Shown: piece by piece, positions 1 through 55,830 of the stretch
How the letters are laid out: each line of letters begins with the position of its first letter
How positions within the stretch are numbered: position 1 is the stretch's first letter
Assembly: GCA_022825665.1 (NCBI GenBank)
Contig: JAJDWI010000023.1
Location: 1-55,830, forward strand
DNA: 55,830 bases
Origin: Candidatus Poribacteria bacterium
GTDB lineage: Bacteria > Poribacteria > WGA-4E > WGA-3G
Direction of reading: 5' to 3'
Notes under the pieces: generated by a model
Database searches by the model: none
Told to the model about the DNA's origin: nothing
What the model saw: only the letters and a program-made list of their open reading frames with translations
Position numbers and translations under genes: made by a program

Positions 1-28
1 AAAAAGAATTTTATTGTCTATTTCGGCA

Positions 29-104
29 GCACCCGCGGTGCGACAGGTGTATAGAAACATCAATGCATCCAGTAACCAAGCACCAGCGGTGCGACAAGTG
101 TATA
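29..104. repeat. Two direct copies of a 25-bp hairpin-containing repeat
   Basis: Two near-identical 25-bp units (29-53 and 80-104), 51 bp apart, begin GCACC and end GTGTATA, differing at two positions. Each contains a small GCACC/GGTGC stem. They lie downstream of the minus-strand WD40 gene. A second tandem direct repeat, AAACTATAGT, follows near 132-151. No gene is visible in positions 1-236. Confidence 0.6.
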
Positions 105-236
105 AAAAACAATACAAACGAAAACTGTCCAAACTATAGTAAACTATAGTAAATTTTTCCAGTAATTGATTTGATTAGGCGCGCTTACAAAGCACGCCAA
201 CAAGGCATAATAGGGGTTTGATTAAAGATAGTAACG

Positions 237-1940
237 CTATTCTTTCAGCGAGGTAGCATCTCTTTTACGAATTATTACAGTGCCATTTTGTTCCCTGTGC
301 GCGGTTGTAGTACCATCAGGAGAATGTAATACTCTACTTGAAGATTTTCTTGGAATGTCGGAGGGTATTGTCCTGAGTGCTTTCCCTGTCTTGGCATCCC
401 ACACCCGCGTCTTCTCACTCCAGTCCCCAGTAGCAATTATTCTTTCGCCATTCTCTGAAAACACTACATCCCGTACACCACCTGCCCCTTTAAATAATGT
501 TCGCTTACGTCTTTCTGTCTTCGCATTCCACAAAATTACCGTCCCTTTTTCATGAGTATAACAATCTAATCCTGTAACGAGTGTACTACCATCAGGGGAA
601 TATGTCAGAGCAGTTATATCATATTCACGATCCTGAATTACATTAATAATCTCATCAATCAAATCGAAATGTTTGAGTGTGCCTTTACGTTTTCCGGTTT
701 GCGCATCTAATAATAGAACTGTACTAAAAGGTCTCGCGACAGCGATGGTTTTACCATCGGGAGAATATGTTACTATAGTAATTCTTCCGTAACCAGTAAA
801 AGCAGTAAAGGTGTTTTTTATTTTCCCAGTTTTTGTGTCCCACAATCGCACCTTGTTATTCCCACTTCCAGTAGCAATCGTAGTGCTGTCGGGAGAATAT
901 GCAGCGGTGTTAATACGATGATATCCTGTGAGAATAGCTTTAGTTTCACCTGTTGCAGCATCCCACAATCGCACTGTTTCATCTCTACTTGCAGAAGCGA
1001 TTGTCTTACCATCCAGAGAGTAAGCGACAGATTTGATTCTATCTGTGTGACCAGTGAAAGTAGTTTTAAGTTGCATTGTTTGTGTGTCGATTATTTGCAC
1101 ATCACCGTTTACTGTTCCACTGGCGATTGTCCTTCCATCAGGAGAGTATACGATTGCCCCGGTACTTTCTTTGTCCGAGGTAAATGTAGTTTTATGATTT
1201 CCTGTGGTAGTATCCCATAACCGTATTGTGCCATCGTAACTTGCTGTAGCGATAGTCTTGCTATCTGGAGAATATGCTGCAGAGAAAACGCGTTTTGTAT
1301 GGCCAGTAAGTGTAATTTTGTGTTTACCTGTTTTTCCATCCAAGATGTGGACCATGTTTTCGTCCCCAGCAGCATAAGTTGACCCATCTGGAGAAAATGT
1401 GACAAAAGTCCCCCATTGAGTTTGTATCCTACTTGTGGAAATGTGTTCCCCAGTGTGTGCATTCCATAATCGGACTGTGTTGTCATGACGCCATCCACCG
1501 GTGGCGATAGTCTCTTCATCTGGAGAAAATGCTATCGAATTGACACGCCTTGTATGCCCTATGAGTATTGCTTTGTCTTCACCATTAGTTGCATCCCATA
1601 CTTCCACTCCACTTGTCTGTTTAGGTTTACCCCAACATACACTTGCAATTGTTTTGCCATCAGGGGAATATGCAAAAACGTATGGATGTGCAATATGTGA
1701 ACGCCTTAATAGTTCCAATTCTTTTCCAGTCTGTGGGTCATGGAGCCAGATACCGACAGAAGTTGAAACTGCAAGTTTTCTGCCATCTGGAGAAAAATGT
1801 ATTACACCAAGGGAACCTTTGCCAAGTCGTGCTACTGCCCCTTCAGGTAAACCGATTTGTGCGTTATCTTGTGCAGTTAAAGGGGGACAAAAACTAAATA
1901 TTAGAATTTGTGACAATATCAAGAAAAATGAAGTTTTCAT
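237..1940 (-). CDS. Secreted WD40 repeat (beta-propeller) protein
   Basis: A 567-residue protein made almost entirely of about 12 WD40-type repeats, recognisable by recurring YSPDGKTIA and VRLWDAxTG phrases roughly every 42 residues. The N-terminus (MKTSFFLILSQILIF, then an AQD-type cleavage region near residue 24) is a signal peptide, so the propeller is probably periplasmic or exported. I chose the ATG at 1940 rather than the TTG at 1958 because GAGGAG lies directly upstream and the TTG start would overlap that ribosome binding site. Twelve blades suggest two stacked propellers. WD40 domains are protein-interaction scaffolds; no catalytic domain is seen and the partner is unknown. It stands alone, about 150 bp before the next minus-strand gene's stop. 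Confidence 0.85.
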   Translation of the reverse strand: MKTSFFLILSQILIFSFCPPLTAQDNAQIGLPEGAVARLGKGSLGVIHFSPDGRKLAVSTSVGIWLHDPQTGKELELLRRSHIAHPYVFAYSPDGKTIASVCWGKPKQTSGVEVWDATNGEDKAILIGHTRRVNSIAFSPDEETIATGGWRHDNTVRLWNAHTGEHISTSRIQTQWGTFVTFSPDGSTYAAGDENMVHILDGKTGKHKITLTGHTKRVFSAAYSPDSKTIATASYDGTIRLWDTTTGNHKTTFTSDKESTGAIVYSPDGRTIASGTVNGDVQIIDTQTMQLKTTFTGHTDRIKSVAYSLDGKTIASASRDETVRLWDAATGETKAILTGYHRINTAAYSPDSTTIATGSGNNKVRLWDTKTGKIKNTFTAFTGYGRITIVTYSPDGKTIAVARPFSTVLLLDAQTGKRKGTLKHFDLIDEIINVIQDREYDITALTYSPDGSTLVTGLDCYTHEKGTVILWNAKTERRKRTLFKGAGGVRDVVFSENGERIIATGDWSEKTRVWDAKTGKALRTIPSDIPRKSSSRVLHSPDGTTTAHREQNGTVIIRKRDATSLKE

Positions 1941-2094
1941 GGTCAGAAATCTCCTCAATGATAGATAACCAGAATATTTTAAATTAATCTTTTACTCTGT
2001 TATTGATTAACTTTTGTTGAATACTGTTTGGTTTTCTTCAGAATACATAAAACTAATTTTGACCATGAAAACTTCTTATACAGATTTTTTATAT

Positions 2095-3249
2095 TTAAGG
2101 ATCAATCTGTTGATGGAACTGCTTTTTACCGTCTTTGATAGTGAAAATGACTGCACTTTTCGTTGGGTGACGGTTTTCATTATACCTTGCAATGCTTGTT
2201 GCACCGATATAATTTTCTGTTGCAGCAAGTTGATCGCGTATAGCATCTGCATCCAAACTACCAGCGCGTTCAATTGCTTCAAAAAGCAATTTAACAGCAT
2301 CGTAACTCACAGCGACTCCCCCAGTAGGTGTGGATTCATAGATAGACATGTATGTGTCAACAAATGCTCGTCCTATCGGTTCATCTGTCTCATGTGAGAA
2401 GTGTCCGCTGAAGTAACTACCCTCAACTTCAGCATTTTCATCACCAAACACAAGTTCACTGTCCCATGAATCTGCGCCAAGGAATATGGTAGGTTCACCG
2501 TCCGCATTTAGCAACGGTATTGCGCGTGCTTGTCCTGTTATATTTACAATATCCTGTGCAAATCCAGCAGTGAAAAGGACATCAGGTTTCATTTCGGCAA
2601 TCTGTGTTAACTGTTCCATGAAATCTTCCGTGCCACCTTCGTAGAACGCATGTGTTGCAACATTTCCACCGAGTGCGTCGAAATTAGTAGCGAAAAATTC
2701 GGATATCCCCTCTGTATAGAGGTCACCACTTCGTGTCAAAATTGCAGCCGTTGAAATACCGAGTTCCATTTTGGCGAATTGTGCCATTACAGCACCTTGA
2801 AAACTATCTGTGAAGGATGCCATAAAAACAAAATCACCTGCATTTGTAACATTGGGGTTGGTAGCAGTTGTGGTAACCATAGGTATCTGATGCTTCTGTG
2901 CTACAGGACCAACCACTGCAGCATGTGAAGAACGATTCGGTCCAATCAATGCGACAATACCCTCATCAATAATAAGTGATTCTGTGAGTTGGACAGAGGT
3001 ATCTAAAATTGCTTCGGAATTAATATGACCTATTAATTCAACCTGCATGCCAAATATTCCACCTTGTTGATTTATTTCTGTCACTGCTAATTCTGCACCG
3101 TTCGGATAGGTTACCCGTTCACCGGCAACGATAAAACCGATCTTCACAGTCGGTTCAGGTTTGGGTGTAAGCACTTTTTGCACATTATCACATCCGATGA
3201 ATATTAACACTAATAAACTTAAACAAAATATACTTGCTGATTTCTGCAT
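2095..3249 (-). CDS. ABC-transporter substrate-binding lipoprotein (branched-chain amino acid / LivK type)
   Basis: A 384-residue protein of the periplasmic binding protein type 6 family (Leu/Ile/Val and amide binding). The start at 3249 (MQKSASIFCLSLL) has AGGAAA upstream and gives a signal peptide ending in a lipobox, IFIGC, so Cys near residue 19 is probably lipidated. Family hallmarks are VKIGFIVAG, GAELAVTEINQQGG, ALIGPNRSSHAAVVGPVA and VTTTATNP in the first lobe, and VAVSYDAVKLLFEAIERAG near the C-terminus. No permease or ATPase genes flank it, so it may serve a transporter encoded elsewhere or act as a sensor subunit. Ligand cannot be assigned from sequence. Confidence 0.85.
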   Translation of the reverse strand: MQKSASIFCLSLLVLIFIGCDNVQKVLTPKPEPTVKIGFIVAGERVTYPNGAELAVTEINQQGGIFGMQVELIGHINSEAILDTSVQLTESLIIDEGIVALIGPNRSSHAAVVGPVAQKHQIPMVTTTATNPNVTNAGDFVFMASFTDSFQGAVMAQFAKMELGISTAAILTRSGDLYTEGISEFFATNFDALGGNVATHAFYEGGTEDFMEQLTQIAEMKPDVLFTAGFAQDIVNITGQARAIPLLNADGEPTIFLGADSWDSELVFGDENAEVEGSYFSGHFSHETDEPIGRAFVDTYMSIYESTPTGGVAVSYDAVKLLFEAIERAGSLDADAIRDQLAATENYIGATSIARYNENRHPTKSAVIFTIKDGKKQFHQQIDP

Positions 3250-3476
3250 ATAAATTTCCTTTATCTTTACATAAGCCATTCTATCGTAAAAAAGACCTTT
3301 TCTTTGTTATAGAATTTTGTTAAAATGAAAAAAGTTGTTGATAGCATTCCTACTTTGGCATTCTTAAAATATCCATTGGGAATAAGTGCTGTCAACACGC
3401 GATCTTATAATTATTATCATTCAATTAGATTAAATTATCAAGTTATTTCTATGTCAGTTAGATAGGTAAAATAATA

Positions 3477-4208
3477 ATGGAAAACTTAATCACAGTGATT
3501 GGTCGAGGGCATTCTGGGACGCGTGCAATTTCCCATACGCTTTATGCAAGCGGTGTCTACATGGGCAGCCAAATAAATCCATCTGGTGACAAGATTCCAC
3601 CGTTTGCCATGTATGATGCATGCCGCGTGATGGCAAAATACGTCAAATGGAAAGGTGGGTTAACTTGGAATTTCGATCCATTGTTCACAATGCCAATCGA
3701 CCCAGAGTTTGAGCAACTTATTAACACTTATCTTGCTGATGTAATGAAAGACACTTCTGCATACAAAGGATGGAAGATACCTGAGACAACGCTTGTATAT
3801 CCTTGGATAGTACGCATGTTTCCCGATATTCGATACATTCATTGGATTCGAGATCCGAGAGATTGTATCCTTGGTAGCCATAAAACTGATAATTTACGCG
3901 ATTTCGGTATTGATTATCAACAGACTGATGACATTTACGAAAGACGCGCCATTTCTTGGTACTATCAATATCAATTGATGAAGGCAACACCGAAACCTAA
4001 ACATATCCTTCAGATTCGTTTTGAGGATTTTGTGCTTAAACAGGAAGAAACACTCAAACGTCTTGAAACTTTCTTAAGTATCTCGTTAGGACGAATTATT
4101 GTGCGTCCAGAGGCAGTGGAACGTTGGAAGAGAGTTGAAAATCCCTGTGAACTTCCTTTTGATTTTTTACGAGAGGCTATTGTTGAAAACGGTTATACAT
4201 TGAGATAA
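3477..4208 (+). CDS. Sulfotransferase-family protein
   Basis: A 243-residue protein with an N-terminal phosphosulfate-binding loop GRGHSGTR (about residues 9-16) and a second motif HWIRDPRDCILGSH near residue 121, resembling the 3'-phosphate-binding RDPRD region of PAPS-dependent sulfotransferases. Such enzymes move sulfate from PAPS to a hydroxyl or amine and release PAP. Acceptor unknown. It leads a plus-strand run with a Gfo/Idh/MocA oxidoreductase (34-bp gap) and a HAD hydrolase. A PAP-phosphatase-like gene lies at 39780. No strong Shine-Dalgarno is seen before the ATG, but the N-terminal motif fixes the start closely. Confidence 0.75.
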   Translation: MENLITVIGRGHSGTRAISHTLYASGVYMGSQINPSGDKIPPFAMYDACRVMAKYVKWKGGLTWNFDPLFTMPIDPEFEQLINTYLADVMKDTSAYKGWKIPETTLVYPWIVRMFPDIRYIHWIRDPRDCILGSHKTDNLRDFGIDYQQTDDIYERRAISWYYQYQLMKATPKPKHILQIRFEDFVLKQEETLKRLETFLSISLGRIIVRPEAVERWKRVENPCELPFDFLREAIVENGYTLR

Positions 4209-4242
4209 GAAGGTCTATAATCAATATTAGTGAGGAACAAAT

Positions 4243-5271
4243 ATGCCCAAAAATGGAATATACCAAGTTGGTTTGGTTGGAACAGGTGGAATTGCCCGTG
4301 CCCATGGTGGTGCATGTCAGCATGCACCGAGTGCTGAATTGGCAGCAATTACTGATGTTTCAGAAGGTGCATTAAAAGGCTTCGGTGAGCAGTTTAATGT
4401 CCCTGAAGAAAACCGGTATCTTTCTTTAGAGGAAATGTTGGAAACTGAAGATTTGGATATTGCAGTCATCTGTACGTGGGGTGCGTTCCACGCTGAGGTT
4501 GGCATAAAAATATCCGAATCCCGTCAAGTGAAAGCGATTCTGTGCGAGAAACCTTTCACTTCAACAGCCGCAGAAGCAGAGGCTTTCGTTGGTGCTGCTT
4601 TGGAGAACGATGTTCTTGTTGCGGAAGCGTTTAAGTTTCGTCACCATCCGATGCACATCAAAGCAAAGGAATTAGTGGATTCTGGAGCAATCGGTGAATT
4701 TATGACACTGCGCAGCACTTTCTGCACAGGAGGAGGTGGAGGCAGTCCCGAAACCCGTAAACCTGAAGCAAACTGGCGATTTAACAAAGCCAAAGGTGGT
4801 GGTAGTATCTACGATTTGGCATGCTACAATATCCACCATGCAAGGTTTATGTTTGGTGCTGAACCGATACGGGTTTCTGGTGTGTCTCAAGCGGGGTTAG
4901 AAGTGGACGATGGTTCCTATCTATTGTTAGAGTTTCCCGGTGAAAAGACCGCACAGATTTCTACTGGATTTAATTGTGCTGGTGGTCAGTATGCAGAAAT
5001 GGCTGGTTGGGGAGGTATGCTTAGAATTGATGCAGCATGGAATAATAGTGGTTCTAACGTAAACATTGTCCTTCAAAATAGAGAAGGTCGTCAAGTGATT
5101 GAAATTGAACCTGTTAATCAGTTTGCAATGCAACTTGAGCACATGTGCGAATGTTTGCGGACAGGACAACCACATCGGATTTCACCCGAAAGCTGCGTTA
5201 ACCAGATGCGTGTTATTGATGCTGCTTTTGAGGCAATGGCAACAGGTAAAACTGTTGAGGTAAAAACATAG
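4243..5271 (+). CDS. Gfo/Idh/MocA family NAD(P)-dependent oxidoreductase
   Basis: A 342-residue protein with an N-terminal Rossmann fold (VGLVGTGGIARAHGGAC near residues 9-25), the family motif CEKPFTSTAAEAE near residue 103, where Lys is the usual catalytic/cofactor residue, and a C-terminal beta-sheet substrate domain. Length is normal for the family, which oxidises or reduces sugars, inositols and their derivatives. AGGAAC precedes the ATG. An oddity is a Gly-rich run (GGGGGS) near residue 163. It follows a sulfotransferase and precedes a HAD hydrolase, suggesting a small carbohydrate-derivative operon. Substrate unknown. Confidence 0.88.
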   Translation: MPKNGIYQVGLVGTGGIARAHGGACQHAPSAELAAITDVSEGALKGFGEQFNVPEENRYLSLEEMLETEDLDIAVICTWGAFHAEVGIKISESRQVKAILCEKPFTSTAAEAEAFVGAALENDVLVAEAFKFRHHPMHIKAKELVDSGAIGEFMTLRSTFCTGGGGGSPETRKPEANWRFNKAKGGGSIYDLACYNIHHARFMFGAEPIRVSGVSQAGLEVDDGSYLLLEFPGEKTAQISTGFNCAGGQYAEMAGWGGMLRIDAAWNNSGSNVNIVLQNREGRQVIEIEPVNQFAMQLEHMCECLRTGQPHRISPESCVNQMRVIDAAFEAMATGKTVEVKT

Positions 5272-5314
5272 TTTGTAAATCCTGATTCAGCCCTACGATA
5301 ACACAAGGATGTTT

Positions 5315-6013
5315 ATGTTGAATTTCGCTAACACAAAAGCACTTACATTTGACCTATTCGGTACTATTTTAGATTTAGGTGGCAGCCTTACACCGTTCAT
5401 CCAAAAATCGTTAGATAACCGTGATATTAATAATGTATCAGCAGGCGAATTTTGGGAACAGTGGCGTTACAGACAACGGATCGAGCAGTATCAGGATACG
5501 ATACTAATGCTTGGTCATAGCGGATATCTGGAAACGGTACGACGTGCACTGCATTACACGTTAAGACGGAACGGTATTGATGCGTCACCTGAAACTGTAA
5601 AAGAATTTATGCAGGGTTGGCAACATCTATCTTCATTTCCAGAGGTGTTGCCAGCACTCCATCGGCTTCAGTCAAGGTATCAGTTAGTAGTGTTATCAAA
5701 CGGAGATCCAGAGTTTTTGGAATACCTTGTCACACAACGAGTTAAGTGGGGTTTTGCTGATGTAATTTCGGTTACGTCTGTTGGTGCGTTTAAACCGCAT
5801 CCTGCAGTCTATCGGGGTGCAGCAGGCAAACTCGGTCTTGAAGTTGGTGAATGCTTGATGGTATCTGCCAATTCATTTGACATTATGGGTGCGCGGGCGT
5901 GTGGATATCGCGGTGCGTTTGTCAATCGCTACAATTTACCTTATGAGGATACGCCGTTTCAACCCGATGTGACAGTGAAAGATTTCACGGAATTAGCAGA
6001 CGTTTTGCTATAG
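5315..6013 (+). CDS. HAD-superfamily hydrolase, 2-haloacid dehalogenase type
   Basis: A 232-residue HAD hydrolase. Motif I is FDLFGTILD near residue 14, with nucleophilic Asp; the second Asp of phosphatase-type HADs is replaced by Phe, as in L-2-haloacid-dehalogenase-like members. Motif II is VLSNGD, motif III includes the Lys of GAFKPHP, and motif IV is the SANSFDIMGARACG segment typical of haloacid dehalogenases. The start at 5315 is preferred because AAGG lies 6 bases upstream; the ATG at 5309 directly abuts that AAGG and is less likely. True substrate may be a haloacid or a phosphate ester. Confidence 0.82.
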   Translation: MLNFANTKALTFDLFGTILDLGGSLTPFIQKSLDNRDINNVSAGEFWEQWRYRQRIEQYQDTILMLGHSGYLETVRRALHYTLRRNGIDASPETVKEFMQGWQHLSSFPEVLPALHRLQSRYQLVVLSNGDPEFLEYLVTQRVKWGFADVISVTSVGAFKPHPAVYRGAAGKLGLEVGECLMVSANSFDIMGARACGYRGAFVNRYNLPYEDTPFQPDVTVKDFTELADVLL

Positions 6014-6024
6014 ATACTAATTTC

Positions 6025-7038
6025 TAACGTGAGTTCGGAAATAAATAAGTGTATGATTTAAGAGAACCCCTTTGATATAATGAAGTAATTACACCTTCAG
6101 TAAAAGGAGTTCTCCGATGGCTATTGTATCACTTTTCTGTGAAATTCACGACTTTTTTATTGTGTATGAAAAATATAAAGCAGCACATCAACTACCTGCG
6201 AGCCAACGCCCTGAAACACGAGGACGCCCGCGCACTTTACATCCCAGCGAGGTGATGACGATCCTTATCCTTTTTCATCAAAGTGATTATCGCACCCTAA
6301 AAGCGTATTATGAAAAACACGTCTCACACTATTTACGATGGGCATTCCCGAACTTAGTAAGCTACAATCGTTTTGTGGAACTTCAACAAGAAGTTCTTGA
6401 AGCATTGCTCGTTTATCTTCGGACAAGGTTTAGCACCTGCGATGGTGTCTCCTTTGTTGACTCTGCTCCTGTAGCAGTCTGCCATAATCGTCGTATTCCA
6501 ACACACCGGGTCTTTGCAGAACACGCATCACGCAGCAAAAACTCAGTCGGTTGGTTCTATGGGTTCAAACTTCACCTGAGTGTTAACACATCTGGTGAAC
6601 TTTTGGGAGTTGAACTCACGACTGCTACGACAGATGAACGGCAGGTTGTGCCGAAGTTGGCAATGGGTCTGTTTGGTAAACTCTATGCGGATAAGGGATA
6701 TATTTCCCAAATCCTGCGTGAATACTTACGAACCCAAGGTATTGACTTGGTATATAAAGTTCGCAAAAACATGAAACCGGAACCTTTATCAGATTTTGAT
6801 GCGATGATGTTGAGAAAGCGGATGCTCATTGAGTCGGTTATCAAGGAGATAAAAACGCAGACCCAACTTCAACACACGCGACATAGAAGCTTTGTTAACT
6901 TTCAAACAAATATAGTGGCTGCGTTGATTGCTTATACCTATTTAGAGAAGAAACCTTCGTTAAACCTACAAGAACACCAGCAGATCAAGGAGACAACACT
7001 TTCTCTAAAATCTTAAATCTTTTTCCGAACTCACGTTA
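6025..7038 (+). mobile_element. IS982-family insertion sequence, apparently complete
   Basis: A 1014-bp element bounded by perfect 17-bp terminal inverted repeats: TAACGTGAGTTCGGAAA at 6025-6041 and its complement at 7022-7038. Size and transposase match the IS982 family. A possible 5-bp AATTT duplication lies outside each end (6019-6023 and 7039-7043), but the left copy is one base away from the repeat, so the target duplication is uncertain. The transposase frame is intact, so the element could still be active or recently inserted. It sits between the HAD gene and the TGA-containing flavoprotein gene. Confidence 0.9.
6117..7016 (+). CDS. IS982-family transposase
   Basis: A 299-residue transposase with an uninterrupted frame. 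IS982 features are the N-terminal RGRPRTLHPSEVMTILILF segment, the first catalytic Asp in FVDSAPVAVC (about residue 116), the GWFYGFKLHLSVN segment, the second Asp in LYADKGYIS, and the final Glu in RMLIESVIKEIK, followed by the QHTRHRS segment. These fit a DDE active site. AAAGGAG precedes the ATG. It occupies nearly the whole element between the inverted repeats. Confidence 0.95.
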   Translation: MAIVSLFCEIHDFFIVYEKYKAAHQLPASQRPETRGRPRTLHPSEVMTILILFHQSDYRTLKAYYEKHVSHYLRWAFPNLVSYNRFVELQQEVLEALLVYLRTRFSTCDGVSFVDSAPVAVCHNRRIPTHRVFAEHASRSKNSVGWFYGFKLHLSVNTSGELLGVELTTATTDERQVVPKLAMGLFGKLYADKGYISQILREYLRTQGIDLVYKVRKNMKPEPLSDFDAMMLRKRMLIESVIKEIKTQTQLQHTRHRSFVNFQTNIVAALIAYTYLEKKPSLNLQEHQQIKETTLSLKS

Positions 7039-7092
7039 AATTTATAAATATAATGCTCGAAAATAATTATGGTGTTTACCTAAAGAGGAAAG

Positions 7093-8286
7093 ATGTTTCA
7101 TTCAGATTATGATGTCATTGTTGTCGGTGCTGGACCGGGTGGCTCCATTGCTGCAAAAGTAGCAGCGGAAAACGGATTACGTGTTCTAATATTAGAGAAA
7201 AGACAAGAAATCGGTACACCTGTCCGCTGAGCGGAGGGTATCAGCACAGTGGAACTGTGTGAGTTTATTGATCCTGATCCTGCATGGGTATCGCAACAGA
7301 TACATGGCGCGCGTATTTTTTCTCCAAATGAAACTCCTGTTACAATTCATCAACAAGATGCTGGATATGTAATTGAACGGAAAGTTTTTGATAGAAGACT
7401 TACAGAATTAGCAGCAGATGCTGGTGCAGAAATAATGGTAAAAGCTCGTGTCACAGGTGTAACCACCTCTGCGGAAAATGTTGTGAATGGAGTGACATTT
7501 CGTTATTCTGGTCGAGAATACACTTGTAAAACGAAAGTGGTTATTGCAGCCGATGGTGTAGAATCACAGGTTGGTCGTTGGGCAGGTATTGACACAACAC
7601 ACCAACTCCGTGATGTCGCAATTTGTGCTCAATACCTCATTTCAAATATTGAACTTATACCAGAATATTTGGACTTCTATGTAGGACACGAAAAAGCACC
7701 GCGTGGATACTTATGGGTGTTTCCCAAAGGTGATGATATTGCAAATGTCGGAATCGGTATTAGAGGGAGCATCTCTGGAAAAGGGAACAAACTTGCAATA
7801 GATTACCTCAACGAATTTGTAAAAAGGAAGTTTCCAGAAGGAAAAATATTAGGATTGGTTTGTGGGGCAGTGCCTGTGGGTTACGGTTTACCTCAAATCG
7901 TAGGAGATGGCATCTTACTTATAGGGGATGCAGCACATCACAGTGACCCTTGTTCTGGTGGGGGTATACCCAATGCTATGTTTTCTGGTAAATATGCTGC
8001 CGAAGCTGCTATTGAGGGAATCAATAAAGGTGATGTATCGGAGAAGGTCCTCAGTTCCTATGCTGATAAATGGGATCGTGAGAAAGGGAAAAATTTTAAA
8101 CGAATTTGTCGCATCAGAGATTGTGTACTCAAATATAGTGATGAAATGTACGACGAATATGCTGAGGTGCTTTCTAAAGTACCAGGTGAGCAGATGACGT
8201 TAGCAAAAATATTCCAAACTCTACTAAGACATCAACCAAGTTTACTACTTGAACTCCGTCATCTCATTTTGGCTGGATGGGTTTAG
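7093..8286 (+). CDS. Geranylgeranyl-reductase-family FAD oxidoreductase, candidate selenoprotein (in-frame TGA at codon 46)
   Basis: Read from the ATG at 7093 (AGAGGAAAG upstream), this encodes 397 residues, the usual family length, if the single in-frame TGA at 7228-7230 is translated. Before the TGA: an FAD-binding GAGPGGS loop (residues 12-18) and [14 protein letters not shown]. After it: AEGIS, then [11 protein letters not shown] (about 151-163), YLWVFP (206-211) and [11 protein letters not shown] (about 277). Family members normally read PVRC(A/G)EG, so TGA replaces a conserved Cys. A hairpin follows 14 bases later (separate entry). A GTG at 7249 could start a truncated 345-residue protein, but that would lack the FAD loop. 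Family enzymes reduce isoprenoid double bonds; this one's substrate is unknown. Alternative: pseudogene by a Cys-to-stop mutation. TGA ends other genes here, so the code is standard. Confidence 0.75.
7228..7260 (+). promoter_or_regulatory. In-frame TGA plus bacterial-SECIS-like hairpin
   Basis: After TGA (7228-7230) there are 14 bases, then a stem of CACAGT (7245-7250) perfectly paired with ACTGTG (7254-7259), extendable by one G-U pair (7244/7260), with a GGA apical loop (7251-7253). In Escherichia coli fdhF the SECIS upper stem also begins 14 bases after the UGA, and the bacterial consensus wants a G in the first two loop positions; both hold. The loop starts 20 bases after the TGA, within the known range. 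The hairpin lies inside the coding sequence, as bacterial SECIS elements do. Function is inferred from structure and position only. Confidence 0.65.
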
Positions 8287-8388
8287 TTACACACCAATTG
8301 CCTGTACCATTCCTTCCCAAATTCCACTTGACAAAACCAAAAATACATGGAATTATAATATCACATTTTTCTTTCAAACAATTTAGCC

Positions 8389-9276
8389 ATGCAAATAACA
8401 AACTATTATCAAATCTTAAATATAGGTCGTAATGCGACAATTTCAGAAATAAAACAAGCATTCCGTAAACTCGCAAAAAAATATCACCCTGACAAAGTAG
8501 ACATCAACTATAATCACGAGCAAACTGAGAATGCAAAACAGATGTTTCGTGAGGTGTGTAATGCTTATCATGTTCTGCATGACGTACAACGTAAAGCCGA
8601 ATATGATCGGATATTGCAGAACATAGAACGCAACCAACAAGCCAAACGAACCTATTATGATAAGCACGATGGGATCAATCAAAACTATTCCACAATGGAA
8701 ATACTGTTTCAAGCACTGTTGCATCAGAACTACGAAATAGGAATTACTATGTATGAGCAACTGTTCGAAAGATGTGATAAGAGAGGATCGAAATGGTGCA
8801 TTGACGATTTCTTCAACTATGAAGATAGTCGGGACTGTGAATTTCTTATTGCTGAAGCATATCAGAATCTCGGTTTTTCTAATGGAAGTAGTTCAGCGTC
8901 TGAAAGACATAGAAAATTAGAATTGGCAATGCACATCTACGAATCTTTACTGTCTGCTGAAGGAAAACGTCCATGTTTCAAGCATTTCATTAAAGAAGTG
9001 AAAGATCGACTGAAAAGGATCTATCTCTATCACTTTAGTTCTGAGGGATACCAACAGATGGTTCATATTCCGCTTTCTAAGATACAGGATTTAGAGTTGT
9101 CAAAACGTGAAACGGCATGGATGTACAAAAAGATCGCTGAATTCTATGTTGAAATTGACCTGTTCCCCCATGCGCGTCAGGTTTTGCACATGGCGTTTGA
9201 ATTGCAGCCAAATCTTGCTGGTGCTAAAAAAATCTGTAAGACTTTGAACCTGATCAATCAGTGTTCAGCAACTTAG
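8389..9276 (+). CDS. DnaJ-domain (J-domain) protein with helical C-terminal region
   Basis: A 295-residue protein with an N-terminal J domain (residues about 4-77): YYQILNIGRNATISEIKQAF, the essential HPD motif in KYHPDKVD, and the YDRIL end. No Gly/Phe-rich linker, zinc-finger or DnaJ C-terminal substrate domain is present, so it is not canonical DnaJ. The remaining 215 residues look helical and TPR-like (FPHARQVLHMAFELQPNLAGA near the end). It probably recruits an Hsp70 to a specific client. No clear ribosome binding site is seen before the ATG. Confidence 0.8.
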   Translation: MQITNYYQILNIGRNATISEIKQAFRKLAKKYHPDKVDINYNHEQTENAKQMFREVCNAYHVLHDVQRKAEYDRILQNIERNQQAKRTYYDKHDGINQNYSTMEILFQALLHQNYEIGITMYEQLFERCDKRGSKWCIDDFFNYEDSRDCEFLIAEAYQNLGFSNGSSSASERHRKLELAMHIYESLLSAEGKRPCFKHFIKEVKDRLKRIYLYHFSSEGYQQMVHIPLSKIQDLELSKRETAWMYKKIAEFYVEIDLFPHARQVLHMAFELQPNLAGAKKICKTLNLINQCSAT

Positions 9277-9314
9277 AAATGAGATAAAACTGTTAGATGG
9301 TATATGAATGAAAA

Positions 9315-9500
9315 ATGTATTATGAAATTGCTTTTATCCTATTGGCATTCATACTTATAGCAGGTTGGATGATTTTTTTAACGATGTATCGGCAAAAACA
9401 TGGAATCAAAACGTGGTGTCCGAACTGTGGACAGCGGCAAACGGGTTTGTCAACGCAATGTCCAAGATGCGGCGTTGTGTTCAAGGAATGGAAAGAGTGA
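9315..9500 (+). CDS. Small membrane-anchored zinc-ribbon protein
   Basis: A 61-residue peptide with one N-terminal transmembrane helix (about residues 4-24) and a C-terminal zinc ribbon made of CPNC (about 35-38) and CPRC (about 50-53). It ends 37 bases before the creatininase-family gene. The four Cys spaced as two CxxC pairs strongly support a real gene despite the small size. Function unknown; similar short membrane plus zinc-ribbon proteins occur widely without assigned roles. The Shine-Dalgarno is weak. Confidence 0.65.
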   Translation: MYYEIAFILLAFILIAGWMIFLTMYRQKHGIKTWCPNCGQRQTGLSTQCPRCGVVFKEWKE

Positions 9501-9537
9501 TAATAACAGTAATTTGAAATATATGAGGAGTCTTATC

Positions 9538-10422
9538 ATGCGAAATGAAGTGCGATGGGAACGGATGTTTCCAGATGAATTAGAAGCAGCTTTTGACAAG
9601 TGTCCTGCAGTCTATTTTACTTACGGTCTCTGCGAACCACACGGTCCACAAAATGCAGTTGGACTGGATGCACTCAAGGCACATGCAATCGCATGTAGAG
9701 CAGCACAAACGCACGGTGGCATTGTCGCACCTCCAGATTATTGGCATATCCATGAACACGGTATGTATGCGAACTGGGCACATCAGAATGTCGGTGAGGT
9801 GCGGAGTTGGATGTCGGCTATGCCAGCATGGCAACACTTCAAAAACGTCTGTTATCATATACGCGCTGCTGATGCACTCGGATTTCACGCTGCTATTTTC
9901 CTCACGGGACATTACGGTCCAAATTGGCAAGACTTGAAAACACTCCTTGAGATAGTACAATCCAACTTTGCGATGCGTCTATATGGGTTGCCAGATTTTG
10001 AGGCAAATCACATCGGTTTCAGCAATCAGGGTGATGGTGCAGACCATGCAGGTAGAGTTGAAACATCACTATTGTGGGCATTAGAACCGGATTGTGTTGA
10101 TATGTCACGAATGCCTGAGAAAGATGAACCTGGACCACACTTCGCTATGGGTGGAAATGCTTATGATTCTGACCGTCGCGTTGGAGAACGTATGGTAAAT
10201 GATGAAGTCACTTGGCTTGGTAAAAAGATGCGGGAGTTGCTTGATGACTATGCCAGACTGAATATAAAGAAACGCGAACCAGTTACTTTCAATGAGCTGG
10301 AAAAGATATGGACAGAACAAGTGACACCAGCATTGAAATCCTTTGAGACAATGCAAAATACTGGCGAACCACCACCAGAAGACTCACAATGGCACAAACA
10401 GTGGCAACTTCCTGATCTATAA
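9538..10422 (+). CDS. Creatininase-family metal-dependent amidohydrolase
   Basis: A 294-residue protein of the creatininase/formamide-hydrolase fold. Metal-binding landmarks are the CEPHGPQNAVGLDALKA segment near residues 31-48 (Glu, His and Asp of the usual EQHGPH...GTD motif), HIHEHG near 73, and TGHYGPNW replacing the usual NGHGGN near 122. The start at 9538 is preferred over upstream codons because GAGGAG lies 7 bases before it. Family members open creatinine to creatine or hydrolyse related amides. It is followed by a PhyH dioxygenase gene (15-bp gap) and a sarcosine-oxidase-like gene, consistent with breakdown of N-methylated compounds. The altered metal motifs make creatinine itself uncertain. 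Confidence 0.78.
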   Translation: MRNEVRWERMFPDELEAAFDKCPAVYFTYGLCEPHGPQNAVGLDALKAHAIACRAAQTHGGIVAPPDYWHIHEHGMYANWAHQNVGEVRSWMSAMPAWQHFKNVCYHIRAADALGFHAAIFLTGHYGPNWQDLKTLLEIVQSNFAMRLYGLPDFEANHIGFSNQGDGADHAGRVETSLLWALEPDCVDMSRMPEKDEPGPHFAMGGNAYDSDRRVGERMVNDEVTWLGKKMRELLDDYARLNIKKREPVTFNELEKIWTEQVTPALKSFETMQNTGEPPPEDSQWHKQWQLPDL

Positions 10423-10437
10423 ATTAGAGGAAAACAC

Positions 10438-11199
10438 ATGGAATCTACAAATGGACAACTCTTAACTGAATATCAGAAAGACGGTTACTTAACAGGAATA
10501 CACATAGCAGAAGAAACTGAAGCATCACATTATCGTGATGAATATGATGCATTAGAGGCAGAAGTCGGTAAAGAAAAATGTGAAATCGGACTGATTGATT
10601 GGCATTTCGACTATGAATTTATATGGAAACTCGCTATACATCCCAAGATTGTGGATGTCATCGAAGCACTTATTGGTCCTGATGTAATGCTTTTGGCTAC
10701 ACACTTTTTCTGTAAATATGGTCCTCGCGAAAAATTCGTTGCTTGGCATCAAGATGTCACTTATTGGGGACTTGAACCACCCGATGCTGTCACCGCTTGG
10801 TATGCTATTGATGACAGCGACATAGGAAACGGATGTATGCAGGTAATTCCCGGAAGTCATCATCAAGGTGTGAAAGAACATGGGAAATCTGAACAAGAAG
10901 GTAATCTTTTGAGCATCAATCAGGAAGTACCCGTATCTAAATCACAAGCAGAGAGTGCTGTTGACCTTATCCTAAAAGCAGGTGAGATGTCCATTCATCA
11001 CGGCATGATAATTCATGGGAGTTTGCCAAACCATTCTAAGCGGAGAAGATGTGGTTTAACAATCCGATACATCGCACCTTCAGTTAAACAAGCAGAGGAC
11101 AATTCATTGAAACGTCCTTGGAAACCGATTTTATTACGCGGTGAAGACCGTTTCGAACATTTTACCACTGTGTCAAATCCGTTCCCGCTTACACAATAA
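10438..11199 (+). CDS. Phytanoyl-CoA dioxygenase (PhyH) family Fe(II)/2-oxoglutarate oxygenase
   Basis: A 253-residue protein of the PhyH family. The iron-binding facial triad is visible as His104 and Asp106 in AWHQDVTYW and a distal His near 193 in MIIHGSLPNHS, followed by RRRCGLTIRYI, which carries the likely 2-oxoglutarate-binding Arg. VIPGSHHQG is also typical. It starts 15 bases after the creatininase-family gene with AGAGG before the ATG, so the two are probably co-transcribed. These enzymes hydroxylate or demethylate small molecules; substrate unknown. Confidence 0.85.
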   Translation: MESTNGQLLTEYQKDGYLTGIHIAEETEASHYRDEYDALEAEVGKEKCEIGLIDWHFDYEFIWKLAIHPKIVDVIEALIGPDVMLLATHFFCKYGPREKFVAWHQDVTYWGLEPPDAVTAWYAIDDSDIGNGCMQVIPGSHHQGVKEHGKSEQEGNLLSINQEVPVSKSQAESAVDLILKAGEMSIHHGMIIHGSLPNHSKRRRCGLTIRYIAPSVKQAEDNSLKRPWKPILLRGEDRFEHFTTVSNPFPLTQ

Positions 11200-11216
11200 A
11201 CCTTTCTACTCATAAA

Positions 11217-12341
11217 ATGCCTTCACATATCTACGATACAATTGTAATTGGAGCAGGTGGCATGGGAAGTGCTACTGCTTACCACCTTGCTAAATCAGAT
11301 GTGGATGTGCTTGTATTAGAGCAATTCCAACGTGGTCATACTTATGGAAGTTCACACGGTGAAACGCGCATCATCAGGTTCTTCTATGACAAACCATTCT
11401 ATACAGAATTGATGAAAACCGCTTATTCAGAATGGCGTAATCTGGAAGCAGAAGTTGGTAAACAATTACTGTTCATTACAGGAAGCGTAAGTCTTGGAGG
11501 AAGTGGAAATCGTTATGTATCAGATGTGCGGAAAAGTCTGGATGCTGCTGAGGTTGAATCTGAGTGGTGGGGTGTTGACCAATTTGTTATACGTTTTCCA
11601 CAATTTAGAGTGTCAAACGATATAGATATACTCTGGCAAAAAGATACAGGTTTTCTTTATGCGTCTGAATGTGTCTTAACTCACCTAAAGTTAGCAGAAC
11701 AGTACGGAGCAGAAATCCGAGAAAATACACCAGTCACTGAAATAGATTGGCAGACAGATGTGCCGACAGTTAACACTGAAAATGGAAAATTTCAAGGTAG
11801 AAAAGTCGTTGTGACAGCAGGCGCATGGACATCTTCTCTCCTGACAGAACCCAACCTTCCACTCACGGTAACAAAACAGCAGGTCTGTTATTATAAACCA
11901 ACAGATACAATGTTGTTCAAACCCGACCAATTTCCTGTATTCACAGAGATTACTACTGAAGGAGAATTCATATACGGTATGCCGTATTTTGGTACTAATG
12001 GAGCAAAGGTAGCGCGGCATGGAATGGGTAAATCTGTCTCGCCAGATACATGTAATCGCACACCTGAAATGGACTATATCAACCGTATAGACACTTATGT
12101 CCATAACCGTATACCTGAACTTGGTAAGACAGTACATAGCGAAGTATGCTTATACACCGAAACACCGGATGAAGATTTTATCATTGACCAACATCCAGAA
12201 TGTCCGAATTTACTGATTGCTGCTGGTTTTTCTGGACACGGCTTTAAGTTCTGTTCACTTGTTGGACGCATCATGAGTGAGTTAGCATTAAGTGGTGAAA
12301 CCGAATTTGACATTAGTCCATTCTGTATTGACAGGTACTGA
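11217..12341 (+). CDS. solA: Monomeric sarcosine oxidase / N-methyl amino acid oxidase
   Basis: A 374-residue flavoprotein of the monomeric sarcosine oxidase / N-methyltryptophan oxidase family. The FAD loop is IGAGGMGSATAYHL (residues 9-22), followed by GSSHGETRIIRFFY as in MSOX. Cys311 in SEVCLYTETPDEDF matches the Cys that covalently binds FAD in Bacillus MSOX (Cys315), and AAGFSGHGFKF near the end carries the conserved Lys region. Reaction: oxidative N-demethylation with release of formaldehyde and peroxide. It follows the PhyH gene by 17 bp, so sarcosine or a related N-methyl amine may be the common substrate of the cluster. Confidence 0.85.
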   Translation: MPSHIYDTIVIGAGGMGSATAYHLAKSDVDVLVLEQFQRGHTYGSSHGETRIIRFFYDKPFYTELMKTAYSEWRNLEAEVGKQLLFITGSVSLGGSGNRYVSDVRKSLDAAEVESEWWGVDQFVIRFPQFRVSNDIDILWQKDTGFLYASECVLTHLKLAEQYGAEIRENTPVTEIDWQTDVPTVNTENGKFQGRKVVVTAGAWTSSLLTEPNLPLTVTKQQVCYYKPTDTMLFKPDQFPVFTEITTEGEFIYGMPYFGTNGAKVARHGMGKSVSPDTCNRTPEMDYINRIDTYVHNRIPELGKTVHSEVCLYTETPDEDFIIDQHPECPNLLIAAGFSGHGFKFCSLVGRIMSELALSGETEFDISPFCIDRY

Positions 12342-12779
12342 TATTTGTCTAAATCGCTGAAGACACAAAACGCAACACCTCTGAAAACAAACCTGAAACA
12401 TCAAAAACCTACTGTCCCTTCCGTGTCTTCCATGCTACCTCTACTCTTATCCTGAAAATCCTTGTTCAGACATAATACATGTTGGAGGTCGCTTTGCTCG
12501 TTCTGACCTACGGACTGTATGTGAGCATGCGGGTGAGGAAACTCTACCCACCGGTGAATGTAAGAGGCGCAATAAATTGCGCGACTACGAACGCGTTTCC
12601 TCCTTAAATTGACGCTTATGGCAGAATGCGCGTTTGGCATTCTGCATTGGTTAGGAAACCGCCAAATCAACGGTATGAATGCCTTTTGGCATTCCCCGCC
12701 TACTGGGTCTATAAGGGTGATTTTTTGAAAAAATGAAGTTCATATACCTATTATCAAACTTACGTTACACTAATATAAT
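12342..12779. repeat. Intergenic mosaic of short palindromic repeat modules
   Basis: No gene is seen. Modules found elsewhere in the window: a detail of the CAGGATTTTC-type repeat on the minus strand (about 12450-12480); a GGAGGTCGCTTTGCTCG palindromic unit (12485-12513) also at 33975; the GCGC-palindrome unit (12560-12599) also at 33609, 39661 and 55438; a perfect 9-bp stem GCAGAATGC/GCATTCTGC (about 12620-12645); and a 34-bp unit (12664-12697) identical to 24276-24309, containing a GAATGCC-TTTT-GGCATTC hairpin. None has a T-run typical of a terminator. Confidence 0.7.
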
Positions 12780-12808
12780 TTGACTTGCATACATACTCCT
12801 GTTATTAT
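12780..12808 (+). promoter_or_regulatory. Sigma-70-type promoter for the dehydrogenase gene
   Basis: TTGACT (12780-12785), 17-bp spacer, TATTAT (12803-12808). Each hexamer is one mismatch from consensus and the spacing is ideal. Transcription would start near 12815, giving a leader of about 42 bases before the ATG at 12857. Confidence 0.55.
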
Positions 12809-12856
12809 AGATTATACTCAAAAACACAAAACAGCATATTTAATGAGGGAAAATTC

Positions 12857-13867
12857 ATGATAGGCAAACAGATCATCATGCCAGCGAAACGTACTGCAAC
12901 GTTAGAGGATTTTGAACTTGATGAGACACTTGCACCCAACCAGATTCTGCTTAAAACTCATTATAGTCTAATAAGTCCTGGTACAGAAGGGGCAGGTTTT
13001 ACTGGATTAGAAAGCGGCACTCGGTTTCCACACGGTTCGGGTTACACTGCAATTGGAGAAGTCCTGAAAGTAGGTGAGAATGTAACCAAGTGTGAAGTTG
13101 GAGATTTTGCTTTCTGCTATAGTTCGCATGCATCCATTGTCAAAACTGCTTCAGTGATGTTGGCATTCAAACCTCCCTTAGAGATAGATGCTAAACTGAT
13201 ACCGTTTGTCCGAATGGCAACGGTCGCAATGACATCATTACGCGTATCCTCTGTGGAGTTTGGTGATACTGCAGTTATAATCGGTTTGGGGTTAGTCGGT
13301 AATTCTGCATCTCAACTCTTCAATTTGGCAGGAATGAAGGTGATTAGTGTTGAACGCGTTCCAGAACGGATAGAAATTGCACAGAAGTGTGGTATCCAAC
13401 ACCTAATCAATCCTGACGAAGAGAATGTCCATGAACGTGTCAATTCTATTACAGGTGGACAGAAAGCAGATGTAACTGTTGAAGCTATCGGTAACCCTCG
13501 TCTGGTTGAATTAGCATATCAGTTAACTCGGACGAAGGGTGAGGTAATCCTACTCGGATCACCACGCGGCGAGTATATCACAAATGTTACTGACATACTC
13601 AATTATACGCATCTGATAGGTCGGGGAGCAATAACACTACGCAGTGCTCATGAATGGGTATATCCGACAATGCACACTGGTGAATCCAAACATTCACTTG
13701 AACGAAATTCACAAATAGTCTACTCACTGATTAAAGAAGGAAAATTCAAGGTTGAGGAATTACTAACACACGTTATTAATCCAGAAGATGCACAATCCGC
13801 TTATGACGGATTGACTGATAGTAAAAACGAATATTTGGGTGTCATCATGGATTGGACACAAGTATAA
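12857..13867 (+). CDS. Medium-chain dehydrogenase/reductase (alcohol-dehydrogenase-like)
   Basis: A 336-residue MDR-family protein. The N-terminal GroES-like domain includes LISPGTEGAGFTG and GYTAIGEVLKVG; the Rossmann nucleotide-binding domain contains VIIGLGLVGNSASQLF and KADVTVEAIGNP. The structural four-Cys zinc lobe is absent and the usual catalytic Cys position is not evident, so it may be a zinc-free or reduced member of the family. The start at 12857 is chosen because GAGGGAAA lies just upstream and because a promoter ends about 50 bp before it. Substrate unknown. Confidence 0.82.
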   Translation: MIGKQIIMPAKRTATLEDFELDETLAPNQILLKTHYSLISPGTEGAGFTGLESGTRFPHGSGYTAIGEVLKVGENVTKCEVGDFAFCYSSHASIVKTASVMLAFKPPLEIDAKLIPFVRMATVAMTSLRVSSVEFGDTAVIIGLGLVGNSASQLFNLAGMKVISVERVPERIEIAQKCGIQHLINPDEENVHERVNSITGGQKADVTVEAIGNPRLVELAYQLTRTKGEVILLGSPRGEYITNVTDILNYTHLIGRGAITLRSAHEWVYPTMHTGESKHSLERNSQIVYSLIKEGKFKVEELLTHVINPEDAQSAYDGLTDSKNEYLGVIMDWTQV

Positions 13868-13898
13868 TTCCTCCAAATATATTTATTAATAAACTACG

Positions 13899-14396
13899 AT
13901 GAAAACATTACTTATACTAAGACATGCAAAATCGAGTTGGAAAGATACTTCACTTGCCGATTATGATCGACCGCTAAATAAGCGAGGAAAACGTGATGCA
14001 CCACGTATGGGCAAGTACATCTATGAACAAGGATTAGTTCCAGATCGTATACTAACATCATCTGCCAAACGTGCAAGAAAAACTGCAACAAAAGTCGCTA
14101 AGGCATGCGGATATACTGAAAAAATAAAGAAAACTGATAGTTTCTATCATGCCCCTCCGGGAATATACTACGAAAAGATCCAGGATTTACCTAATAAATA
14201 TGAAATTGTAATGGTAGTTGGACATAACCCAACAATGGAGCAGCTTGTAGCAAACCTTACTGGACAAACGGTGACGATGCCTACGGCTGCCCTCGCACAG
14301 GTAGAACTCCCTATAGAAGACTGGCACACACTGGATATATATACGAAAGGGAAATTGCATAATCTATGGACACCCAAAACTCTATTTTCAGACTAA
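13899..14396 (+). CDS. sixA: SixA-type histidine phosphatase
   Basis: A 165-residue phosphohistidine phosphatase. The catalytic RHG-type motif is RHAKSSW (residues 8-14), followed by DYDRPLNKRGKRDAPRMG, SSAKRARKTA and VVGHNPTMEQL, which supplies the second active-site His. Length and motifs match SixA, which removes phosphate from His in phosphotransfer proteins. No histidine kinase is nearby. Its last 31 bases overlap the start of the following secreted-protein gene in another frame, which suggests translational coupling. Confidence 0.88.
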   Translation: MKTLLILRHAKSSWKDTSLADYDRPLNKRGKRDAPRMGKYIYEQGLVPDRILTSSAKRARKTATKVAKACGYTEKIKKTDSFYHAPPGIYYEKIQDLPNKYEIVMVVGHNPTMEQLVANLTGQTVTMPTAALAQVELPIEDWHTLDIYTKGKLHNLWTPKTLFSD

Positions 14397-15772
14397 GCAT
14401 CACACCAGTCTACTGCATTACTTTTCTTCTGGTATATGTCTTATCTATCTCCCCTATATTTCCTGTCAATGCATCTGAGATCGTATCTATCTCAAAAGCA
14501 CAAGACGGTCAACTATTTCCACAAGGTGTTTCCGATGGTAAAGGTGGGGCAATCATAATATGGGAAGATTACCGCACAAGGAAGCACTGGGATATATACG
14601 GACAAAGGATAGACAGCACGAAAAATCTGCTTTGGGAACCTAACGGTCTACCAATCTCTGTTGCAGACAGAAACCAACGACGATTACGAATGATTGGATA
14701 CGACACACATGTGATTACGGTATGGAATGACCGAAGGGGTAGGAGTAGTTGGGATATCTATTCACAAGCCGTAAATATGAATGGTGAAATTCTTTGGGAA
14801 AAAGATGGAATACCGATATGTACAAACGCTGCTGATCAATCAACACAAGCGATTCTCAGTGATGGTAAAGGTGGGGCAATCTTTGTATGGGAGGATGAAC
14901 GCAACAGTTCAGAATTTCAAGATCTCTATATCCAACGTGTTAATTCTGCTGGAGAAATCTTATGGGAACATGATGGTATACCTGTCCATCTATCTGAAAC
15001 ACTACAAAGCAATCCTATTCTTATCGCAGCTGGAGAAACAGATTTTTATGTTGTTTGGTGGGATGTTGTTGGACATGAACAATGGCACATCGTGGCACAT
15101 AAGCTAAGTCATGAAGGTGTCAAATTGTGGAATGAGCCTATATTAGTCTCTCCATCAGAAGGAACACAAGGAGACCATCGAGTTGTCTCTGATCAGAATG
15201 AGGGGTTGATTGTCGTTTGGCAAATCTATGAAAATTTCATCAATGACCAACTGTATGCTCAGCGGATTTCACCAGAAGGTAACAAAATGTGGAAGGAAAC
15301 AGGTGTTCCTATTTGCACAGCAGATGGCATACAGAAAAATGCTGCTGTCGTATCAGATAGAGTTGGGGGAATCATAGTCGTTTGGAAGGACGAACGTGAT
15401 ATTTATTCTGATTTGTACGCCCAACGAATCGATGCATCAGGAACGTTAATCTGGGAAAAAGACGGAATCCCTATCTGTACTGTAGGCGGACATCAGGATA
15501 GACCTTTTATTGTCGCTGACGAAGATAACAAATTCTTTATCGCTTGGTTAGATTACAGAGGAGATTTCGGTGAGAAGAGCGTGGATGCATTATACTGTCA
15601 ACAAATTGATTTAGATGGTAATCTTATGTGGGATGAAGGCGGTAAGGCTATATCAACAAATGATGGAGAACATTTTCCTCCCTATGTAATATCCGATGGT
15701 AAAGAGAATTTGTGTGTTATATGGAGTAATAGTCAAACTGATAGTGGTGATATTTTTCTGAAACGGTTTTAA
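14366..15772 (+). CDS. Secreted repeat protein, likely beta-propeller, unknown function
   Basis: A 468-residue protein with a hydrophobic signal segment (about residues 16-34, then VNASEIVS). The rest consists of about eight repeats of roughly 55 residues, each with a VVWxDER-like strand followed by YxQRID..G..LWEKDGIPICT. The regular beta pattern suggests a propeller. No catalytic motif is recognised. It overlaps the end of the SixA-like gene by 31 bases, so the two are likely translated from one transcript. Export implies a periplasmic, surface or extracellular role. Confidence 0.75.
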   Translation: MDTQNSIFRLSITPVYCITFLLVYVLSISPIFPVNASEIVSISKAQDGQLFPQGVSDGKGGAIIIWEDYRTRKHWDIYGQRIDSTKNLLWEPNGLPISVADRNQRRLRMIGYDTHVITVWNDRRGRSSWDIYSQAVNMNGEILWEKDGIPICTNAADQSTQAILSDGKGGAIFVWEDERNSSEFQDLYIQRVNSAGEILWEHDGIPVHLSETLQSNPILIAAGETDFYVVWWDVVGHEQWHIVAHKLSHEGVKLWNEPILVSPSEGTQGDHRVVSDQNEGLIVVWQIYENFINDQLYAQRISPEGNKMWKETGVPICTADGIQKNAAVVSDRVGGIIVVWKDERDIYSDLYAQRIDASGTLIWEKDGIPICTVGGHQDRPFIVADEDNKFFIAWLDYRGDFGEKSVDALYCQQIDLDGNLMWDEGGKAISTNDGEHFPPYVISDGKENLCVIWSNSQTDSGDIFLKRF

Positions 15773-15937
15773 CCTTTAGTTTGCTTTTTAAATCTCTACC
15801 TAACCTATGTAGCAAAAATCAATTCAGATACGTTGTATATACAAAGACCCTCCAGTTTCATATCTTCAGGTTTAATATTATTTTGATTAAGGATTTACAT
15901 TTATCCTTTTTAATTTTAAATGTCATTAAAGGTAAGA

Positions 15938-18703
15938 ATGAGCGAATTAAAACATATTTTATCAACAATATCGCGTCCATTCCAACAAGAATTGCGTATG
16001 GGATGTCAAGATAATGTCGTCATAAACGGAATGGCTGCTTATGTTGACCTTTGGATTGGTCAGGCAAGAAAACTTGAACTTACTAATCAGGAAAAACTGA
16101 TTGTAAATCATATTGTAGATCTGTTTAAAAGCTATTCCAGCATCTCACCAAAGGAACGCAAAAGTGTCATTGAAAACACTACCGAACAGATCAATACGTT
16201 ACTTGCAGGTAAGGAAATAACAAATCTACCTTCAACACAGAATTCCAATACACAAGAGACAACACAGAAGACATCGGAACAAATAACAGAGAATGATAAA
16301 CCATCATCTACAATTTCAAATCAATTTGATAATTTACCGCTTTTTCAAAACACAAATATACCTAAACAAACGAGTACTTCGGAAAATATTAACTCTCAAT
16401 CAAACTCAGAACCAGTTATCAATAAGAATAGTCCAAAATCATCTATCCTTCCGTTTGAAGTTATCCCTAAAACCCAAACTGAATACGTTGAAAATGATGA
16501 GGACGCACCTATTACACTTGGAGATACACCTGTTACAACAGATGTCGAATCGCTTGAGATTTTCAACAATCCTCTACAATATGTTAAAGGTATTGGTCCT
16601 CGTCGGTCTGAAATATTAGAGGAAGAAATCAAAATCAGCACAGTAGGAGGATTGCTGGAATACTACCCACGCGATTACATTGATAGATCGAAAATTATTG
16701 AAATATACAATGTGGGTCGGACTGAAGATGGCGAACCAGAGACTATACAAGGTAGGGTTGTAAATCATGTCACGACACCACCAGTCACAAAAGGTCGTAA
16801 AAGTATCGGCAAGGTGTCAATTTATGATGGTACTGGGGTTGCAATTTTAGTCAATTTCGGAAGACGTATTGGGTATATTAATTCAATTCTTCCAATTGAT
16901 ACGGAAGTAGTCATTAGCGGTAAATTCACAAGACGTTACAACGAAATACAAACAACTGACTATGAATTTGAGATTTTTGATGAAGATAACCTGATTCATA
17001 CAAAACGAATCGTCCCAAAATATCCGCTAACAAAGAAACTCACTGCGAAAATGCTACGGACTGCTGTCAGTAACACATTAGATGAATATGGAAGCAAAGT
17101 GCCTGAAATACTTCCACTCCAACTACGCCATAATAATAAGTTAATTGACAGACAAAAGGCTATCAACGAGATACACTTTCCATCATCAGAAACACATCGT
17201 AATGCAGCACAAAGACGACTTGCGTTTGATGAATTCTTCCTATTGAGTCTTGGTATGGAGATGCGAAAGGATACCAGAACTTCACAAAGCGGGATACAAT
17301 TTCAGATTGATACAACTATACAAGACAGTAATTCTTTACTACGGAGATTTAGCAATTCCTTACCCTTTAATTTGACGGATGCCCAAAAACGCGTTTTTGC
17401 TGAAATCAAGGAAGACATGCAGAGCAAACGTGTGATGAATAGATTGATACAGGGTGATGTCGGTTCGGGTAAAACCGTTGTTGCTGCAATGGCATTATTG
17501 AGCGCAATTCAGAACGGTTATCAAGGTGCGATAATGGTTCCAACAGAAATCCTTGCGGAACAGCATCATCAAAATCTATCAGCAATGCTATCATCACTCG
17601 ACGTTAATGTTGTCCTTCTAAAGAGTGATCTATCAAAGTCAGACAGAGAAGATGCATTGACAGCAATATCTGATGGTTCGGCAAACTTAATCGTTGGCAC
17701 ACAAGCATTGATACAGGAAGGCGTTGATTTTCATAAACTCGGTCTTGTCATCATTGATGAACAACACAGGTTCGGTGTGATGCAACGGGCAACTCTAAGG
17801 AGCAAAGCAAAATCATCATCTAATGAGAACGGTAATGACAATGAAACACAAATATCTCCTGATGTTCTGGTTATGACAGCAACACCGATTCCAAGAACTC
17901 TCTCACTTACCATTTATGGTGATCTCAACATATCCGTAATTGATGAACTACCACCGGGAAGACAGCAAATAGAGACCCGTTGGGTCAAGGAAAAAGACCG
18001 TGCAGATTTATATACCAAAATTGAGCGCGAAATTCGTCAAGGAAAACAGGCTTATATAGTCTATCCGCTTGTTGAAGAATCTGAAAAGCTTGAGGAATTG
18101 AAAGCAGCAACAAGTATGGCGGAACATATCCAAAAAGATGTCTTTCCACAACTACGCGTTGGACTTTTACACGGACAGATGAAATCAATAGAAAAACAGG
18201 AGATAATGACTAAGTTCAATGCACGTGAACTTGATATTTTAGTAGCAACAACAGTGATTGAGGTGGGTATTGATGTCCCAAACGCTACGTTGATGGTGAT
18301 CGAAAACGCTGAACGGTTTGGTCTGGCACAGCTACATCAGTTACGCGGAAGAGTCGGTAGAGGAAGTGATAAATCCTTTTGTTACCTTGTTGCAACCCCA
18401 AGAACAGATGATTCATACAGACGAATACAAGTGATGATTCGATCTAACAATGGATTTGATATTGCCGAAGAAGATTTGAATATACGCGGTCCAGGTGAGT
18501 TCTTTGGAACACGTCAGTCAGGTATTCCAACATTTAAGATAGCAAATATCATCAGTGATGCTGCACTATTAGAATCCGCTAAGAAAGAGGCAGAATTGGT
18601 AATAAAAAAGGATCCGAAACTTAATCAACCAGAGCATCAACTAATGAAACGGATGTTAACTGCACATTGGAAGGGACATTTGGAAATTGCGTCTGTTGGG
18701 TAG
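15938..18703 (+). CDS. recG: ATP-dependent DNA helicase RecG
   Basis: A 921-residue RecG, which remodels stalled replication forks and Holliday junctions. Order: an extra N-terminal helical segment (about 1-85); a Ser/Thr/Asn/Gln-rich low-complexity linker (about 85-200); the wedge/OB domain starting LQYVKGIGPRRSEILEE; Walker A GDVGSGKT at about 506; DEQHRFG (about 607); MTATPIPRTLSLTIYGD; and the RecG-type C-terminal helicase domain with QLRGRVGRG and GPGEFFGTRQSG. The start at 15938 is chosen because AAAGG precedes it; the ATG at 15920 has no such site. E. coli RecG is near 690 residues, so the N-terminal extension explains the extra length. Confidence 0.95.
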   Translation: MSELKHILSTISRPFQQELRMGCQDNVVINGMAAYVDLWIGQARKLELTNQEKLIVNHIVDLFKSYSSISPKERKSVIENTTEQINTLLAGKEITNLPSTQNSNTQETTQKTSEQITENDKPSSTISNQFDNLPLFQNTNIPKQTSTSENINSQSNSEPVINKNSPKSSILPFEVIPKTQTEYVENDEDAPITLGDTPVTTDVESLEIFNNPLQYVKGIGPRRSEILEEEIKISTVGGLLEYYPRDYIDRSKIIEIYNVGRTEDGEPETIQGRVVNHVTTPPVTKGRKSIGKVSIYDGTGVAILVNFGRRIGYINSILPIDTEVVISGKFTRRYNEIQTTDYEFEIFDEDNLIHTKRIVPKYPLTKKLTAKMLRTAVSNTLDEYGSKVPEILPLQLRHNNKLIDRQKAINEIHFPSSETHRNAAQRRLAFDEFFLLSLGMEMRKDTRTSQSGIQFQIDTTIQDSNSLLRRFSNSLPFNLTDAQKRVFAEIKEDMQSKRVMNRLIQGDVGSGKTVVAAMALLSAIQNGYQGAIMVPTEILAEQHHQNLSAMLSSLDVNVVLLKSDLSKSDREDALTAISDGSANLIVGTQALIQEGVDFHKLGLVIIDEQHRFGVMQRATLRSKAKSSSNENGNDNETQISPDVLVMTATPIPRTLSLTIYGDLNISVIDELPPGRQQIETRWVKEKDRADLYTKIEREIRQGKQAYIVYPLVEESEKLEELKAATSMAEHIQKDVFPQLRVGLLHGQMKSIEKQEIMTKFNARELDILVATTVIEVGIDVPNATLMVIENAERFGLAQLHQLRGRVGRGSDKSFCYLVATPRTDDSYRRIQVMIRSNNGFDIAEEDLNIRGPGEFFGTRQSGIPTFKIANIISDAALLESAKKEAELVIKKDPKLNQPEHQLMKRMLTAHWKGHLEIASVG

Positions 18704-18706
18704 AAA

Positions 18707-19675
18707 CTATATCTCGTCAACTACAAATCTATATAGTTGTGGTATAGTCACAGAAAAATCTCCGGAGATATGGTAACTTTCTCCACCATCTTTGACGGTG
18801 CGAATGAGGATAGTTTTCTTGGGACGGTGGTAGTAGTGTGCATCGGTAGGGTTTCCTTCCTCCTGAAAATCTGGAAAGTCAATTAAATCAAAATTGGCAG
18901 TGGTAAAATATCGTATATCTTCTCCACGTTGTGTTGCTATGTTTCGCGCCATAGAAAGGCTTTTGAGATATACCTCAGGTCCCATCACTGCAGAACCCAA
19001 GTTCAGGAAAACACCACCTTCTAAAAGTGAAACAGAATGAGCAAACCGTAGAAAGTCTTCTCCAGATGTCCAACCGATAGCAGCATAATCTGCAGTAGGA
19101 TGTTGGTCGGTAATATCGTATCCGATACCTTTGTGAACAGTAATTGGGACACCTAACCGATATGCTGCCGCAAATATACTCACACCACGATGCGGAAATG
19201 ATATCCCCTTTTCACCTTTCTCTATTAACCTGCCAATTGCTTCACCAAAACCTATTTTATCTTGGTAACCTCTAACGATTGCTTCGTTCAGGTAACTGCC
19301 AGTTTCTTCCCAGTTACCGAACTTACCATCCTTTATGTATACCTCAACATCTTCAAGTGTTGCCCCGATATGTGCTATTTCAAAATCGTGAATTGCACAC
19401 GCACCGTTAGTCGCGATGTGTGTAATCACACCGCGTTCCATCAAGTCTATGATATACCGAGAGTTCCCTCTACGCATCACATGTGCACCCATCATCCAAA
19501 TAACCTGCTTACCATTTTGAGAAGCTTGTTTTATGTGTTCGGCAACTATGTTAAGACGGTCATTTTCATAGTAGGGTGTTTCAGCATCTAAGGGGTAGAT
19601 GTCAGCTACCGTCATTTTATGTTGACGGTCAGAGAGGGGTAAGACTGTTAGGTGGGAACGATCGAGATAGGACAT
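18707..19675 (-). CDS. Deoxyhypusine-synthase-like protein of unknown bacterial function
   Basis: A 322-residue protein. The segments MMGAHVMRRGNSRYIIDLM, THIATNGACAIHDFEIAHIG, ISFPHRGVSIFAAAYRLGV and VFLNLGSAVMGPEVYLKS look like bacterial proteins often labelled deoxyhypusine-synthase family, an NAD-dependent fold. The expected role in eIF5A modification does not apply to bacteria, so the true reaction is unknown. I recognise the family only moderately. The ATG at 19675 is preferred over the TTG at 19678. Its stop lies 3 bp from the convergent recG stop, and it lies 40 bp downstream of the smc stop on the same strand. Confidence 0.65.
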   Translation of the reverse strand: MSYLDRSHLTVLPLSDRQHKMTVADIYPLDAETPYYENDRLNIVAEHIKQASQNGKQVIWMMGAHVMRRGNSRYIIDLMERGVITHIATNGACAIHDFEIAHIGATLEDVEVYIKDGKFGNWEETGSYLNEAIVRGYQDKIGFGEAIGRLIEKGEKGISFPHRGVSIFAAAYRLGVPITVHKGIGYDITDQHPTADYAAIGWTSGEDFLRFAHSVSLLEGGVFLNLGSAVMGPEVYLKSLSMARNIATQRGEDIRYFTTANFDLIDFPDFQEEGNPTDAHYYHRPKKTILIRTVKDGGESYHISGDFSVTIPQLYRFVVDEI

Positions 19676-19715
19676 CAATCTATGATTGTATATTAACTAT
19701 TGACTGTAGATAACT

Positions 19716-22700
19716 CTATCTACTCTCAAATTTCTTTGTGACAAGTTTAGACATACCTGCTTGTTCCATTGTTACGCCATACATCACATCCGCTATTTCC
19801 ATAGTACGTCTATTATGTGTGATAATAACAAATTGAGTGTTATCAGAATAGGCACGGATAAGATTTGTAAAACGTAAGACATTTGCTTCGTCAAGTGATG
19901 CATCAACTTCGTCAAGCACGCAGAAGGGACTTGGTTTTATTTTGAACACTGCAAAAAGAAGTCCTATAGCAACGAGAGAACGTTCACCACCGGATAGTTG
20001 AGTAATGTTTTGTGGACGTTTTCCGGGAGGACGCGCGATAATATCAATTCCTGATTCTAAAATATCAGTTTCATCAGTAAGCCGTAATTCAGTTTCTCCC
20101 CCGCCAAAAAGTTGAGTAAATACTTCCTGAAAGTTAGTTTTTACTTTTTCGAAGGTTTTTAGAAACTCATCACGAGATGTATCGTTGATTTTCTGAATTG
20201 CTTGATAAGCAGATTTTATTGAATTTTGAATATCATCGCGCTGTGTAATCTGAAAGTCTAAACGTTTTTTGTATTCTTGATAAGTCTTTATCGCCTTGAG
20301 ATTTACATCACCTATTGCCGATATATCGGCTTTCAATTTTTCTATGTTATCTAACAAGTCAATTTCGTCAAGTTCGGTGGATACTGTTTCGTTTTCTGAA
20401 TCAACTGTTTGGATCATGGGCTTTGGAAATTCGTCAATAGAAACACCATATTTATCAAGGATACGATTAGAATTTGATTTAAGCTGCATCTCCAATTGTG
20501 TGGTTTTTACTTCAAGTTGTTGATGTAAGCGATTCTGCTTCTCATGTTGCCGCCGTGTACTCCGTATCTCCTTATGTAGAGTTTCAATTTCATTGACAAG
20601 TCCATCACGTTCTTGTATAAACTCATCACATTCAGCTTCTGCTTCAGCTCTATCTCCTTCAATCTGTAGGAATTTGCGTTCCGCTCCTTTAATCTGATTT
20701 GCGATTTCGTGTTTATTTTGTTCATCATTGTCAATAATTTCTTGCTGTTTAATTATTTCTTGTTCAATATGGAGCTGTGATTGGTCAATGCCTTCCAATT
20801 CATTTTGCATGCCGTTGATTTTTCCTTGTTGTCCTGCCAGGAACACCTCTCTTTTCTGTATTTCTTCAACAAGTTCATCCCTTTTAATCGTATCACTATC
20901 AATTCCTTCAGACATTCTTTGGATCTTGTTCTGTGTTTGTTTCTGTTTTTTTGAAAGTTCTTCTATTTCAGCATCAAGGTTTATTTGTTCATCACGAGAA
21001 ATGTCAACCTTCTCTTGGTGTCGTTTATTTTCAATTTCTACATCAGCAAGTAGTTTTTCAAGTCGAGATATATTCTTTTCTGCGATGTCCCTATCTTTCA
21101 ATTTCGCAGCTTTTTCAATCTGTTTGTCTTGGAGTTGAGCTGACAGTTTTTGTTTAGTTTGCTGTGTCTCCGCAATTGTTGATGCGTAACCTTTACGTTT
21201 TTCAAGATTTTGCGTTTTAATTCTGGTAAGATCCTCAATTTTACTTTTTAACACATCCAATTCATTTACACGACTTAGAAGACCAGTTTTCTTTTGTTCA
21301 GTATAACCACCGGTAATAGATCCAGAGGTATTGATTAATTCACCGTCCAAGGTAACCATACGAACATTAGGTCTGAATCGCCGTTTAAGTCCAATTGCAT
21401 CATCCAATTTTTCAACAATGAGGGTGTTACCTAACAGATGTTGAACTGCACTCTGATATTTATAATCAAAATCCACCAATTCTTCAGCAATACCGATGAC
21501 TCCCGGTTCTTCAAGAAGTTTATGATCAGAGAAAGTTCTCCTTCGGATTATATCAAGTGGTATAAATGTTACCCTTCCCGCTTGGTTTCTTTTGAGGAAT
21601 TTGATACCAGCATCTGCATCTTCTGCAGTTTCTGCTATTACATTTTGGATCGCACTACCAAGAGCAACTTCTATAGCAATTTCAAATTCATTATCTGTTT
21701 GAATAAGTTCAGCAACTACACCACATATCCCTCTAAACTCATTAGGATATTGGGATTTTGCTTGCATAATTGCACTTACTCCAGCATAGTATCCCCTATA
21801 GGAAGATTGCATCTGCTTTAAAGTATTATACTGTGTGACACTACCTCCCAATGATTCTTGTAATCCGTTTATTTTTAATTCAATCTGACGAAGTGAGTTT
21901 TGTGCCTCATTATATATTGATTCTACTTTGCCTTTTTCAGTCTCTATTTGAACAATGTCTGATTCAATTAGCGTGGTAGATTGTTGAATTTTTTCAAAGT
22001 TCTCTGTGGCGGATTGATATTCTGCTTTTAAGGAATCAGTATTTTCTTGAATTTTATTGAGATTGTCTTGTGAACTTGTTACTGCTTCCTTAATTGATAT
22101 TAGTCTGTTTTCTCGGATTGCAAGGTCAGTGTTAATTTGTTGTAGTGTAGACTTTGCATCTTGTACAGTTTCTTTCGCTCTATCAATACGTGAGTTGGAA
22201 TCTTCTAAGACTGTCTTGCGACCAAATAAACGACTCTCTTCAATTTTATATGCTGATTCAAGTTTTTTCTTTTCTTGCGTGCGTTCTCGTTTACGTGTCT
22301 GTAATTGAGACTTCTGATTATCTAAAGAATCAAGTGTTTCTAATGCTCTTTGTCGTTGTTGACCTATATTAAGTTGATTCTCTTTGTGAACTACGATTTG
22401 ACGTTCTATTTTTTCTGCATTAGCTGAAATTTCACTAATTCTATTTTGTGATTCTACTATGATATTATCTAACTCAGTTTTCCTGACTGTGGCACTGTCA
22501 ATTCTTTCTTCTGATTCCTGAATTAACTCGTTCACATCGCTAACTTCATTAAGGATAGCATCTAATTTCTCTTGTTTCTCACGATACTCTACGGCAAGCT
22601 TTTCATGTTTCTTATATGCAAGGCTTAGTTCTAAATGTTGGAGTTTTTCATGTAATGATTGGTAGTGTTCGGCTTGTTCAGCTTGTTTCTTTAAGGATTC

Positions 22701-23306
22701 AGTATCACTTTCCAATCCTTGAATTACATCATTAATCCGAACTAAATTCTGTTTTGTTGCCTCTAATTCACGAAGTGTAATTTTCCTGTTGTGTTTGTAT
22801 TTTGTGATACCCGCAACTTCGTCAAATAAAAATCGTCGCTCTTCAGGACGAACGTTGAGTATCAAATCAATTTTACTTTGTTCCATGACCGAATAAGCAT
22901 CAACACCTATTCCTGTATCCATGAATAACTCGCTAATATCTCGAAGTCGACATGGTGTGTTGTTAATGAGATAACTACTCTCACCATCGCGTGTAAGTTG
23001 TCTGCCTACTTCAACATCTGGCGATCCTACAGAGAGATTATCTGATATATTTTTAAAGGAGAGGGAAACACTTGCTTTTTGTGCCGGGTTGAATTTAGAA
23101 CCACCATTGAATAGTAAGTCTCGCATATTAGTACATCTGAGTGCACGCGCGCTTTTTTCCCCAAGGACCCAACGAATTGCATCAGAAACATTACTCTTAC
23201 CGCATCCGTTAGGTCCAACAATTGTGGTGATACCGGGCTCAAGAATTAGTTCTACCTCTTCGGCAAAACTTTTGAAACCACTTACTTTGATGCTATTTAA
23301 GTGCAA
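19716..23306 (-). CDS. smc: Chromosome segregation protein SMC, TTG start
   Basis: A 1196-residue SMC. Walker A is VGPNGCGKSN near residue 31, followed by two long coiled coils (about 165-500 and 660-1010) around the hinge (about 515-640, containing RGICGVVAELI and TLDGELINTSGSITGG). The C-terminal ATPase half has LSGGERSLVAIGLLFAV (signature) and CVLDEVDASLDEANV (Walker B). The start is set at TTG 23304-23306 because AGGAGG (complement of 23313-23318) lies 6 bases upstream and the protein then begins LHLNSIKVSGFKSF, as SMCs do; the GTG at 23327 would run through that site. No scpA or scpB is in the window. It is next to comF. Confidence 0.95.
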   Translation of the reverse strand: MHLNSIKVSGFKSFAEEVELILEPGITTIVGPNGCGKSNVSDAIRWVLGEKSARALRCTNMRDLLFNGGSKFNPAQKASVSLSFKNISDNLSVGSPDVEVGRQLTRDGESSYLINNTPCRLRDISELFMDTGIGVDAYSVMEQSKIDLILNVRPEERRFLFDEVAGITKYKHNRKITLRELEATKQNLVRINDVIQGLESDTESLKKQAEQAEHYQSLHEKLQHLELSLAYKKHEKLAVEYREKQEKLDAILNEVSDVNELIQESEERIDSATVRKTELDNIIVESQNRISEISANAEKIERQIVVHKENQLNIGQQRQRALETLDSLDNQKSQLQTRKRERTQEKKKLESAYKIEESRLFGRKTVLEDSNSRIDRAKETVQDAKSTLQQINTDLAIRENRLISIKEAVTSSQDNLNKIQENTDSLKAEYQSATENFEKIQQSTTLIESDIVQIETEKGKVESIYNEAQNSLRQIELKINGLQESLGGSVTQYNTLKQMQSSYRGYYAGVSAIMQAKSQYPNEFRGICGVVAELIQTDNEFEIAIEVALGSAIQNVIAETAEDADAGIKFLKRNQAGRVTFIPLDIIRRRTFSDHKLLEEPGVIGIAEELVDFDYKYQSAVQHLLGNTLIVEKLDDAIGLKRRFRPNVRMVTLDGELINTSGSITGGYTEQKKTGLLSRVNELDVLKSKIEDLTRIKTQNLEKRKGYASTIAETQQTKQKLSAQLQDKQIEKAAKLKDRDIAEKNISRLEKLLADVEIENKRHQEKVDISRDEQINLDAEIEELSKKQKQTQNKIQRMSEGIDSDTIKRDELVEEIQKREVFLAGQQGKINGMQNELEGIDQSQLHIEQEIIKQQEIIDNDEQNKHEIANQIKGAERKFLQIEGDRAEAEAECDEFIQERDGLVNEIETLHKEIRSTRRQHEKQNRLHQQLEVKTTQLEMQLKSNSNRILDKYGVSIDEFPKPMIQTVDSENETVSTELDEIDLLDNIEKLKADISAIGDVNLKAIKTYQEYKKRLDFQITQRDDIQNSIKSAYQAIQKINDTSRDEFLKTFEKVKTNFQEVFTQLFGGGETELRLTDETDILESGIDIIARPPGKRPQNITQLSGGERSLVAIGLLFAVFKIKPSPFCVLDEVDASLDEANVLRFTNLIRAYSDNTQFVIITHNRRTMEIADVMYGVTMEQAGMSKLVTKKFESR

Positions 23307-23312
23307 AGTTAG

Positions 23313-23318
23313 CCTCCT
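23313..23318 (-). promoter_or_regulatory. Consensus Shine-Dalgarno deciding the smc TTG start
   Basis: A perfect AGGAGG on the minus strand, 6 bases before the TTG at 23306. It lies inside the longer frame that would start at GTG 23327, which argues for the TTG start. Confidence 0.7.
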
Positions 23319-23393
23319 ACCAATCACATTTCGTCAAGTTTGTTATCAGTTAGTTAATCTAATTGTTAATACGAAAAAGACACCTTATCGGTT

Positions 23394-24131
23394 TCATACA
23401 GGATTTAATGCTCTTGCCAATGTAAGGACATCAATTTCCATTGGGTCTGCATTCCATAACACCTTTACTGCCTCGCGGACTGTAGCACCTGTGGTATATA
23501 CATCATCAAGAACAAGTAATTTCTTATCTCGGACGACTTCACTCCTTCGTAGTGCGAATGCCCCTATTATATTCGTTTGACGTGCTTCTCTATCCAAACT
23601 ACTCTGTGGAGATGTATTCTTTTCCCGAATTAGTGCGTCCATAAGAATCGGATTATTACTCATTTTACTAATGTGGTTGGCAAGTAACATAGTTTGGTTG
23701 AAACCTCTTTCACGCAAACGTTTTTTGTGAATAGGGATTGGCAAAATATAATCATATTCATCAAAGGAAAAATCGTTTGGTAGGTTTGCTATTATTAGTT
23801 GTCCAAGGTGTTTTACAAGGTTAGTTCGTTTTTCAAATTTATATAGGTGGATAAGGTGTTGAAGCGTTCCATGGTAAATACCGATCGTACGAAGTTTGCC
23901 ATACTGTGGCGGTTTGGTAGCACAATCAGCACAGATACCTTCGGCATTTGGAATTCCGCAAATTTCACACCATGGTGGAGAAATAATATCAATATTAGTC
24001 CAACATGTATCACAGACATAAGGAACCGATTCAATACCGATAATCTTTTCACAGACTCTACATTGTGCAGGGTAGATAAATGAGACTGCTGTTTCAATAG
24101 TTTGATGGAATATAGATGGACGTAATTGCAT
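23394..24131 (-). CDS. ComF-family phosphoribosyltransferase-like protein
   Basis: A 245-residue ComF/GntX-family protein. The N-terminal part has paired Cys typical of the double-zinc-finger region (CRVC, CDTC, CEIC and CADC, about residues 24-71). The C-terminal phosphoribosyltransferase-like domain contains YILPIPIHKKRLRERGFNQ and the PRPP loop VLDDVYTTGATVREA near residue 203. In Bacillus and Haemophilus, ComF proteins help DNA uptake in competence. No other competence genes are in view. It lies 87 bp upstream of smc on the same strand. Confidence 0.88.
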   Translation of the reverse strand: MQLRPSIFHQTIETAVSFIYPAQCRVCEKIIGIESVPYVCDTCWTNIDIISPPWCEICGIPNAEGICADCATKPPQYGKLRTIGIYHGTLQHLIHLYKFEKRTNLVKHLGQLIIANLPNDFSFDEYDYILPIPIHKKRLRERGFNQTMLLANHISKMSNNPILMDALIREKNTSPQSSLDREARQTNIIGAFALRRSEVVRDKKLLVLDDVYTTGATVREAVKVLWNADPMEIDVLTLARALNPV

Positions 24132-24539
24132 TTCTTTTTGTTATTTTGAAAGTAAAGATATGATAGTTTAACACAAGCAGGTGATAATGTCAATGTCTAT
24201 GTATATGAGACCAGAGTCCTTCAGTTTTCGTTAATTCGTAGAAATATGTCTTAAAGTCGCGACCGGTAAATCAAGAAATCAACGGTATGAATGCCTTTTG
24301 GCATTCCCCCAAATCAACGCCGAATGCGCGTCCGGCATTAGGCGGGTCGGTCCTACAGAAGAGGGTGTGAGGTGAAGACAGACGAGGCGACCTCGCCCCT
24401 ACGATGTTGTCTGAACCAGGATTATGGGATTTACAGGATAAGAGGTCACATCTACAGAAGAAAGATTACCAATCAACAACAATAGTTGAATCCAGTAATG
24501 GGATGATAATTATTTGAATTGGTATTATTTATCCTCCGG
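24132..24539. repeat. Intergenic repeat island, related to the island at 47.1 kb
   Basis: No gene is seen. Block one (24221-24256, containing AATTCGTAGAAATAT) and block two (24349-24423, containing GAGGTGAAGACAG and CCCCTACGATG) match 47052-47088 and 47103-47179 in the same order. Between them here sits a 34-bp unit (24276-24309) identical to 12664-12697, followed by a GAATGCGCG/GGCATT unit like that near 12625. Block two runs into a CCAGGATT-type unit (24411-24445) also seen near 34140 and 55570. Confidence 0.7.
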
Positions 24540-27500
24540 TTATATGTTGAGATCCACATTCAGGAAATCAGCGAGTTTAGCAGATTCATCTTGGAGTCGG
24601 ACATATCTGCTTGAGTCATGTGCTTCTCCATTTATCTGTGATGCTATAAATTCGTGTGGATAGTGAGTTTTCAAATATGCCATTCTGTATGATAACAAAG
24701 AGTATGTAACTGAATGGGATTTGAGGAAAGCATATCTTCCAACTGATTTCAGATGGTCAAATATCTTCTCAGCATCAATCTTGGTTATTTTATTTTCCAA
24801 TGCACCATCAATGAATTTTGATTGTTGTTGATTAATTATATCTTCTTTCTTTTTACCAAACGCTTCACGGAGAATATCTGCTTCTCCAAGCGTATATCCA
24901 GCCGTATCACATGCGATTTGCATTATCTGCTCCTGATATATACATAGACCGAAGGTAGATTTGAGAGCACTTTCAAGTGATGGATGTAAATATGCTATCG
25001 GTTGTCGTCCATTTTTCCTTTCAATGAACTGCTGCATTATTCCATTTCTTATGGGACCTGGACGATAGAGTGCTACAATTGCTGAAAACACTTCAAAATT
25101 ATCTGGTTTGAGCTGTGTAACAACATCATACATCTCAGGTGAAGTTTCGAGTTGGAATAAACCTGCTGTCAATCCCTCACTGATCAGTGAATAGGTCATA
25201 TTATCCTCAAGCGGTATGTCTTCGAGTGCTATCATGTGACCATGATTTTCGTGGATCCTTTTTAAGCAGTCCGCAATATCCGAGAAAGCTCTAACACCAA
25301 GTGTATCAAATTTATGGATGCCAATATTTTCAACAGTTTTTCCTTCAAACTGGGTAGCAACTTCACCATGTATATCCTTGAATAGCGGGGTGTATTCAGT
25401 AAGTTGTTCTTTTGATATTGCTATAGCAGAAGCATGACAGGATACGTGACGTTTCATACCTTCAAGCCCTTTACTTATTACAACTAAATCATTATATTCA
25501 TCCTGTCTCGCAAGTGCTTTAAATTCTGGTACTGTATCCATTATCTCATCTAAAGTGATACCCGGTAAAGGTGGTATAAGTTCAGTTAACTTATTAATGT
25601 TTTCATTAGGAACTTCAAGAGCACGACTGACATCCTTTATTGAAGATTTTGCACCGAATGTTGCAAAAGTAGCAATTTTACCCACAGAATCATGACCATA
25701 TTTGTTCATAAGGTAATTTATCATGTCGTCACGAGCGTTATCAGCTAAGTCTATATCAATGTCTGGTGGATTCAATTTATCAGGATTTATGAAACGGTCA
25801 AACATACATCCATGATCCATCGGATTAAAGTTGATGATATCAAGCGCGTAGCAGACAAGACTACTGGCAGCTGATCCACGTGCAGAAAGCAGATATCCTT
25901 GATTTATTGCATAGGCGACATAATCAGCGATAATTAAAAAATAGTCTGTATATCCTGTTTGTCTAATTACATTCAGTTCATATTCCAGTTGTTTACTTAT
26001 TGGTTCAGCAAGATGTCCACCTATTTTCTGTTTCAATCCATCATAGCATAACTTTTCTAAGTAACTATCTTGCGTAAAACCTTCAGGAACATCAAATTTG
26101 GGAATTACATTTCTGCCGTAATCCAGTATTAGATTACATCGGTTAGCAATTTCTGTGGTATTGAGTATAGTTTCAGGAGGAAAATCTTTGAAAGCATCCA
26201 GCATCTCATCAACATTCTTAAAATAGAAATGATTGTTGAATCGATTTCGATCGGGATCATTGACAGTCTTTTTTGACTTGATACATTGAAGAATGTCGTG
26301 CATACGGTGATCAGTCTTTTTCATGTAATGACAATCGTTAGTCCCAACAATATTCAGATTGAATTCATTTGCCAGATCAACCGCTTGTGGATATGTAGAT
26401 GACTCGTTTTCAAGATAGTGGTTTTGGACTTCAACATAAAGATTGTCCTCACCCATAATGTCTTTCAGTTGTAATAAATTACGAATTGCATCATCCCTTT
26501 GGTTAGAACTGATTAATTTTGGAATCAAGCCATTGATGCAACCAGTCAATGCGATTATACCACCGTGATATTCACGGAGTATTTCAAGGTCTATACTGGG
26601 TTTTCTATGAAACCCTTTTGTATATCCGAGTGATGTCAATTCTAAAAGATTGCGGTATCCAACCGCATCTTCTGCTAATAATGTTAGATGGTATAGCGTA
26701 TTATTGTTACTTTCTGTAGTGATATTTACCTCACATCCTACAATGGGGTTTACACCTGCTGATTTTGCAGTGTTGTAAAATTCCCATGCGCCAAACATGT
26801 TTGCATGGTCAGTGAGTGCAACCGCTGGAGAACTGTTTTCAACTGCCCACCCTACCATATCAGGAATTCGGCAGGTGCTATCCAATAAACTGTATTCACT
26901 ATGATTATGTAGGTGAACAAATTCTGAAGAGTTTGAGGAAGAAATAATGTCGTCTTGTCCAGGTGATGCGACACGATCTGTCTGTGTAGTTTGGTAAGAA
27001 GGTCTTTTTTTAGATTCTGGTCCAGTTGCCAAAATCGTTACAATTGCTTCATCCGTTTTTTCTGATTTTTCTTTATATATCATGCCGAAGATAGGTTGTG
27101 CTTGTTGTATATTATCCGAGATTACTTTCATAGCATCATCTAATTCAAACATTGTAAAGTCTGGTGGTGAACAGATATTTACTATCATTCCTACAGATTC
27201 CGCAAGGGTATTCTCTGCAAGGAGTGGAGAATTTATAGCCTTTTCAGCAGCGATTCTGGCACGGTTTTCTCCACTGGCTTTTCCAATTCCCATCTGAACT
27301 GTTCCTTGGTCTCGTAACATTTCTTCTATATCATTAAAATCAATATTAATTTCACCGCTTATAGTAAGAATATCAGTTATAGAATTGATGCCTTGGAGGA
27401 GTATTTCATTGCATTTTTGGAATGCTTCACTCATCTGTAATTCATTCTCAAATAAATCAAGGACTCGTTGATTTGGTATAACTATAAGTGCATCTGCACG

Positions 27501-28565
27501 AGGATGAGAAGTGTTTTGTAGTTCCTGTATGCCATGTTCTGCTTGTTCATTCCGGTGCAATCCTTCAGAATCAAAGGGACGTGTTACAAAACAGATTGTT
27601 AATGCCCCTTGTTCTCTTGCAAGAGATGCTATCAGAGGAGCTACAGATGTGCCTGTTCCTCCTCCCATTCCTGCGGTAATCATAACCAACTTTGCATCAG
27701 AAACTATAGTTCGGATTTGATCAATGTTTTCAGCAGTAGCTTTTTTGCCAAGTGCCAGACTGCCATCAGTTCCTGTGCCTTGCATAGTTTTTTTACCAAT
27801 TTGTACTGTTGTTACACCTTGACATGAACTGAGAGATTCACTATCTGTATCTATACAGTAATAGTCAAATTCTTTATTGCCTTCTCTAATCATATTCGTT
27901 ACAACCATACATCCGGCTCCCCCAACACCAATAATCTTTAATTTCGATTTATTATTATCTGATTGTGCTTTTATATTTGTCATAGCCTCTCCCTTTATAG
28001 GTTCTATTTCAAACTGTTTACGTAGAAGTGACCTGATTTCACTAAGTCTTGTCTTTACAGTACCAAGTGCTAAATTGAATTCCTCAGCAATTTCTTTGAT
28101 ACTGCATAAATCAAGGTAGTACATTTTTGCAATAGAACTTACTCGCTGTGGTAACTGATATACTGCCTCTTTTGCATCTGCATGGAGTCTTTCATCATGG
28201 AAACGTTGTTCAGCATCCTTATCAATCTGTTTAGCTAAATCTTCGTAATCCATAATTATTTCACTGTTCCGATGCAGATTAGATGCATAGTATCTATTAC
28301 AGGCGGTTATCGTAATACGTCGCAACCATGCACCAAAACTTTCTGCCTTTCGTAAACCGATGATGTTTTGCCAAACTGCCAACCAGATATCCATCATAAT
28401 TTCTTCTGCATCGCGCCTTTGTCTTGAATTATCCATTACAATTTGCCAAATCCGTGGACTATATCGCGCTACTAATTCAGTGAATGCCGCTTCATCACGA
28501 CATTGGACAAGATGTACCAGTTCTATGTCTGACAGGTTGTTTGGACTTACAAAATTGAAGTTCAT
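24540..28565 (-). CDS. Three-part fusion: ECF sigma factor, FtsZ GTPase, DNA polymerase III alpha (PHP and polymerase core)
   Basis: One uninterrupted 1341-codon frame. Residues about 1-185: ECF sigma, with region 2 (AFTELVARYSPRIWQIV; AEEIMMDIWLAVWQN) and region 4 helix-turn-helix (SIKEIAEEFNLALGTVKTRL). Residues about 205-515: FtsZ, with GVGGAG, tubulin signature GGGTGTS (301-307), the T7 loop NIDFND (407-412) and INSPLL. After a 30-residue linker, residues about 548-1341: DnaE, with PHP HLHNH (551-555), TDH, GCEV; polymerase motif ARGSAASS (895-902), the Asp cluster PDIDID (934-939) and KFD (1085-1087). It ends near the point equivalent to the SRQTLWLK..DECW..LPPDIN region of E. coli DnaE, so the helix-hairpin-helix, OB and tau-binding parts are missing. 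FtsZ's C-terminal peptide is also absent. An internal ATG at 27983 has its own ribosome binding site. Its role is unknown. Confidence 0.85.
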   Translation of the reverse strand: MNFNFVSPNNLSDIELVHLVQCRDEAAFTELVARYSPRIWQIVMDNSRQRRDAEEIMMDIWLAVWQNIIGLRKAESFGAWLRRITITACNRYYASNLHRNSEIIMDYEDLAKQIDKDAEQRFHDERLHADAKEAVYQLPQRVSSIAKMYYLDLCSIKEIAEEFNLALGTVKTRLSEIRSLLRKQFEIEPIKGEAMTNIKAQSDNNKSKLKIIGVGGAGCMVVTNMIREGNKEFDYYCIDTDSESLSSCQGVTTVQIGKKTMQGTGTDGSLALGKKATAENIDQIRTIVSDAKLVMITAGMGGGTGTSVAPLIASLAREQGALTICFVTRPFDSEGLHRNEQAEHGIQELQNTSHPRADALIVIPNQRVLDLFENELQMSEAFQKCNEILLQGINSITDILTISGEINIDFNDIEEMLRDQGTVQMGIGKASGENRARIAAEKAINSPLLAENTLAESVGMIVNICSPPDFTMFELDDAMKVISDNIQQAQPIFGMIYKEKSEKTDEAIVTILATGPESKKRPSYQTTQTDRVASPGQDDIISSSNSSEFVHLHNHSEYSLLDSTCRIPDMVGWAVENSSPAVALTDHANMFGAWEFYNTAKSAGVNPIVGCEVNITTESNNNTLYHLTLLAEDAVGYRNLLELTSLGYTKGFHRKPSIDLEILREYHGGIIALTGCINGLIPKLISSNQRDDAIRNLLQLKDIMGEDNLYVEVQNHYLENESSTYPQAVDLANEFNLNIVGTNDCHYMKKTDHRMHDILQCIKSKKTVNDPDRNRFNNHFYFKNVDEMLDAFKDFPPETILNTTEIANRCNLILDYGRNVIPKFDVPEGFTQDSYLEKLCYDGLKQKIGGHLAEPISKQLEYELNVIRQTGYTDYFLIIADYVAYAINQGYLLSARGSAASSLVCYALDIINFNPMDHGCMFDRFINPDKLNPPDIDIDLADNARDDMINYLMNKYGHDSVGKIATFATFGAKSSIKDVSRALEVPNENINKLTELIPPLPGITLDEIMDTVPEFKALARQDEYNDLVVISKGLEGMKRHVSCHASAIAISKEQLTEYTPLFKDIHGEVATQFEGKTVENIGIHKFDTLGVRAFSDIADCLKRIHENHGHMIALEDIPLEDNMTYSLISEGLTAGLFQLETSPEMYDVVTQLKPDNFEVFSAIVALYRPGPIRNGIMQQFIERKNGRQPIAYLHPSLESALKSTFGLCIYQEQIMQIACDTAGYTLGEADILREAFGKKKEDIINQQQSKFIDGALENKITKIDAEKIFDHLKSVGRYAFLKSHSVTYSLLSYRMAYLKTHYPHEFIASQINGEAHDSSRYVRLQDESAKLADFLNVDLNI
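27981..27993 (-). promoter_or_regulatory. Internal ribosome binding site and ATG at the sigma/FtsZ junction
   Basis: On the minus strand, GGGAGAGG (complement of 27986-27993) lies 2 bases before an in-frame ATG (27981-27983), which would begin MTNIKAQ at codon 195, 10-15 residues before the FtsZ fold. The shorter FtsZ-polymerase product could therefore be made independently of the sigma part. No comparable start exists at the FtsZ/polymerase junction. Confidence 0.5.
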
Positions 28566-28678
28566 AAATAGTTCCCATTTAGAATTTGGTTTAAAGAGGA
28601 AGATTATTATAGGGTTGGTTTAAAAAAATGAGAAAAAGTTATAGGGATTTTATTTCTCGGTTTATGTAGAATTAGGGG

Positions 28679-29791
28679 TTAATTTTTTCTTGAGGTTACA
28701 TCAAAACCAACGGCTGCAACAAGAATAATACCTTTGACAATATCCTGCCATGCTGGTCCCATACCTGCAAGACTCATTCCATTAGTAAGACTTTCCATGA
28801 CGAATGCACCTAAAATTGCGCCAAATACTGTCCCTCGTCCACCCATTAAACTTGCACCACCGATAACACAGGCTGCGATAGCATCTAATTCAAGCAATTT
28901 TCCTGCTCCAGGACCAGCACTACCGAGACGGGCTGTCATGACTATACCCGCAATTGACATTAATACACCCATAATAGCGAAAACACGTAATTTTATACTC
29001 CGCACATTAACTCCCGATAGATATGCTGCATCCTCATTACCACCAACAGCATATACATATCTACCGAATCGCGTTTGATTTGATGTAAAATGAAAAATAA
29101 AAGCCAATCCGAATAGAATACATGCTTGAATCGGAATACCGCTATATGCGTTCATTACAACAACGAATGCAATAAGACATCCCCAAGTAGCAATCATTTT
29201 TACTACAATTGGAAGATATGTCTTGTATGTACGGGGATGTTGTAAATGTATTAGTTGATTAAGTAATATATATCCACTGACCACGAGACCTACACACATG
29301 AGTATCCATCCAATAGTAGGTGGAAGATAGGCTGTTCCAATTGATTGCAACCAGTTGTCTGGTAAAGCAATTGTTTTGCCCTTAGTAAATGCTAACATTA
29401 AACCGCGATATACTAAAAAACCACCGAGGGTAACAATAAAAGCAGGAATACGTTGATATGCCACGAGATATCCGTGCAACATTCCAATGATAATTCCAAT
29501 ACTGAGAACAATAAAAAGTGTCAAGGCAATTGGCAATTTCCACCAAACGTGTAGGATCGCAGTTATTGCTCCCATCAAACCCGCGCCAAAACCTACTGAG
29601 AGGTCAATGTTCGCAGAAATGATGACAAATACCATGCCTATGGAAAGGATAGCAATTACAGCACCTTGACGAGAGAGGTTAAATAAATTACGATATGTGA
29701 GAAACTTGCCATTGGTGAGTATTGAGAAAATGATCCAGATACAGACGAGGGCAATTACCATCGCATACATCCGAAGATTCAGATGCTTCAT
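28679..29791 (-). CDS. xylH: Sugar ABC-transporter permease, xylose/ribose type
   Basis: A 370-residue, very hydrophobic membrane protein of the BPD_transp_2 family with about 10-12 transmembrane helices. Typical segments are VIISANIDLSVGFGAGL, RIPAFIVTLGGFLVYRG, GGNEDAAYLSGVNVRSIKL and ACVIGGASLMGGRGTVFGAILG, most like XylH of the xylose importer, although the sugar cannot be fixed from sequence. The partner ATPase and sugar-binding protein are not adjacent. It follows the TatD gene by 22 bp and lies upstream of the sigma-FtsZ-polymerase frame by 113 bp, all on the minus strand. Confidence 0.85.
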   Translation of the reverse strand: MKHLNLRMYAMVIALVCIWIIFSILTNGKFLTYRNLFNLSRQGAVIAILSIGMVFVIISANIDLSVGFGAGLMGAITAILHVWWKLPIALTLFIVLSIGIIIGMLHGYLVAYQRIPAFIVTLGGFLVYRGLMLAFTKGKTIALPDNWLQSIGTAYLPPTIGWILMCVGLVVSGYILLNQLIHLQHPRTYKTYLPIVVKMIATWGCLIAFVVVMNAYSGIPIQACILFGLAFIFHFTSNQTRFGRYVYAVGGNEDAAYLSGVNVRSIKLRVFAIMGVLMSIAGIVMTARLGSAGPGAGKLLELDAIAACVIGGASLMGGRGTVFGAILGAFVMESLTNGMSLAGMGPAWQDIVKGIILVAAVGFDVTSRKN

Positions 29792-29813
29792 ATTTGAGTG
29801 TGCTATCCTTTAG

Positions 29814-30578
29814 TTATTCAGTACCAAACAACGTTTTGAAATTATTTGTCGTAATTTCTCCAATTGTTTCTATGGAGGTATTGCGAAGTTCTGCGATTTT
29901 TTCTGCTACTGCCCGGACATAGGAGGGTTCATTACGTTTGCCACGACGGAATTGAGGTGTCAACCATGGGCAATCTGTCTCTATTAATAACCGATCTGAG
30001 GGTACTTTACTTGCAACTGCTTGCATTTCTTTTGCATTGGGATATGTGACTATCCCGCCAATTCCGATGTGAAAACCGATTTCAACACTTCTTTCCATGA
30101 GTTCAATATCACCGGTAAAACAGTGTAGGACACCTTGAATTTGTCCTTGTCGTGATTCCAAAATTGGGAAAATATCCTTATACGCGTCCCTATTATGGAT
30201 AACAATAGGCATATTCATCTCTTCTGCGAGATTTAATTGTTTTTCAAAAGCATCTTTTTGGACATCAGGTGGAGATAAGTTACGATAATAATCTAACCCA
30301 ATTTCACCGAGGGCAATCACTTTGGGGTGATTTAATAATTCACGAAATGTCTTCAATACATCAGGTGTCAGTTTCTTCGCATCATGTGGGTGCATGCCAA
30401 CGGTTGCATATAGGTTTTCGTGCTTGTCTGCAAGTTCAATCGCGCTAAGACTGGTTTCCAAATCAATTCCTATTATGAGGATTGTTTCAACTCCTGCATC
30501 CTGTGCCCGTTTTAGGACAGCGTCACGGTCTTTGTTATATTGAGACACTTGTAGATGTGTGTGTGAATCTATTAGCAT
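29814..30578 (-). CDS. tatD: TatD-family metal-dependent deoxyribonuclease
   Basis: A 254-residue TatD/YcfH hydrolase. Metal ligands are visible: His6 and His8 in DSHTHL, Glu92 in GEIGLDYYRN, His128 in VIHNRDA, His152 in LHCFTGD and Asp202 in ETDCPWL. Length matches the family, whose members are 3'-to-5' DNases and D-aminoacyl-tRNA-processing-like enzymes. It sits 16 bp after the SDR gene and 22 bp before the permease gene. Confidence 0.92.
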   Translation of the reverse strand: MLIDSHTHLQVSQYNKDRDAVLKRAQDAGVETILIIGIDLETSLSAIELADKHENLYATVGMHPHDAKKLTPDVLKTFRELLNHPKVIALGEIGLDYYRNLSPPDVQKDAFEKQLNLAEEMNMPIVIHNRDAYKDIFPILESRQGQIQGVLHCFTGDIELMERSVEIGFHIGIGGIVTYPNAKEMQAVASKVPSDRLLIETDCPWLTPQFRRGKRNEPSYVRAVAEKIAELRNTSIETIGEITTNNFKTLFGTE

Positions 30579-30594
30579 GGATTACTCTATGGAA

Positions 30595-31305
30595 CTACAT
30601 TAGAGGCGTTCGAATTACAGTCTCAAGTGTATGGGCACGGGGTGATTGCGATACAAGGAAAAGAATGAGATCTGCTACATCTTCCGGTTGTGTGAGATTT
30701 TCTATCACATCATCGGGATGATTGTCACGTCGCATCTTGGTATCAACCGGACCTGGGCATACAACAGATGCTTTTACACCATGCCGTCTGCCTTCGTTAT
30801 TTGTCGTTTCTGTAAACCCGATTACAGCAAATTTGGACGCACAATATGAACCACCGTTGACATGACCGTATTTACCTGAAACTGATGAGACATTCACGAT
30901 ATGACCATAATTCTTGTCATACATGTGGTTTAATACTGCTTGTGTACACAGAAATACACCTTTAAGGTTTACTGCCATAGTCAAATCCCAATCCTCTTCT
31001 CGTATCTTTTCGATTGGGTTATGTATTGCAACACCAGCATTGTTAACAAGGATGTCTACCTTGCCAAATGTCTCAATTGTTTGAGTTACTAATGTCTCAA
31101 CATCTGTTTTATATTGGACATCAGTTTTGACTGGTAATGCTCTTCTTCCGAGTTTTTCAATCTCTTTGGCAACGGATTCTATTTCAGTTTCTGTGCGTGC
31201 AGCAAGAACAACATCAGCACCCTCTTTGGCAAATGCTATGGCTGTTGCATGACCAATGCCGCGTCCTGCACCAGTGATAATTGCGATTCGGTTTTCAAGT
31301 TTCAA
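30595..31305 (-). CDS. Short-chain dehydrogenase/reductase, TTG start
   Basis: A 236-residue SDR, FabG-like. TGAGRGIG (residues 11-18) binds NAD(P), NNAG is at 88-91, and the catalytic Ser near 140, Tyr154 and Lys158 (SYCASK) are all present. CPGPVDTKM follows. The protein starts at TTG 31303-31305 with AGGAG (complement of 31312-31316) six bases upstream; no ATG fits. It reduces a ketone or oxidises an alcohol; the substrate is unknown. It is 57 bp downstream of the enolase-superfamily gene and is probably in the same operon. Confidence 0.9.
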   Translation of the reverse strand: MKLENRIAIITGAGRGIGHATAIAFAKEGADVVLAARTETEIESVAKEIEKLGRRALPVKTDVQYKTDVETLVTQTIETFGKVDILVNNAGVAIHNPIEKIREEDWDLTMAVNLKGVFLCTQAVLNHMYDKNYGHIVNVSSVSGKYGHVNGGSYCASKFAVIGFTETTNNEGRRHGVKASVVCPGPVDTKMRRDNHPDDVIENLTQPEDVADLILFLVSQSPRAHTLETVIRTPLM

Positions 31306-31362
31306 GTGTTACTCCTAAGATAGTGAGATAGCAATGAACATGTTCACTGTTTGAGATATAGT

Positions 31363-32448
31363 TTATGATATTTGAAACTGTGCTAATTTCTTCTTGTCAA
31401 ATAGAATGCCGTGACCTGGACGGTCTGGTGGAGAAAAGTGTCCATCTACAAGCGACAAAGTATCATTTAGCACAGGATCAAGTGAAGGAATATATTCAAC
31501 AAAAAGCGAATGGGGTACAGCTGCAGAGAGATGTACATGCAAGTCCATCAAAAAGTGTGGTGAAACAGACAAACCAAAGCATTCCGCAGTATGTGCAACC
31601 TTCATCCATTCAGATATTCCACCGACTCTTACAGCATCTGGTTGTAATATATCTGCTGCACCTTGAGCGATGTATTCCTTAAACACATACTTATTATATA
31701 TCGTCTCACCGATTGCAATGGGTATAGTGGTTTTCTCACGTAGCGTTACATGACTATCTACATCGTCTGCTTCTATAGGTTCTTCAAACCAAAATATATC
31801 TGCATCTTCAATACGACAAGCCAGTTGAATTGCTTCACGCGCATTCCATTTCATATTCGCATCAATCATCAGGTACGGTTCTTGTCCAATTGCTTTTCTC
31901 ACGGCAAATATGCGCGCCACATCTTCATGTAGACTTTCTCGTCCAACTTTAATCTTGATTCCTTTATAGCCTTGTCCCACATATTCCACTGATTGTCTAA
32001 CAAGTTCATCTTCTGTAAGATGTAGCCAACCTCCGTCAGTGTTATAAACTGGTACTGATGATCGCGCACCGCCAAGCAGTTGATAGAGTGGTAGTGCTGC
32101 ACGTTTTGCCATAAGGTCCCATAATGCAATATCTACGGCTGCCATACCTAATCCAACAATTCCTCCTCTTCCTATCCAGTGTGTCTCCATCCACATTCGA
32201 TTCCAGATATGGTCAATGTTGGATGCATCCTCTTCAAGTAAGATAGGAGTAAGATAGGCATCCGTAATCTGTTTGATTGCTTCTCCACCTTTACCGATGG
32301 TATAGGAAAAACCTGTACCGACTACACCATCTGCATCTTCAATTTCAATGTATGGAAACTCCATAGAGACAAATGCTTGAATAGCATCAGTTCGTTGTAC
32401 TTGTGGAGGTATATCGTATAACGACGTTCGGACAGATTTAATTTTCAT
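31363..32448 (-). CDS. Mandelate-racemase/muconate-lactonizing-type enzyme (enolase superfamily)
   Basis: A 361-residue enolase-superfamily enzyme. The catalytic set is complete: Lys165 and Lys167 (KIKVG), metal ligands Asp196 (MIDANMKW), Glu222 (FEEP) and Glu248 (IGETIYNK), and a His near 298 (SPHFLM). This pattern suits sugar-acid dehydratases or racemases that abstract a proton alpha to a carboxylate. It starts 12 bp after the upstream sugar-isomerase-like gene and precedes an SDR, a combination usual for acid-sugar catabolism. The specific substrate cannot be told. Confidence 0.9.
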   Translation of the reverse strand: MKIKSVRTSLYDIPPQVQRTDAIQAFVSMEFPYIEIEDADGVVGTGFSYTIGKGGEAIKQITDAYLTPILLEEDASNIDHIWNRMWMETHWIGRGGIVGLGMAAVDIALWDLMAKRAALPLYQLLGGARSSVPVYNTDGGWLHLTEDELVRQSVEYVGQGYKGIKIKVGRESLHEDVARIFAVRKAIGQEPYLMIDANMKWNAREAIQLACRIEDADIFWFEEPIEADDVDSHVTLREKTTIPIAIGETIYNKYVFKEYIAQGAADILQPDAVRVGGISEWMKVAHTAECFGLSVSPHFLMDLHVHLSAAVPHSLFVEYIPSLDPVLNDTLSLVDGHFSPPDRPGHGILFDKKKLAQFQIS

Positions 32449-32460
32449 ACTAAATGACCA

Positions 32461-33330
32461 TTACTTTAAGTTGTCAATCATTCCTTGTAATTTCTCAATG
32501 CAGATGCGCGATGCTTCCTCACCAGCTTCTGAAAACGCTTTTCCACCGGGTCTGTTGAGTAAGTCGTCATCAATTTTGAGAGTTGGTCTCCAATGTGTTT
32601 CAAGACATAGATGACCTTCATAGCCATCGTCTACGAAAGCCTGCAGCTGACCTTGCCAATCGATTACGCCATCACCTACAGGGACAGATTCCATTTCACC
32701 ACTATCAGGATTAGGTGCAGCATCTTTGAGATGTGCATGAATCATAGTCGGTTTCATCTGATTGTATGCATCTGGAAATGGTGTAATTCCATCCTTTGCG
32801 TGCGCTTCATTTGCTGGGTCCCATATACCGCGAATATTTGGTGAATCTATTTCTTCAATGAATTGTGCAGTGAGTTTCGCTGTGCTTAGGGATGTTGTAG
32901 ATTCATTTTCCATCCCAAGAATTATTCCTTCACCATCAATTATTTTCCGCGGTTCATCATAAGAGGAAATTATTTCGTCCCAACGTTCTACAGTCTTACC
33001 CGTATCCCAAAATACAAATGTTCGTATGAGATTAGTATTGAAGGCTTTAGCAGTCTGAATACATCCTTTTAGTATATCAAGATGTTCCTTCCGTTCCTGT
33101 GCGTTGTCCATATCGCACTTGAAGAACGGGGATGCAACACCGATTATTTCAATGTCAGTTCCATCAAGTAGACGTTTCATTTCGTCTATATCATCATTAG
33201 TAAGTTGATGTGGAAGTTTATCCCATACTGAACGGATTTCTATTGAATCCAGATTATATTCATTGACAAAATTAACAACGGTAGCAAAGTCTTGTGATAC
33301 TTCATCACCTATTACACCGATTTTAAACAT
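32461..33330 (-). CDS. Sugar phosphate isomerase/epimerase-like TIM-barrel protein
   Basis: A 289-residue protein of the AP-endonuclease-2 / xylose-isomerase-like TIM-barrel family. Likely metal ligands are Glu in GMENES, Asp in GIWDPANEAHAKDG, His in MIHAHLKDA and Glu in LCLETHW. It has AAGGAG before the ATG, and is the first gene of a minus-strand operon that continues with an enolase-superfamily enzyme, an SDR, TatD and a permease. Family members epimerise or isomerise sugars, inositols or sugar acids; substrate not assignable. Confidence 0.85.
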   Translation of the reverse strand: MFKIGVIGDEVSQDFATVVNFVNEYNLDSIEIRSVWDKLPHQLTNDDIDEMKRLLDGTDIEIIGVASPFFKCDMDNAQERKEHLDILKGCIQTAKAFNTNLIRTFVFWDTGKTVERWDEIISSYDEPRKIIDGEGIILGMENESTTSLSTAKLTAQFIEEIDSPNIRGIWDPANEAHAKDGITPFPDAYNQMKPTMIHAHLKDAAPNPDSGEMESVPVGDGVIDWQGQLQAFVDDGYEGHLCLETHWRPTLKIDDDLLNRPGGKAFSEAGEEASRICIEKLQGMIDNLK

Positions 33331-34615
33331 ATTAGAGTGTCTCCTTAGTTACTTTTCAGATATATTAGCACAGGGTAGGTAAATTGACAAGATAGTTTAT
33401 ATCTGGCAGCAGAACCCTTCAGTTATCAATATTAATCCTTCTTCTGTAGGAGCGATTTTTTATTTTTGCATTTTTTGTCTGAATCGCTTGAACTGTCTGA
33501 ATCACTGAAGGCACGGAAGACGCGGAAAACACTGAAGGTGCTACGATATATCTGTCGTGCGTTGTAGTTGTGGTTGTCATTAAGCGAAAACAGATTGAAG
33601 TCTTAAATGTAAGAGGCGCAATGAATTGCGCGACTACAAACGGATCATTGTGTTGATTTATAATCATGTGGATATCCATATTGATGTATTTATGGTTGCA
33701 GTGCATGTTTCGACATACAAGTGTTAGAAGATGTCCTATTATGAATTAAATTGCTTTGAAAAAAACGCACTAAAAAAGGCTGTTTTTTGCACATTGGTGC
33801 GTTTTGGTTTTCGGGGTTATGCCAGTCTGGAACTGGGTTTATAGGGTGGTACGATATTTTTGGAATTTTCATTTTGGTGCGTTTTTCCTTTTCAGTATTT
33901 TTTCATATTCAGTCGTTAATATTCGGATTACAATAAAAATAAAGGAATTATATTTGTCTGTCAGTGTCCATGTCGGAGGTCGCTTTGCTCGCTCCGACCT
34001 ATGGAATAAATTACAAAAAAAATCATTTCGAAATGATGTTATAGTTTAACGGATGGTGGTATATGAAGTGAAATTAATCATGAGAGTGGAACAATATATA
34101 TCCAATATGTTTTATGTAGTTTTCAGAATTTTAGTTTGTCTGAACCAGGATTTTCAGGATTATAGGATTTTCAGGATAAGAGGTCGATTCTACAGCGGAA
34201 GACTTTATTTTCAAGATCATAAGATTAGAAAAATAAGAAAATGTCAACGCTTTTTGGCGGTGTTTCATCCCAAAACAAAGCATTGGGTTTTCACACCGCA
34301 ACGTTTGGTAAACAGAATTTTGCTTGTTATTGATCTATAAATATGATATTATATAGGTAACATACAACTTAGTACTGTAGAATACTACTCAGAAGTATTT
34401 TGCAAATTTAACATCCTGTATTAATGTTCAATGTAAAGTGTTTATTTTTAGTGTAATTATTGCATATAATCGCATCAAGGTATTTGTATTTGCAGCGTCA
34501 ACAAATTATACCTATCCCGCAGGTTTAATCATAACAATAGACGTATTAAGCGGGACAATATTAAGGAGAGGCATTCGTTAGCCTAAGGGCTTCCGTTTAT
34601 TTGCTATAAACTAAA
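33331..34615. repeat. Long intergenic region with repeat modules
   Basis: No credible gene in 1285 bp. Features seen: the GCGC-palindrome unit (33609-33642); an AACGCAC/GTGCGTT inverted pair (33764-33770 and 33797-33803), with further GGTGCGTTTT copies near 33885; a CGGAGGTCGCTTTGCTCG unit (33971-34004) shared with 12485; a CAGGATTTTCAGGATT-type unit (34138-34180); and a CCCGC/GCGGG pair (34518-34553). Possible -10 sites lie at 34342 and 34465, without good -35 hexamers. The 34.3-34.6 kb part presumably carries the promoter of the DUF1501 gene. Confidence 0.6.
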
Positions 34616-35923
34616 ATGAGATCAGGAATATGGGTACCCGAATACGATACACCTGAATTATGGCATAAAGAGATTTCCAGACGTAGTTTTTTCAAATATG
34701 GAGTCGGTAGTTTTCTGGGTCTTGTAGCAATGCAGCACTTTGGTACTACTGGCAATGCCCAGTTAGAAAATGTAATACCGAGTGCCAAACGTTGTATCGT
34801 TATGTTTATGAGTGGCGGTCCAAGTCAGTTAGATACATTTGATCCGAAAGATCAATCGGAAAAAAATAGCGGTCCATTCCTTCCAATACCTACAAGTGTT
34901 AATGGTATTCAGATATCAGAACACCTACCAAATGTAGCGGAACAAGCGCATCATCTTTCCATTATTCGTTCAATGGTATCTCGTGAAGGTAATCATGAAC
35001 GTGCTCGTTATCTATTACATACTGGTTATGCTCCAGGGGGTGCTGTTAGACACCCAACAATAGGCTCATTGACATCATATTATCTTGACGATGATGAATC
35101 TAAACTACCGAGTTGTGTGAATATCAATTCTCCGACATATTCTGCTGGCTTTCTTGGTGCTGCTCACGATCCATTTATGGTAAATAATCCGATGAAACCG
35201 GTAGATGACATATCCTATCCTGCACAAATGGACACACGTCGATTTCGCGAACGTCTGAAAATGTTAAAGAACCTTGAAAAAGACTTTATTTCTAATCGCT
35301 CAGGGTTAGGCACAGAAACCCATGAAGCCATATACAAAAAAGCTGATGAACTAATCAATTCTCCCAAGATTAAAGCATTTGAACTTGATGAAGAACCTGA
35401 AGAGGTTAAAAAAGCTTATGGTATGAATAGGTTTGGACAAGGGTGTTTAATGGCAAGAAGGCTTATTGAGTCTGGTGTTAAATTCGTTGAAATTACACTT
35501 GATGGATGGGATACTCACGAAAATAACTTTGAAAGAACAAAAGAACTTCTTGATATTGTTGATCCAGCCTATGCCATGTTGTTAAAAGACTTAAGTGACC
35601 GTGATCTTCTTGATGAAACTATCGTTTTATGGCTTGGAGAATTCGGTAGAACTCCGAAAATAAATCAGAATGATGGTCGTGATCATCACCCGAATGGGTG
35701 GTCTGCTGTAATTGCCGGTGGTGGTATGCGAGGTGGACAAGTGATAGGTAGTACCAACGAAGATGGAAGCAAAGTTGTTTCCGCTCCAGTTGGAGTCCCT
35801 GACCTATTTGCTTCTATGTGCTTCGCTTTGGGAATTGACTATCAAGAAGAGAATATATCTCGTTCTGGACGTCCCATACGTGTTGTCAATGATGGCAATA
35901 TAATTGAAGAACTGTTTGTTTAA
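34616..35923 (+). CDS. DUF1501 protein with twin-arginine signal
   Basis: A 435-residue DUF1501 protein, an alkaline-phosphatase/sulfatase-like fold common in Planctomycetes and Poribacteria. Near the N-terminus, SRRSFFKYG then a hydrophobic stretch FLGLVAMQHFG is a twin-arginine (Tat) signal, so it is exported folded. Family phrases include MFMSGGPSQLDTFDPK, LTGxAPGG-like HTGYAPGGAVRHP, EITLDGWDTHENNF, VLWLGEFGRTPKINQNDGRDHHP and AGGGMRGGQVIGSTNEDG. The GRDHHP segment carries likely metal ligands. DUF1501 genes usually pair with a DUF1549/DUF1553 cytochrome-like gene; none is present here. Biochemical function is unproven. Confidence 0.88.
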   Translation: MRSGIWVPEYDTPELWHKEISRRSFFKYGVGSFLGLVAMQHFGTTGNAQLENVIPSAKRCIVMFMSGGPSQLDTFDPKDQSEKNSGPFLPIPTSVNGIQISEHLPNVAEQAHHLSIIRSMVSREGNHERARYLLHTGYAPGGAVRHPTIGSLTSYYLDDDESKLPSCVNINSPTYSAGFLGAAHDPFMVNNPMKPVDDISYPAQMDTRRFRERLKMLKNLEKDFISNRSGLGTETHEAIYKKADELINSPKIKAFELDEEPEEVKKAYGMNRFGQGCLMARRLIESGVKFVEITLDGWDTHENNFERTKELLDIVDPAYAMLLKDLSDRDLLDETIVLWLGEFGRTPKINQNDGRDHHPNGWSAVIAGGGMRGGQVIGSTNEDGSKVVSAPVGVPDLFASMCFALGIDYQEENISRSGRPIRVVNDGNIIEELFV

Positions 35924-36057
35924 CAACCGTTTAAATTGAAGTCTATTTATTAGAATTCATTACAGGTTTTAATTCAAATAGTTAATATGATTCGGTTCTT
36001 GTTTGAGTTCCTTGTGAAGCGTATAATCAAAGGACAGTTACCATTTAGGTTGTCATA

Positions 36058-36621
36058 ATGCGGGTCATTTCTGGCAAATATAAAGGTAGACGTTTGGTAA
36101 CACCAAAAGACTTGTCTGTACGACCAACAAGTGATCGAGTCAAAGAGTCTGTTTTTAGTATAATAAATCATAAAGTTCAGAAATCCAATTTTTTTGACCT
36201 TTGTTCTGGTACAGGTAACATGGGTATTGAAGCACTTAGCAGAGGTGCAGATAAGGTTACCTTTTTGGATCATAATAGAAAATGTCACAGATTGATTGAA
36301 ATGAATCTTACGAAGTGTGGTTTAGATAAGAAAAGTCCACAGATGAAACTGATTCACAATGGCATTGAGCATGGTATCGCAATTCTAAAGAAGTCTTCTG
36401 AGTTATATGATCTCATCTATTTTGATCCACCCTATGATGCTGGACTTTACACAAAAGGTCTCTCTTATATCTCGGATGCAGAATTACTTGAACCCACAGG
36501 GTTAGTTATAGTAGAACACGATAAGAGTACCGATTTACCTGATAATGTCGGGTTACTTATCCGAGATAGGCAAAAGCGATATGGAAACACACACGTAACC
36601 TTTTTTTGTCATAAGAACTAA
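36058..36621 (+). CDS. rsmD: 16S rRNA (guanine966-N2)-methyltransferase RsmD
   Basis: A 187-residue RsmD. VISGKYKGRRL and VRPTSDRVKESVFSI are the conserved N-terminal region, FDLCSGTGNMGIEALSRGA (about residues 45-63) binds S-adenosylmethionine and FDPPYD is the catalytic N-methyltransferase motif. It methylates one guanine of 16S rRNA in the small subunit. It is a stand-alone plus-strand gene with only a weak ribosome binding site. Confidence 0.92.
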   Translation: MRVISGKYKGRRLVTPKDLSVRPTSDRVKESVFSIINHKVQKSNFFDLCSGTGNMGIEALSRGADKVTFLDHNRKCHRLIEMNLTKCGLDKKSPQMKLIHNGIEHGIAILKKSSELYDLIYFDPPYDAGLYTKGLSYISDAELLEPTGLVIVEHDKSTDLPDNVGLLIRDRQKRYGNTHVTFFCHKN

Positions 36622-36932
36622 TCACAAATTTGAATGTGGACTAAGATGTGTGTTTTCAACAAAGATATTGAATTACAGTTTATATTAGAATGTCTGTTAT
36701 TGCTATTGAATTATATGACATTCAGATGTAGACATATATGTTTCGTTAGCGAGCAAGCATAGTGTTGGAGAATCAATCTTATATGATGATTCCTACTATG
36801 AAATTGCTGATGTGTCATCATTCTATTTATTATGTTGCCCCTGTGCAAAAATAACATAAGGATGCACATCATATTATGGCATTGCGAATTGATATGAATA
36901 TGTCTGCAGCAGGAAACATAAGGAATAGGTGA
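36622..36932. other. Intergenic region without a gene
   Basis: 311 bp with no coding signal. A 7-bp inverted pair, TTATGTT and AACATAA (about 36830-36860), might be an operator or stem, and AAGGAATAGG just before 36933 is the ribosome binding site of the glycosidase gene. Nothing else recognised. Confidence 0.5.
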
Positions 36933-39554
36933 ATGAAACTTGACGATTTAGGCATTTCGCGGCGCGGGAAAAATGTCGTTTTAAACCATCAACAATATCA
37001 AATTGAATATAATTTAGGAAAAGGAACATGGAACTATAACGATAAAACTGGAAAGACAATTATCAAAAATGGTTTCACACAAATTAGTCTCACAGATGGC
37101 ACCATATTAAAAACTCTCAATTCTGGTTATCGCGAATTTCATAATGAACCCGTACAAACTGACGAATTTGGAAGTTTCTATACCTTAAAGTTTACTTATG
37201 AAACCGTAGATACTAACAAACAAAAGCATAAATCCAAGAAAACAAGTAATTCAAAACAGGAATTAGTTGATAACGGTCCACATACACAAGATTCCGATGA
37301 TGCTCAGCAAAACACCATTAAAAAAAATGATGGTGTTGGCAGAGAATCTAGTATCCGTATACATACATATCTCACCTGTTATGCGGATCATCCGTATATT
37401 CTATTGAAAGTGGGTGTTGAAAATAAAGGACGGACACCAATTTGTCTATCAAACATCACACTTATAGATATATCATCTCAACATGGATCACTACAGTTAG
37501 GTAGTCACCCCACCCAATACAATCTACTTCTCAAGATGCCTCCAATATCTCCGAATACAAGTGTACGTCATAAAATCTATGATGGATTTAGTTTGGACGG
37601 GGAAAAAACGATACAACCTTGTCAAGACGGAATTTTACATGATGCTGATAGTAATAAATCATTCATGTTTGGGTTTATTACTTCAGATAAATTGTGGCCC
37701 CGGATTCAATTAGGATATCAGGTGTCAAAACGAAAATCACAACAAGGTTTGACAGCATGGTCGCTATATCATGATTGTGAAGACATAGAATGTCAAACAG
37801 GTGAAGAAATTACATCTGAGATTGGTTATCTTGATTTTTCTGAAGATGCACACTCAACCTATAAACGTTATGCTGAACGTCTCGCTGAGAACCAACTCAA
37901 CCCGGCGCAAGAAAAAAGCACAAACACATCCTCTCAACCTAATTATCAACAGCATGTTTTTAGCGGATGGAGTTTTACATCAAATAATATAAATGGTAAG
38001 CTTGGTGAGAAAACTATCAATGAACAAATTAATGCAATATCAAAAAGCCATCTATTGAAACAAACTTCTGATAATGGAATGGATTACATTCATTTGGAAA
38101 GTGGTTGGCAATCAATTCCTGGTAACTTGACGTTGAATAAGGATAGTTTCCCTGGAGGAATGTTACCCGTTGTTGATCAGATACACAAGAGTGGATTTAG
38201 TGCTGGAATATGTATAGATCCATTTGCAATTGATTCCAATACTGATTTGGTACAAAAATATCCAGAAGTGTGTCTCCGCAATAAAAGTGGTGAAAAGACA
38301 AAATCAACGGGTGAAAAACCATCCGATTCTAAGCGTAAACAACCAATTGAAGTCCATCTTCCCGGTAGAGATTCTGCCCTCGCGATATTAGATGTATCCC
38401 ATCCGAAATCGCAAAAACATGTTAGAAAAGTATTTAAACAGATTATTGATGAATGGAAATATGACTTTATCAAGGTTGATTTATCCAGTTATACGAGTGG
38501 GATGATGTCAGTTGCACAAAAAGCAGAATGGCACGAAAACTCACTTACATCAACTGAATTATATCGTAAAGCTGTCTGTTTATTGAAAGAGATAGTTGAT
38601 AGTACAGATAGAGATATTCTTCTTGCAGGATATAACATCATAGAGTGTGCCAGCATGGGAAGTTTTCTGCTAAATTACCCATTATTACGTCAGAAATATG
38701 TAGAAAACAGTGATTCATGGCACCACCAAAATGGAACAAAGCATAGAATATGTCGCTATACTGAATATTTAAACACCCCAACCACTGTGTGGAATCAAAT
38801 ATTTGGAGATTTATGTATTGATGAACCTCGTCCTGTTAATGAGGCAATCGTTGAGATGACAGCAGCAGCATTGAGTGGTAATTCCATTTTATGTGTGAAT
38901 ACACCGTCATCTTTATCTGTACATAGGGCAGAATTAATGGCAAAGTTATTTCCACTTTCAGGTGATGGGGCAAGATCTGTTGATCGATATGACGAACCTT
39001 TCCCACGAATCTGGCATTTACCCATTGAGACATCACGAGAATCATGGGATATACTTGGTGTATTTAATTGGAAGGACCAACAAGATGATGTTCATATTGA
39101 TATAGAATCTATTGGTCTTCAACCTGAAAAAACCTACCATGTCCACGATTTTTGGATGCGTCAATATGTAGGTGTCGTTTCAAAAAATGTAACACTTATT
39201 AATATTGCTCCGCGGTCAGCAAAGTTGCTTTGCTTCAGAGAGGAACAACAAACTCCTCAGTTGCTTTCCACTGATATTCATTATACACAAGGGAGTGTTG
39301 AGATTCTGTCAGCAGGCTGGGATAATCATAGTCAAAGTTATCTCATTATATGCCAACCACTACGTCAGTCTGTAGGTTCATTATTCCTACATGTGCCTGA
39401 GAGTTTTATTCCTATTGGTGTATCTGCATTTGGCGGAGAATATCAATATACTTGGAACAAACCGATATACCAGTTAACTTTTCATGCATCCGAATCATTG
39501 ATACATGCCAGTATTCAATTTGCTAAGACGACTGGTGGTTCACGTAAATCATGA
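36933..39554 (+). CDS. GH36-like alpha-galactosidase/raffinose-synthase-type glycosidase
   Basis: An 873-residue protein with the three-part layout of glycoside hydrolase family 36: an N-terminal beta-sandwich (about 1-330), a TIM barrel (about 340-720; FSGWSFTSN, MDYIHLESGWQ, GFSAGICIDPFAI, LDVSHPKSQKHV) and a C-terminal beta domain. FIKVDLSS near residue 513 corresponds to the nucleophile Asp strand. The expected acid/base Asp motif is not obvious, so activity is uncertain. A lysine/serine-rich, low-complexity insert lies near 85-130. No signal peptide, so it would act in the cytoplasm. AAGGAATAGG precedes the ATG. Confidence 0.75.
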   Translation: MKLDDLGISRRGKNVVLNHQQYQIEYNLGKGTWNYNDKTGKTIIKNGFTQISLTDGTILKTLNSGYREFHNEPVQTDEFGSFYTLKFTYETVDTNKQKHKSKKTSNSKQELVDNGPHTQDSDDAQQNTIKKNDGVGRESSIRIHTYLTCYADHPYILLKVGVENKGRTPICLSNITLIDISSQHGSLQLGSHPTQYNLLLKMPPISPNTSVRHKIYDGFSLDGEKTIQPCQDGILHDADSNKSFMFGFITSDKLWPRIQLGYQVSKRKSQQGLTAWSLYHDCEDIECQTGEEITSEIGYLDFSEDAHSTYKRYAERLAENQLNPAQEKSTNTSSQPNYQQHVFSGWSFTSNNINGKLGEKTINEQINAISKSHLLKQTSDNGMDYIHLESGWQSIPGNLTLNKDSFPGGMLPVVDQIHKSGFSAGICIDPFAIDSNTDLVQKYPEVCLRNKSGEKTKSTGEKPSDSKRKQPIEVHLPGRDSALAILDVSHPKSQKHVRKVFKQIIDEWKYDFIKVDLSSYTSGMMSVAQKAEWHENSLTSTELYRKAVCLLKEIVDSTDRDILLAGYNIIECASMGSFLLNYPLLRQKYVENSDSWHHQNGTKHRICRYTEYLNTPTTVWNQIFGDLCIDEPRPVNEAIVEMTAAALSGNSILCVNTPSSLSVHRAELMAKLFPLSGDGARSVDRYDEPFPRIWHLPIETSRESWDILGVFNWKDQQDDVHIDIESIGLQPEKTYHVHDFWMRQYVGVVSKNVTLINIAPRSAKLLCFREEQQTPQLLSTDIHYTQGSVEILSAGWDNHSQSYLIICQPLRQSVGSLFLHVPESFIPIGVSAFGGEYQYTWNKPIYQLTFHASESLIHASIQFAKTTGGSRKS

Positions 39555-39598
39555 ATATCATCAATATCATAGGTTACAATTATTTTTAGGAATATCTT

Positions 39599-39734
39599 AT
39601 ACCATTTCTAATAAGTACAGTCTCATTATGAGAGTCTGTAATTCGCTATTAGGTGAAGAATGTAAGAGGCGCAATGAATTGCGCGACTACAAACGCGTTT
39701 TTTGTAATAAGAAGTTATTATTTAGAAATGGTAT
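39599..39734. mobile_element. Miniature inverted-repeat element (MITE-like), 136 bp
   Basis: Terminal inverted repeats ATACCATTTCTAA (39599-39611) and its exact complement (39722-39734) enclose 110 bp containing the GCGC-palindrome unit (39661-39700). No coding capacity. The same terminal sequence, TATACCATTTCTAA, recurs at 55471-55484 next to another GCGC-palindrome unit, so the family is present at least twice. No autonomous partner with this terminus is in the window; the IS982 termini differ. Confidence 0.6.
39661..39700 (+). repeat. GCGC-palindrome repeat unit, four copies in the window
   Basis: About 40 bp with a perfect stem GCGCAAT-GA-ATTGCGC, flanked by GTAAGAG and GACTACAAACG. Other copies: 12560-12599 (plus, one base changed in the loop region), 33609-33642 (plus) and 55438-55473 (minus). 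The copies at 12.56 and 55.4 kb also share a TCCTTAAATTGACGCTTA tail. All lie between genes. Confidence 0.75.
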
Positions 39735-39779
39735 TAGTTAGGTATTCTTATCTGTGAATAATACATTGCCAATAATACA

Positions 39780-40757
39780 ATGAATATTAAAAAAAAGATA
39801 GCAATTGAAGCGGTACTTAAGGCAGGTGAATTATGTCAACAGGTACAAGCAGAAATGGTCTCTTCGGATACTATTCAAAAAAGTGACCGTAGTCCAGTTA
39901 CAATTGCAGATTATGGATCTCAAGCTCTGATATGTAAAGCAATTGCAGATGCATTTCCTTATGATACTGTTGTTGCAGAAGAAAACTCACAGTCTTTAAA
40001 ACAGAATACACCACTTTTGGAAAGGGTTACTGATTATGTTACTAATTTCCTATCCGTAGAATCACAACAACAGGATAATATTACTTCACGTGATGTCTGT
40101 GATTGGATTGATCTTGGAGATGGAGAAATTGGTGACGGTTTCTGGACACTCGATCCTATTGATGGTACAAAAGGCTTTCTGAGACAGGATCAATACGCGA
40201 TTGCATTAGCATGGATAGTTGATGGTGAAGTCCAACTTGGGGTTTTGGGGTGTCCCAATCTTCCGCAACAATTAGATGATCCTAATCCAGAACGTGGATG
40301 TTTGTTTGTTGCTGTTCGTGGGGAAGGCACATCTATCTATACACTTAAGGGAAAACCGATAAGAGAGATATGTGTTTCTGAAAAAGCGTCGCGTTTAGCT
40401 GAGAGTTTTGAATCAACGCATGGTGATAGCACAACTCATAATAATATAGCAAAGAAACTTGGACTGAGTAATCCCCCAATTCAAATTGATAGTCAAGCAA
40501 AATACGGTATCGTTGCCCGTGGTGATGCCTCACTCTATATCCGACTACCAAATCCCACATATCCTGACTACCGAGAATGTATTTGGGATCATGCTGCAGG
40601 ACATATAGTAGTTGAGGAGGCAGGGGGTAGAGTAACTGATGCAAATGGTAGACCCCTCAACTATCTTAGTGGTAGACGTATGCAGGACAATCTCGGTGTT
40701 GTTGCGACAAACGGATCCTTACATGAACAAGTATTGTCAGTTTTGTCTACTATGTGA
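39780..40757 (+). CDS. 3'(2'),5'-bisphosphate nucleotidase-like, inositol monophosphatase family
   Basis: A 325-residue protein of the inositol-monophosphatase superfamily, closest to HAL2/CysQ-type PAP phosphatases. Metal-site motifs are VVAEENS (near residue 62), WTLDPIDGTKGFLR (near residue 121) and WDHAAGHIVVEEAGG (near residue 269). These enzymes remove the 3' phosphate from PAP, the by-product of sulfotransferases; one such gene lies at 3477. No clear ribosome binding site is seen before the ATG. Confidence 0.85.
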   Translation: MNIKKKIAIEAVLKAGELCQQVQAEMVSSDTIQKSDRSPVTIADYGSQALICKAIADAFPYDTVVAEENSQSLKQNTPLLERVTDYVTNFLSVESQQQDNITSRDVCDWIDLGDGEIGDGFWTLDPIDGTKGFLRQDQYAIALAWIVDGEVQLGVLGCPNLPQQLDDPNPERGCLFVAVRGEGTSIYTLKGKPIREICVSEKASRLAESFESTHGDSTTHNNIAKKLGLSNPPIQIDSQAKYGIVARGDASLYIRLPNPTYPDYRECIWDHAAGHIVVEEAGGRVTDANGRPLNYLSGRRMQDNLGVVATNGSLHEQVLSVLSTM

Positions 40758-40789
40758 ACAGAATAATTGGATAATGTAAAGGAGTTTAT

Positions 40790-41755
40790 ATGAAAGCAGG
40801 TCGAATTGTTGCTCCGTATCAGATAGAAATAATTGATATTGATAAACCGAATCTTGATGACTATCCAGATGGTACAGTTCAAATTAAAACATTGCATAGT
40901 GCTATCTGTGGAAGTGATATGCCGCATTTTGTGTTGGAACAAATAGAAGAAAGATACCCAATGGGAAATGGTCTGTCAATACACGAAGCAATTGGTGTTG
41001 TCACAGATAGTAAATCAGATAAATTTCAGGTAGGAGACGAAGTCCTTGCTCTTCCGCGTCATATTGGTGGTTGTGCTGAATACTTTCTATCCCATGAGAC
41101 TGTAACTACTCCGTTGGTAGATTTTCACCGAAAAGACTGTATTTTAATGTCACAACCGCTTGGAACAGTTGTGTGGGCATGTCGGAAGTTAGGGAACCTA
41201 CTCAATCTTGATGTTGTAATCATCGGACAAGGACCGATGGGACTGCTCTTTACGAGCATGATAAGCAACTTAGGTGCAAGAACGATTACCACTTCTGATT
41301 TAGTAGATTTCCGTCTTGAAGTATCCAAACAAATGCGTGCTACACATACCATAAATCCTGTGAATGAGGATATTGTAGCAGCAGTAAAAGAGGTTACTGA
41401 TGGTAGAATGGCTGACCTTGTAATTGAAGTCGTAGGTCATCAAACGGAGACGATTAATACATGCTTACAACTTCTGAAACGCGGCGGAACACTGCTTGCC
41501 TTCGGTGTGCCAGATGATGAGGTATATAATTTCCAATTCGCGGAATTCTTCAGAAAGAACATCCGATTCATCGGTTCTGTTGGTCCAGATGTTACGAATG
41601 ACTTTCCGTTAGCAATGGATATGATTGCCCAAGAGCGTATTGATGTTTCACCGATTATTACACATCATCTACCATTTACCGAAGCACAAAAAGGCTTTGA
41701 AATGGCACTGCACAAGAAGGATGAGGCTATCAAGATAGTGTTTGATTATCCGTAA
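40790..41755 (+). CDS. Zinc-type alcohol dehydrogenase family protein
   Basis: A 321-residue medium-chain dehydrogenase. AICGSDMPHF holds the likely catalytic-zinc Cys near residue 39, SIHEAIGVV the adjacent His-Glu pair, and VIIGQGPMGLLF the NAD(P)-binding loop. The four-Cys structural-zinc lobe typical of many members is missing. AAAGGAG lies upstream of the ATG and the gene starts 32 bp after the PAP-phosphatase-like gene, so the two may be co-transcribed. Substrate unknown. Confidence 0.85.
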   Translation: MKAGRIVAPYQIEIIDIDKPNLDDYPDGTVQIKTLHSAICGSDMPHFVLEQIEERYPMGNGLSIHEAIGVVTDSKSDKFQVGDEVLALPRHIGGCAEYFLSHETVTTPLVDFHRKDCILMSQPLGTVVWACRKLGNLLNLDVVIIGQGPMGLLFTSMISNLGARTITTSDLVDFRLEVSKQMRATHTINPVNEDIVAAVKEVTDGRMADLVIEVVGHQTETINTCLQLLKRGGTLLAFGVPDDEVYNFQFAEFFRKNIRFIGSVGPDVTNDFPLAMDMIAQERIDVSPIITHHLPFTEAQKGFEMALHKKDEAIKIVFDYP

Positions 41756-41841
41756 TGTTGCCTACATTGCAGAAAGCACTGCTTGGGACAGAACCTACTG
41801 AGATTGCAAGATTACGACACAACAGAGTGTTCCTACTACTT

Positions 41842-42891
41842 TTACAGCGGTAATTCAACAATACATTTTTCACGACTTGATTGATAAATCGCAAGGATAA
41901 TTTCTACTGCTTTGCGTCCTTCGCGACCGTCAACGAGATGTGAGGCATCGTGTTCAAGACCATTGATAAAGTTTTCCATCTGTCGTCTATGGTTTGCATT
42001 ATTGATTGCGCGAGGGTCGGATGCACCGCCACCAGTATCTGTCTGTTTGGCGAATTTTTCACGAATCTCAGCATCTTCTGGAAGTTCCGGATCAAATTTC
42101 CATTTGACTATATCCTCTTCTTCCAAGATTGCTGTGCCATTTGTGCCACAGATTTCAGTTTTCTTGAACATACCGGGATATGCAGCTGTTGTTCCTTCGA
42201 TGACACCTAATGCGCCGTTTTCAAATCGTAACGCAGCAGCAGCTACGTCTTCAACTTCTATACGTTCATGTGCTAAAGTATCAGTAAACGCTTGTACAGA
42301 TTTGACTGAACCCATGTAATATTGAAGTAGGTCGATAGCATGGATAGATTGATTCATTAGAGCACCGCCACCGTCGAGGTTCCAAGTACCACGCCAGCCT
42401 CCGCTGTCATAGTATTCTTGTGAACGATACCACTTGATATAGGCACTACCTAATGTTAATCGTCCGAACCGTCCGCTATCTATCGTTTCCTTTATGAGTT
42501 GTGCTCCCTCTGTAAAACGGGAATTGAATATGGCACATAGTCGTACATTTGCTTCATCACAGGCTTGGATTATTTCATCGCAACGTTGTAAAGTAATTTC
42601 CAAGGGTTTCTCAACAATAACATGTTTACCTGCTTCGGCAGCAGCAACTGCAGGTTCAAGATGTGCTCCACTCGGTGTACAAATACAAATGATATCAAGG
42701 TCATCTCGTTTGAGCATCTCATTGTAATCGGCATAACCTTCAACATTGTATCTATCAGTGAGTCGTTTTGCGTTGTCAGCATTGCGAGAACTCACAGCAA
42801 CTAACTGACCATGTTCTAAATCTGCAATTGCTGCGGAATGAAAATCAGAAATCATACCGCAACCGATAATACCAAAACCGTATGTTTTCAT
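41842..42891 (-). CDS. Gfo/Idh/MocA family oxidoreductase
   Basis: A 349-residue member of the same family as the gene at 4243. Rossmann loop IGCGMISDFHSAAI near residue 9; CTPSGAHLEPAVAA; VEKPLEITLQRCD, carrying the catalytic Lys near residue 96; and a C-terminal substrate domain with GGALMNQSIHAIDLLQYYMG. GGAATT lies before the ATG. It is convergent with the dehydrogenase upstream (86-bp gap) and divergent from the TPR gene. Substrate probably a sugar or inositol derivative, not assignable. Confidence 0.9.
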   Translation of the reverse strand: MKTYGFGIIGCGMISDFHSAAIADLEHGQLVAVSSRNADNAKRLTDRYNVEGYADYNEMLKRDDLDIICICTPSGAHLEPAVAAAEAGKHVIVEKPLEITLQRCDEIIQACDEANVRLCAIFNSRFTEGAQLIKETIDSGRFGRLTLGSAYIKWYRSQEYYDSGGWRGTWNLDGGGALMNQSIHAIDLLQYYMGSVKSVQAFTDTLAHERIEVEDVAAAALRFENGALGVIEGTTAAYPGMFKKTEICGTNGTAILEEEDIVKWKFDPELPEDAEIREKFAKQTDTGGGASDPRAINNANHRRQMENFINGLEHDASHLVDGREGRKAVEIILAIYQSSREKCIVELPL

Positions 42892-42950
42892 ATTGTGTTA
42901 ATTCCTTTTGTGTACTAAATCTTCTATAAAGTAAATATTTCAGTTATATT

Positions 42951-43589
42951 ATGACTATAAATGAAGAACAAACTCAAGATCCGAAACCCTTAGAAAATTC
43001 TGATTCTGAACAGGGGCAAACAAATAGAGGATTCAGGATTGGATGTATGACATTTTGCCTTGCTGTAACCGTGCTGTTTTTGTGGATTTGGCACCATCAA
43101 TCGCAATTCAACGATAACTATCGTAAAGCATCCTTTCACATGAACAACGGTGAACCTGAACAAGCAATAATGTCGTATCAAAAAGCGATCAAGAACAAGA
43201 AACGTACTATATTCTTTAAAAATGCCCCTACGGCTTACAATAATCTTGGAGACGCATATTTGAAGGCAGGACAATATGAACTTGCTATATCTACCTTCAA
43301 AGATGTAATAAAAATTGCCCCAACCATGTCCGAAGGTTATATCAATTTGGCAACTGTCTATTTGCAGAAAAACGAACCGAGTAATGCTCGTGAAATATGT
43401 CTACATGCCTTGCAAATATTCCCTGATGCTGCATTATTGCATTTTAATCTTGCGTGTGCTTACTCACTTTCGGATGAACCAACAAAAGCTTTGAATTCTC
43501 TTATAGAAGCAGTAGACCTTGACCCAGAACTCAGAAATTATGCAGAACAAGAAGAGGCACTTAAGCACATTGTACCTACACTACCGTAA
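42951..43589 (+). CDS. Membrane-anchored TPR protein
   Basis: A 212-residue protein with one transmembrane helix (about residues 26-46, CMTFCLAVTVLFLWIW) and then about three to four tetratricopeptide repeats (ASFHMNNGEPEQAIMSYQKA, AYNNLGDAYLKAGQYELAIS, GYINLATVYLQKNEP, FNLACAYSLSDEPTKALNSL). The short N-terminus and following TPRs fit an inner-membrane anchor with a soluble interaction domain. Partner unknown. It is alone in its orientation, with its stop 11 bp from that of the next gene, which is convergent. Confidence 0.82.
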   Translation: MTINEEQTQDPKPLENSDSEQGQTNRGFRIGCMTFCLAVTVLFLWIWHHQSQFNDNYRKASFHMNNGEPEQAIMSYQKAIKNKKRTIFFKNAPTAYNNLGDAYLKAGQYELAISTFKDVIKIAPTMSEGYINLATVYLQKNEPSNAREICLHALQIFPDAALLHFNLACAYSLSDEPTKALNSLIEAVDLDPELRNYAEQEEALKHIVPTLP

Positions 43590-43599
43590 TTTAAAATTA

Positions 43600-45726
43600 T
43601 TACCCTAAAACATTCGCAACAATCACTAAATCAAGTATATTTACAACACCATCACCATTTAGGTCAGGTTCCGCATTTCCAAAGCTATTTGCTATAATGA
43701 CTAAATCAAGTATATTTACAACACCATCACCATTGATATCCACAGTTATTCCTGTCTTTAGATAAATCTCACCGTCTAAATCATCAAGGACATGCATAAA
43801 CCTTGTGGTACCGCTCGTAACTCCAGTAGTTTTTATCGTAAGGATGATTTGTTGTTCTTTGCCACTACGGTTGTAGACTGTCCACCCGTTTGTAAACTCT
43901 CGGATAAAAATCCCTTCTCGGTTTTCATACAATTGTGCCTTTTCTCCAATAGGTTGTCCTAAATCGGTATCCCAAAAGTCATACCAGTAGTGCTGTTGTG
44001 GCTCGCCTATTGGTGCACCAATATCGTTATTCCAAAAACCGTACCGAAATGTCCGATCATCTACGTTTTTATCCAAGAAATAACCACCGTAAAAATGTAC
44101 GTATCCATCAGAATGTGTAAGACTAAGTGTCGTAAATGCACGCATCCACCGAAGATTCGCAGGGGTATCCGGTTTGGTATCAACCACTCGTGTCCATCGA
44201 TAATTAATAGACGGATCGGGGGATGCGGTCGCAATACTCCATCCTTCCAAGCAATTTATCTGTGGTGACCTTAGATTATTCTCTGCCCATAACAGTGTGC
44301 TTTCAATTTGTACAAGTCCTCCGGCCGTGTAGCCTCCAGCATAATCTCTACCAGTCTCCATATAAAGCCCATTGATGTAAGGTGCAGCCCTTTTGGGTTT
44401 TGTTCGGTTTGGATTGACTAAGATCAGGAAATCTTCGCCTACTTCCTCACGAATACGACGAATTATCACATCACGTGCTTGTTGTTCAGATTCATTTGTC
44501 CTGTACCCATCAAGTACAGTATTATCTTCACGCCACCAATCCAAAAAAATACCATCAAATATCCCACATCGTGACAATACCCGCGCCTGTTCAACAATTA
44601 TATCTTGCACTGCCGGATGCGTGAAATCAAGTAAGAACGTCCCAGGCCATCCCGCGACGGGTGTACCTGACGCATCTCTTACCCAATAAGGATAGTCTGT
44701 TGGATATACATCATCCACATCCGCATCACGTACGTGAACGCTTGTTATAAAAATCAAATAAGGGTTTAGGGCAAGTAACGCGTCTTTATGCTGTTGAATT
44801 TTACGCAAATCACCTTGTAAAACAAGACGTTTATCGGTTGTTTGTCGCCACTCCAATCCAAAACGTCCTCGAAGAGATAAATCATGAAATGCAACTCGAG
44901 AGTTATACGAAATAGATGGTCGATTGAGTATATCATACCATGGTTGGAAAACAGATGGAAAACTCCGGTTGCTGATACGTTCTTGCACTGGAACTCTGTC
45001 TAATTCGCAGACTTCATCAAACAAAAACTCGGATAATGTCAAATGTTGGAGTGTGCTTACATCCACAATCCGATTATTCTGGATATGCAGTGTTTCTAAC
45101 AAGACTAAACTCGCAAGTGGATTGACATCCAAAATCTGATTATTGTCCAAGTGTAATTTAGTCAGTTGTGTAAGCGTAGCAATCGGTGTAATGTCCACAA
45201 TCTGATTGTCAGAAAGGAAAAGTTCCTTTATTTGTGTCAAGTTCGCAAGCGGACTAATATCTATAATCCGATTATTCTGGATATGCAGTGTTTCTAACAA
45301 GACTAAACTCGCAAGTGGACTGATATCTGAAATCTGATTGTCAGGAAGGACAAGTTCCTTCATTTGTGTCAAGTTCGAAAGCGGACTAATATCCGCTAAA
45401 GGTGTTCTCCAAATATACAAAACTCTTAAATTCACCAATCCTAATAAGGCACTCACATCGCTTATTTTATTACCTCCAAGGTTTGCCCATCTAAGATTCG
45501 TAGCGTGTTCCAATCCGGTAAGGTCAGTTATTTGCCGATTATGAGCCGCCAGTCCTTCAAGACGTTTCATCTCAATTTGCGTCAAAGGTATGTCAGTTGG
45601 AAGTTCCAGTTGTTCGCGTACAACTTGTTTTAAGTTTTCATCGGGCATCCAATCCTCTTCTGCAGATGCCATGTAGCAAAAACTTAGCAAGATGAACATA
45701 TACAAATAACGTCCATATAGTCTCAT
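43600..45726 (-). CDS. Secreted LRR protein with glycosidase-like domain and dockerin
   Basis: A 708-residue protein. A signal peptide (about residues 1-22, ending MASAEE) leads to about eight 22-residue internalin-type leucine-rich repeats (about 70-240; phrases such as LTKLHLDNNQILDVNPLASL). Next is a TIM-barrel-like domain (about 270-600) resembling putative glycoside hydrolases, with FDGIFLDWWRED as the strongest segment. The C-terminus has two EF-hand-like dockerin type I repeats, each with NGDGVVNILDLVI and together about 45 residues. It starts 9 bp after the propeller gene, so the pair is one operon. Dockerin suggests binding to a cohesin scaffold not found here. Confidence 0.82.
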   Translation of the reverse strand: MRLYGRYLYMFILLSFCYMASAEEDWMPDENLKQVVREQLELPTDIPLTQIEMKRLEGLAAHNRQITDLTGLEHATNLRWANLGGNKISDVSALLGLVNLRVLYIWRTPLADISPLSNLTQMKELVLPDNQISDISPLASLVLLETLHIQNNRIIDISPLANLTQIKELFLSDNQIVDITPIATLTQLTKLHLDNNQILDVNPLASLVLLETLHIQNNRIVDVSTLQHLTLSEFLFDEVCELDRVPVQERISNRSFPSVFQPWYDILNRPSISYNSRVAFHDLSLRGRFGLEWRQTTDKRLVLQGDLRKIQQHKDALLALNPYLIFITSVHVRDADVDDVYPTDYPYWVRDASGTPVAGWPGTFLLDFTHPAVQDIIVEQARVLSRCGIFDGIFLDWWREDNTVLDGYRTNESEQQARDVIIRRIREEVGEDFLILVNPNRTKPKRAAPYINGLYMETGRDYAGGYTAGGLVQIESTLLWAENNLRSPQINCLEGWSIATASPDPSINYRWTRVVDTKPDTPANLRWMRAFTTLSLTHSDGYVHFYGGYFLDKNVDDRTFRYGFWNNDIGAPIGEPQQHYWYDFWDTDLGQPIGEKAQLYENREGIFIREFTNGWTVYNRSGKEQQIILTIKTTGVTSGTTRFMHVLDDLDGEIYLKTGITVDINGDGVVNILDLVIIANSFGNAEPDLNGDGVVNILDLVIVANVLG
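45067..45319 (-). repeat. Duplicated DNA within the LRR region
   Basis: A 55-bp sequence at 45067-45121 is repeated exactly at 45265-45319, 198 bp away, equal to three 66-bp (22-residue) LRR units. A second near-identical pair lies at 45201 and 45333, 132 bp (two units) apart. The lengths indicate recent in-frame LRR duplications. Confidence 0.75.
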
Positions 45727-45735
45727 AATTTTTTT

Positions 45736-46863
45736 CTAAGGTATCTCAGCAACATAAACTTGTGAATGTCCTGACACATCTGATGTATACACCACAGCAT
45801 TTTCATCAGGACTAAAGGAGGGATGCGGATGTGTCCACTGTGGACCATATACCGTATCCACCTTCATCTCCATCCAACTTAATGCTTTCTCTCGATCACC
45901 TGCTTGTTGTGCAGCTGCCCAATCTTCTGCAACAGCGTACCTATCCTTTTTCCATTGACTACCACTTGATGAACTCTGCGGATAACAGATCGGTACGTGT
46001 TCCCCCGTTTCAACATCAACTAACCGTAAACCTATATCCGGATGTACAGTGTCACACAATACCTTTGTACCCGCTCGATTACTCGCGATGTGCCACGCGT
46101 TGAAATCTGAGATTGTCTGCATCTCAAGCGTATCAAGTGATATACGGCGTAAGGCATAGGGCCAATGAGTGACAATCAATTCGTCTTGTGAACCAAGAAA
46201 TGTCTCATGAACAAGAAACTCATTATTATCATGTTCATAGAGTTTACGATTATCTGTTCCATCACGATTTATTATCCACATTCTTGGTGCAGGGTCTCCT
46301 GAGTATGCAATCAGGTCAGCATGTTTTGGATGGAATTGTGGATGAATTATCGTCTGGTCAGGGGATGTGTAAATTATCTCTCCACCGCTTCCATCCGTGG
46401 CAGTGACGGTGATGTGCGATTTTCCATCAAGTTTCATCGCAGTTACAATATACTTTTCATCTGCGCTTATGCTACACTCTCCAAGACTTCCATCCTTAAA
46501 TACCGCGAGAACGCGTTCCTCAAAGGTGTCAAGATTGATAGCCTTTATTGAATCACCTTCAGTGTAAAAGAGTTCAGTTCCATCCTTAGCAATTACACCA
46601 GAATATCCGTGCACTTCCTCAGCATTTGTTAATTGTACAATATCACCATCAGGAAATTGTATCTTATAGAAATTTGCTTTTCCAGAACGGTAGGATGTAA
46701 AAATCAGATGTTTTTGGTCAGGTGTAAAGGATGGTGTGAGAAAATATAGGTTATGGTTTATAGTATTGTCATTTGTAAGTTGATAAACATGAGTACCTGT
46801 ATTTTGATCCTCAAATTCCAGTAATTCTGATGGATGCACCGAACCTTTTGTATACTTTGCCAT
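45736..46863 (-). CDS. Oligogalacturonate-lyase-like beta-propeller protein (PL22 type)
   Basis: A 375-residue propeller protein. Phrases FLTPSFTPDQKHLIFTSYR, DGDIVQLTNAEEVHG, HPQFHPKHADLIAYSGDP, RMWIINRDGTDNRKLYEH, VTHWPYALRRI and AWHIASNRAGTKVLCDT match the oligogalacturonate lyase family, in which several His bind the metal. AGGGAGAA precedes the ATG. No signal peptide, so it acts in the cytoplasm on imported oligosaccharides. It is the first gene of a two-gene operon with the LRR/glycosidase/dockerin gene. It may instead be a TolB-like propeller of unknown role. Confidence 0.72.
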   Translation of the reverse strand: MAKYTKGSVHPSELLEFEDQNTGTHVYQLTNDNTINHNLYFLTPSFTPDQKHLIFTSYRSGKANFYKIQFPDGDIVQLTNAEEVHGYSGVIAKDGTELFYTEGDSIKAINLDTFEERVLAVFKDGSLGECSISADEKYIVTAMKLDGKSHITVTATDGSGGEIIYTSPDQTIIHPQFHPKHADLIAYSGDPAPRMWIINRDGTDNRKLYEHDNNEFLVHETFLGSQDELIVTHWPYALRRISLDTLEMQTISDFNAWHIASNRAGTKVLCDTVHPDIGLRLVDVETGEHVPICYPQSSSSGSQWKKDRYAVAEDWAAAQQAGDREKALSWMEMKVDTVYGPQWTHPHPSFSPDENAVVYTSDVSGHSQVYVAEIP

Positions 46864-47289
46864 GAATTCTCCCTGATACGAACACTTCTGTCATAAGTTT
46901 TTTCTATCTGTGTGAATAATATCGTTGTCTATAATTCATAACCATCGATTATTGACTTAATACCGTGCCGAATGAACTTAGAATCTATGGCTTACATACT
47001 ATCAGGTTGAAACTATTTTGACAAGTAATATTAACCAGCATGCAGGGTTATTTAGTTTTCGGTAATTCGTAGAAATATATCGTAAAGTTGCAATCAAGAA
47101 GTCGTTCTTACAGAAGAGAGTAAGAGGTGAAGACAGGCGAGGTGACCTCCGCCCCTACGATGTAGTCTGCCCCAAGATTTTCAGGATAGGAAGGTCGCGA
47201 TTCGGAGAGTGCTTCTACAAAGAAAGGCTTAATATTAAAAATAATAGGGTTTGGAAAACTGAATGGCTCTGGATTTAATATACTTTTCC
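46864..47289. repeat. Intergenic repeat island
   Basis: No gene is seen between 46864 and the promoter at 47290. Blocks 47052-47088 and 47103-47179 match 24221-24256 and 24349-24423 in the same order (shared AATTCGTAGAAATAT and GAGGTGAAGACAG). Here the 34-bp insert found at 24276 is missing. A CAGGAT-type unit follows. Confidence 0.65.
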
Positions 47290-47318
47290 TTGACAATGAT
47301 GTAATCACTTGATATACT
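47290..47318 (+). promoter_or_regulatory. Near-consensus sigma-70 promoter of the efflux operon
   Basis: TTGACA (47290-47295), 17-bp spacer, TATACT (47313-47318). Both hexamers are perfect or one base off and the spacing is ideal. Transcription near 47325 gives a leader of about 75 bases before the gene at 47399. The 17-bp spacing argues against a MerR-type regulator, which usually uses 19-20. Confidence 0.65.
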
Positions 47319-47398
47319 TGATTTAACATTATTCGAAATTGATATGAAAGTTATCGTGAACCCTATATACATTTATATATTCTATTAGGTGATTTCAC

Positions 47399-47845
47399 AT
47401 GAAAACTCGTTTAAGAAAGAATAATAACAAAATCATATTTCCTTTAATTTTGTTATTAATTTATTCTGCTTTGATTCCAATGCAGTTGTCCAATTACGTC
47501 TTATGTTTTGGTGAAGATGGACATATTAAGTTGGAAATAACATTTGATGGGTGTTGTATGCATGAATTACCTGACGAATGTGAACACACAGAAACAGATG
47601 AATCTGAAGAAGAAGATCATTGTGGAGATTGTGTTGATCTACCAATCTTCGCCACCATAAATAGCGAGATCTATAATGTTTCTACCTTTGATAACCCACT
47701 AATCACTTCTGATACTACTTATGTCCTACCAAAATTGCCTAAAACTCCGTTACCACTCAATTCAAATCTTGATAAACCTTATAACATTTCTCCACTGATA
47801 AATCCTACGCTTATCTCAATTCGTACAGTTACCCTCCTAATTTAA
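47399..47845 (+). CDS. Exported Cys/His-rich acidic protein leading the metal-efflux operon
   Basis: A 148-residue protein with a hydrophobic helix (about residues 13-32) serving as signal or anchor. After it come LCFGEDGHIKLE, a CCMHELPDECEHT segment, an acidic stretch (DESEEEDH) and CGDCVDLP, giving several possible soft-metal ligands within about 50 residues. The final third is low in Cys. AGGTG lies before the ATG. Position just before the RND efflux genes suggests a periplasmic metal-binding accessory. Family not recognised with certainty; function inferred from context. Confidence 0.65.
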   Translation: MKTRLRKNNNKIIFPLILLLIYSALIPMQLSNYVLCFGEDGHIKLEITFDGCCMHELPDECEHTETDESEEEDHCGDCVDLPIFATINSEIYNVSTFDNPLITSDTTYVLPKLPKTPLPLNSNLDKPYNISPLINPTLISIRTVTLLI

Positions 47846-47916
47846 TCCTCACTTGCATACTTTAAACATACCTATTCTAATAATATTGTAATAATACTTA
47901 TATTCGGAAATATGAG

Positions 47917-47934
47917 ATCCTAATCAGTTAGGAT
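47917..47934 (+). promoter_or_regulatory. Hairpin/dyad before the outer-membrane factor gene
   Basis: Perfect 7-bp stem ATCCTAA (47917-47923) and TTAGGAT (47928-47934) with a TCAG loop, 48 bp before the ATG at 47982. No T-run follows, so it is not a standard terminator; it could be an operator or a processing or attenuation site inside the operon. Confidence 0.35.
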
Positions 47935-47981
47935 TTCAAAAGAATATTATTATCAGTTAACTTGTGAGGAGCAATAGACGA

Positions 47982-49226
47982 ATGAAAATCAGATTGGGTA
48001 ATATCATCACAATCATAGTCATGTCTGGAATTACATTGAATGTTTTTCCGATCACTGTTTTAGCTGATCAACACGAGAAAATATACCTTGAATCCGCAAT
48101 TCAGATCGCAATTCAAACGAATCAAGAGCTAAAAGTGATCCAGGAAAAAGTAAAAGTTGCTAAAGCACGTCTTGATGGGATCGCATTACTTAGTAATCCG
48201 GAATTGGAAACAGAATTTATTGGTGGTGATCACAGTGAACAGGTAGTTGAATTGACAAAGACATTTGAACTTGGTGGTCAGCGTGGTCATAGGAAACAGA
48301 TTGCTGAGATTAATCTTGAGAAGGCAAAACTTGAACTTACAGATACTACTCGTTTACTAAAAAAATCGGTAAAAACTGCTTTTTTCCAACTTGTACTTAT
48401 CCAAGAAAAGCTTAAGTTAGCAGAAGAAATAATCAAACATAACCAACAGATGTACGATTTGGCTCAGTTTCAGTTTGAGTCTGGTGATATTTCTGTAAGT
48501 AAAGTGAGTCTTGCGAATATACAGCTGCAATCTTCCCAACGTGAATTTGCATCCTTAGAAAGTGATTTGCTGTTATCTCAACTTGAACTAAATAGTCTGC
48601 TGGGAACATCGCTTGACTCCACACCTACAGCAATGGGTGGTTTTCCTGATAAGTCCAATAAGAAACTACTACTTGATTCCCTGAAGTCACATGCGCTTAT
48701 ACATCGCGCTGACCTAAAATCATTGAAACTAAACAGACAATTGACAGAAAGTAGACATAAACTTGCCAAAGCTTCAATAATTCCTGATCTGAGCATTGGA
48801 GGTATTGCAGAACATAGTGCAGATGAGACAGGATTCGGAGTAAAGTTTTCATTACCTTTACCTATATTTAACATGAATCGTGCTGAAGTCAATGCAGCAA
48901 AGGCTGAAAAGGTACAGGATACTGCAGAAATAACTAATATGCAAAGACAAATAACTCGTGAAGTGATGGCAGCGTATATTATGATGTCAGCATCCCAAAA
49001 AACTTTGAAGTTTTATGATGAGAATATGCTTAAGTTGTTGAATGACAATCTAACGTTAATGCGTTCTGCTTACGAATTAGGAGAAGTAGAACTTTTAGAA
49101 CTTATCATAATGCAGACCGAATTCATTAAGACGCGATTTGCTTATCTTGATGCCCTTGCGACATATCACAAGTCAATGGTTCGACTTGAATCAGCGTTGG
49201 GTACATCTATTAATTTAGTGGAGTAG
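47982..49226 (+). CDS. czcC: TolC/CzcC-family outer-membrane efflux factor
   Basis: A 414-residue outer-membrane factor. A signal peptide (about residues 1-30) leads into two OEP-type repeats with long helices; ESAIQIAIQTNQELKVIQEK near the N-terminus and KFSLPLPIFNMNRAEVNAAKAE midway are typical. The start at 47982 is preferred over GTG 47964 because GAGGAG lies between them. It forms the outer-membrane channel of the tripartite pump with the two genes that follow (49-bp gap to the adaptor). Confidence 0.88.
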   Translation: MKIRLGNIITIIVMSGITLNVFPITVLADQHEKIYLESAIQIAIQTNQELKVIQEKVKVAKARLDGIALLSNPELETEFIGGDHSEQVVELTKTFELGGQRGHRKQIAEINLEKAKLELTDTTRLLKKSVKTAFFQLVLIQEKLKLAEEIIKHNQQMYDLAQFQFESGDISVSKVSLANIQLQSSQREFASLESDLLLSQLELNSLLGTSLDSTPTAMGGFPDKSNKKLLLDSLKSHALIHRADLKSLKLNRQLTESRHKLAKASIIPDLSIGGIAEHSADETGFGVKFSLPLPIFNMNRAEVNAAKAEKVQDTAEITNMQRQITREVMAAYIMMSASQKTLKFYDENMLKLLNDNLTLMRSAYELGEVELLELIIMQTEFIKTRFAYLDALATYHKSMVRLESALGTSINLVE

Positions 49227-49275
49227 TTCCGTTTATTACACCGCGAGTTGATTATATCATATAAGGAGAAACAAA

Positions 49276-51198
49276 ATGCTTCTTAACGTTCGTCACACAC
49301 AATTATTTTATATAACAACTGTTTTTGCCATAAGTATCTTATCAATAAGTCTGTTCCATACATTTACTTGGTCTGAGGATCAAAATAGTGAAAATGGTGC
49401 GAAAATCCAAGGTGAAGATGAAAGTCATGACCACACTGCTTCCAACTCTGTATCACTTAGCGATATAGCAAAAGCTAACATCGGTATAAAAACAGCCGAA
49501 ACTGACCTACGAACAATTGAAAAGGTTGCTCAAGTTACAGGTAACATAATTGCACATCCAAGTAAGAAGTTCATAGTAACACCGAGAATTGGTGGGATAG
49601 TGAAACAAATCCATTACAAACTTGGTGATTCGGTTAAGAAAGGTGATGTGCTGCTTGAATTGGAAAGTATTGATTTACAATTGGCTGAGATTGATCTAAT
49701 TGAAGCAGTAGATCAACAAAAATCGTTAGCCTCCAAATTAACAAAACAGAAATCAGTATTTGCTAAGCAGATTAGACTGGAACTGAAAACACGACAGATA
49801 GACTATCTGGAATCAGTTTCTGAATTGCAGGAACAGAAAGTGGCTTATCAAAATCATAGATCTCTTGCGATTACAAAGACAATTTCAGTATTAGAACAGA
49901 TGCGTTTTGATCTAATCAAAGCGGACGTTGAACGTAGATTACTTGAGAATACACTTAGACGAATTGAATCACTTACAGAAAAACGTGTTTCTGCAAAGAA
50001 AGATCTTATAGCACAACAGGCTGAATATAGTAAAGCGACTAATTCATTCAATAATGCCCTACGTCAATTTCAACTTCTCGGAATTACGGATAAGACACTT
50101 CAAAAAATACTTGAAGATGATGGCAAGACACAAATACTTAAACTACTTGAACAAGAAGGTATGAACACAGAATCGGGGTTAAATATTACAGTACCAAAAG
50201 AGAGTAATGGAAGACAGGCATTGAAGTATGTAACCTTGATTGATGAAGCAAGCGGATTGATAGATTCCGAAACAGCGTATAAAACTGCTGTTCTCAAAGT
50301 TCATGCAAATAAACAACGTGCACTCGCAACAGGTTTATCAGAATCTGAGCTTGATACACTTGCTGCTTCTGGTAAGATTGAGTCGTTTGATGATTTATCC
50401 ACAGATGAAGTCATAGAACATTATGCCCCGTTTATGACGAGTTCAGAGGCATTAGAGGCATTGCTTCAAACGGAAGAGGCGCAGCGTAATGCTGTAATTA
50501 CGTTGGAAAAGGTGCGACGTAAACTTCAGGTGTTTGGTATCACAGAGAAAGAGATAGAATGGATAGTGGAAACTGGAAAACCTCATTCAAGGTATCCTAT
50601 TACCGCTCCAAATGCTGGACAAATCGTCATGCAGCATGTAACACTTGGAACAACCATTGACAAAAGCGATTCTCTATACTCAATATTGAACACAGATGTG
50701 GTATGGGTAGAGGGAGAAATATATGAAGACACACTTGCACTCATACACGATTCGTTGCAGGTAGGTGGAGAAGTTCGGATTCGTGTTCCTGCTTATCCTG
50801 ATACTGTTTTCACAGGTAAGATTTCTGAAATATCAGCTGTTGTAGATCCAGAGAAACGGACTGTTCATTTTTGGACAGAAGTAGGAAATTCTGGTAATAG
50901 ATTGAAACCTGGGATGTTCGCTGACCAGACACTTGTTATTGATAAATATGATGATGTATTGAGTGTTCCATTGAGTGCAGTTGTTCAAGACGGTGCAACT
51001 CTTATTGTTTTTGTGGAGTCAGGTAATACCTATACAAAACATGAGGTAGCGGTCGGTGCAAAGGATGATCAATATATTGAGATTAAAGATGGGTTACTTG
51101 CCGGTGAATTGGTGGTAGTGCAAGGAACACATCAACTCCTGAGAGCATCAGCGAGTTCAGATATTGTAATTGATCCACATGCAGGTCATAATCATTAA
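49276..51198 (+). CDS. czcB: RND efflux periplasmic adaptor (CzcB-like) with large insertion
   Basis: A 640-residue membrane fusion protein, far longer than the usual 370-520. An N-terminal hydrophobic helix (about 8-30), a His/Asp-containing segment (EDESHDHTASN), the first lipoyl half (QVTGNIIAHPSKKFIVTPRIGG), a long coiled coil (about 130-290), an extra helical insert of about 140 residues (about 300-435), then the second lipoyl half (ITAPNAGQIVMQHVTLG), beta-barrel and PGMFADQTLVI. The C-terminus is His-rich (DPHAGHNH), typical of metal efflux adaptors. AAGGAG precedes the ATG. It links the pump to the outer-membrane factor. Confidence 0.88.
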   Translation: MLLNVRHTQLFYITTVFAISILSISLFHTFTWSEDQNSENGAKIQGEDESHDHTASNSVSLSDIAKANIGIKTAETDLRTIEKVAQVTGNIIAHPSKKFIVTPRIGGIVKQIHYKLGDSVKKGDVLLELESIDLQLAEIDLIEAVDQQKSLASKLTKQKSVFAKQIRLELKTRQIDYLESVSELQEQKVAYQNHRSLAITKTISVLEQMRFDLIKADVERRLLENTLRRIESLTEKRVSAKKDLIAQQAEYSKATNSFNNALRQFQLLGITDKTLQKILEDDGKTQILKLLEQEGMNTESGLNITVPKESNGRQALKYVTLIDEASGLIDSETAYKTAVLKVHANKQRALATGLSESELDTLAASGKIESFDDLSTDEVIEHYAPFMTSSEALEALLQTEEAQRNAVITLEKVRRKLQVFGITEKEIEWIVETGKPHSRYPITAPNAGQIVMQHVTLGTTIDKSDSLYSILNTDVVWVEGEIYEDTLALIHDSLQVGGEVRIRVPAYPDTVFTGKISEISAVVDPEKRTVHFWTEVGNSGNRLKPGMFADQTLVIDKYDDVLSVPLSAVVQDGATLIVFVESGNTYTKHEVAVGAKDDQYIEIKDGLLAGELVVVQGTHQLLRASASSDIVIDPHAGHNH

Positions 51199-51223
51199 AC
51201 CCAATTAACTAAGAGGAATAACA

Positions 51224-54200
51224 ATGTGGTCAAAAATCACTGAAGTTGCTCTGAGAAATAAACTCCTCGTTATATGTGGTGTTATCGCTGCAGGTATTAT
51301 CGGTTTCAGAATGTTTCAGACTGCACCTATAGACGTATATCCAGATATCAATCCACCACGAATAACTGTGTTGACAGAGGCACACGGATGGTCACCAGAG
51401 GAGATGGAAACCCTTGTAACTTTACCAATTGAAAGCTCTATGAATGGTGCCCCAGATGTAACCCGTGTACGGTCATCATCTGCTATTGGTTTATCACTTG
51501 TTTTTGTTGAGTTTGAGTGGGGTATGGATATCTATCTTGCCCGACAGATGGTATCTGAAAGACTATTACTTGTTGCCCCCAACTTACCAGAAGGTGTGGA
51601 TGCCCCTATTATATTACCTACATCCTCGCTTTTAGGTGAGATAATAGAATACGCCCTTATTGACGAATCAGAAGAGGGTCATGATCCGATGGAGATGCGT
51701 GATATTGCAGATTGGACAGTCCGTTTTCGTCTGCAATCACAGGGAGGAATTGCAAATGTCATCAATATTGGTGGTTACGTCAAACAATTCCAGGTATTCG
51801 TCAATCCTGATCGGTTGGTAAGTTACGGAATTTCACTTGAGGATGTTGCACATGCCCTTGAAAAGAGTAACGATAATGCCGCAGGCGGTTTTCTTATTAA
51901 GGGCTCAAGTGAACTGATGATCCGGGGTTTAGGCAGGATTTCGTCTGTTGAAGATATAGAAAATGTAGTGATCGGTGTCCGTACACACAATACACCTATA
52001 CTTGTAAAAGATATCGCAACAGTAAAAATTGGATCTCTGCCCGAAATTCGTAGGGGTGCTGGGAGTCGGAACGGAAATGAAACCGTTTTAGGTAAGGTTG
52101 TAAAGCAACCCGGTATCAATACACTCGCCTTAAGTGATAAAGTAGAAGAGGAACTAAACTCACTTGAAAAATCATTACCGCAAGATGTTAAGATAGAGAT
52201 AGAATATGCACAAGCGAATCTAATTCGTCGTGCAGTTGATACCGTTAAAGAGGCATTGAGAGATGGTGCAATTCTGGTTGTAATTGTGCTGATAATCTTT
52301 TTATTCAATATCCGAACTGCGTTGATTACACTTACTGCAATCCCATTATCCTTGATTATTGCTGTCATCGTGTTACTATCACAGGGTGACACTCTCAACA
52401 TCATGACATTGGCAGGATTGGCGATTGCTGTTGGTATGGTGGTTGACGATGCCATTGTGTATGTTGAAAACATCTTTAGACGATTGCAAGAGTATTTTCA
52501 TTTACGGGAATTAGGAGATGAGACAAAGGAAACACCGACTCAGGTTGTTACGCGTGCAAGTGATGAGATGCGTGTATCTATTGTTTTCGCAACCCTAATT
52601 ATCATACTTGTATTCCTACCTTTGTTTAGTCTGAGTGGTATAGAAGGTAGAATGTTCCGTCCACTCGGTTGGGCGGTAGTAATATCAATGGCTGCATCGT
52701 TGCTGGTTGCTCTGACAGTGGTGCCAGTTCTGAGTGAAATGTTGTTGGGACGTGTAAGAGATATTCCGTTGCATGAACCCGTTCCAAGTGTAAATTCTGT
52801 TGGTAAACGGATTTCTAACTTTTTCCGAAATCTTGTAGTGAGATGGCGGTTGTTTGTTGTTGCATTAGCACCTGATTCTGATGTTGAAAGTGCCTTAACG
52901 CTACAACCTGTTGTGATGTGGATTAAGCGTGCATATCGTCCTATACTCTCATTAGCTATACGTTTGCGGTGGTTAGTGATTGCTGTAGCTTTGTTGTTGG
53001 TAATATTGACCATAGCAGCCATTCCGAGATTAGGAAGAGAGTTTTTACCCGTAATGGATGAAGCAACATTTACGATAAGTGTTTATTCTCCACCAGGTAC
53101 TTCACTAAATGAATCCACTCGGATTGGTCGTGAAATGGAAAAGCGTTTGTTGGAAATACCAGAAGTAACAAGTGTTAGTAGTCGGACAGGACGGGCTGAA
53201 GCGGATGAACATGCACACGATGTAAATACTCATGAAATTGTGTTGAATTTCATTCCTCCTGATAAACGAGAAAAAACACGTGAAGAACTTCTCGCAGAAG
53301 TGCGAGAAATGCTTTCTACCGATAATTTTCCCGGCGTTCAGGTATCCGTTGGGCAACCGATACAACATCGACTGGATCATCTATTGTCAGGCGTGAATGC
53401 ACAGGTTGCTTTAAAGCTGTTTGGTCCTGATCTTGAGACACTAAGACAGAAGGCAGAGGAAATAAAACTTGTTATGTCAGGTATTGATGGTGTCACTGAT
53501 TTACAGGTAGAACAACAAGTGCGTGTTGAACAACTTCAGATTAAAGTAAAACGGAATGAAGCAGCTCGTTACGGGTTAAGTGTACAAGACATCACCCATT
53601 TTGCAGAAGCAGCATTCAAAGGTGAGACAGTCAGTCAAATCATTCAAGGTCAACGTCAGTACGATCTTGTGGTTAGGATCGATCCTACGCTTGTCAACAC
53701 TGTTGAGTCATTTGGTAATTTCAAATTACAAACACCTTCAGGTGCATTCATTCCGTTAAAACAGGTTGCAAACGTAGGGTATGGCTTAGGACCTAACACA
53801 ATCAATCGTGAGAACGTATCTCGTAGGATTGTGATTCAATGCAATGTCCAAGAAAGAGATTTGGGGAATTTTATTGGTGAAGTTCAAGAGGAAATTGAAG
53901 CACATGTAAATTTACCCGATGAATATTTTCTCACCTATGGTGGACAGTTCGAAAGCCAGCAAAGAGCACAACAACGTATACTTATCCAATCCGCTTTTGT
54001 ATTTATCGGTATATTTATTTTACTGTATCTTGCAATGGGTTCCATGCGACTTTCTATATTAGTTATTCTAAACCTACCCCTTGCGTTAATTGGTGGTGTG
54101 GTCAGTGTTTTCCTTACGGGTGGTATATTGAGTATTCCGTCTATGGTGGGCTTTATTCTATTGTTTGGAATTGCTGTCCGAAATGGAATCATTTTAGTTT

Positions 54201-54469
54201 CACATATCAATGCTTTGCGATCCGAAGGTATGTCGTTATATGACGCAGTAATAAAAGGTGCATCTGAACGGATTAGTCCTGTTTTAATGACAGCCTTAAC
54301 AACTGGTTTAGGAATGCTACCGCTTGCACTTGCACACGGTTCCGGTGCGGAACTTCAGAAACCACTTGCTATTGTAATCAGTGGAGGAATGATAACGGCA
54401 ACCTTTTTAACGTTGCTTGTTCTACCAGCGTTGTATTACCTTGTTGAAAAACGTGCTGGTGAAGGTTAA
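51224..54469 (+). CDS. czcA: Heavy-metal-efflux-type RND transporter (CzcA/CusA family)
   Basis: A 1081-residue inner-membrane RND pump with 12 predicted helices and two large periplasmic loops, opening PIDVYPDINPPRITVLTEAHGWSPEE as in CzcA/CusA. In helix 4 the numbering coincides with Cupriavidus CzcA: Asp408 and Glu415 are kept (VDDAIVYVEN), but the position of Asp402 is Ala in LAIAVGMVVDD. It therefore lacks the classic DFG...DGA...VEN signature of zinc/cobalt/cadmium pumps, so the exported ion is uncertain. It starts 25 bp after the adaptor gene and forms one operon with it. Confidence 0.92.
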   Translation: MWSKITEVALRNKLLVICGVIAAGIIGFRMFQTAPIDVYPDINPPRITVLTEAHGWSPEEMETLVTLPIESSMNGAPDVTRVRSSSAIGLSLVFVEFEWGMDIYLARQMVSERLLLVAPNLPEGVDAPIILPTSSLLGEIIEYALIDESEEGHDPMEMRDIADWTVRFRLQSQGGIANVINIGGYVKQFQVFVNPDRLVSYGISLEDVAHALEKSNDNAAGGFLIKGSSELMIRGLGRISSVEDIENVVIGVRTHNTPILVKDIATVKIGSLPEIRRGAGSRNGNETVLGKVVKQPGINTLALSDKVEEELNSLEKSLPQDVKIEIEYAQANLIRRAVDTVKEALRDGAILVVIVLIIFLFNIRTALITLTAIPLSLIIAVIVLLSQGDTLNIMTLAGLAIAVGMVVDDAIVYVENIFRRLQEYFHLRELGDETKETPTQVVTRASDEMRVSIVFATLIIILVFLPLFSLSGIEGRMFRPLGWAVVISMAASLLVALTVVPVLSEMLLGRVRDIPLHEPVPSVNSVGKRISNFFRNLVVRWRLFVVALAPDSDVESALTLQPVVMWIKRAYRPILSLAIRLRWLVIAVALLLVILTIAAIPRLGREFLPVMDEATFTISVYSPPGTSLNESTRIGREMEKRLLEIPEVTSVSSRTGRAEADEHAHDVNTHEIVLNFIPPDKREKTREELLAEVREMLSTDNFPGVQVSVGQPIQHRLDHLLSGVNAQVALKLFGPDLETLRQKAEEIKLVMSGIDGVTDLQVEQQVRVEQLQIKVKRNEAARYGLSVQDITHFAEAAFKGETVSQIIQGQRQYDLVVRIDPTLVNTVESFGNFKLQTPSGAFIPLKQVANVGYGLGPNTINRENVSRRIVIQCNVQERDLGNFIGEVQEEIEAHVNLPDEYFLTYGGQFESQQRAQQRILIQSAFVFIGIFILLYLAMGSMRLSILVILNLPLALIGGVVSVFLTGGILSIPSMVGFILLFGIAVRNGIILVSHINALRSEGMSLYDAVIKGASERISPVLMTALTTGLGMLPLALAHGSGAELQKPLAIVISGGMITATFLTLLVLPALYYLVEKRAGEG

Positions 54470-54532
54470 AGCACGTGTCAACCTATATTTGTATCAGACG
54501 TTGTATTATAATGATATAACATCAATTAGTCA

Positions 54533-54562
54533 TTGCAGCTTAGCAAAATAGTAGTGTATAAT
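54533..54562 (+). promoter_or_regulatory. Possible promoter of the downstream secreted-protein gene
   Basis: TTGCAG (54533-54538), 18-bp spacer, TATAAT (54557-54562). The -10 is perfect, the -35 weak. A start near 54570 would leave a leader of about 38 bases before the ATG at 54608. Confidence 0.4.
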
Positions 54563-54607
54563 AGAATAATCGGTTGTAAAATAAATAATTCAAGCGAGGA
54601 ACACATT

Positions 54608-55375
54608 ATGAAACGCACATATTGTAGCAGTATCTTCAGAGTTGTCCTTTTTCTTTTTCTCATCGCAGGTGTTTTTTCGGTGAGCGAAGCAGAATTGGAA
54701 ACTTTGAAGATAGAAATTTCCGATGTTGTTACCCATGCCGATGAAATCAACATCCGTAGGTTGTTGACACCGTGGGCAGACCCTAAAGATGTAAGTTTCC
54801 ATACCCCCGTTGATAAAAACGGTAGGAAAAGACTTTTCAGCACAGTCGTTGAAGTAAAACCGAGACGAGGCGTTTCAAAGTATAGCGAGACACATGCATT
54901 TGATGTATACGATATTATGCGTCAGTTAAAGGATTCACGTTATCGTGGACGGCACGGTCTTAGTCAGGTTCGCCTTATCAAAACCGAAGCAACAGTTAAG
55001 GGTAGATTGTTCTCTTATCCCGGATATTCCCGTAGTCATATTCGCGATGTTCCCTTGTGGGCTCGTTATAGACCAGATTCATCTCAGCTTCTGCATGCCC
55101 TGACAACTGGTCCAGATGACCAGAAGTTTGTGTTTACTACATCGCCAGAATATGACCAATTACGTATTGATGCTGGAAAAAAGAACGAACTGGTTGAGTT
55201 ACAAGGTAAGGTTGTTGGATTTGATGGACCATATCCGATTCTGAAAGTTGTGGACTATAAAATTGGTAATAGGAAATACCAAAGACCACCACTTCCCGAA
55301 ACAGAACTCAAAGAAGAAAGTAAAACTTCTGAGGAGAAGAAACCTAAATACGATTATATCGAAGAGGATCGGTAA
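54608..55375 (+). CDS. Secreted protein of unknown function next to the metal-efflux operon
   Basis: A 255-residue protein with a signal peptide (about residues 1-23; VVLFLFLIAGVFSVSEAE). After it, residues about 25-75 alternate strand-helix-strand (LKIEISDVVTHADEINIRRLLTPW), reminiscent of, but not clearly, a metal-associated HMA fold. Residues about 190-225 (VELQGKVVGFDGPYPILKVVDYKIG) look like a beta-barrel. The last 20 residues are Lys/Glu-rich. The start at 54608 has GCGAGGAAC upstream; no upstream ATG is supported. It has its own promoter candidate and may assist the pump, but no family is recognised. Confidence 0.65.
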   Translation: MKRTYCSSIFRVVLFLFLIAGVFSVSEAELETLKIEISDVVTHADEINIRRLLTPWADPKDVSFHTPVDKNGRKRLFSTVVEVKPRRGVSKYSETHAFDVYDIMRQLKDSRYRGRHGLSQVRLIKTEATVKGRLFSYPGYSRSHIRDVPLWARYRPDSSQLLHALTTGPDDQKFVFTTSPEYDQLRIDAGKKNELVELQGKVVGFDGPYPILKVVDYKIGNRKYQRPPLPETELKEESKTSEEKKPKYDYIEEDR

Positions 55376-55620
55376 ATTCTATCATACAGTGGGTGTGCTA
55401 ATAATATCACACCATAAGCGTCAATTTAAGGACGAGATGCGTTTGTAGTCGCGCAATTCATTGCGCCTCTTATACCATTTCTAATTGACAATTTGTCAAT
55501 CGATTCTCGCTTGCAACACCCGAAATGAAACGCGTAGGTTGGAGCGAGCGTACCAACCTCCAACATTGTGTTTGAACCAGGATGGACAAGATTACAAGAT
55601 TCTCAGGATTGGGAGTTGGT
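55376..55620. repeat. Intergenic repeat modules (GCGC palindrome, ATACCATTTCTAA terminus)
   Basis: The GCGC-palindrome unit lies on the minus strand at 55438-55473 with the same downstream tail as the 12.56 kb copy, joined to TATACCATTTCTAA (55471-55484) as in the 39.6 kb element. A perfect ATTGACA/TGTCAAT stem (55484-55500), a GGTTGGAGCGAGCG unit (55534-55565) and a CCAGGAT-type unit (about 55577-55615) follow. Confidence 0.6.
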
Positions 55621-55830
55621 GAGTATATATTTCGTTGCAAAGGATGAACGTGTACATTTTGCAAAGGAACATTGGCATACAGATCTCTTATCCTGGAAAT
55701 CCTGAAATCCTGGAAATCCTGGTTCAGACAACAGGTAATTCAGACAGACAAGAATCACTATAAGAGACTTGTCTTCCAATGTTCCTTTGTCAAAAGTAGC
55801 CCTTCATCCTTTGCAATAGAATATATACTC
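55621..55830. mobile_element. Miniature inverted-repeat element of about 210 bp at the window edge
   Basis: The 55 bases at 55621-55675 and the complement of 55776-55830 match at 46 of 55 positions, sharing GAGTATATATT, TTGCAAAGGATGAA and CAAAGGAACATTGG. They enclose 100 bp without a gene, including an ATCCTGGAAATCC-type unit. The right arm ends at the last base of the window, so flanking target duplication cannot be judged. Confidence 0.6.

Follow-up and report, generated by a model that had tools for sequence, protein, structure and literature searches.

The question raised by this locus, on the reverse strand of a 55,830-nucleotide stretch of a contig from a Candidatus Poribacteria bacterium (the window, meaning here that whole stretch of DNA), is whether an ECF sigma factor, the division GTPase FtsZ and DNA polymerase III alpha (DnaE) are genuinely joined in one protein and, if so, what such a protein might do. 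To our knowledge, every known system assigns transcription, division and replication to separate proteins. A preliminary, sequence-only reading had reported a single frame of 1341 codons, and both open reading frame analysis and profile searches with Pfam and NCBIfam confirm this frame and its zero internal stops, with the qualification that its third part corresponds to the polymerase core of DnaE only (Table 1).

Table 1. Features of the fusion gene and of its upstream region, in window coordinates (dN/dS values are medians).
Feature	Position	Strand	Basis or remark
Predicted ECF-type promoter, TTTTTTAAACC-N18-CTCTTTA	28592..28627	-	upstream of the fusion gene
Whole fusion gene, ECF sigma - FtsZ - DnaE core	24540..28565	-	profile searches; identical order in 28 species
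ECF sigma module, regions 2 and 4, residues 1-186	28008..28565	-	Pfam; sigma-subfamily alignment; dN/dS 0.088
Shine-Dalgarno-like AAAGGGAGAGG within the sigma/FtsZ linker	27986..27996	-	duplex -7.1 kcal/mol; family-wide
In-frame internal start ATG (Met195), near-invariant; would begin a 1147-aa FtsZ-DnaE protein	27981..27983	-	
FtsZ core, residues 205-516, comprising the GTPase and the T7-loop-bearing C-terminal subdomain; without C-terminal conserved peptide	27018..27953	-	
Low-complexity FtsZ-to-DnaE linker, residues 517-546; disorder predicted, internal Met absent	26928..27017	-	
DnaE PHP domain region, metal-site residues retained	26106..26927	-	dN/dS 0.064
DnaE palm/thumb, catalytic Asp motifs PDIDID and KFD	25296..26066	-	dN/dS 0.084
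DnaE fingers; frame stops soon after, helix-hairpin-helix, OB and tau-binding part absent	24792..25277	-	

The sigma regions 2 and 4, the FtsZ core with its tubulin signature and T7 loop, and the PHP and polymerase motifs with the catalytic Asp residues that had been recognized in that reading are all borne out by profile matches and motifs. In the sigma part, Sigma70_r2 (residues 31-95) and r4_2 (134-179) both score over the Pfam cut-offs, and TIGR02937 (sigma70-ECF) reaches 65.8 bits against a cut-off of 42.9. The second part matches the Tubulin/FtsZ GTPase (209-371) and FtsZ_C (421-515) domains and keeps the GTP-binding signature GMGGGTGT and the T7 loop INIDFNDIE, which are conserved in nearly all 28 orthologues; its score with TIGR00065 (ftsZ), 285.6 bits, lies slightly below the cut-off of 295.2, which several orthologues exceed (up to 335). 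The DnaE part (residues 547-1330) matches PHP (551-716, E=5e-50), DNA_pol3_alpha (834-1090, E=1.5e-78) and DNA_pol3_finger (1097-1258, E=1.9e-52), and scores 861 bits with NCBIfam polc (cut-off 434). Because the profile match ends at position 798 of 1022, around residue 807 of the 1160-residue E. coli chain, the fused DnaE comprises only the PHP-palm-thumb-fingers core, and its C-terminal third, with the clamp-binding, OB and tau-binding parts, is absent. In a structure model (pLDDT 71.5, pTM 0.56) the domains fold, with disorder at the joint (187-206) and at the tail (516-545), and the FtsZ part superimposes on solved FtsZ with a TM score (target) of 0.8-0.9; the relative placement of the domains in this model is uninformative.

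A frame of this kind might be a misassembly, conceal a missed stop or be a decaying pseudogene, and the split of the frame in two in two related genomes (G039 and G056) could be taken to favor such explanations. A genome search, however, identified the same domain order in 28 Poribacteria species, the present one included, which belong to two genera of one family and share 56-92% identity; all the named records carrying the fusion are Candidatus Poribacteria. The frame is intact in the independent assemblies of these 28 species, several of them single-contig, which rules out chance, misassembly and a missed stop, and no relative examined has three adjacent genes in its place. The locus is also syntenic across species, following genes for an RbsC-type permease, TatD, an SDR and a mandelate racemase; SMC and ComF-type genes are also found among its neighbors, and no anti-sigma gene was seen beside the fusion. 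Over 113 pairs with more than 80% identity, median dN/dS is 0.180 for FtsZ, 0.093 for DnaE overall and 0.130 for the fingers (Table 1 lists the remaining medians), compared to 0.076-0.086 for canonical DnaE and 0.063-0.132 for canonical FtsZ in the pairs tested. Purifying selection acts on all three parts, sigma, FtsZ and DnaE, and the fusion is a maintained protein. Values near 0.1 rule out a decaying pseudogene, and the chance that the fusion is an artefact of any of these kinds is negligible. The proposal that it might be a decaying module is contradicted by these values (about 0.09, 0.18 and 0.09 for the three parts) and by the active-site residues, whereas that of a specialised module fits. 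In particular, the catalytic Asp, PHP, GTP-binding and T7-loop residues are retained in nearly all 28 orthologues; the DxD Asp pair of DnaE is kept in 26, and the other two read PDIFIDF, with one catalytic Asp lost. An altered SARGSAA motif was considered as a sign of a dead polymerase and rejected, since the canonical DnaE of this family has it too. An origin in a phage or plasmid was likewise rejected, because no relatives were found in viral contigs and no plasmid record covering 80% of the sigma-FtsZ part was found.

The present genome also encodes a full separate FtsZ (446 aa, 387 bits) and a full separate DnaE (1187 aa, 1216 bits), and the fused parts are therefore extra copies. The fused FtsZ shows about 50% identity to the separate FtsZ of the genome and shares with bacterial FtsZ its fold and its GTP-binding and T7-loop residues, but it is set between sigma and DnaE and does not carry the DIPAFLR(V)-like C-terminal conserved peptide, which all canonical FtsZ sequences examined in the group possess and the fusions inspected lack. 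The fused DnaE, 62% identical to the genome's own across the core, shares with canonical DnaE the PHP, palm, thumb, fingers and catalytic residues, but ends after the fingers (after the HhH in some species), without the OB/tau-binding part. Fused copies lie apart from canonical ones in the FtsZ tree (97/95); in the DnaE tree they form two strongly supported groups by genus, and a single clade is compatible with the data (p-AU 0.41).

The sigma module is not restricted to these partners. Its subfamily, detected at E <1e-30 only in one family of Poribacteria, is joined to FtsZ-DnaE (proteins of 1350-1450 aa), to FtsZ alone (550-630 aa), to an FtsZ GTPase half in which the T7 loop is absent (400-430 aa), to DnaE without FtsZ (L139, 1113 aa), to the DnaN sliding clamp (588-617 aa, five genomes), to SAICAR synthetase (PurC; L046/L193), to WD40 propellers (810-920 aa, with one, L097, in the present genome) or to a second sigma-like segment (L126, L127). 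Besides, DnaN also occurs joined to sigma factors of another ECF subfamily, the present genome included, and in a third genus DnaN is joined to the same FtsZ paralogue with sigma absent (L277, L278). At the C-terminal end of several two-part proteins a short piece of the DnaE N-terminus survives, and hence DnaE appears to have been lost repeatedly from an ancestor with three parts. In one incomplete genome the fused PurC is the only PurC found, so that the cargo there is probably a working enzyme. These swaps bear directly on the suggestion that the fusion physically couples division to DNA synthesis, which is possible but is not the best-supported reading: a coupling of transcription to division or replication fits better, because the elements that stay constant across the family are sigma and, in most cases, the GTPase domain of FtsZ, whereas the polymerase has dropped out on several occasions, one species lacks FtsZ and further cargos occur as replacements.

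The joint between sigma and cargo has an anatomy of its own. In nearly every family member, a purine-rich stretch directly follows the sigma module and precedes an in-frame ATG or GTG. The anti-Shine-Dalgarno duplex energy of these joint starts has a median of -7.1 kcal/mol (n=95), as against -2.7 for 1296 other in-frame ATGs, with values of -7 or lower in 60% and 4%, respectively. Synonymous shuffles average -6.0, compared to -7.4 observed, and part of the signal therefore follows from the amino acids; the excess over shuffles is clearest in the three-part proteins of the present genus. Directly ahead of DnaN's own ATG, the fusions to DnaN carry a perfect AAGGAGG. The start of sigma itself is weaker (median -3.9), and many genes of the present genome begin without a strong Shine-Dalgarno. 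Given a translated Shine-Dalgarno followed by a near-invariant start, one frame need not equal one product, and the fusions probably yield two proteins, the full-length one and FtsZ-DnaE by itself. Comparable are genes in which an in-frame internal start yields a second product, as for Cas11 within a large subunit (PMC11899642); the present frame, which probably gives a long and a short protein, differs in that its internal start coincides with a fusion joint and its linker is the translated Shine-Dalgarno. Unfused sister sigmas terminate exactly where the linker begins, and together with the joint anatomy this indicates a probable origin of the fusions, in which the sigma gene lost its stop codon and the Shine-Dalgarno of the following gene came to be translated as a linker.

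The same features could be read as a simple case of nested genes, in which the cargo proteins made from the internal start would be the functional products, the sigma arm would set their expression and the covalent fusion would be tolerated rather than used. The conserved Shine-Dalgarno and start at nearly every joint, stronger than the signal at sigma's own start, the ends of the sister sigmas and the single PurC mentioned above are all congruent with this explanation, which we nonetheless regard as quite unlikely. One stop codon would suffice to separate the parts, and none was found at the sigma/cargo joint in the approximately 95 members examined; moreover, the FtsZ/DnaE joint has no internal start, and FtsZ-DnaE is therefore a true fusion either way.

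Evidence on what the sigma module may recognize comes from the upstream regions. A predicted promoter, TTTAAACC-N18-CTCTWTA, is common to nearly all fusion genes of the subfamily, whatever their cargo, and its form TTTTTTTAAACC-N18-CTCTTTATA lies about 40 bases ahead of the sigma start in almost every member; the few members without a clear copy are mostly second genes of tandem pairs. An exact search of 11 genomes returned 20 sites, 18 of them, in eight genomes, with an 18-base spacer, and 17 of these 18 are at fusion-family genes. No exact sites were found in three genomes without fusions. Two exact sites, one in the present genome with a 19-base spacer (C91:9098) and one in G037, were taken as chance matches, a clear downstream gene being absent. 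Since counts with three mismatches equal those of the control, only sites with two or fewer were interpreted and a wider regulon suggested by the looser search was rejected; three sites with one or two mismatches and the same spacer character precede MacB/FtsX-type permease genes in two genomes of the sister genus. As exact copies of the promoter occur almost only at fusion genes, the sigma proteins probably recognize this shared promoter and mostly activate themselves and each other, an assignment based on co-occurrence.

Taking these results together, the reading we tentatively prefer, at somewhat less than an even chance, is that of an autoregulated ECF sigma factor that carries its own partner, drawn from spare division and replication proteins, and whose activity would be tied to the state of that machinery. 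According to this model, sigma would transcribe its own gene and those of its paralogues from the shared promoter, and ribosomes would produce two proteins, sigma-FtsZ-DnaE and, by initiation at Met195, FtsZ-DnaE. The cargo might then join, or compete with, the housekeeping Z-ring or replisome, and its assembly state would sequester or position the tethered sigma, so that transcription from the shared promoter would report on division or replication. Syntenic conservation in 28 species, selection, kept active sites, the separate full-length ftsZ and dnaE genes, the shared promoter, the signal at the joint, the ends of the unfused sister sigmas, the cargo swaps and the linkers predicted to be disordered all argue for it. 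On the other hand, the fused FtsZ is devoid of the membrane-anchor peptide and the fused DnaE of the clamp/tau-binding part, the PurC and WD40 cargos misfit a pure division and replication theme, the joint signal is in part a consequence of the encoded residues in a genome where many genes start without a strong Shine-Dalgarno, promoter targets beyond the fusion family are few (the MacB-type permeases of two sister-genus genomes), and the promoter has been assigned to sigma by co-occurrence. It seems doubtful, although conceivable, that these proteins form a set of modular chimeric sigmas that tether transcription initiation to both division ring and replisome through spare FtsZ, DnaE or DnaN, with free cargo from the nested start tuning assembly.

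The main rival to the coupling reading is a growth-arrest switch, in which the cargo would be the effector and a self-amplified crippled FtsZ, truncated DnaE or extra clamp would jam the Z-ring and replisome and lead to dormancy. The almost exclusively autoregulatory promoter would suit such a switch, as would the fused FtsZ without its C-terminal peptide, which ties FtsZ to membrane anchors, and the paralogue class consisting of an FtsZ GTPase half without T7 loop, a truncation that would be expected to act as a filament cap; the extra DnaE and DnaN could, in turn, compete against the real subunits. Nevertheless, the catalytic Asp residues of DnaE, needless in a jammer, are kept in most species under strong selection, sigma is fused and not merely upstream, and neither PurC nor WD40 is an obvious growth inhibitor; we thus deem this switch unlikely. 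FtsZ and replication proteins are known phage targets, and the cargo set would also fit an anti-phage sentinel in which spare FtsZ, DnaE and DnaN serve as decoys for phage inhibitors, the binding of which frees sigma. Yet no defence genes were noted beside the conserved locus (metabolic genes, TatD and a sugar-ABC permease), the search for relatives in viral contigs was negative, and PurC and WD40 again misfit, making this a very improbable explanation.

ECF sigma factors with a built-in partner are a known theme, their extensions having been described to inhibit, activate or sense (PMC8999054). Like them, the present protein has regions 2 and 4, a large fused C-terminal part and no adjacent anti-sigma gene seen, and a WD40-fused paralogue occurs in this very genome; it differs in carrying a division GTPase and a replicative polymerase core (DnaN, DnaE or PurC elsewhere in the family) and in the internal start at the joint, and the consulted parts of that review mention no FtsZ, DnaN or polymerase III among ECF extensions. 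The nearest working precedent for coupling is late transcription in phage T4, in which the replication clamp gp45 activates the sigma-like factor gp55 in a gp55-gp33-gp45 arrangement (PMC7892883, PMC2988020). The T4 contact is phage-encoded and not covalent, neither FtsZ nor DnaE takes part in it and the arrangement is not homologous; it comes closest to the DnaN-fused relatives, which would be, by analogy, a covalent version of the T4 sigma-clamp coupling. No sigma factor joined to FtsZ or to polymerase III, and no protein combining all three, was found in the open literature searched, in agreement with the initial claim that no such protein had been described. As far as checked, the type of cargo, its swapping and the nested joint are new.

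With this fusion it becomes directly testable whether a bacterium can hard-wire gene expression to the condition of its division and replication machinery: the shared promoter offers a ready readout, and the nested start can be altered cleanly by genetics. The fusion also illustrates how such joins may arise, from a small sigma gene whose stop is lost and a downstream Shine-Dalgarno that becomes a linker. Finally, the fusion occurs in sponge-associated Poribacteria, where it may link the control of genes to cell division and the copying of DNA.

Contig C28 of the main fusion's own genome encodes a 585 aa fusion of an ECF sigma factor to the DnaN sliding clamp, and this sigma belongs to a different subfamily than that of the sigma-FtsZ-DnaE fusion. 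The ATG of DnaN is again preceded by a strong Shine-Dalgarno sequence, and this fused copy is the sole DnaN match in the 95%-complete genome. A 694 aa protein from a third genus (L277, L278) joins DnaN to an FtsZ paralogue without a sigma factor, its FtsZ portion being sister to sigma-FtsZ from another genus. The sigma-PurC (SAICAR synthetase) gene stands in tandem with sigma-FtsZ, and its fused product is the sole PurC match in the 84%-complete genome that carries it. Roughly 44 ECF sigma matches occur in the main fusion's own genome, many within long fusions, with C-termini that are M16 peptidase-like, C-type lectin, WD40-like or otherwise propeller-like.

Coordinates of fusion genes and associated features
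Feature	Coordinates	Strand
SMC and ComF-type gene, just downstream of main fusion	window 19716-24131	
Sigma-PurC	L046:5359-6867 / L193:3316-4824	- / +
Unfused FtsZ GTPase half	L279:2766-3437	+
Unfused FtsZ GTPase half	L280:2709-3353	-
Long ECF sigma fusion, own genome	L107:3177-5399	
Long ECF sigma fusion, own genome	L104:15553-17676	
Long ECF sigma fusion, own genome	L105:7661-9670	
Long ECF sigma fusion, own genome	L098:1603-4620	
DnaN-FtsZ	L277:2929-5010	-
DnaN-FtsZ	L278:1741-3633	-
Sigma-DnaN, own genome	L105:2634-4388	+

Free-standing FtsZ GTPase halves (215-224 aa) lack the T7 loop and are kin to the short sigma-FtsZ class. The pairing with SMC and a ComF-type gene is seen again in two further species of the same genus (L035, L037). 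Upstream of MacB/FtsX-type ABC permease genes (L318, L332, L319), possible targets of the sigma group beyond the fusion genes, the shared promoter occurs in near-perfect form. A conserved palm motif that reads GPGRGSAA in Thermus DnaE is altered to SARGSAA in canonical DnaE of the Poribacteria family concerned (L003, L257-L270), which has this change in common. Finally, the fusion of a related genome (L007, G002) carries an in-frame tandem duplication of ~38 residues in the DnaE fingers.
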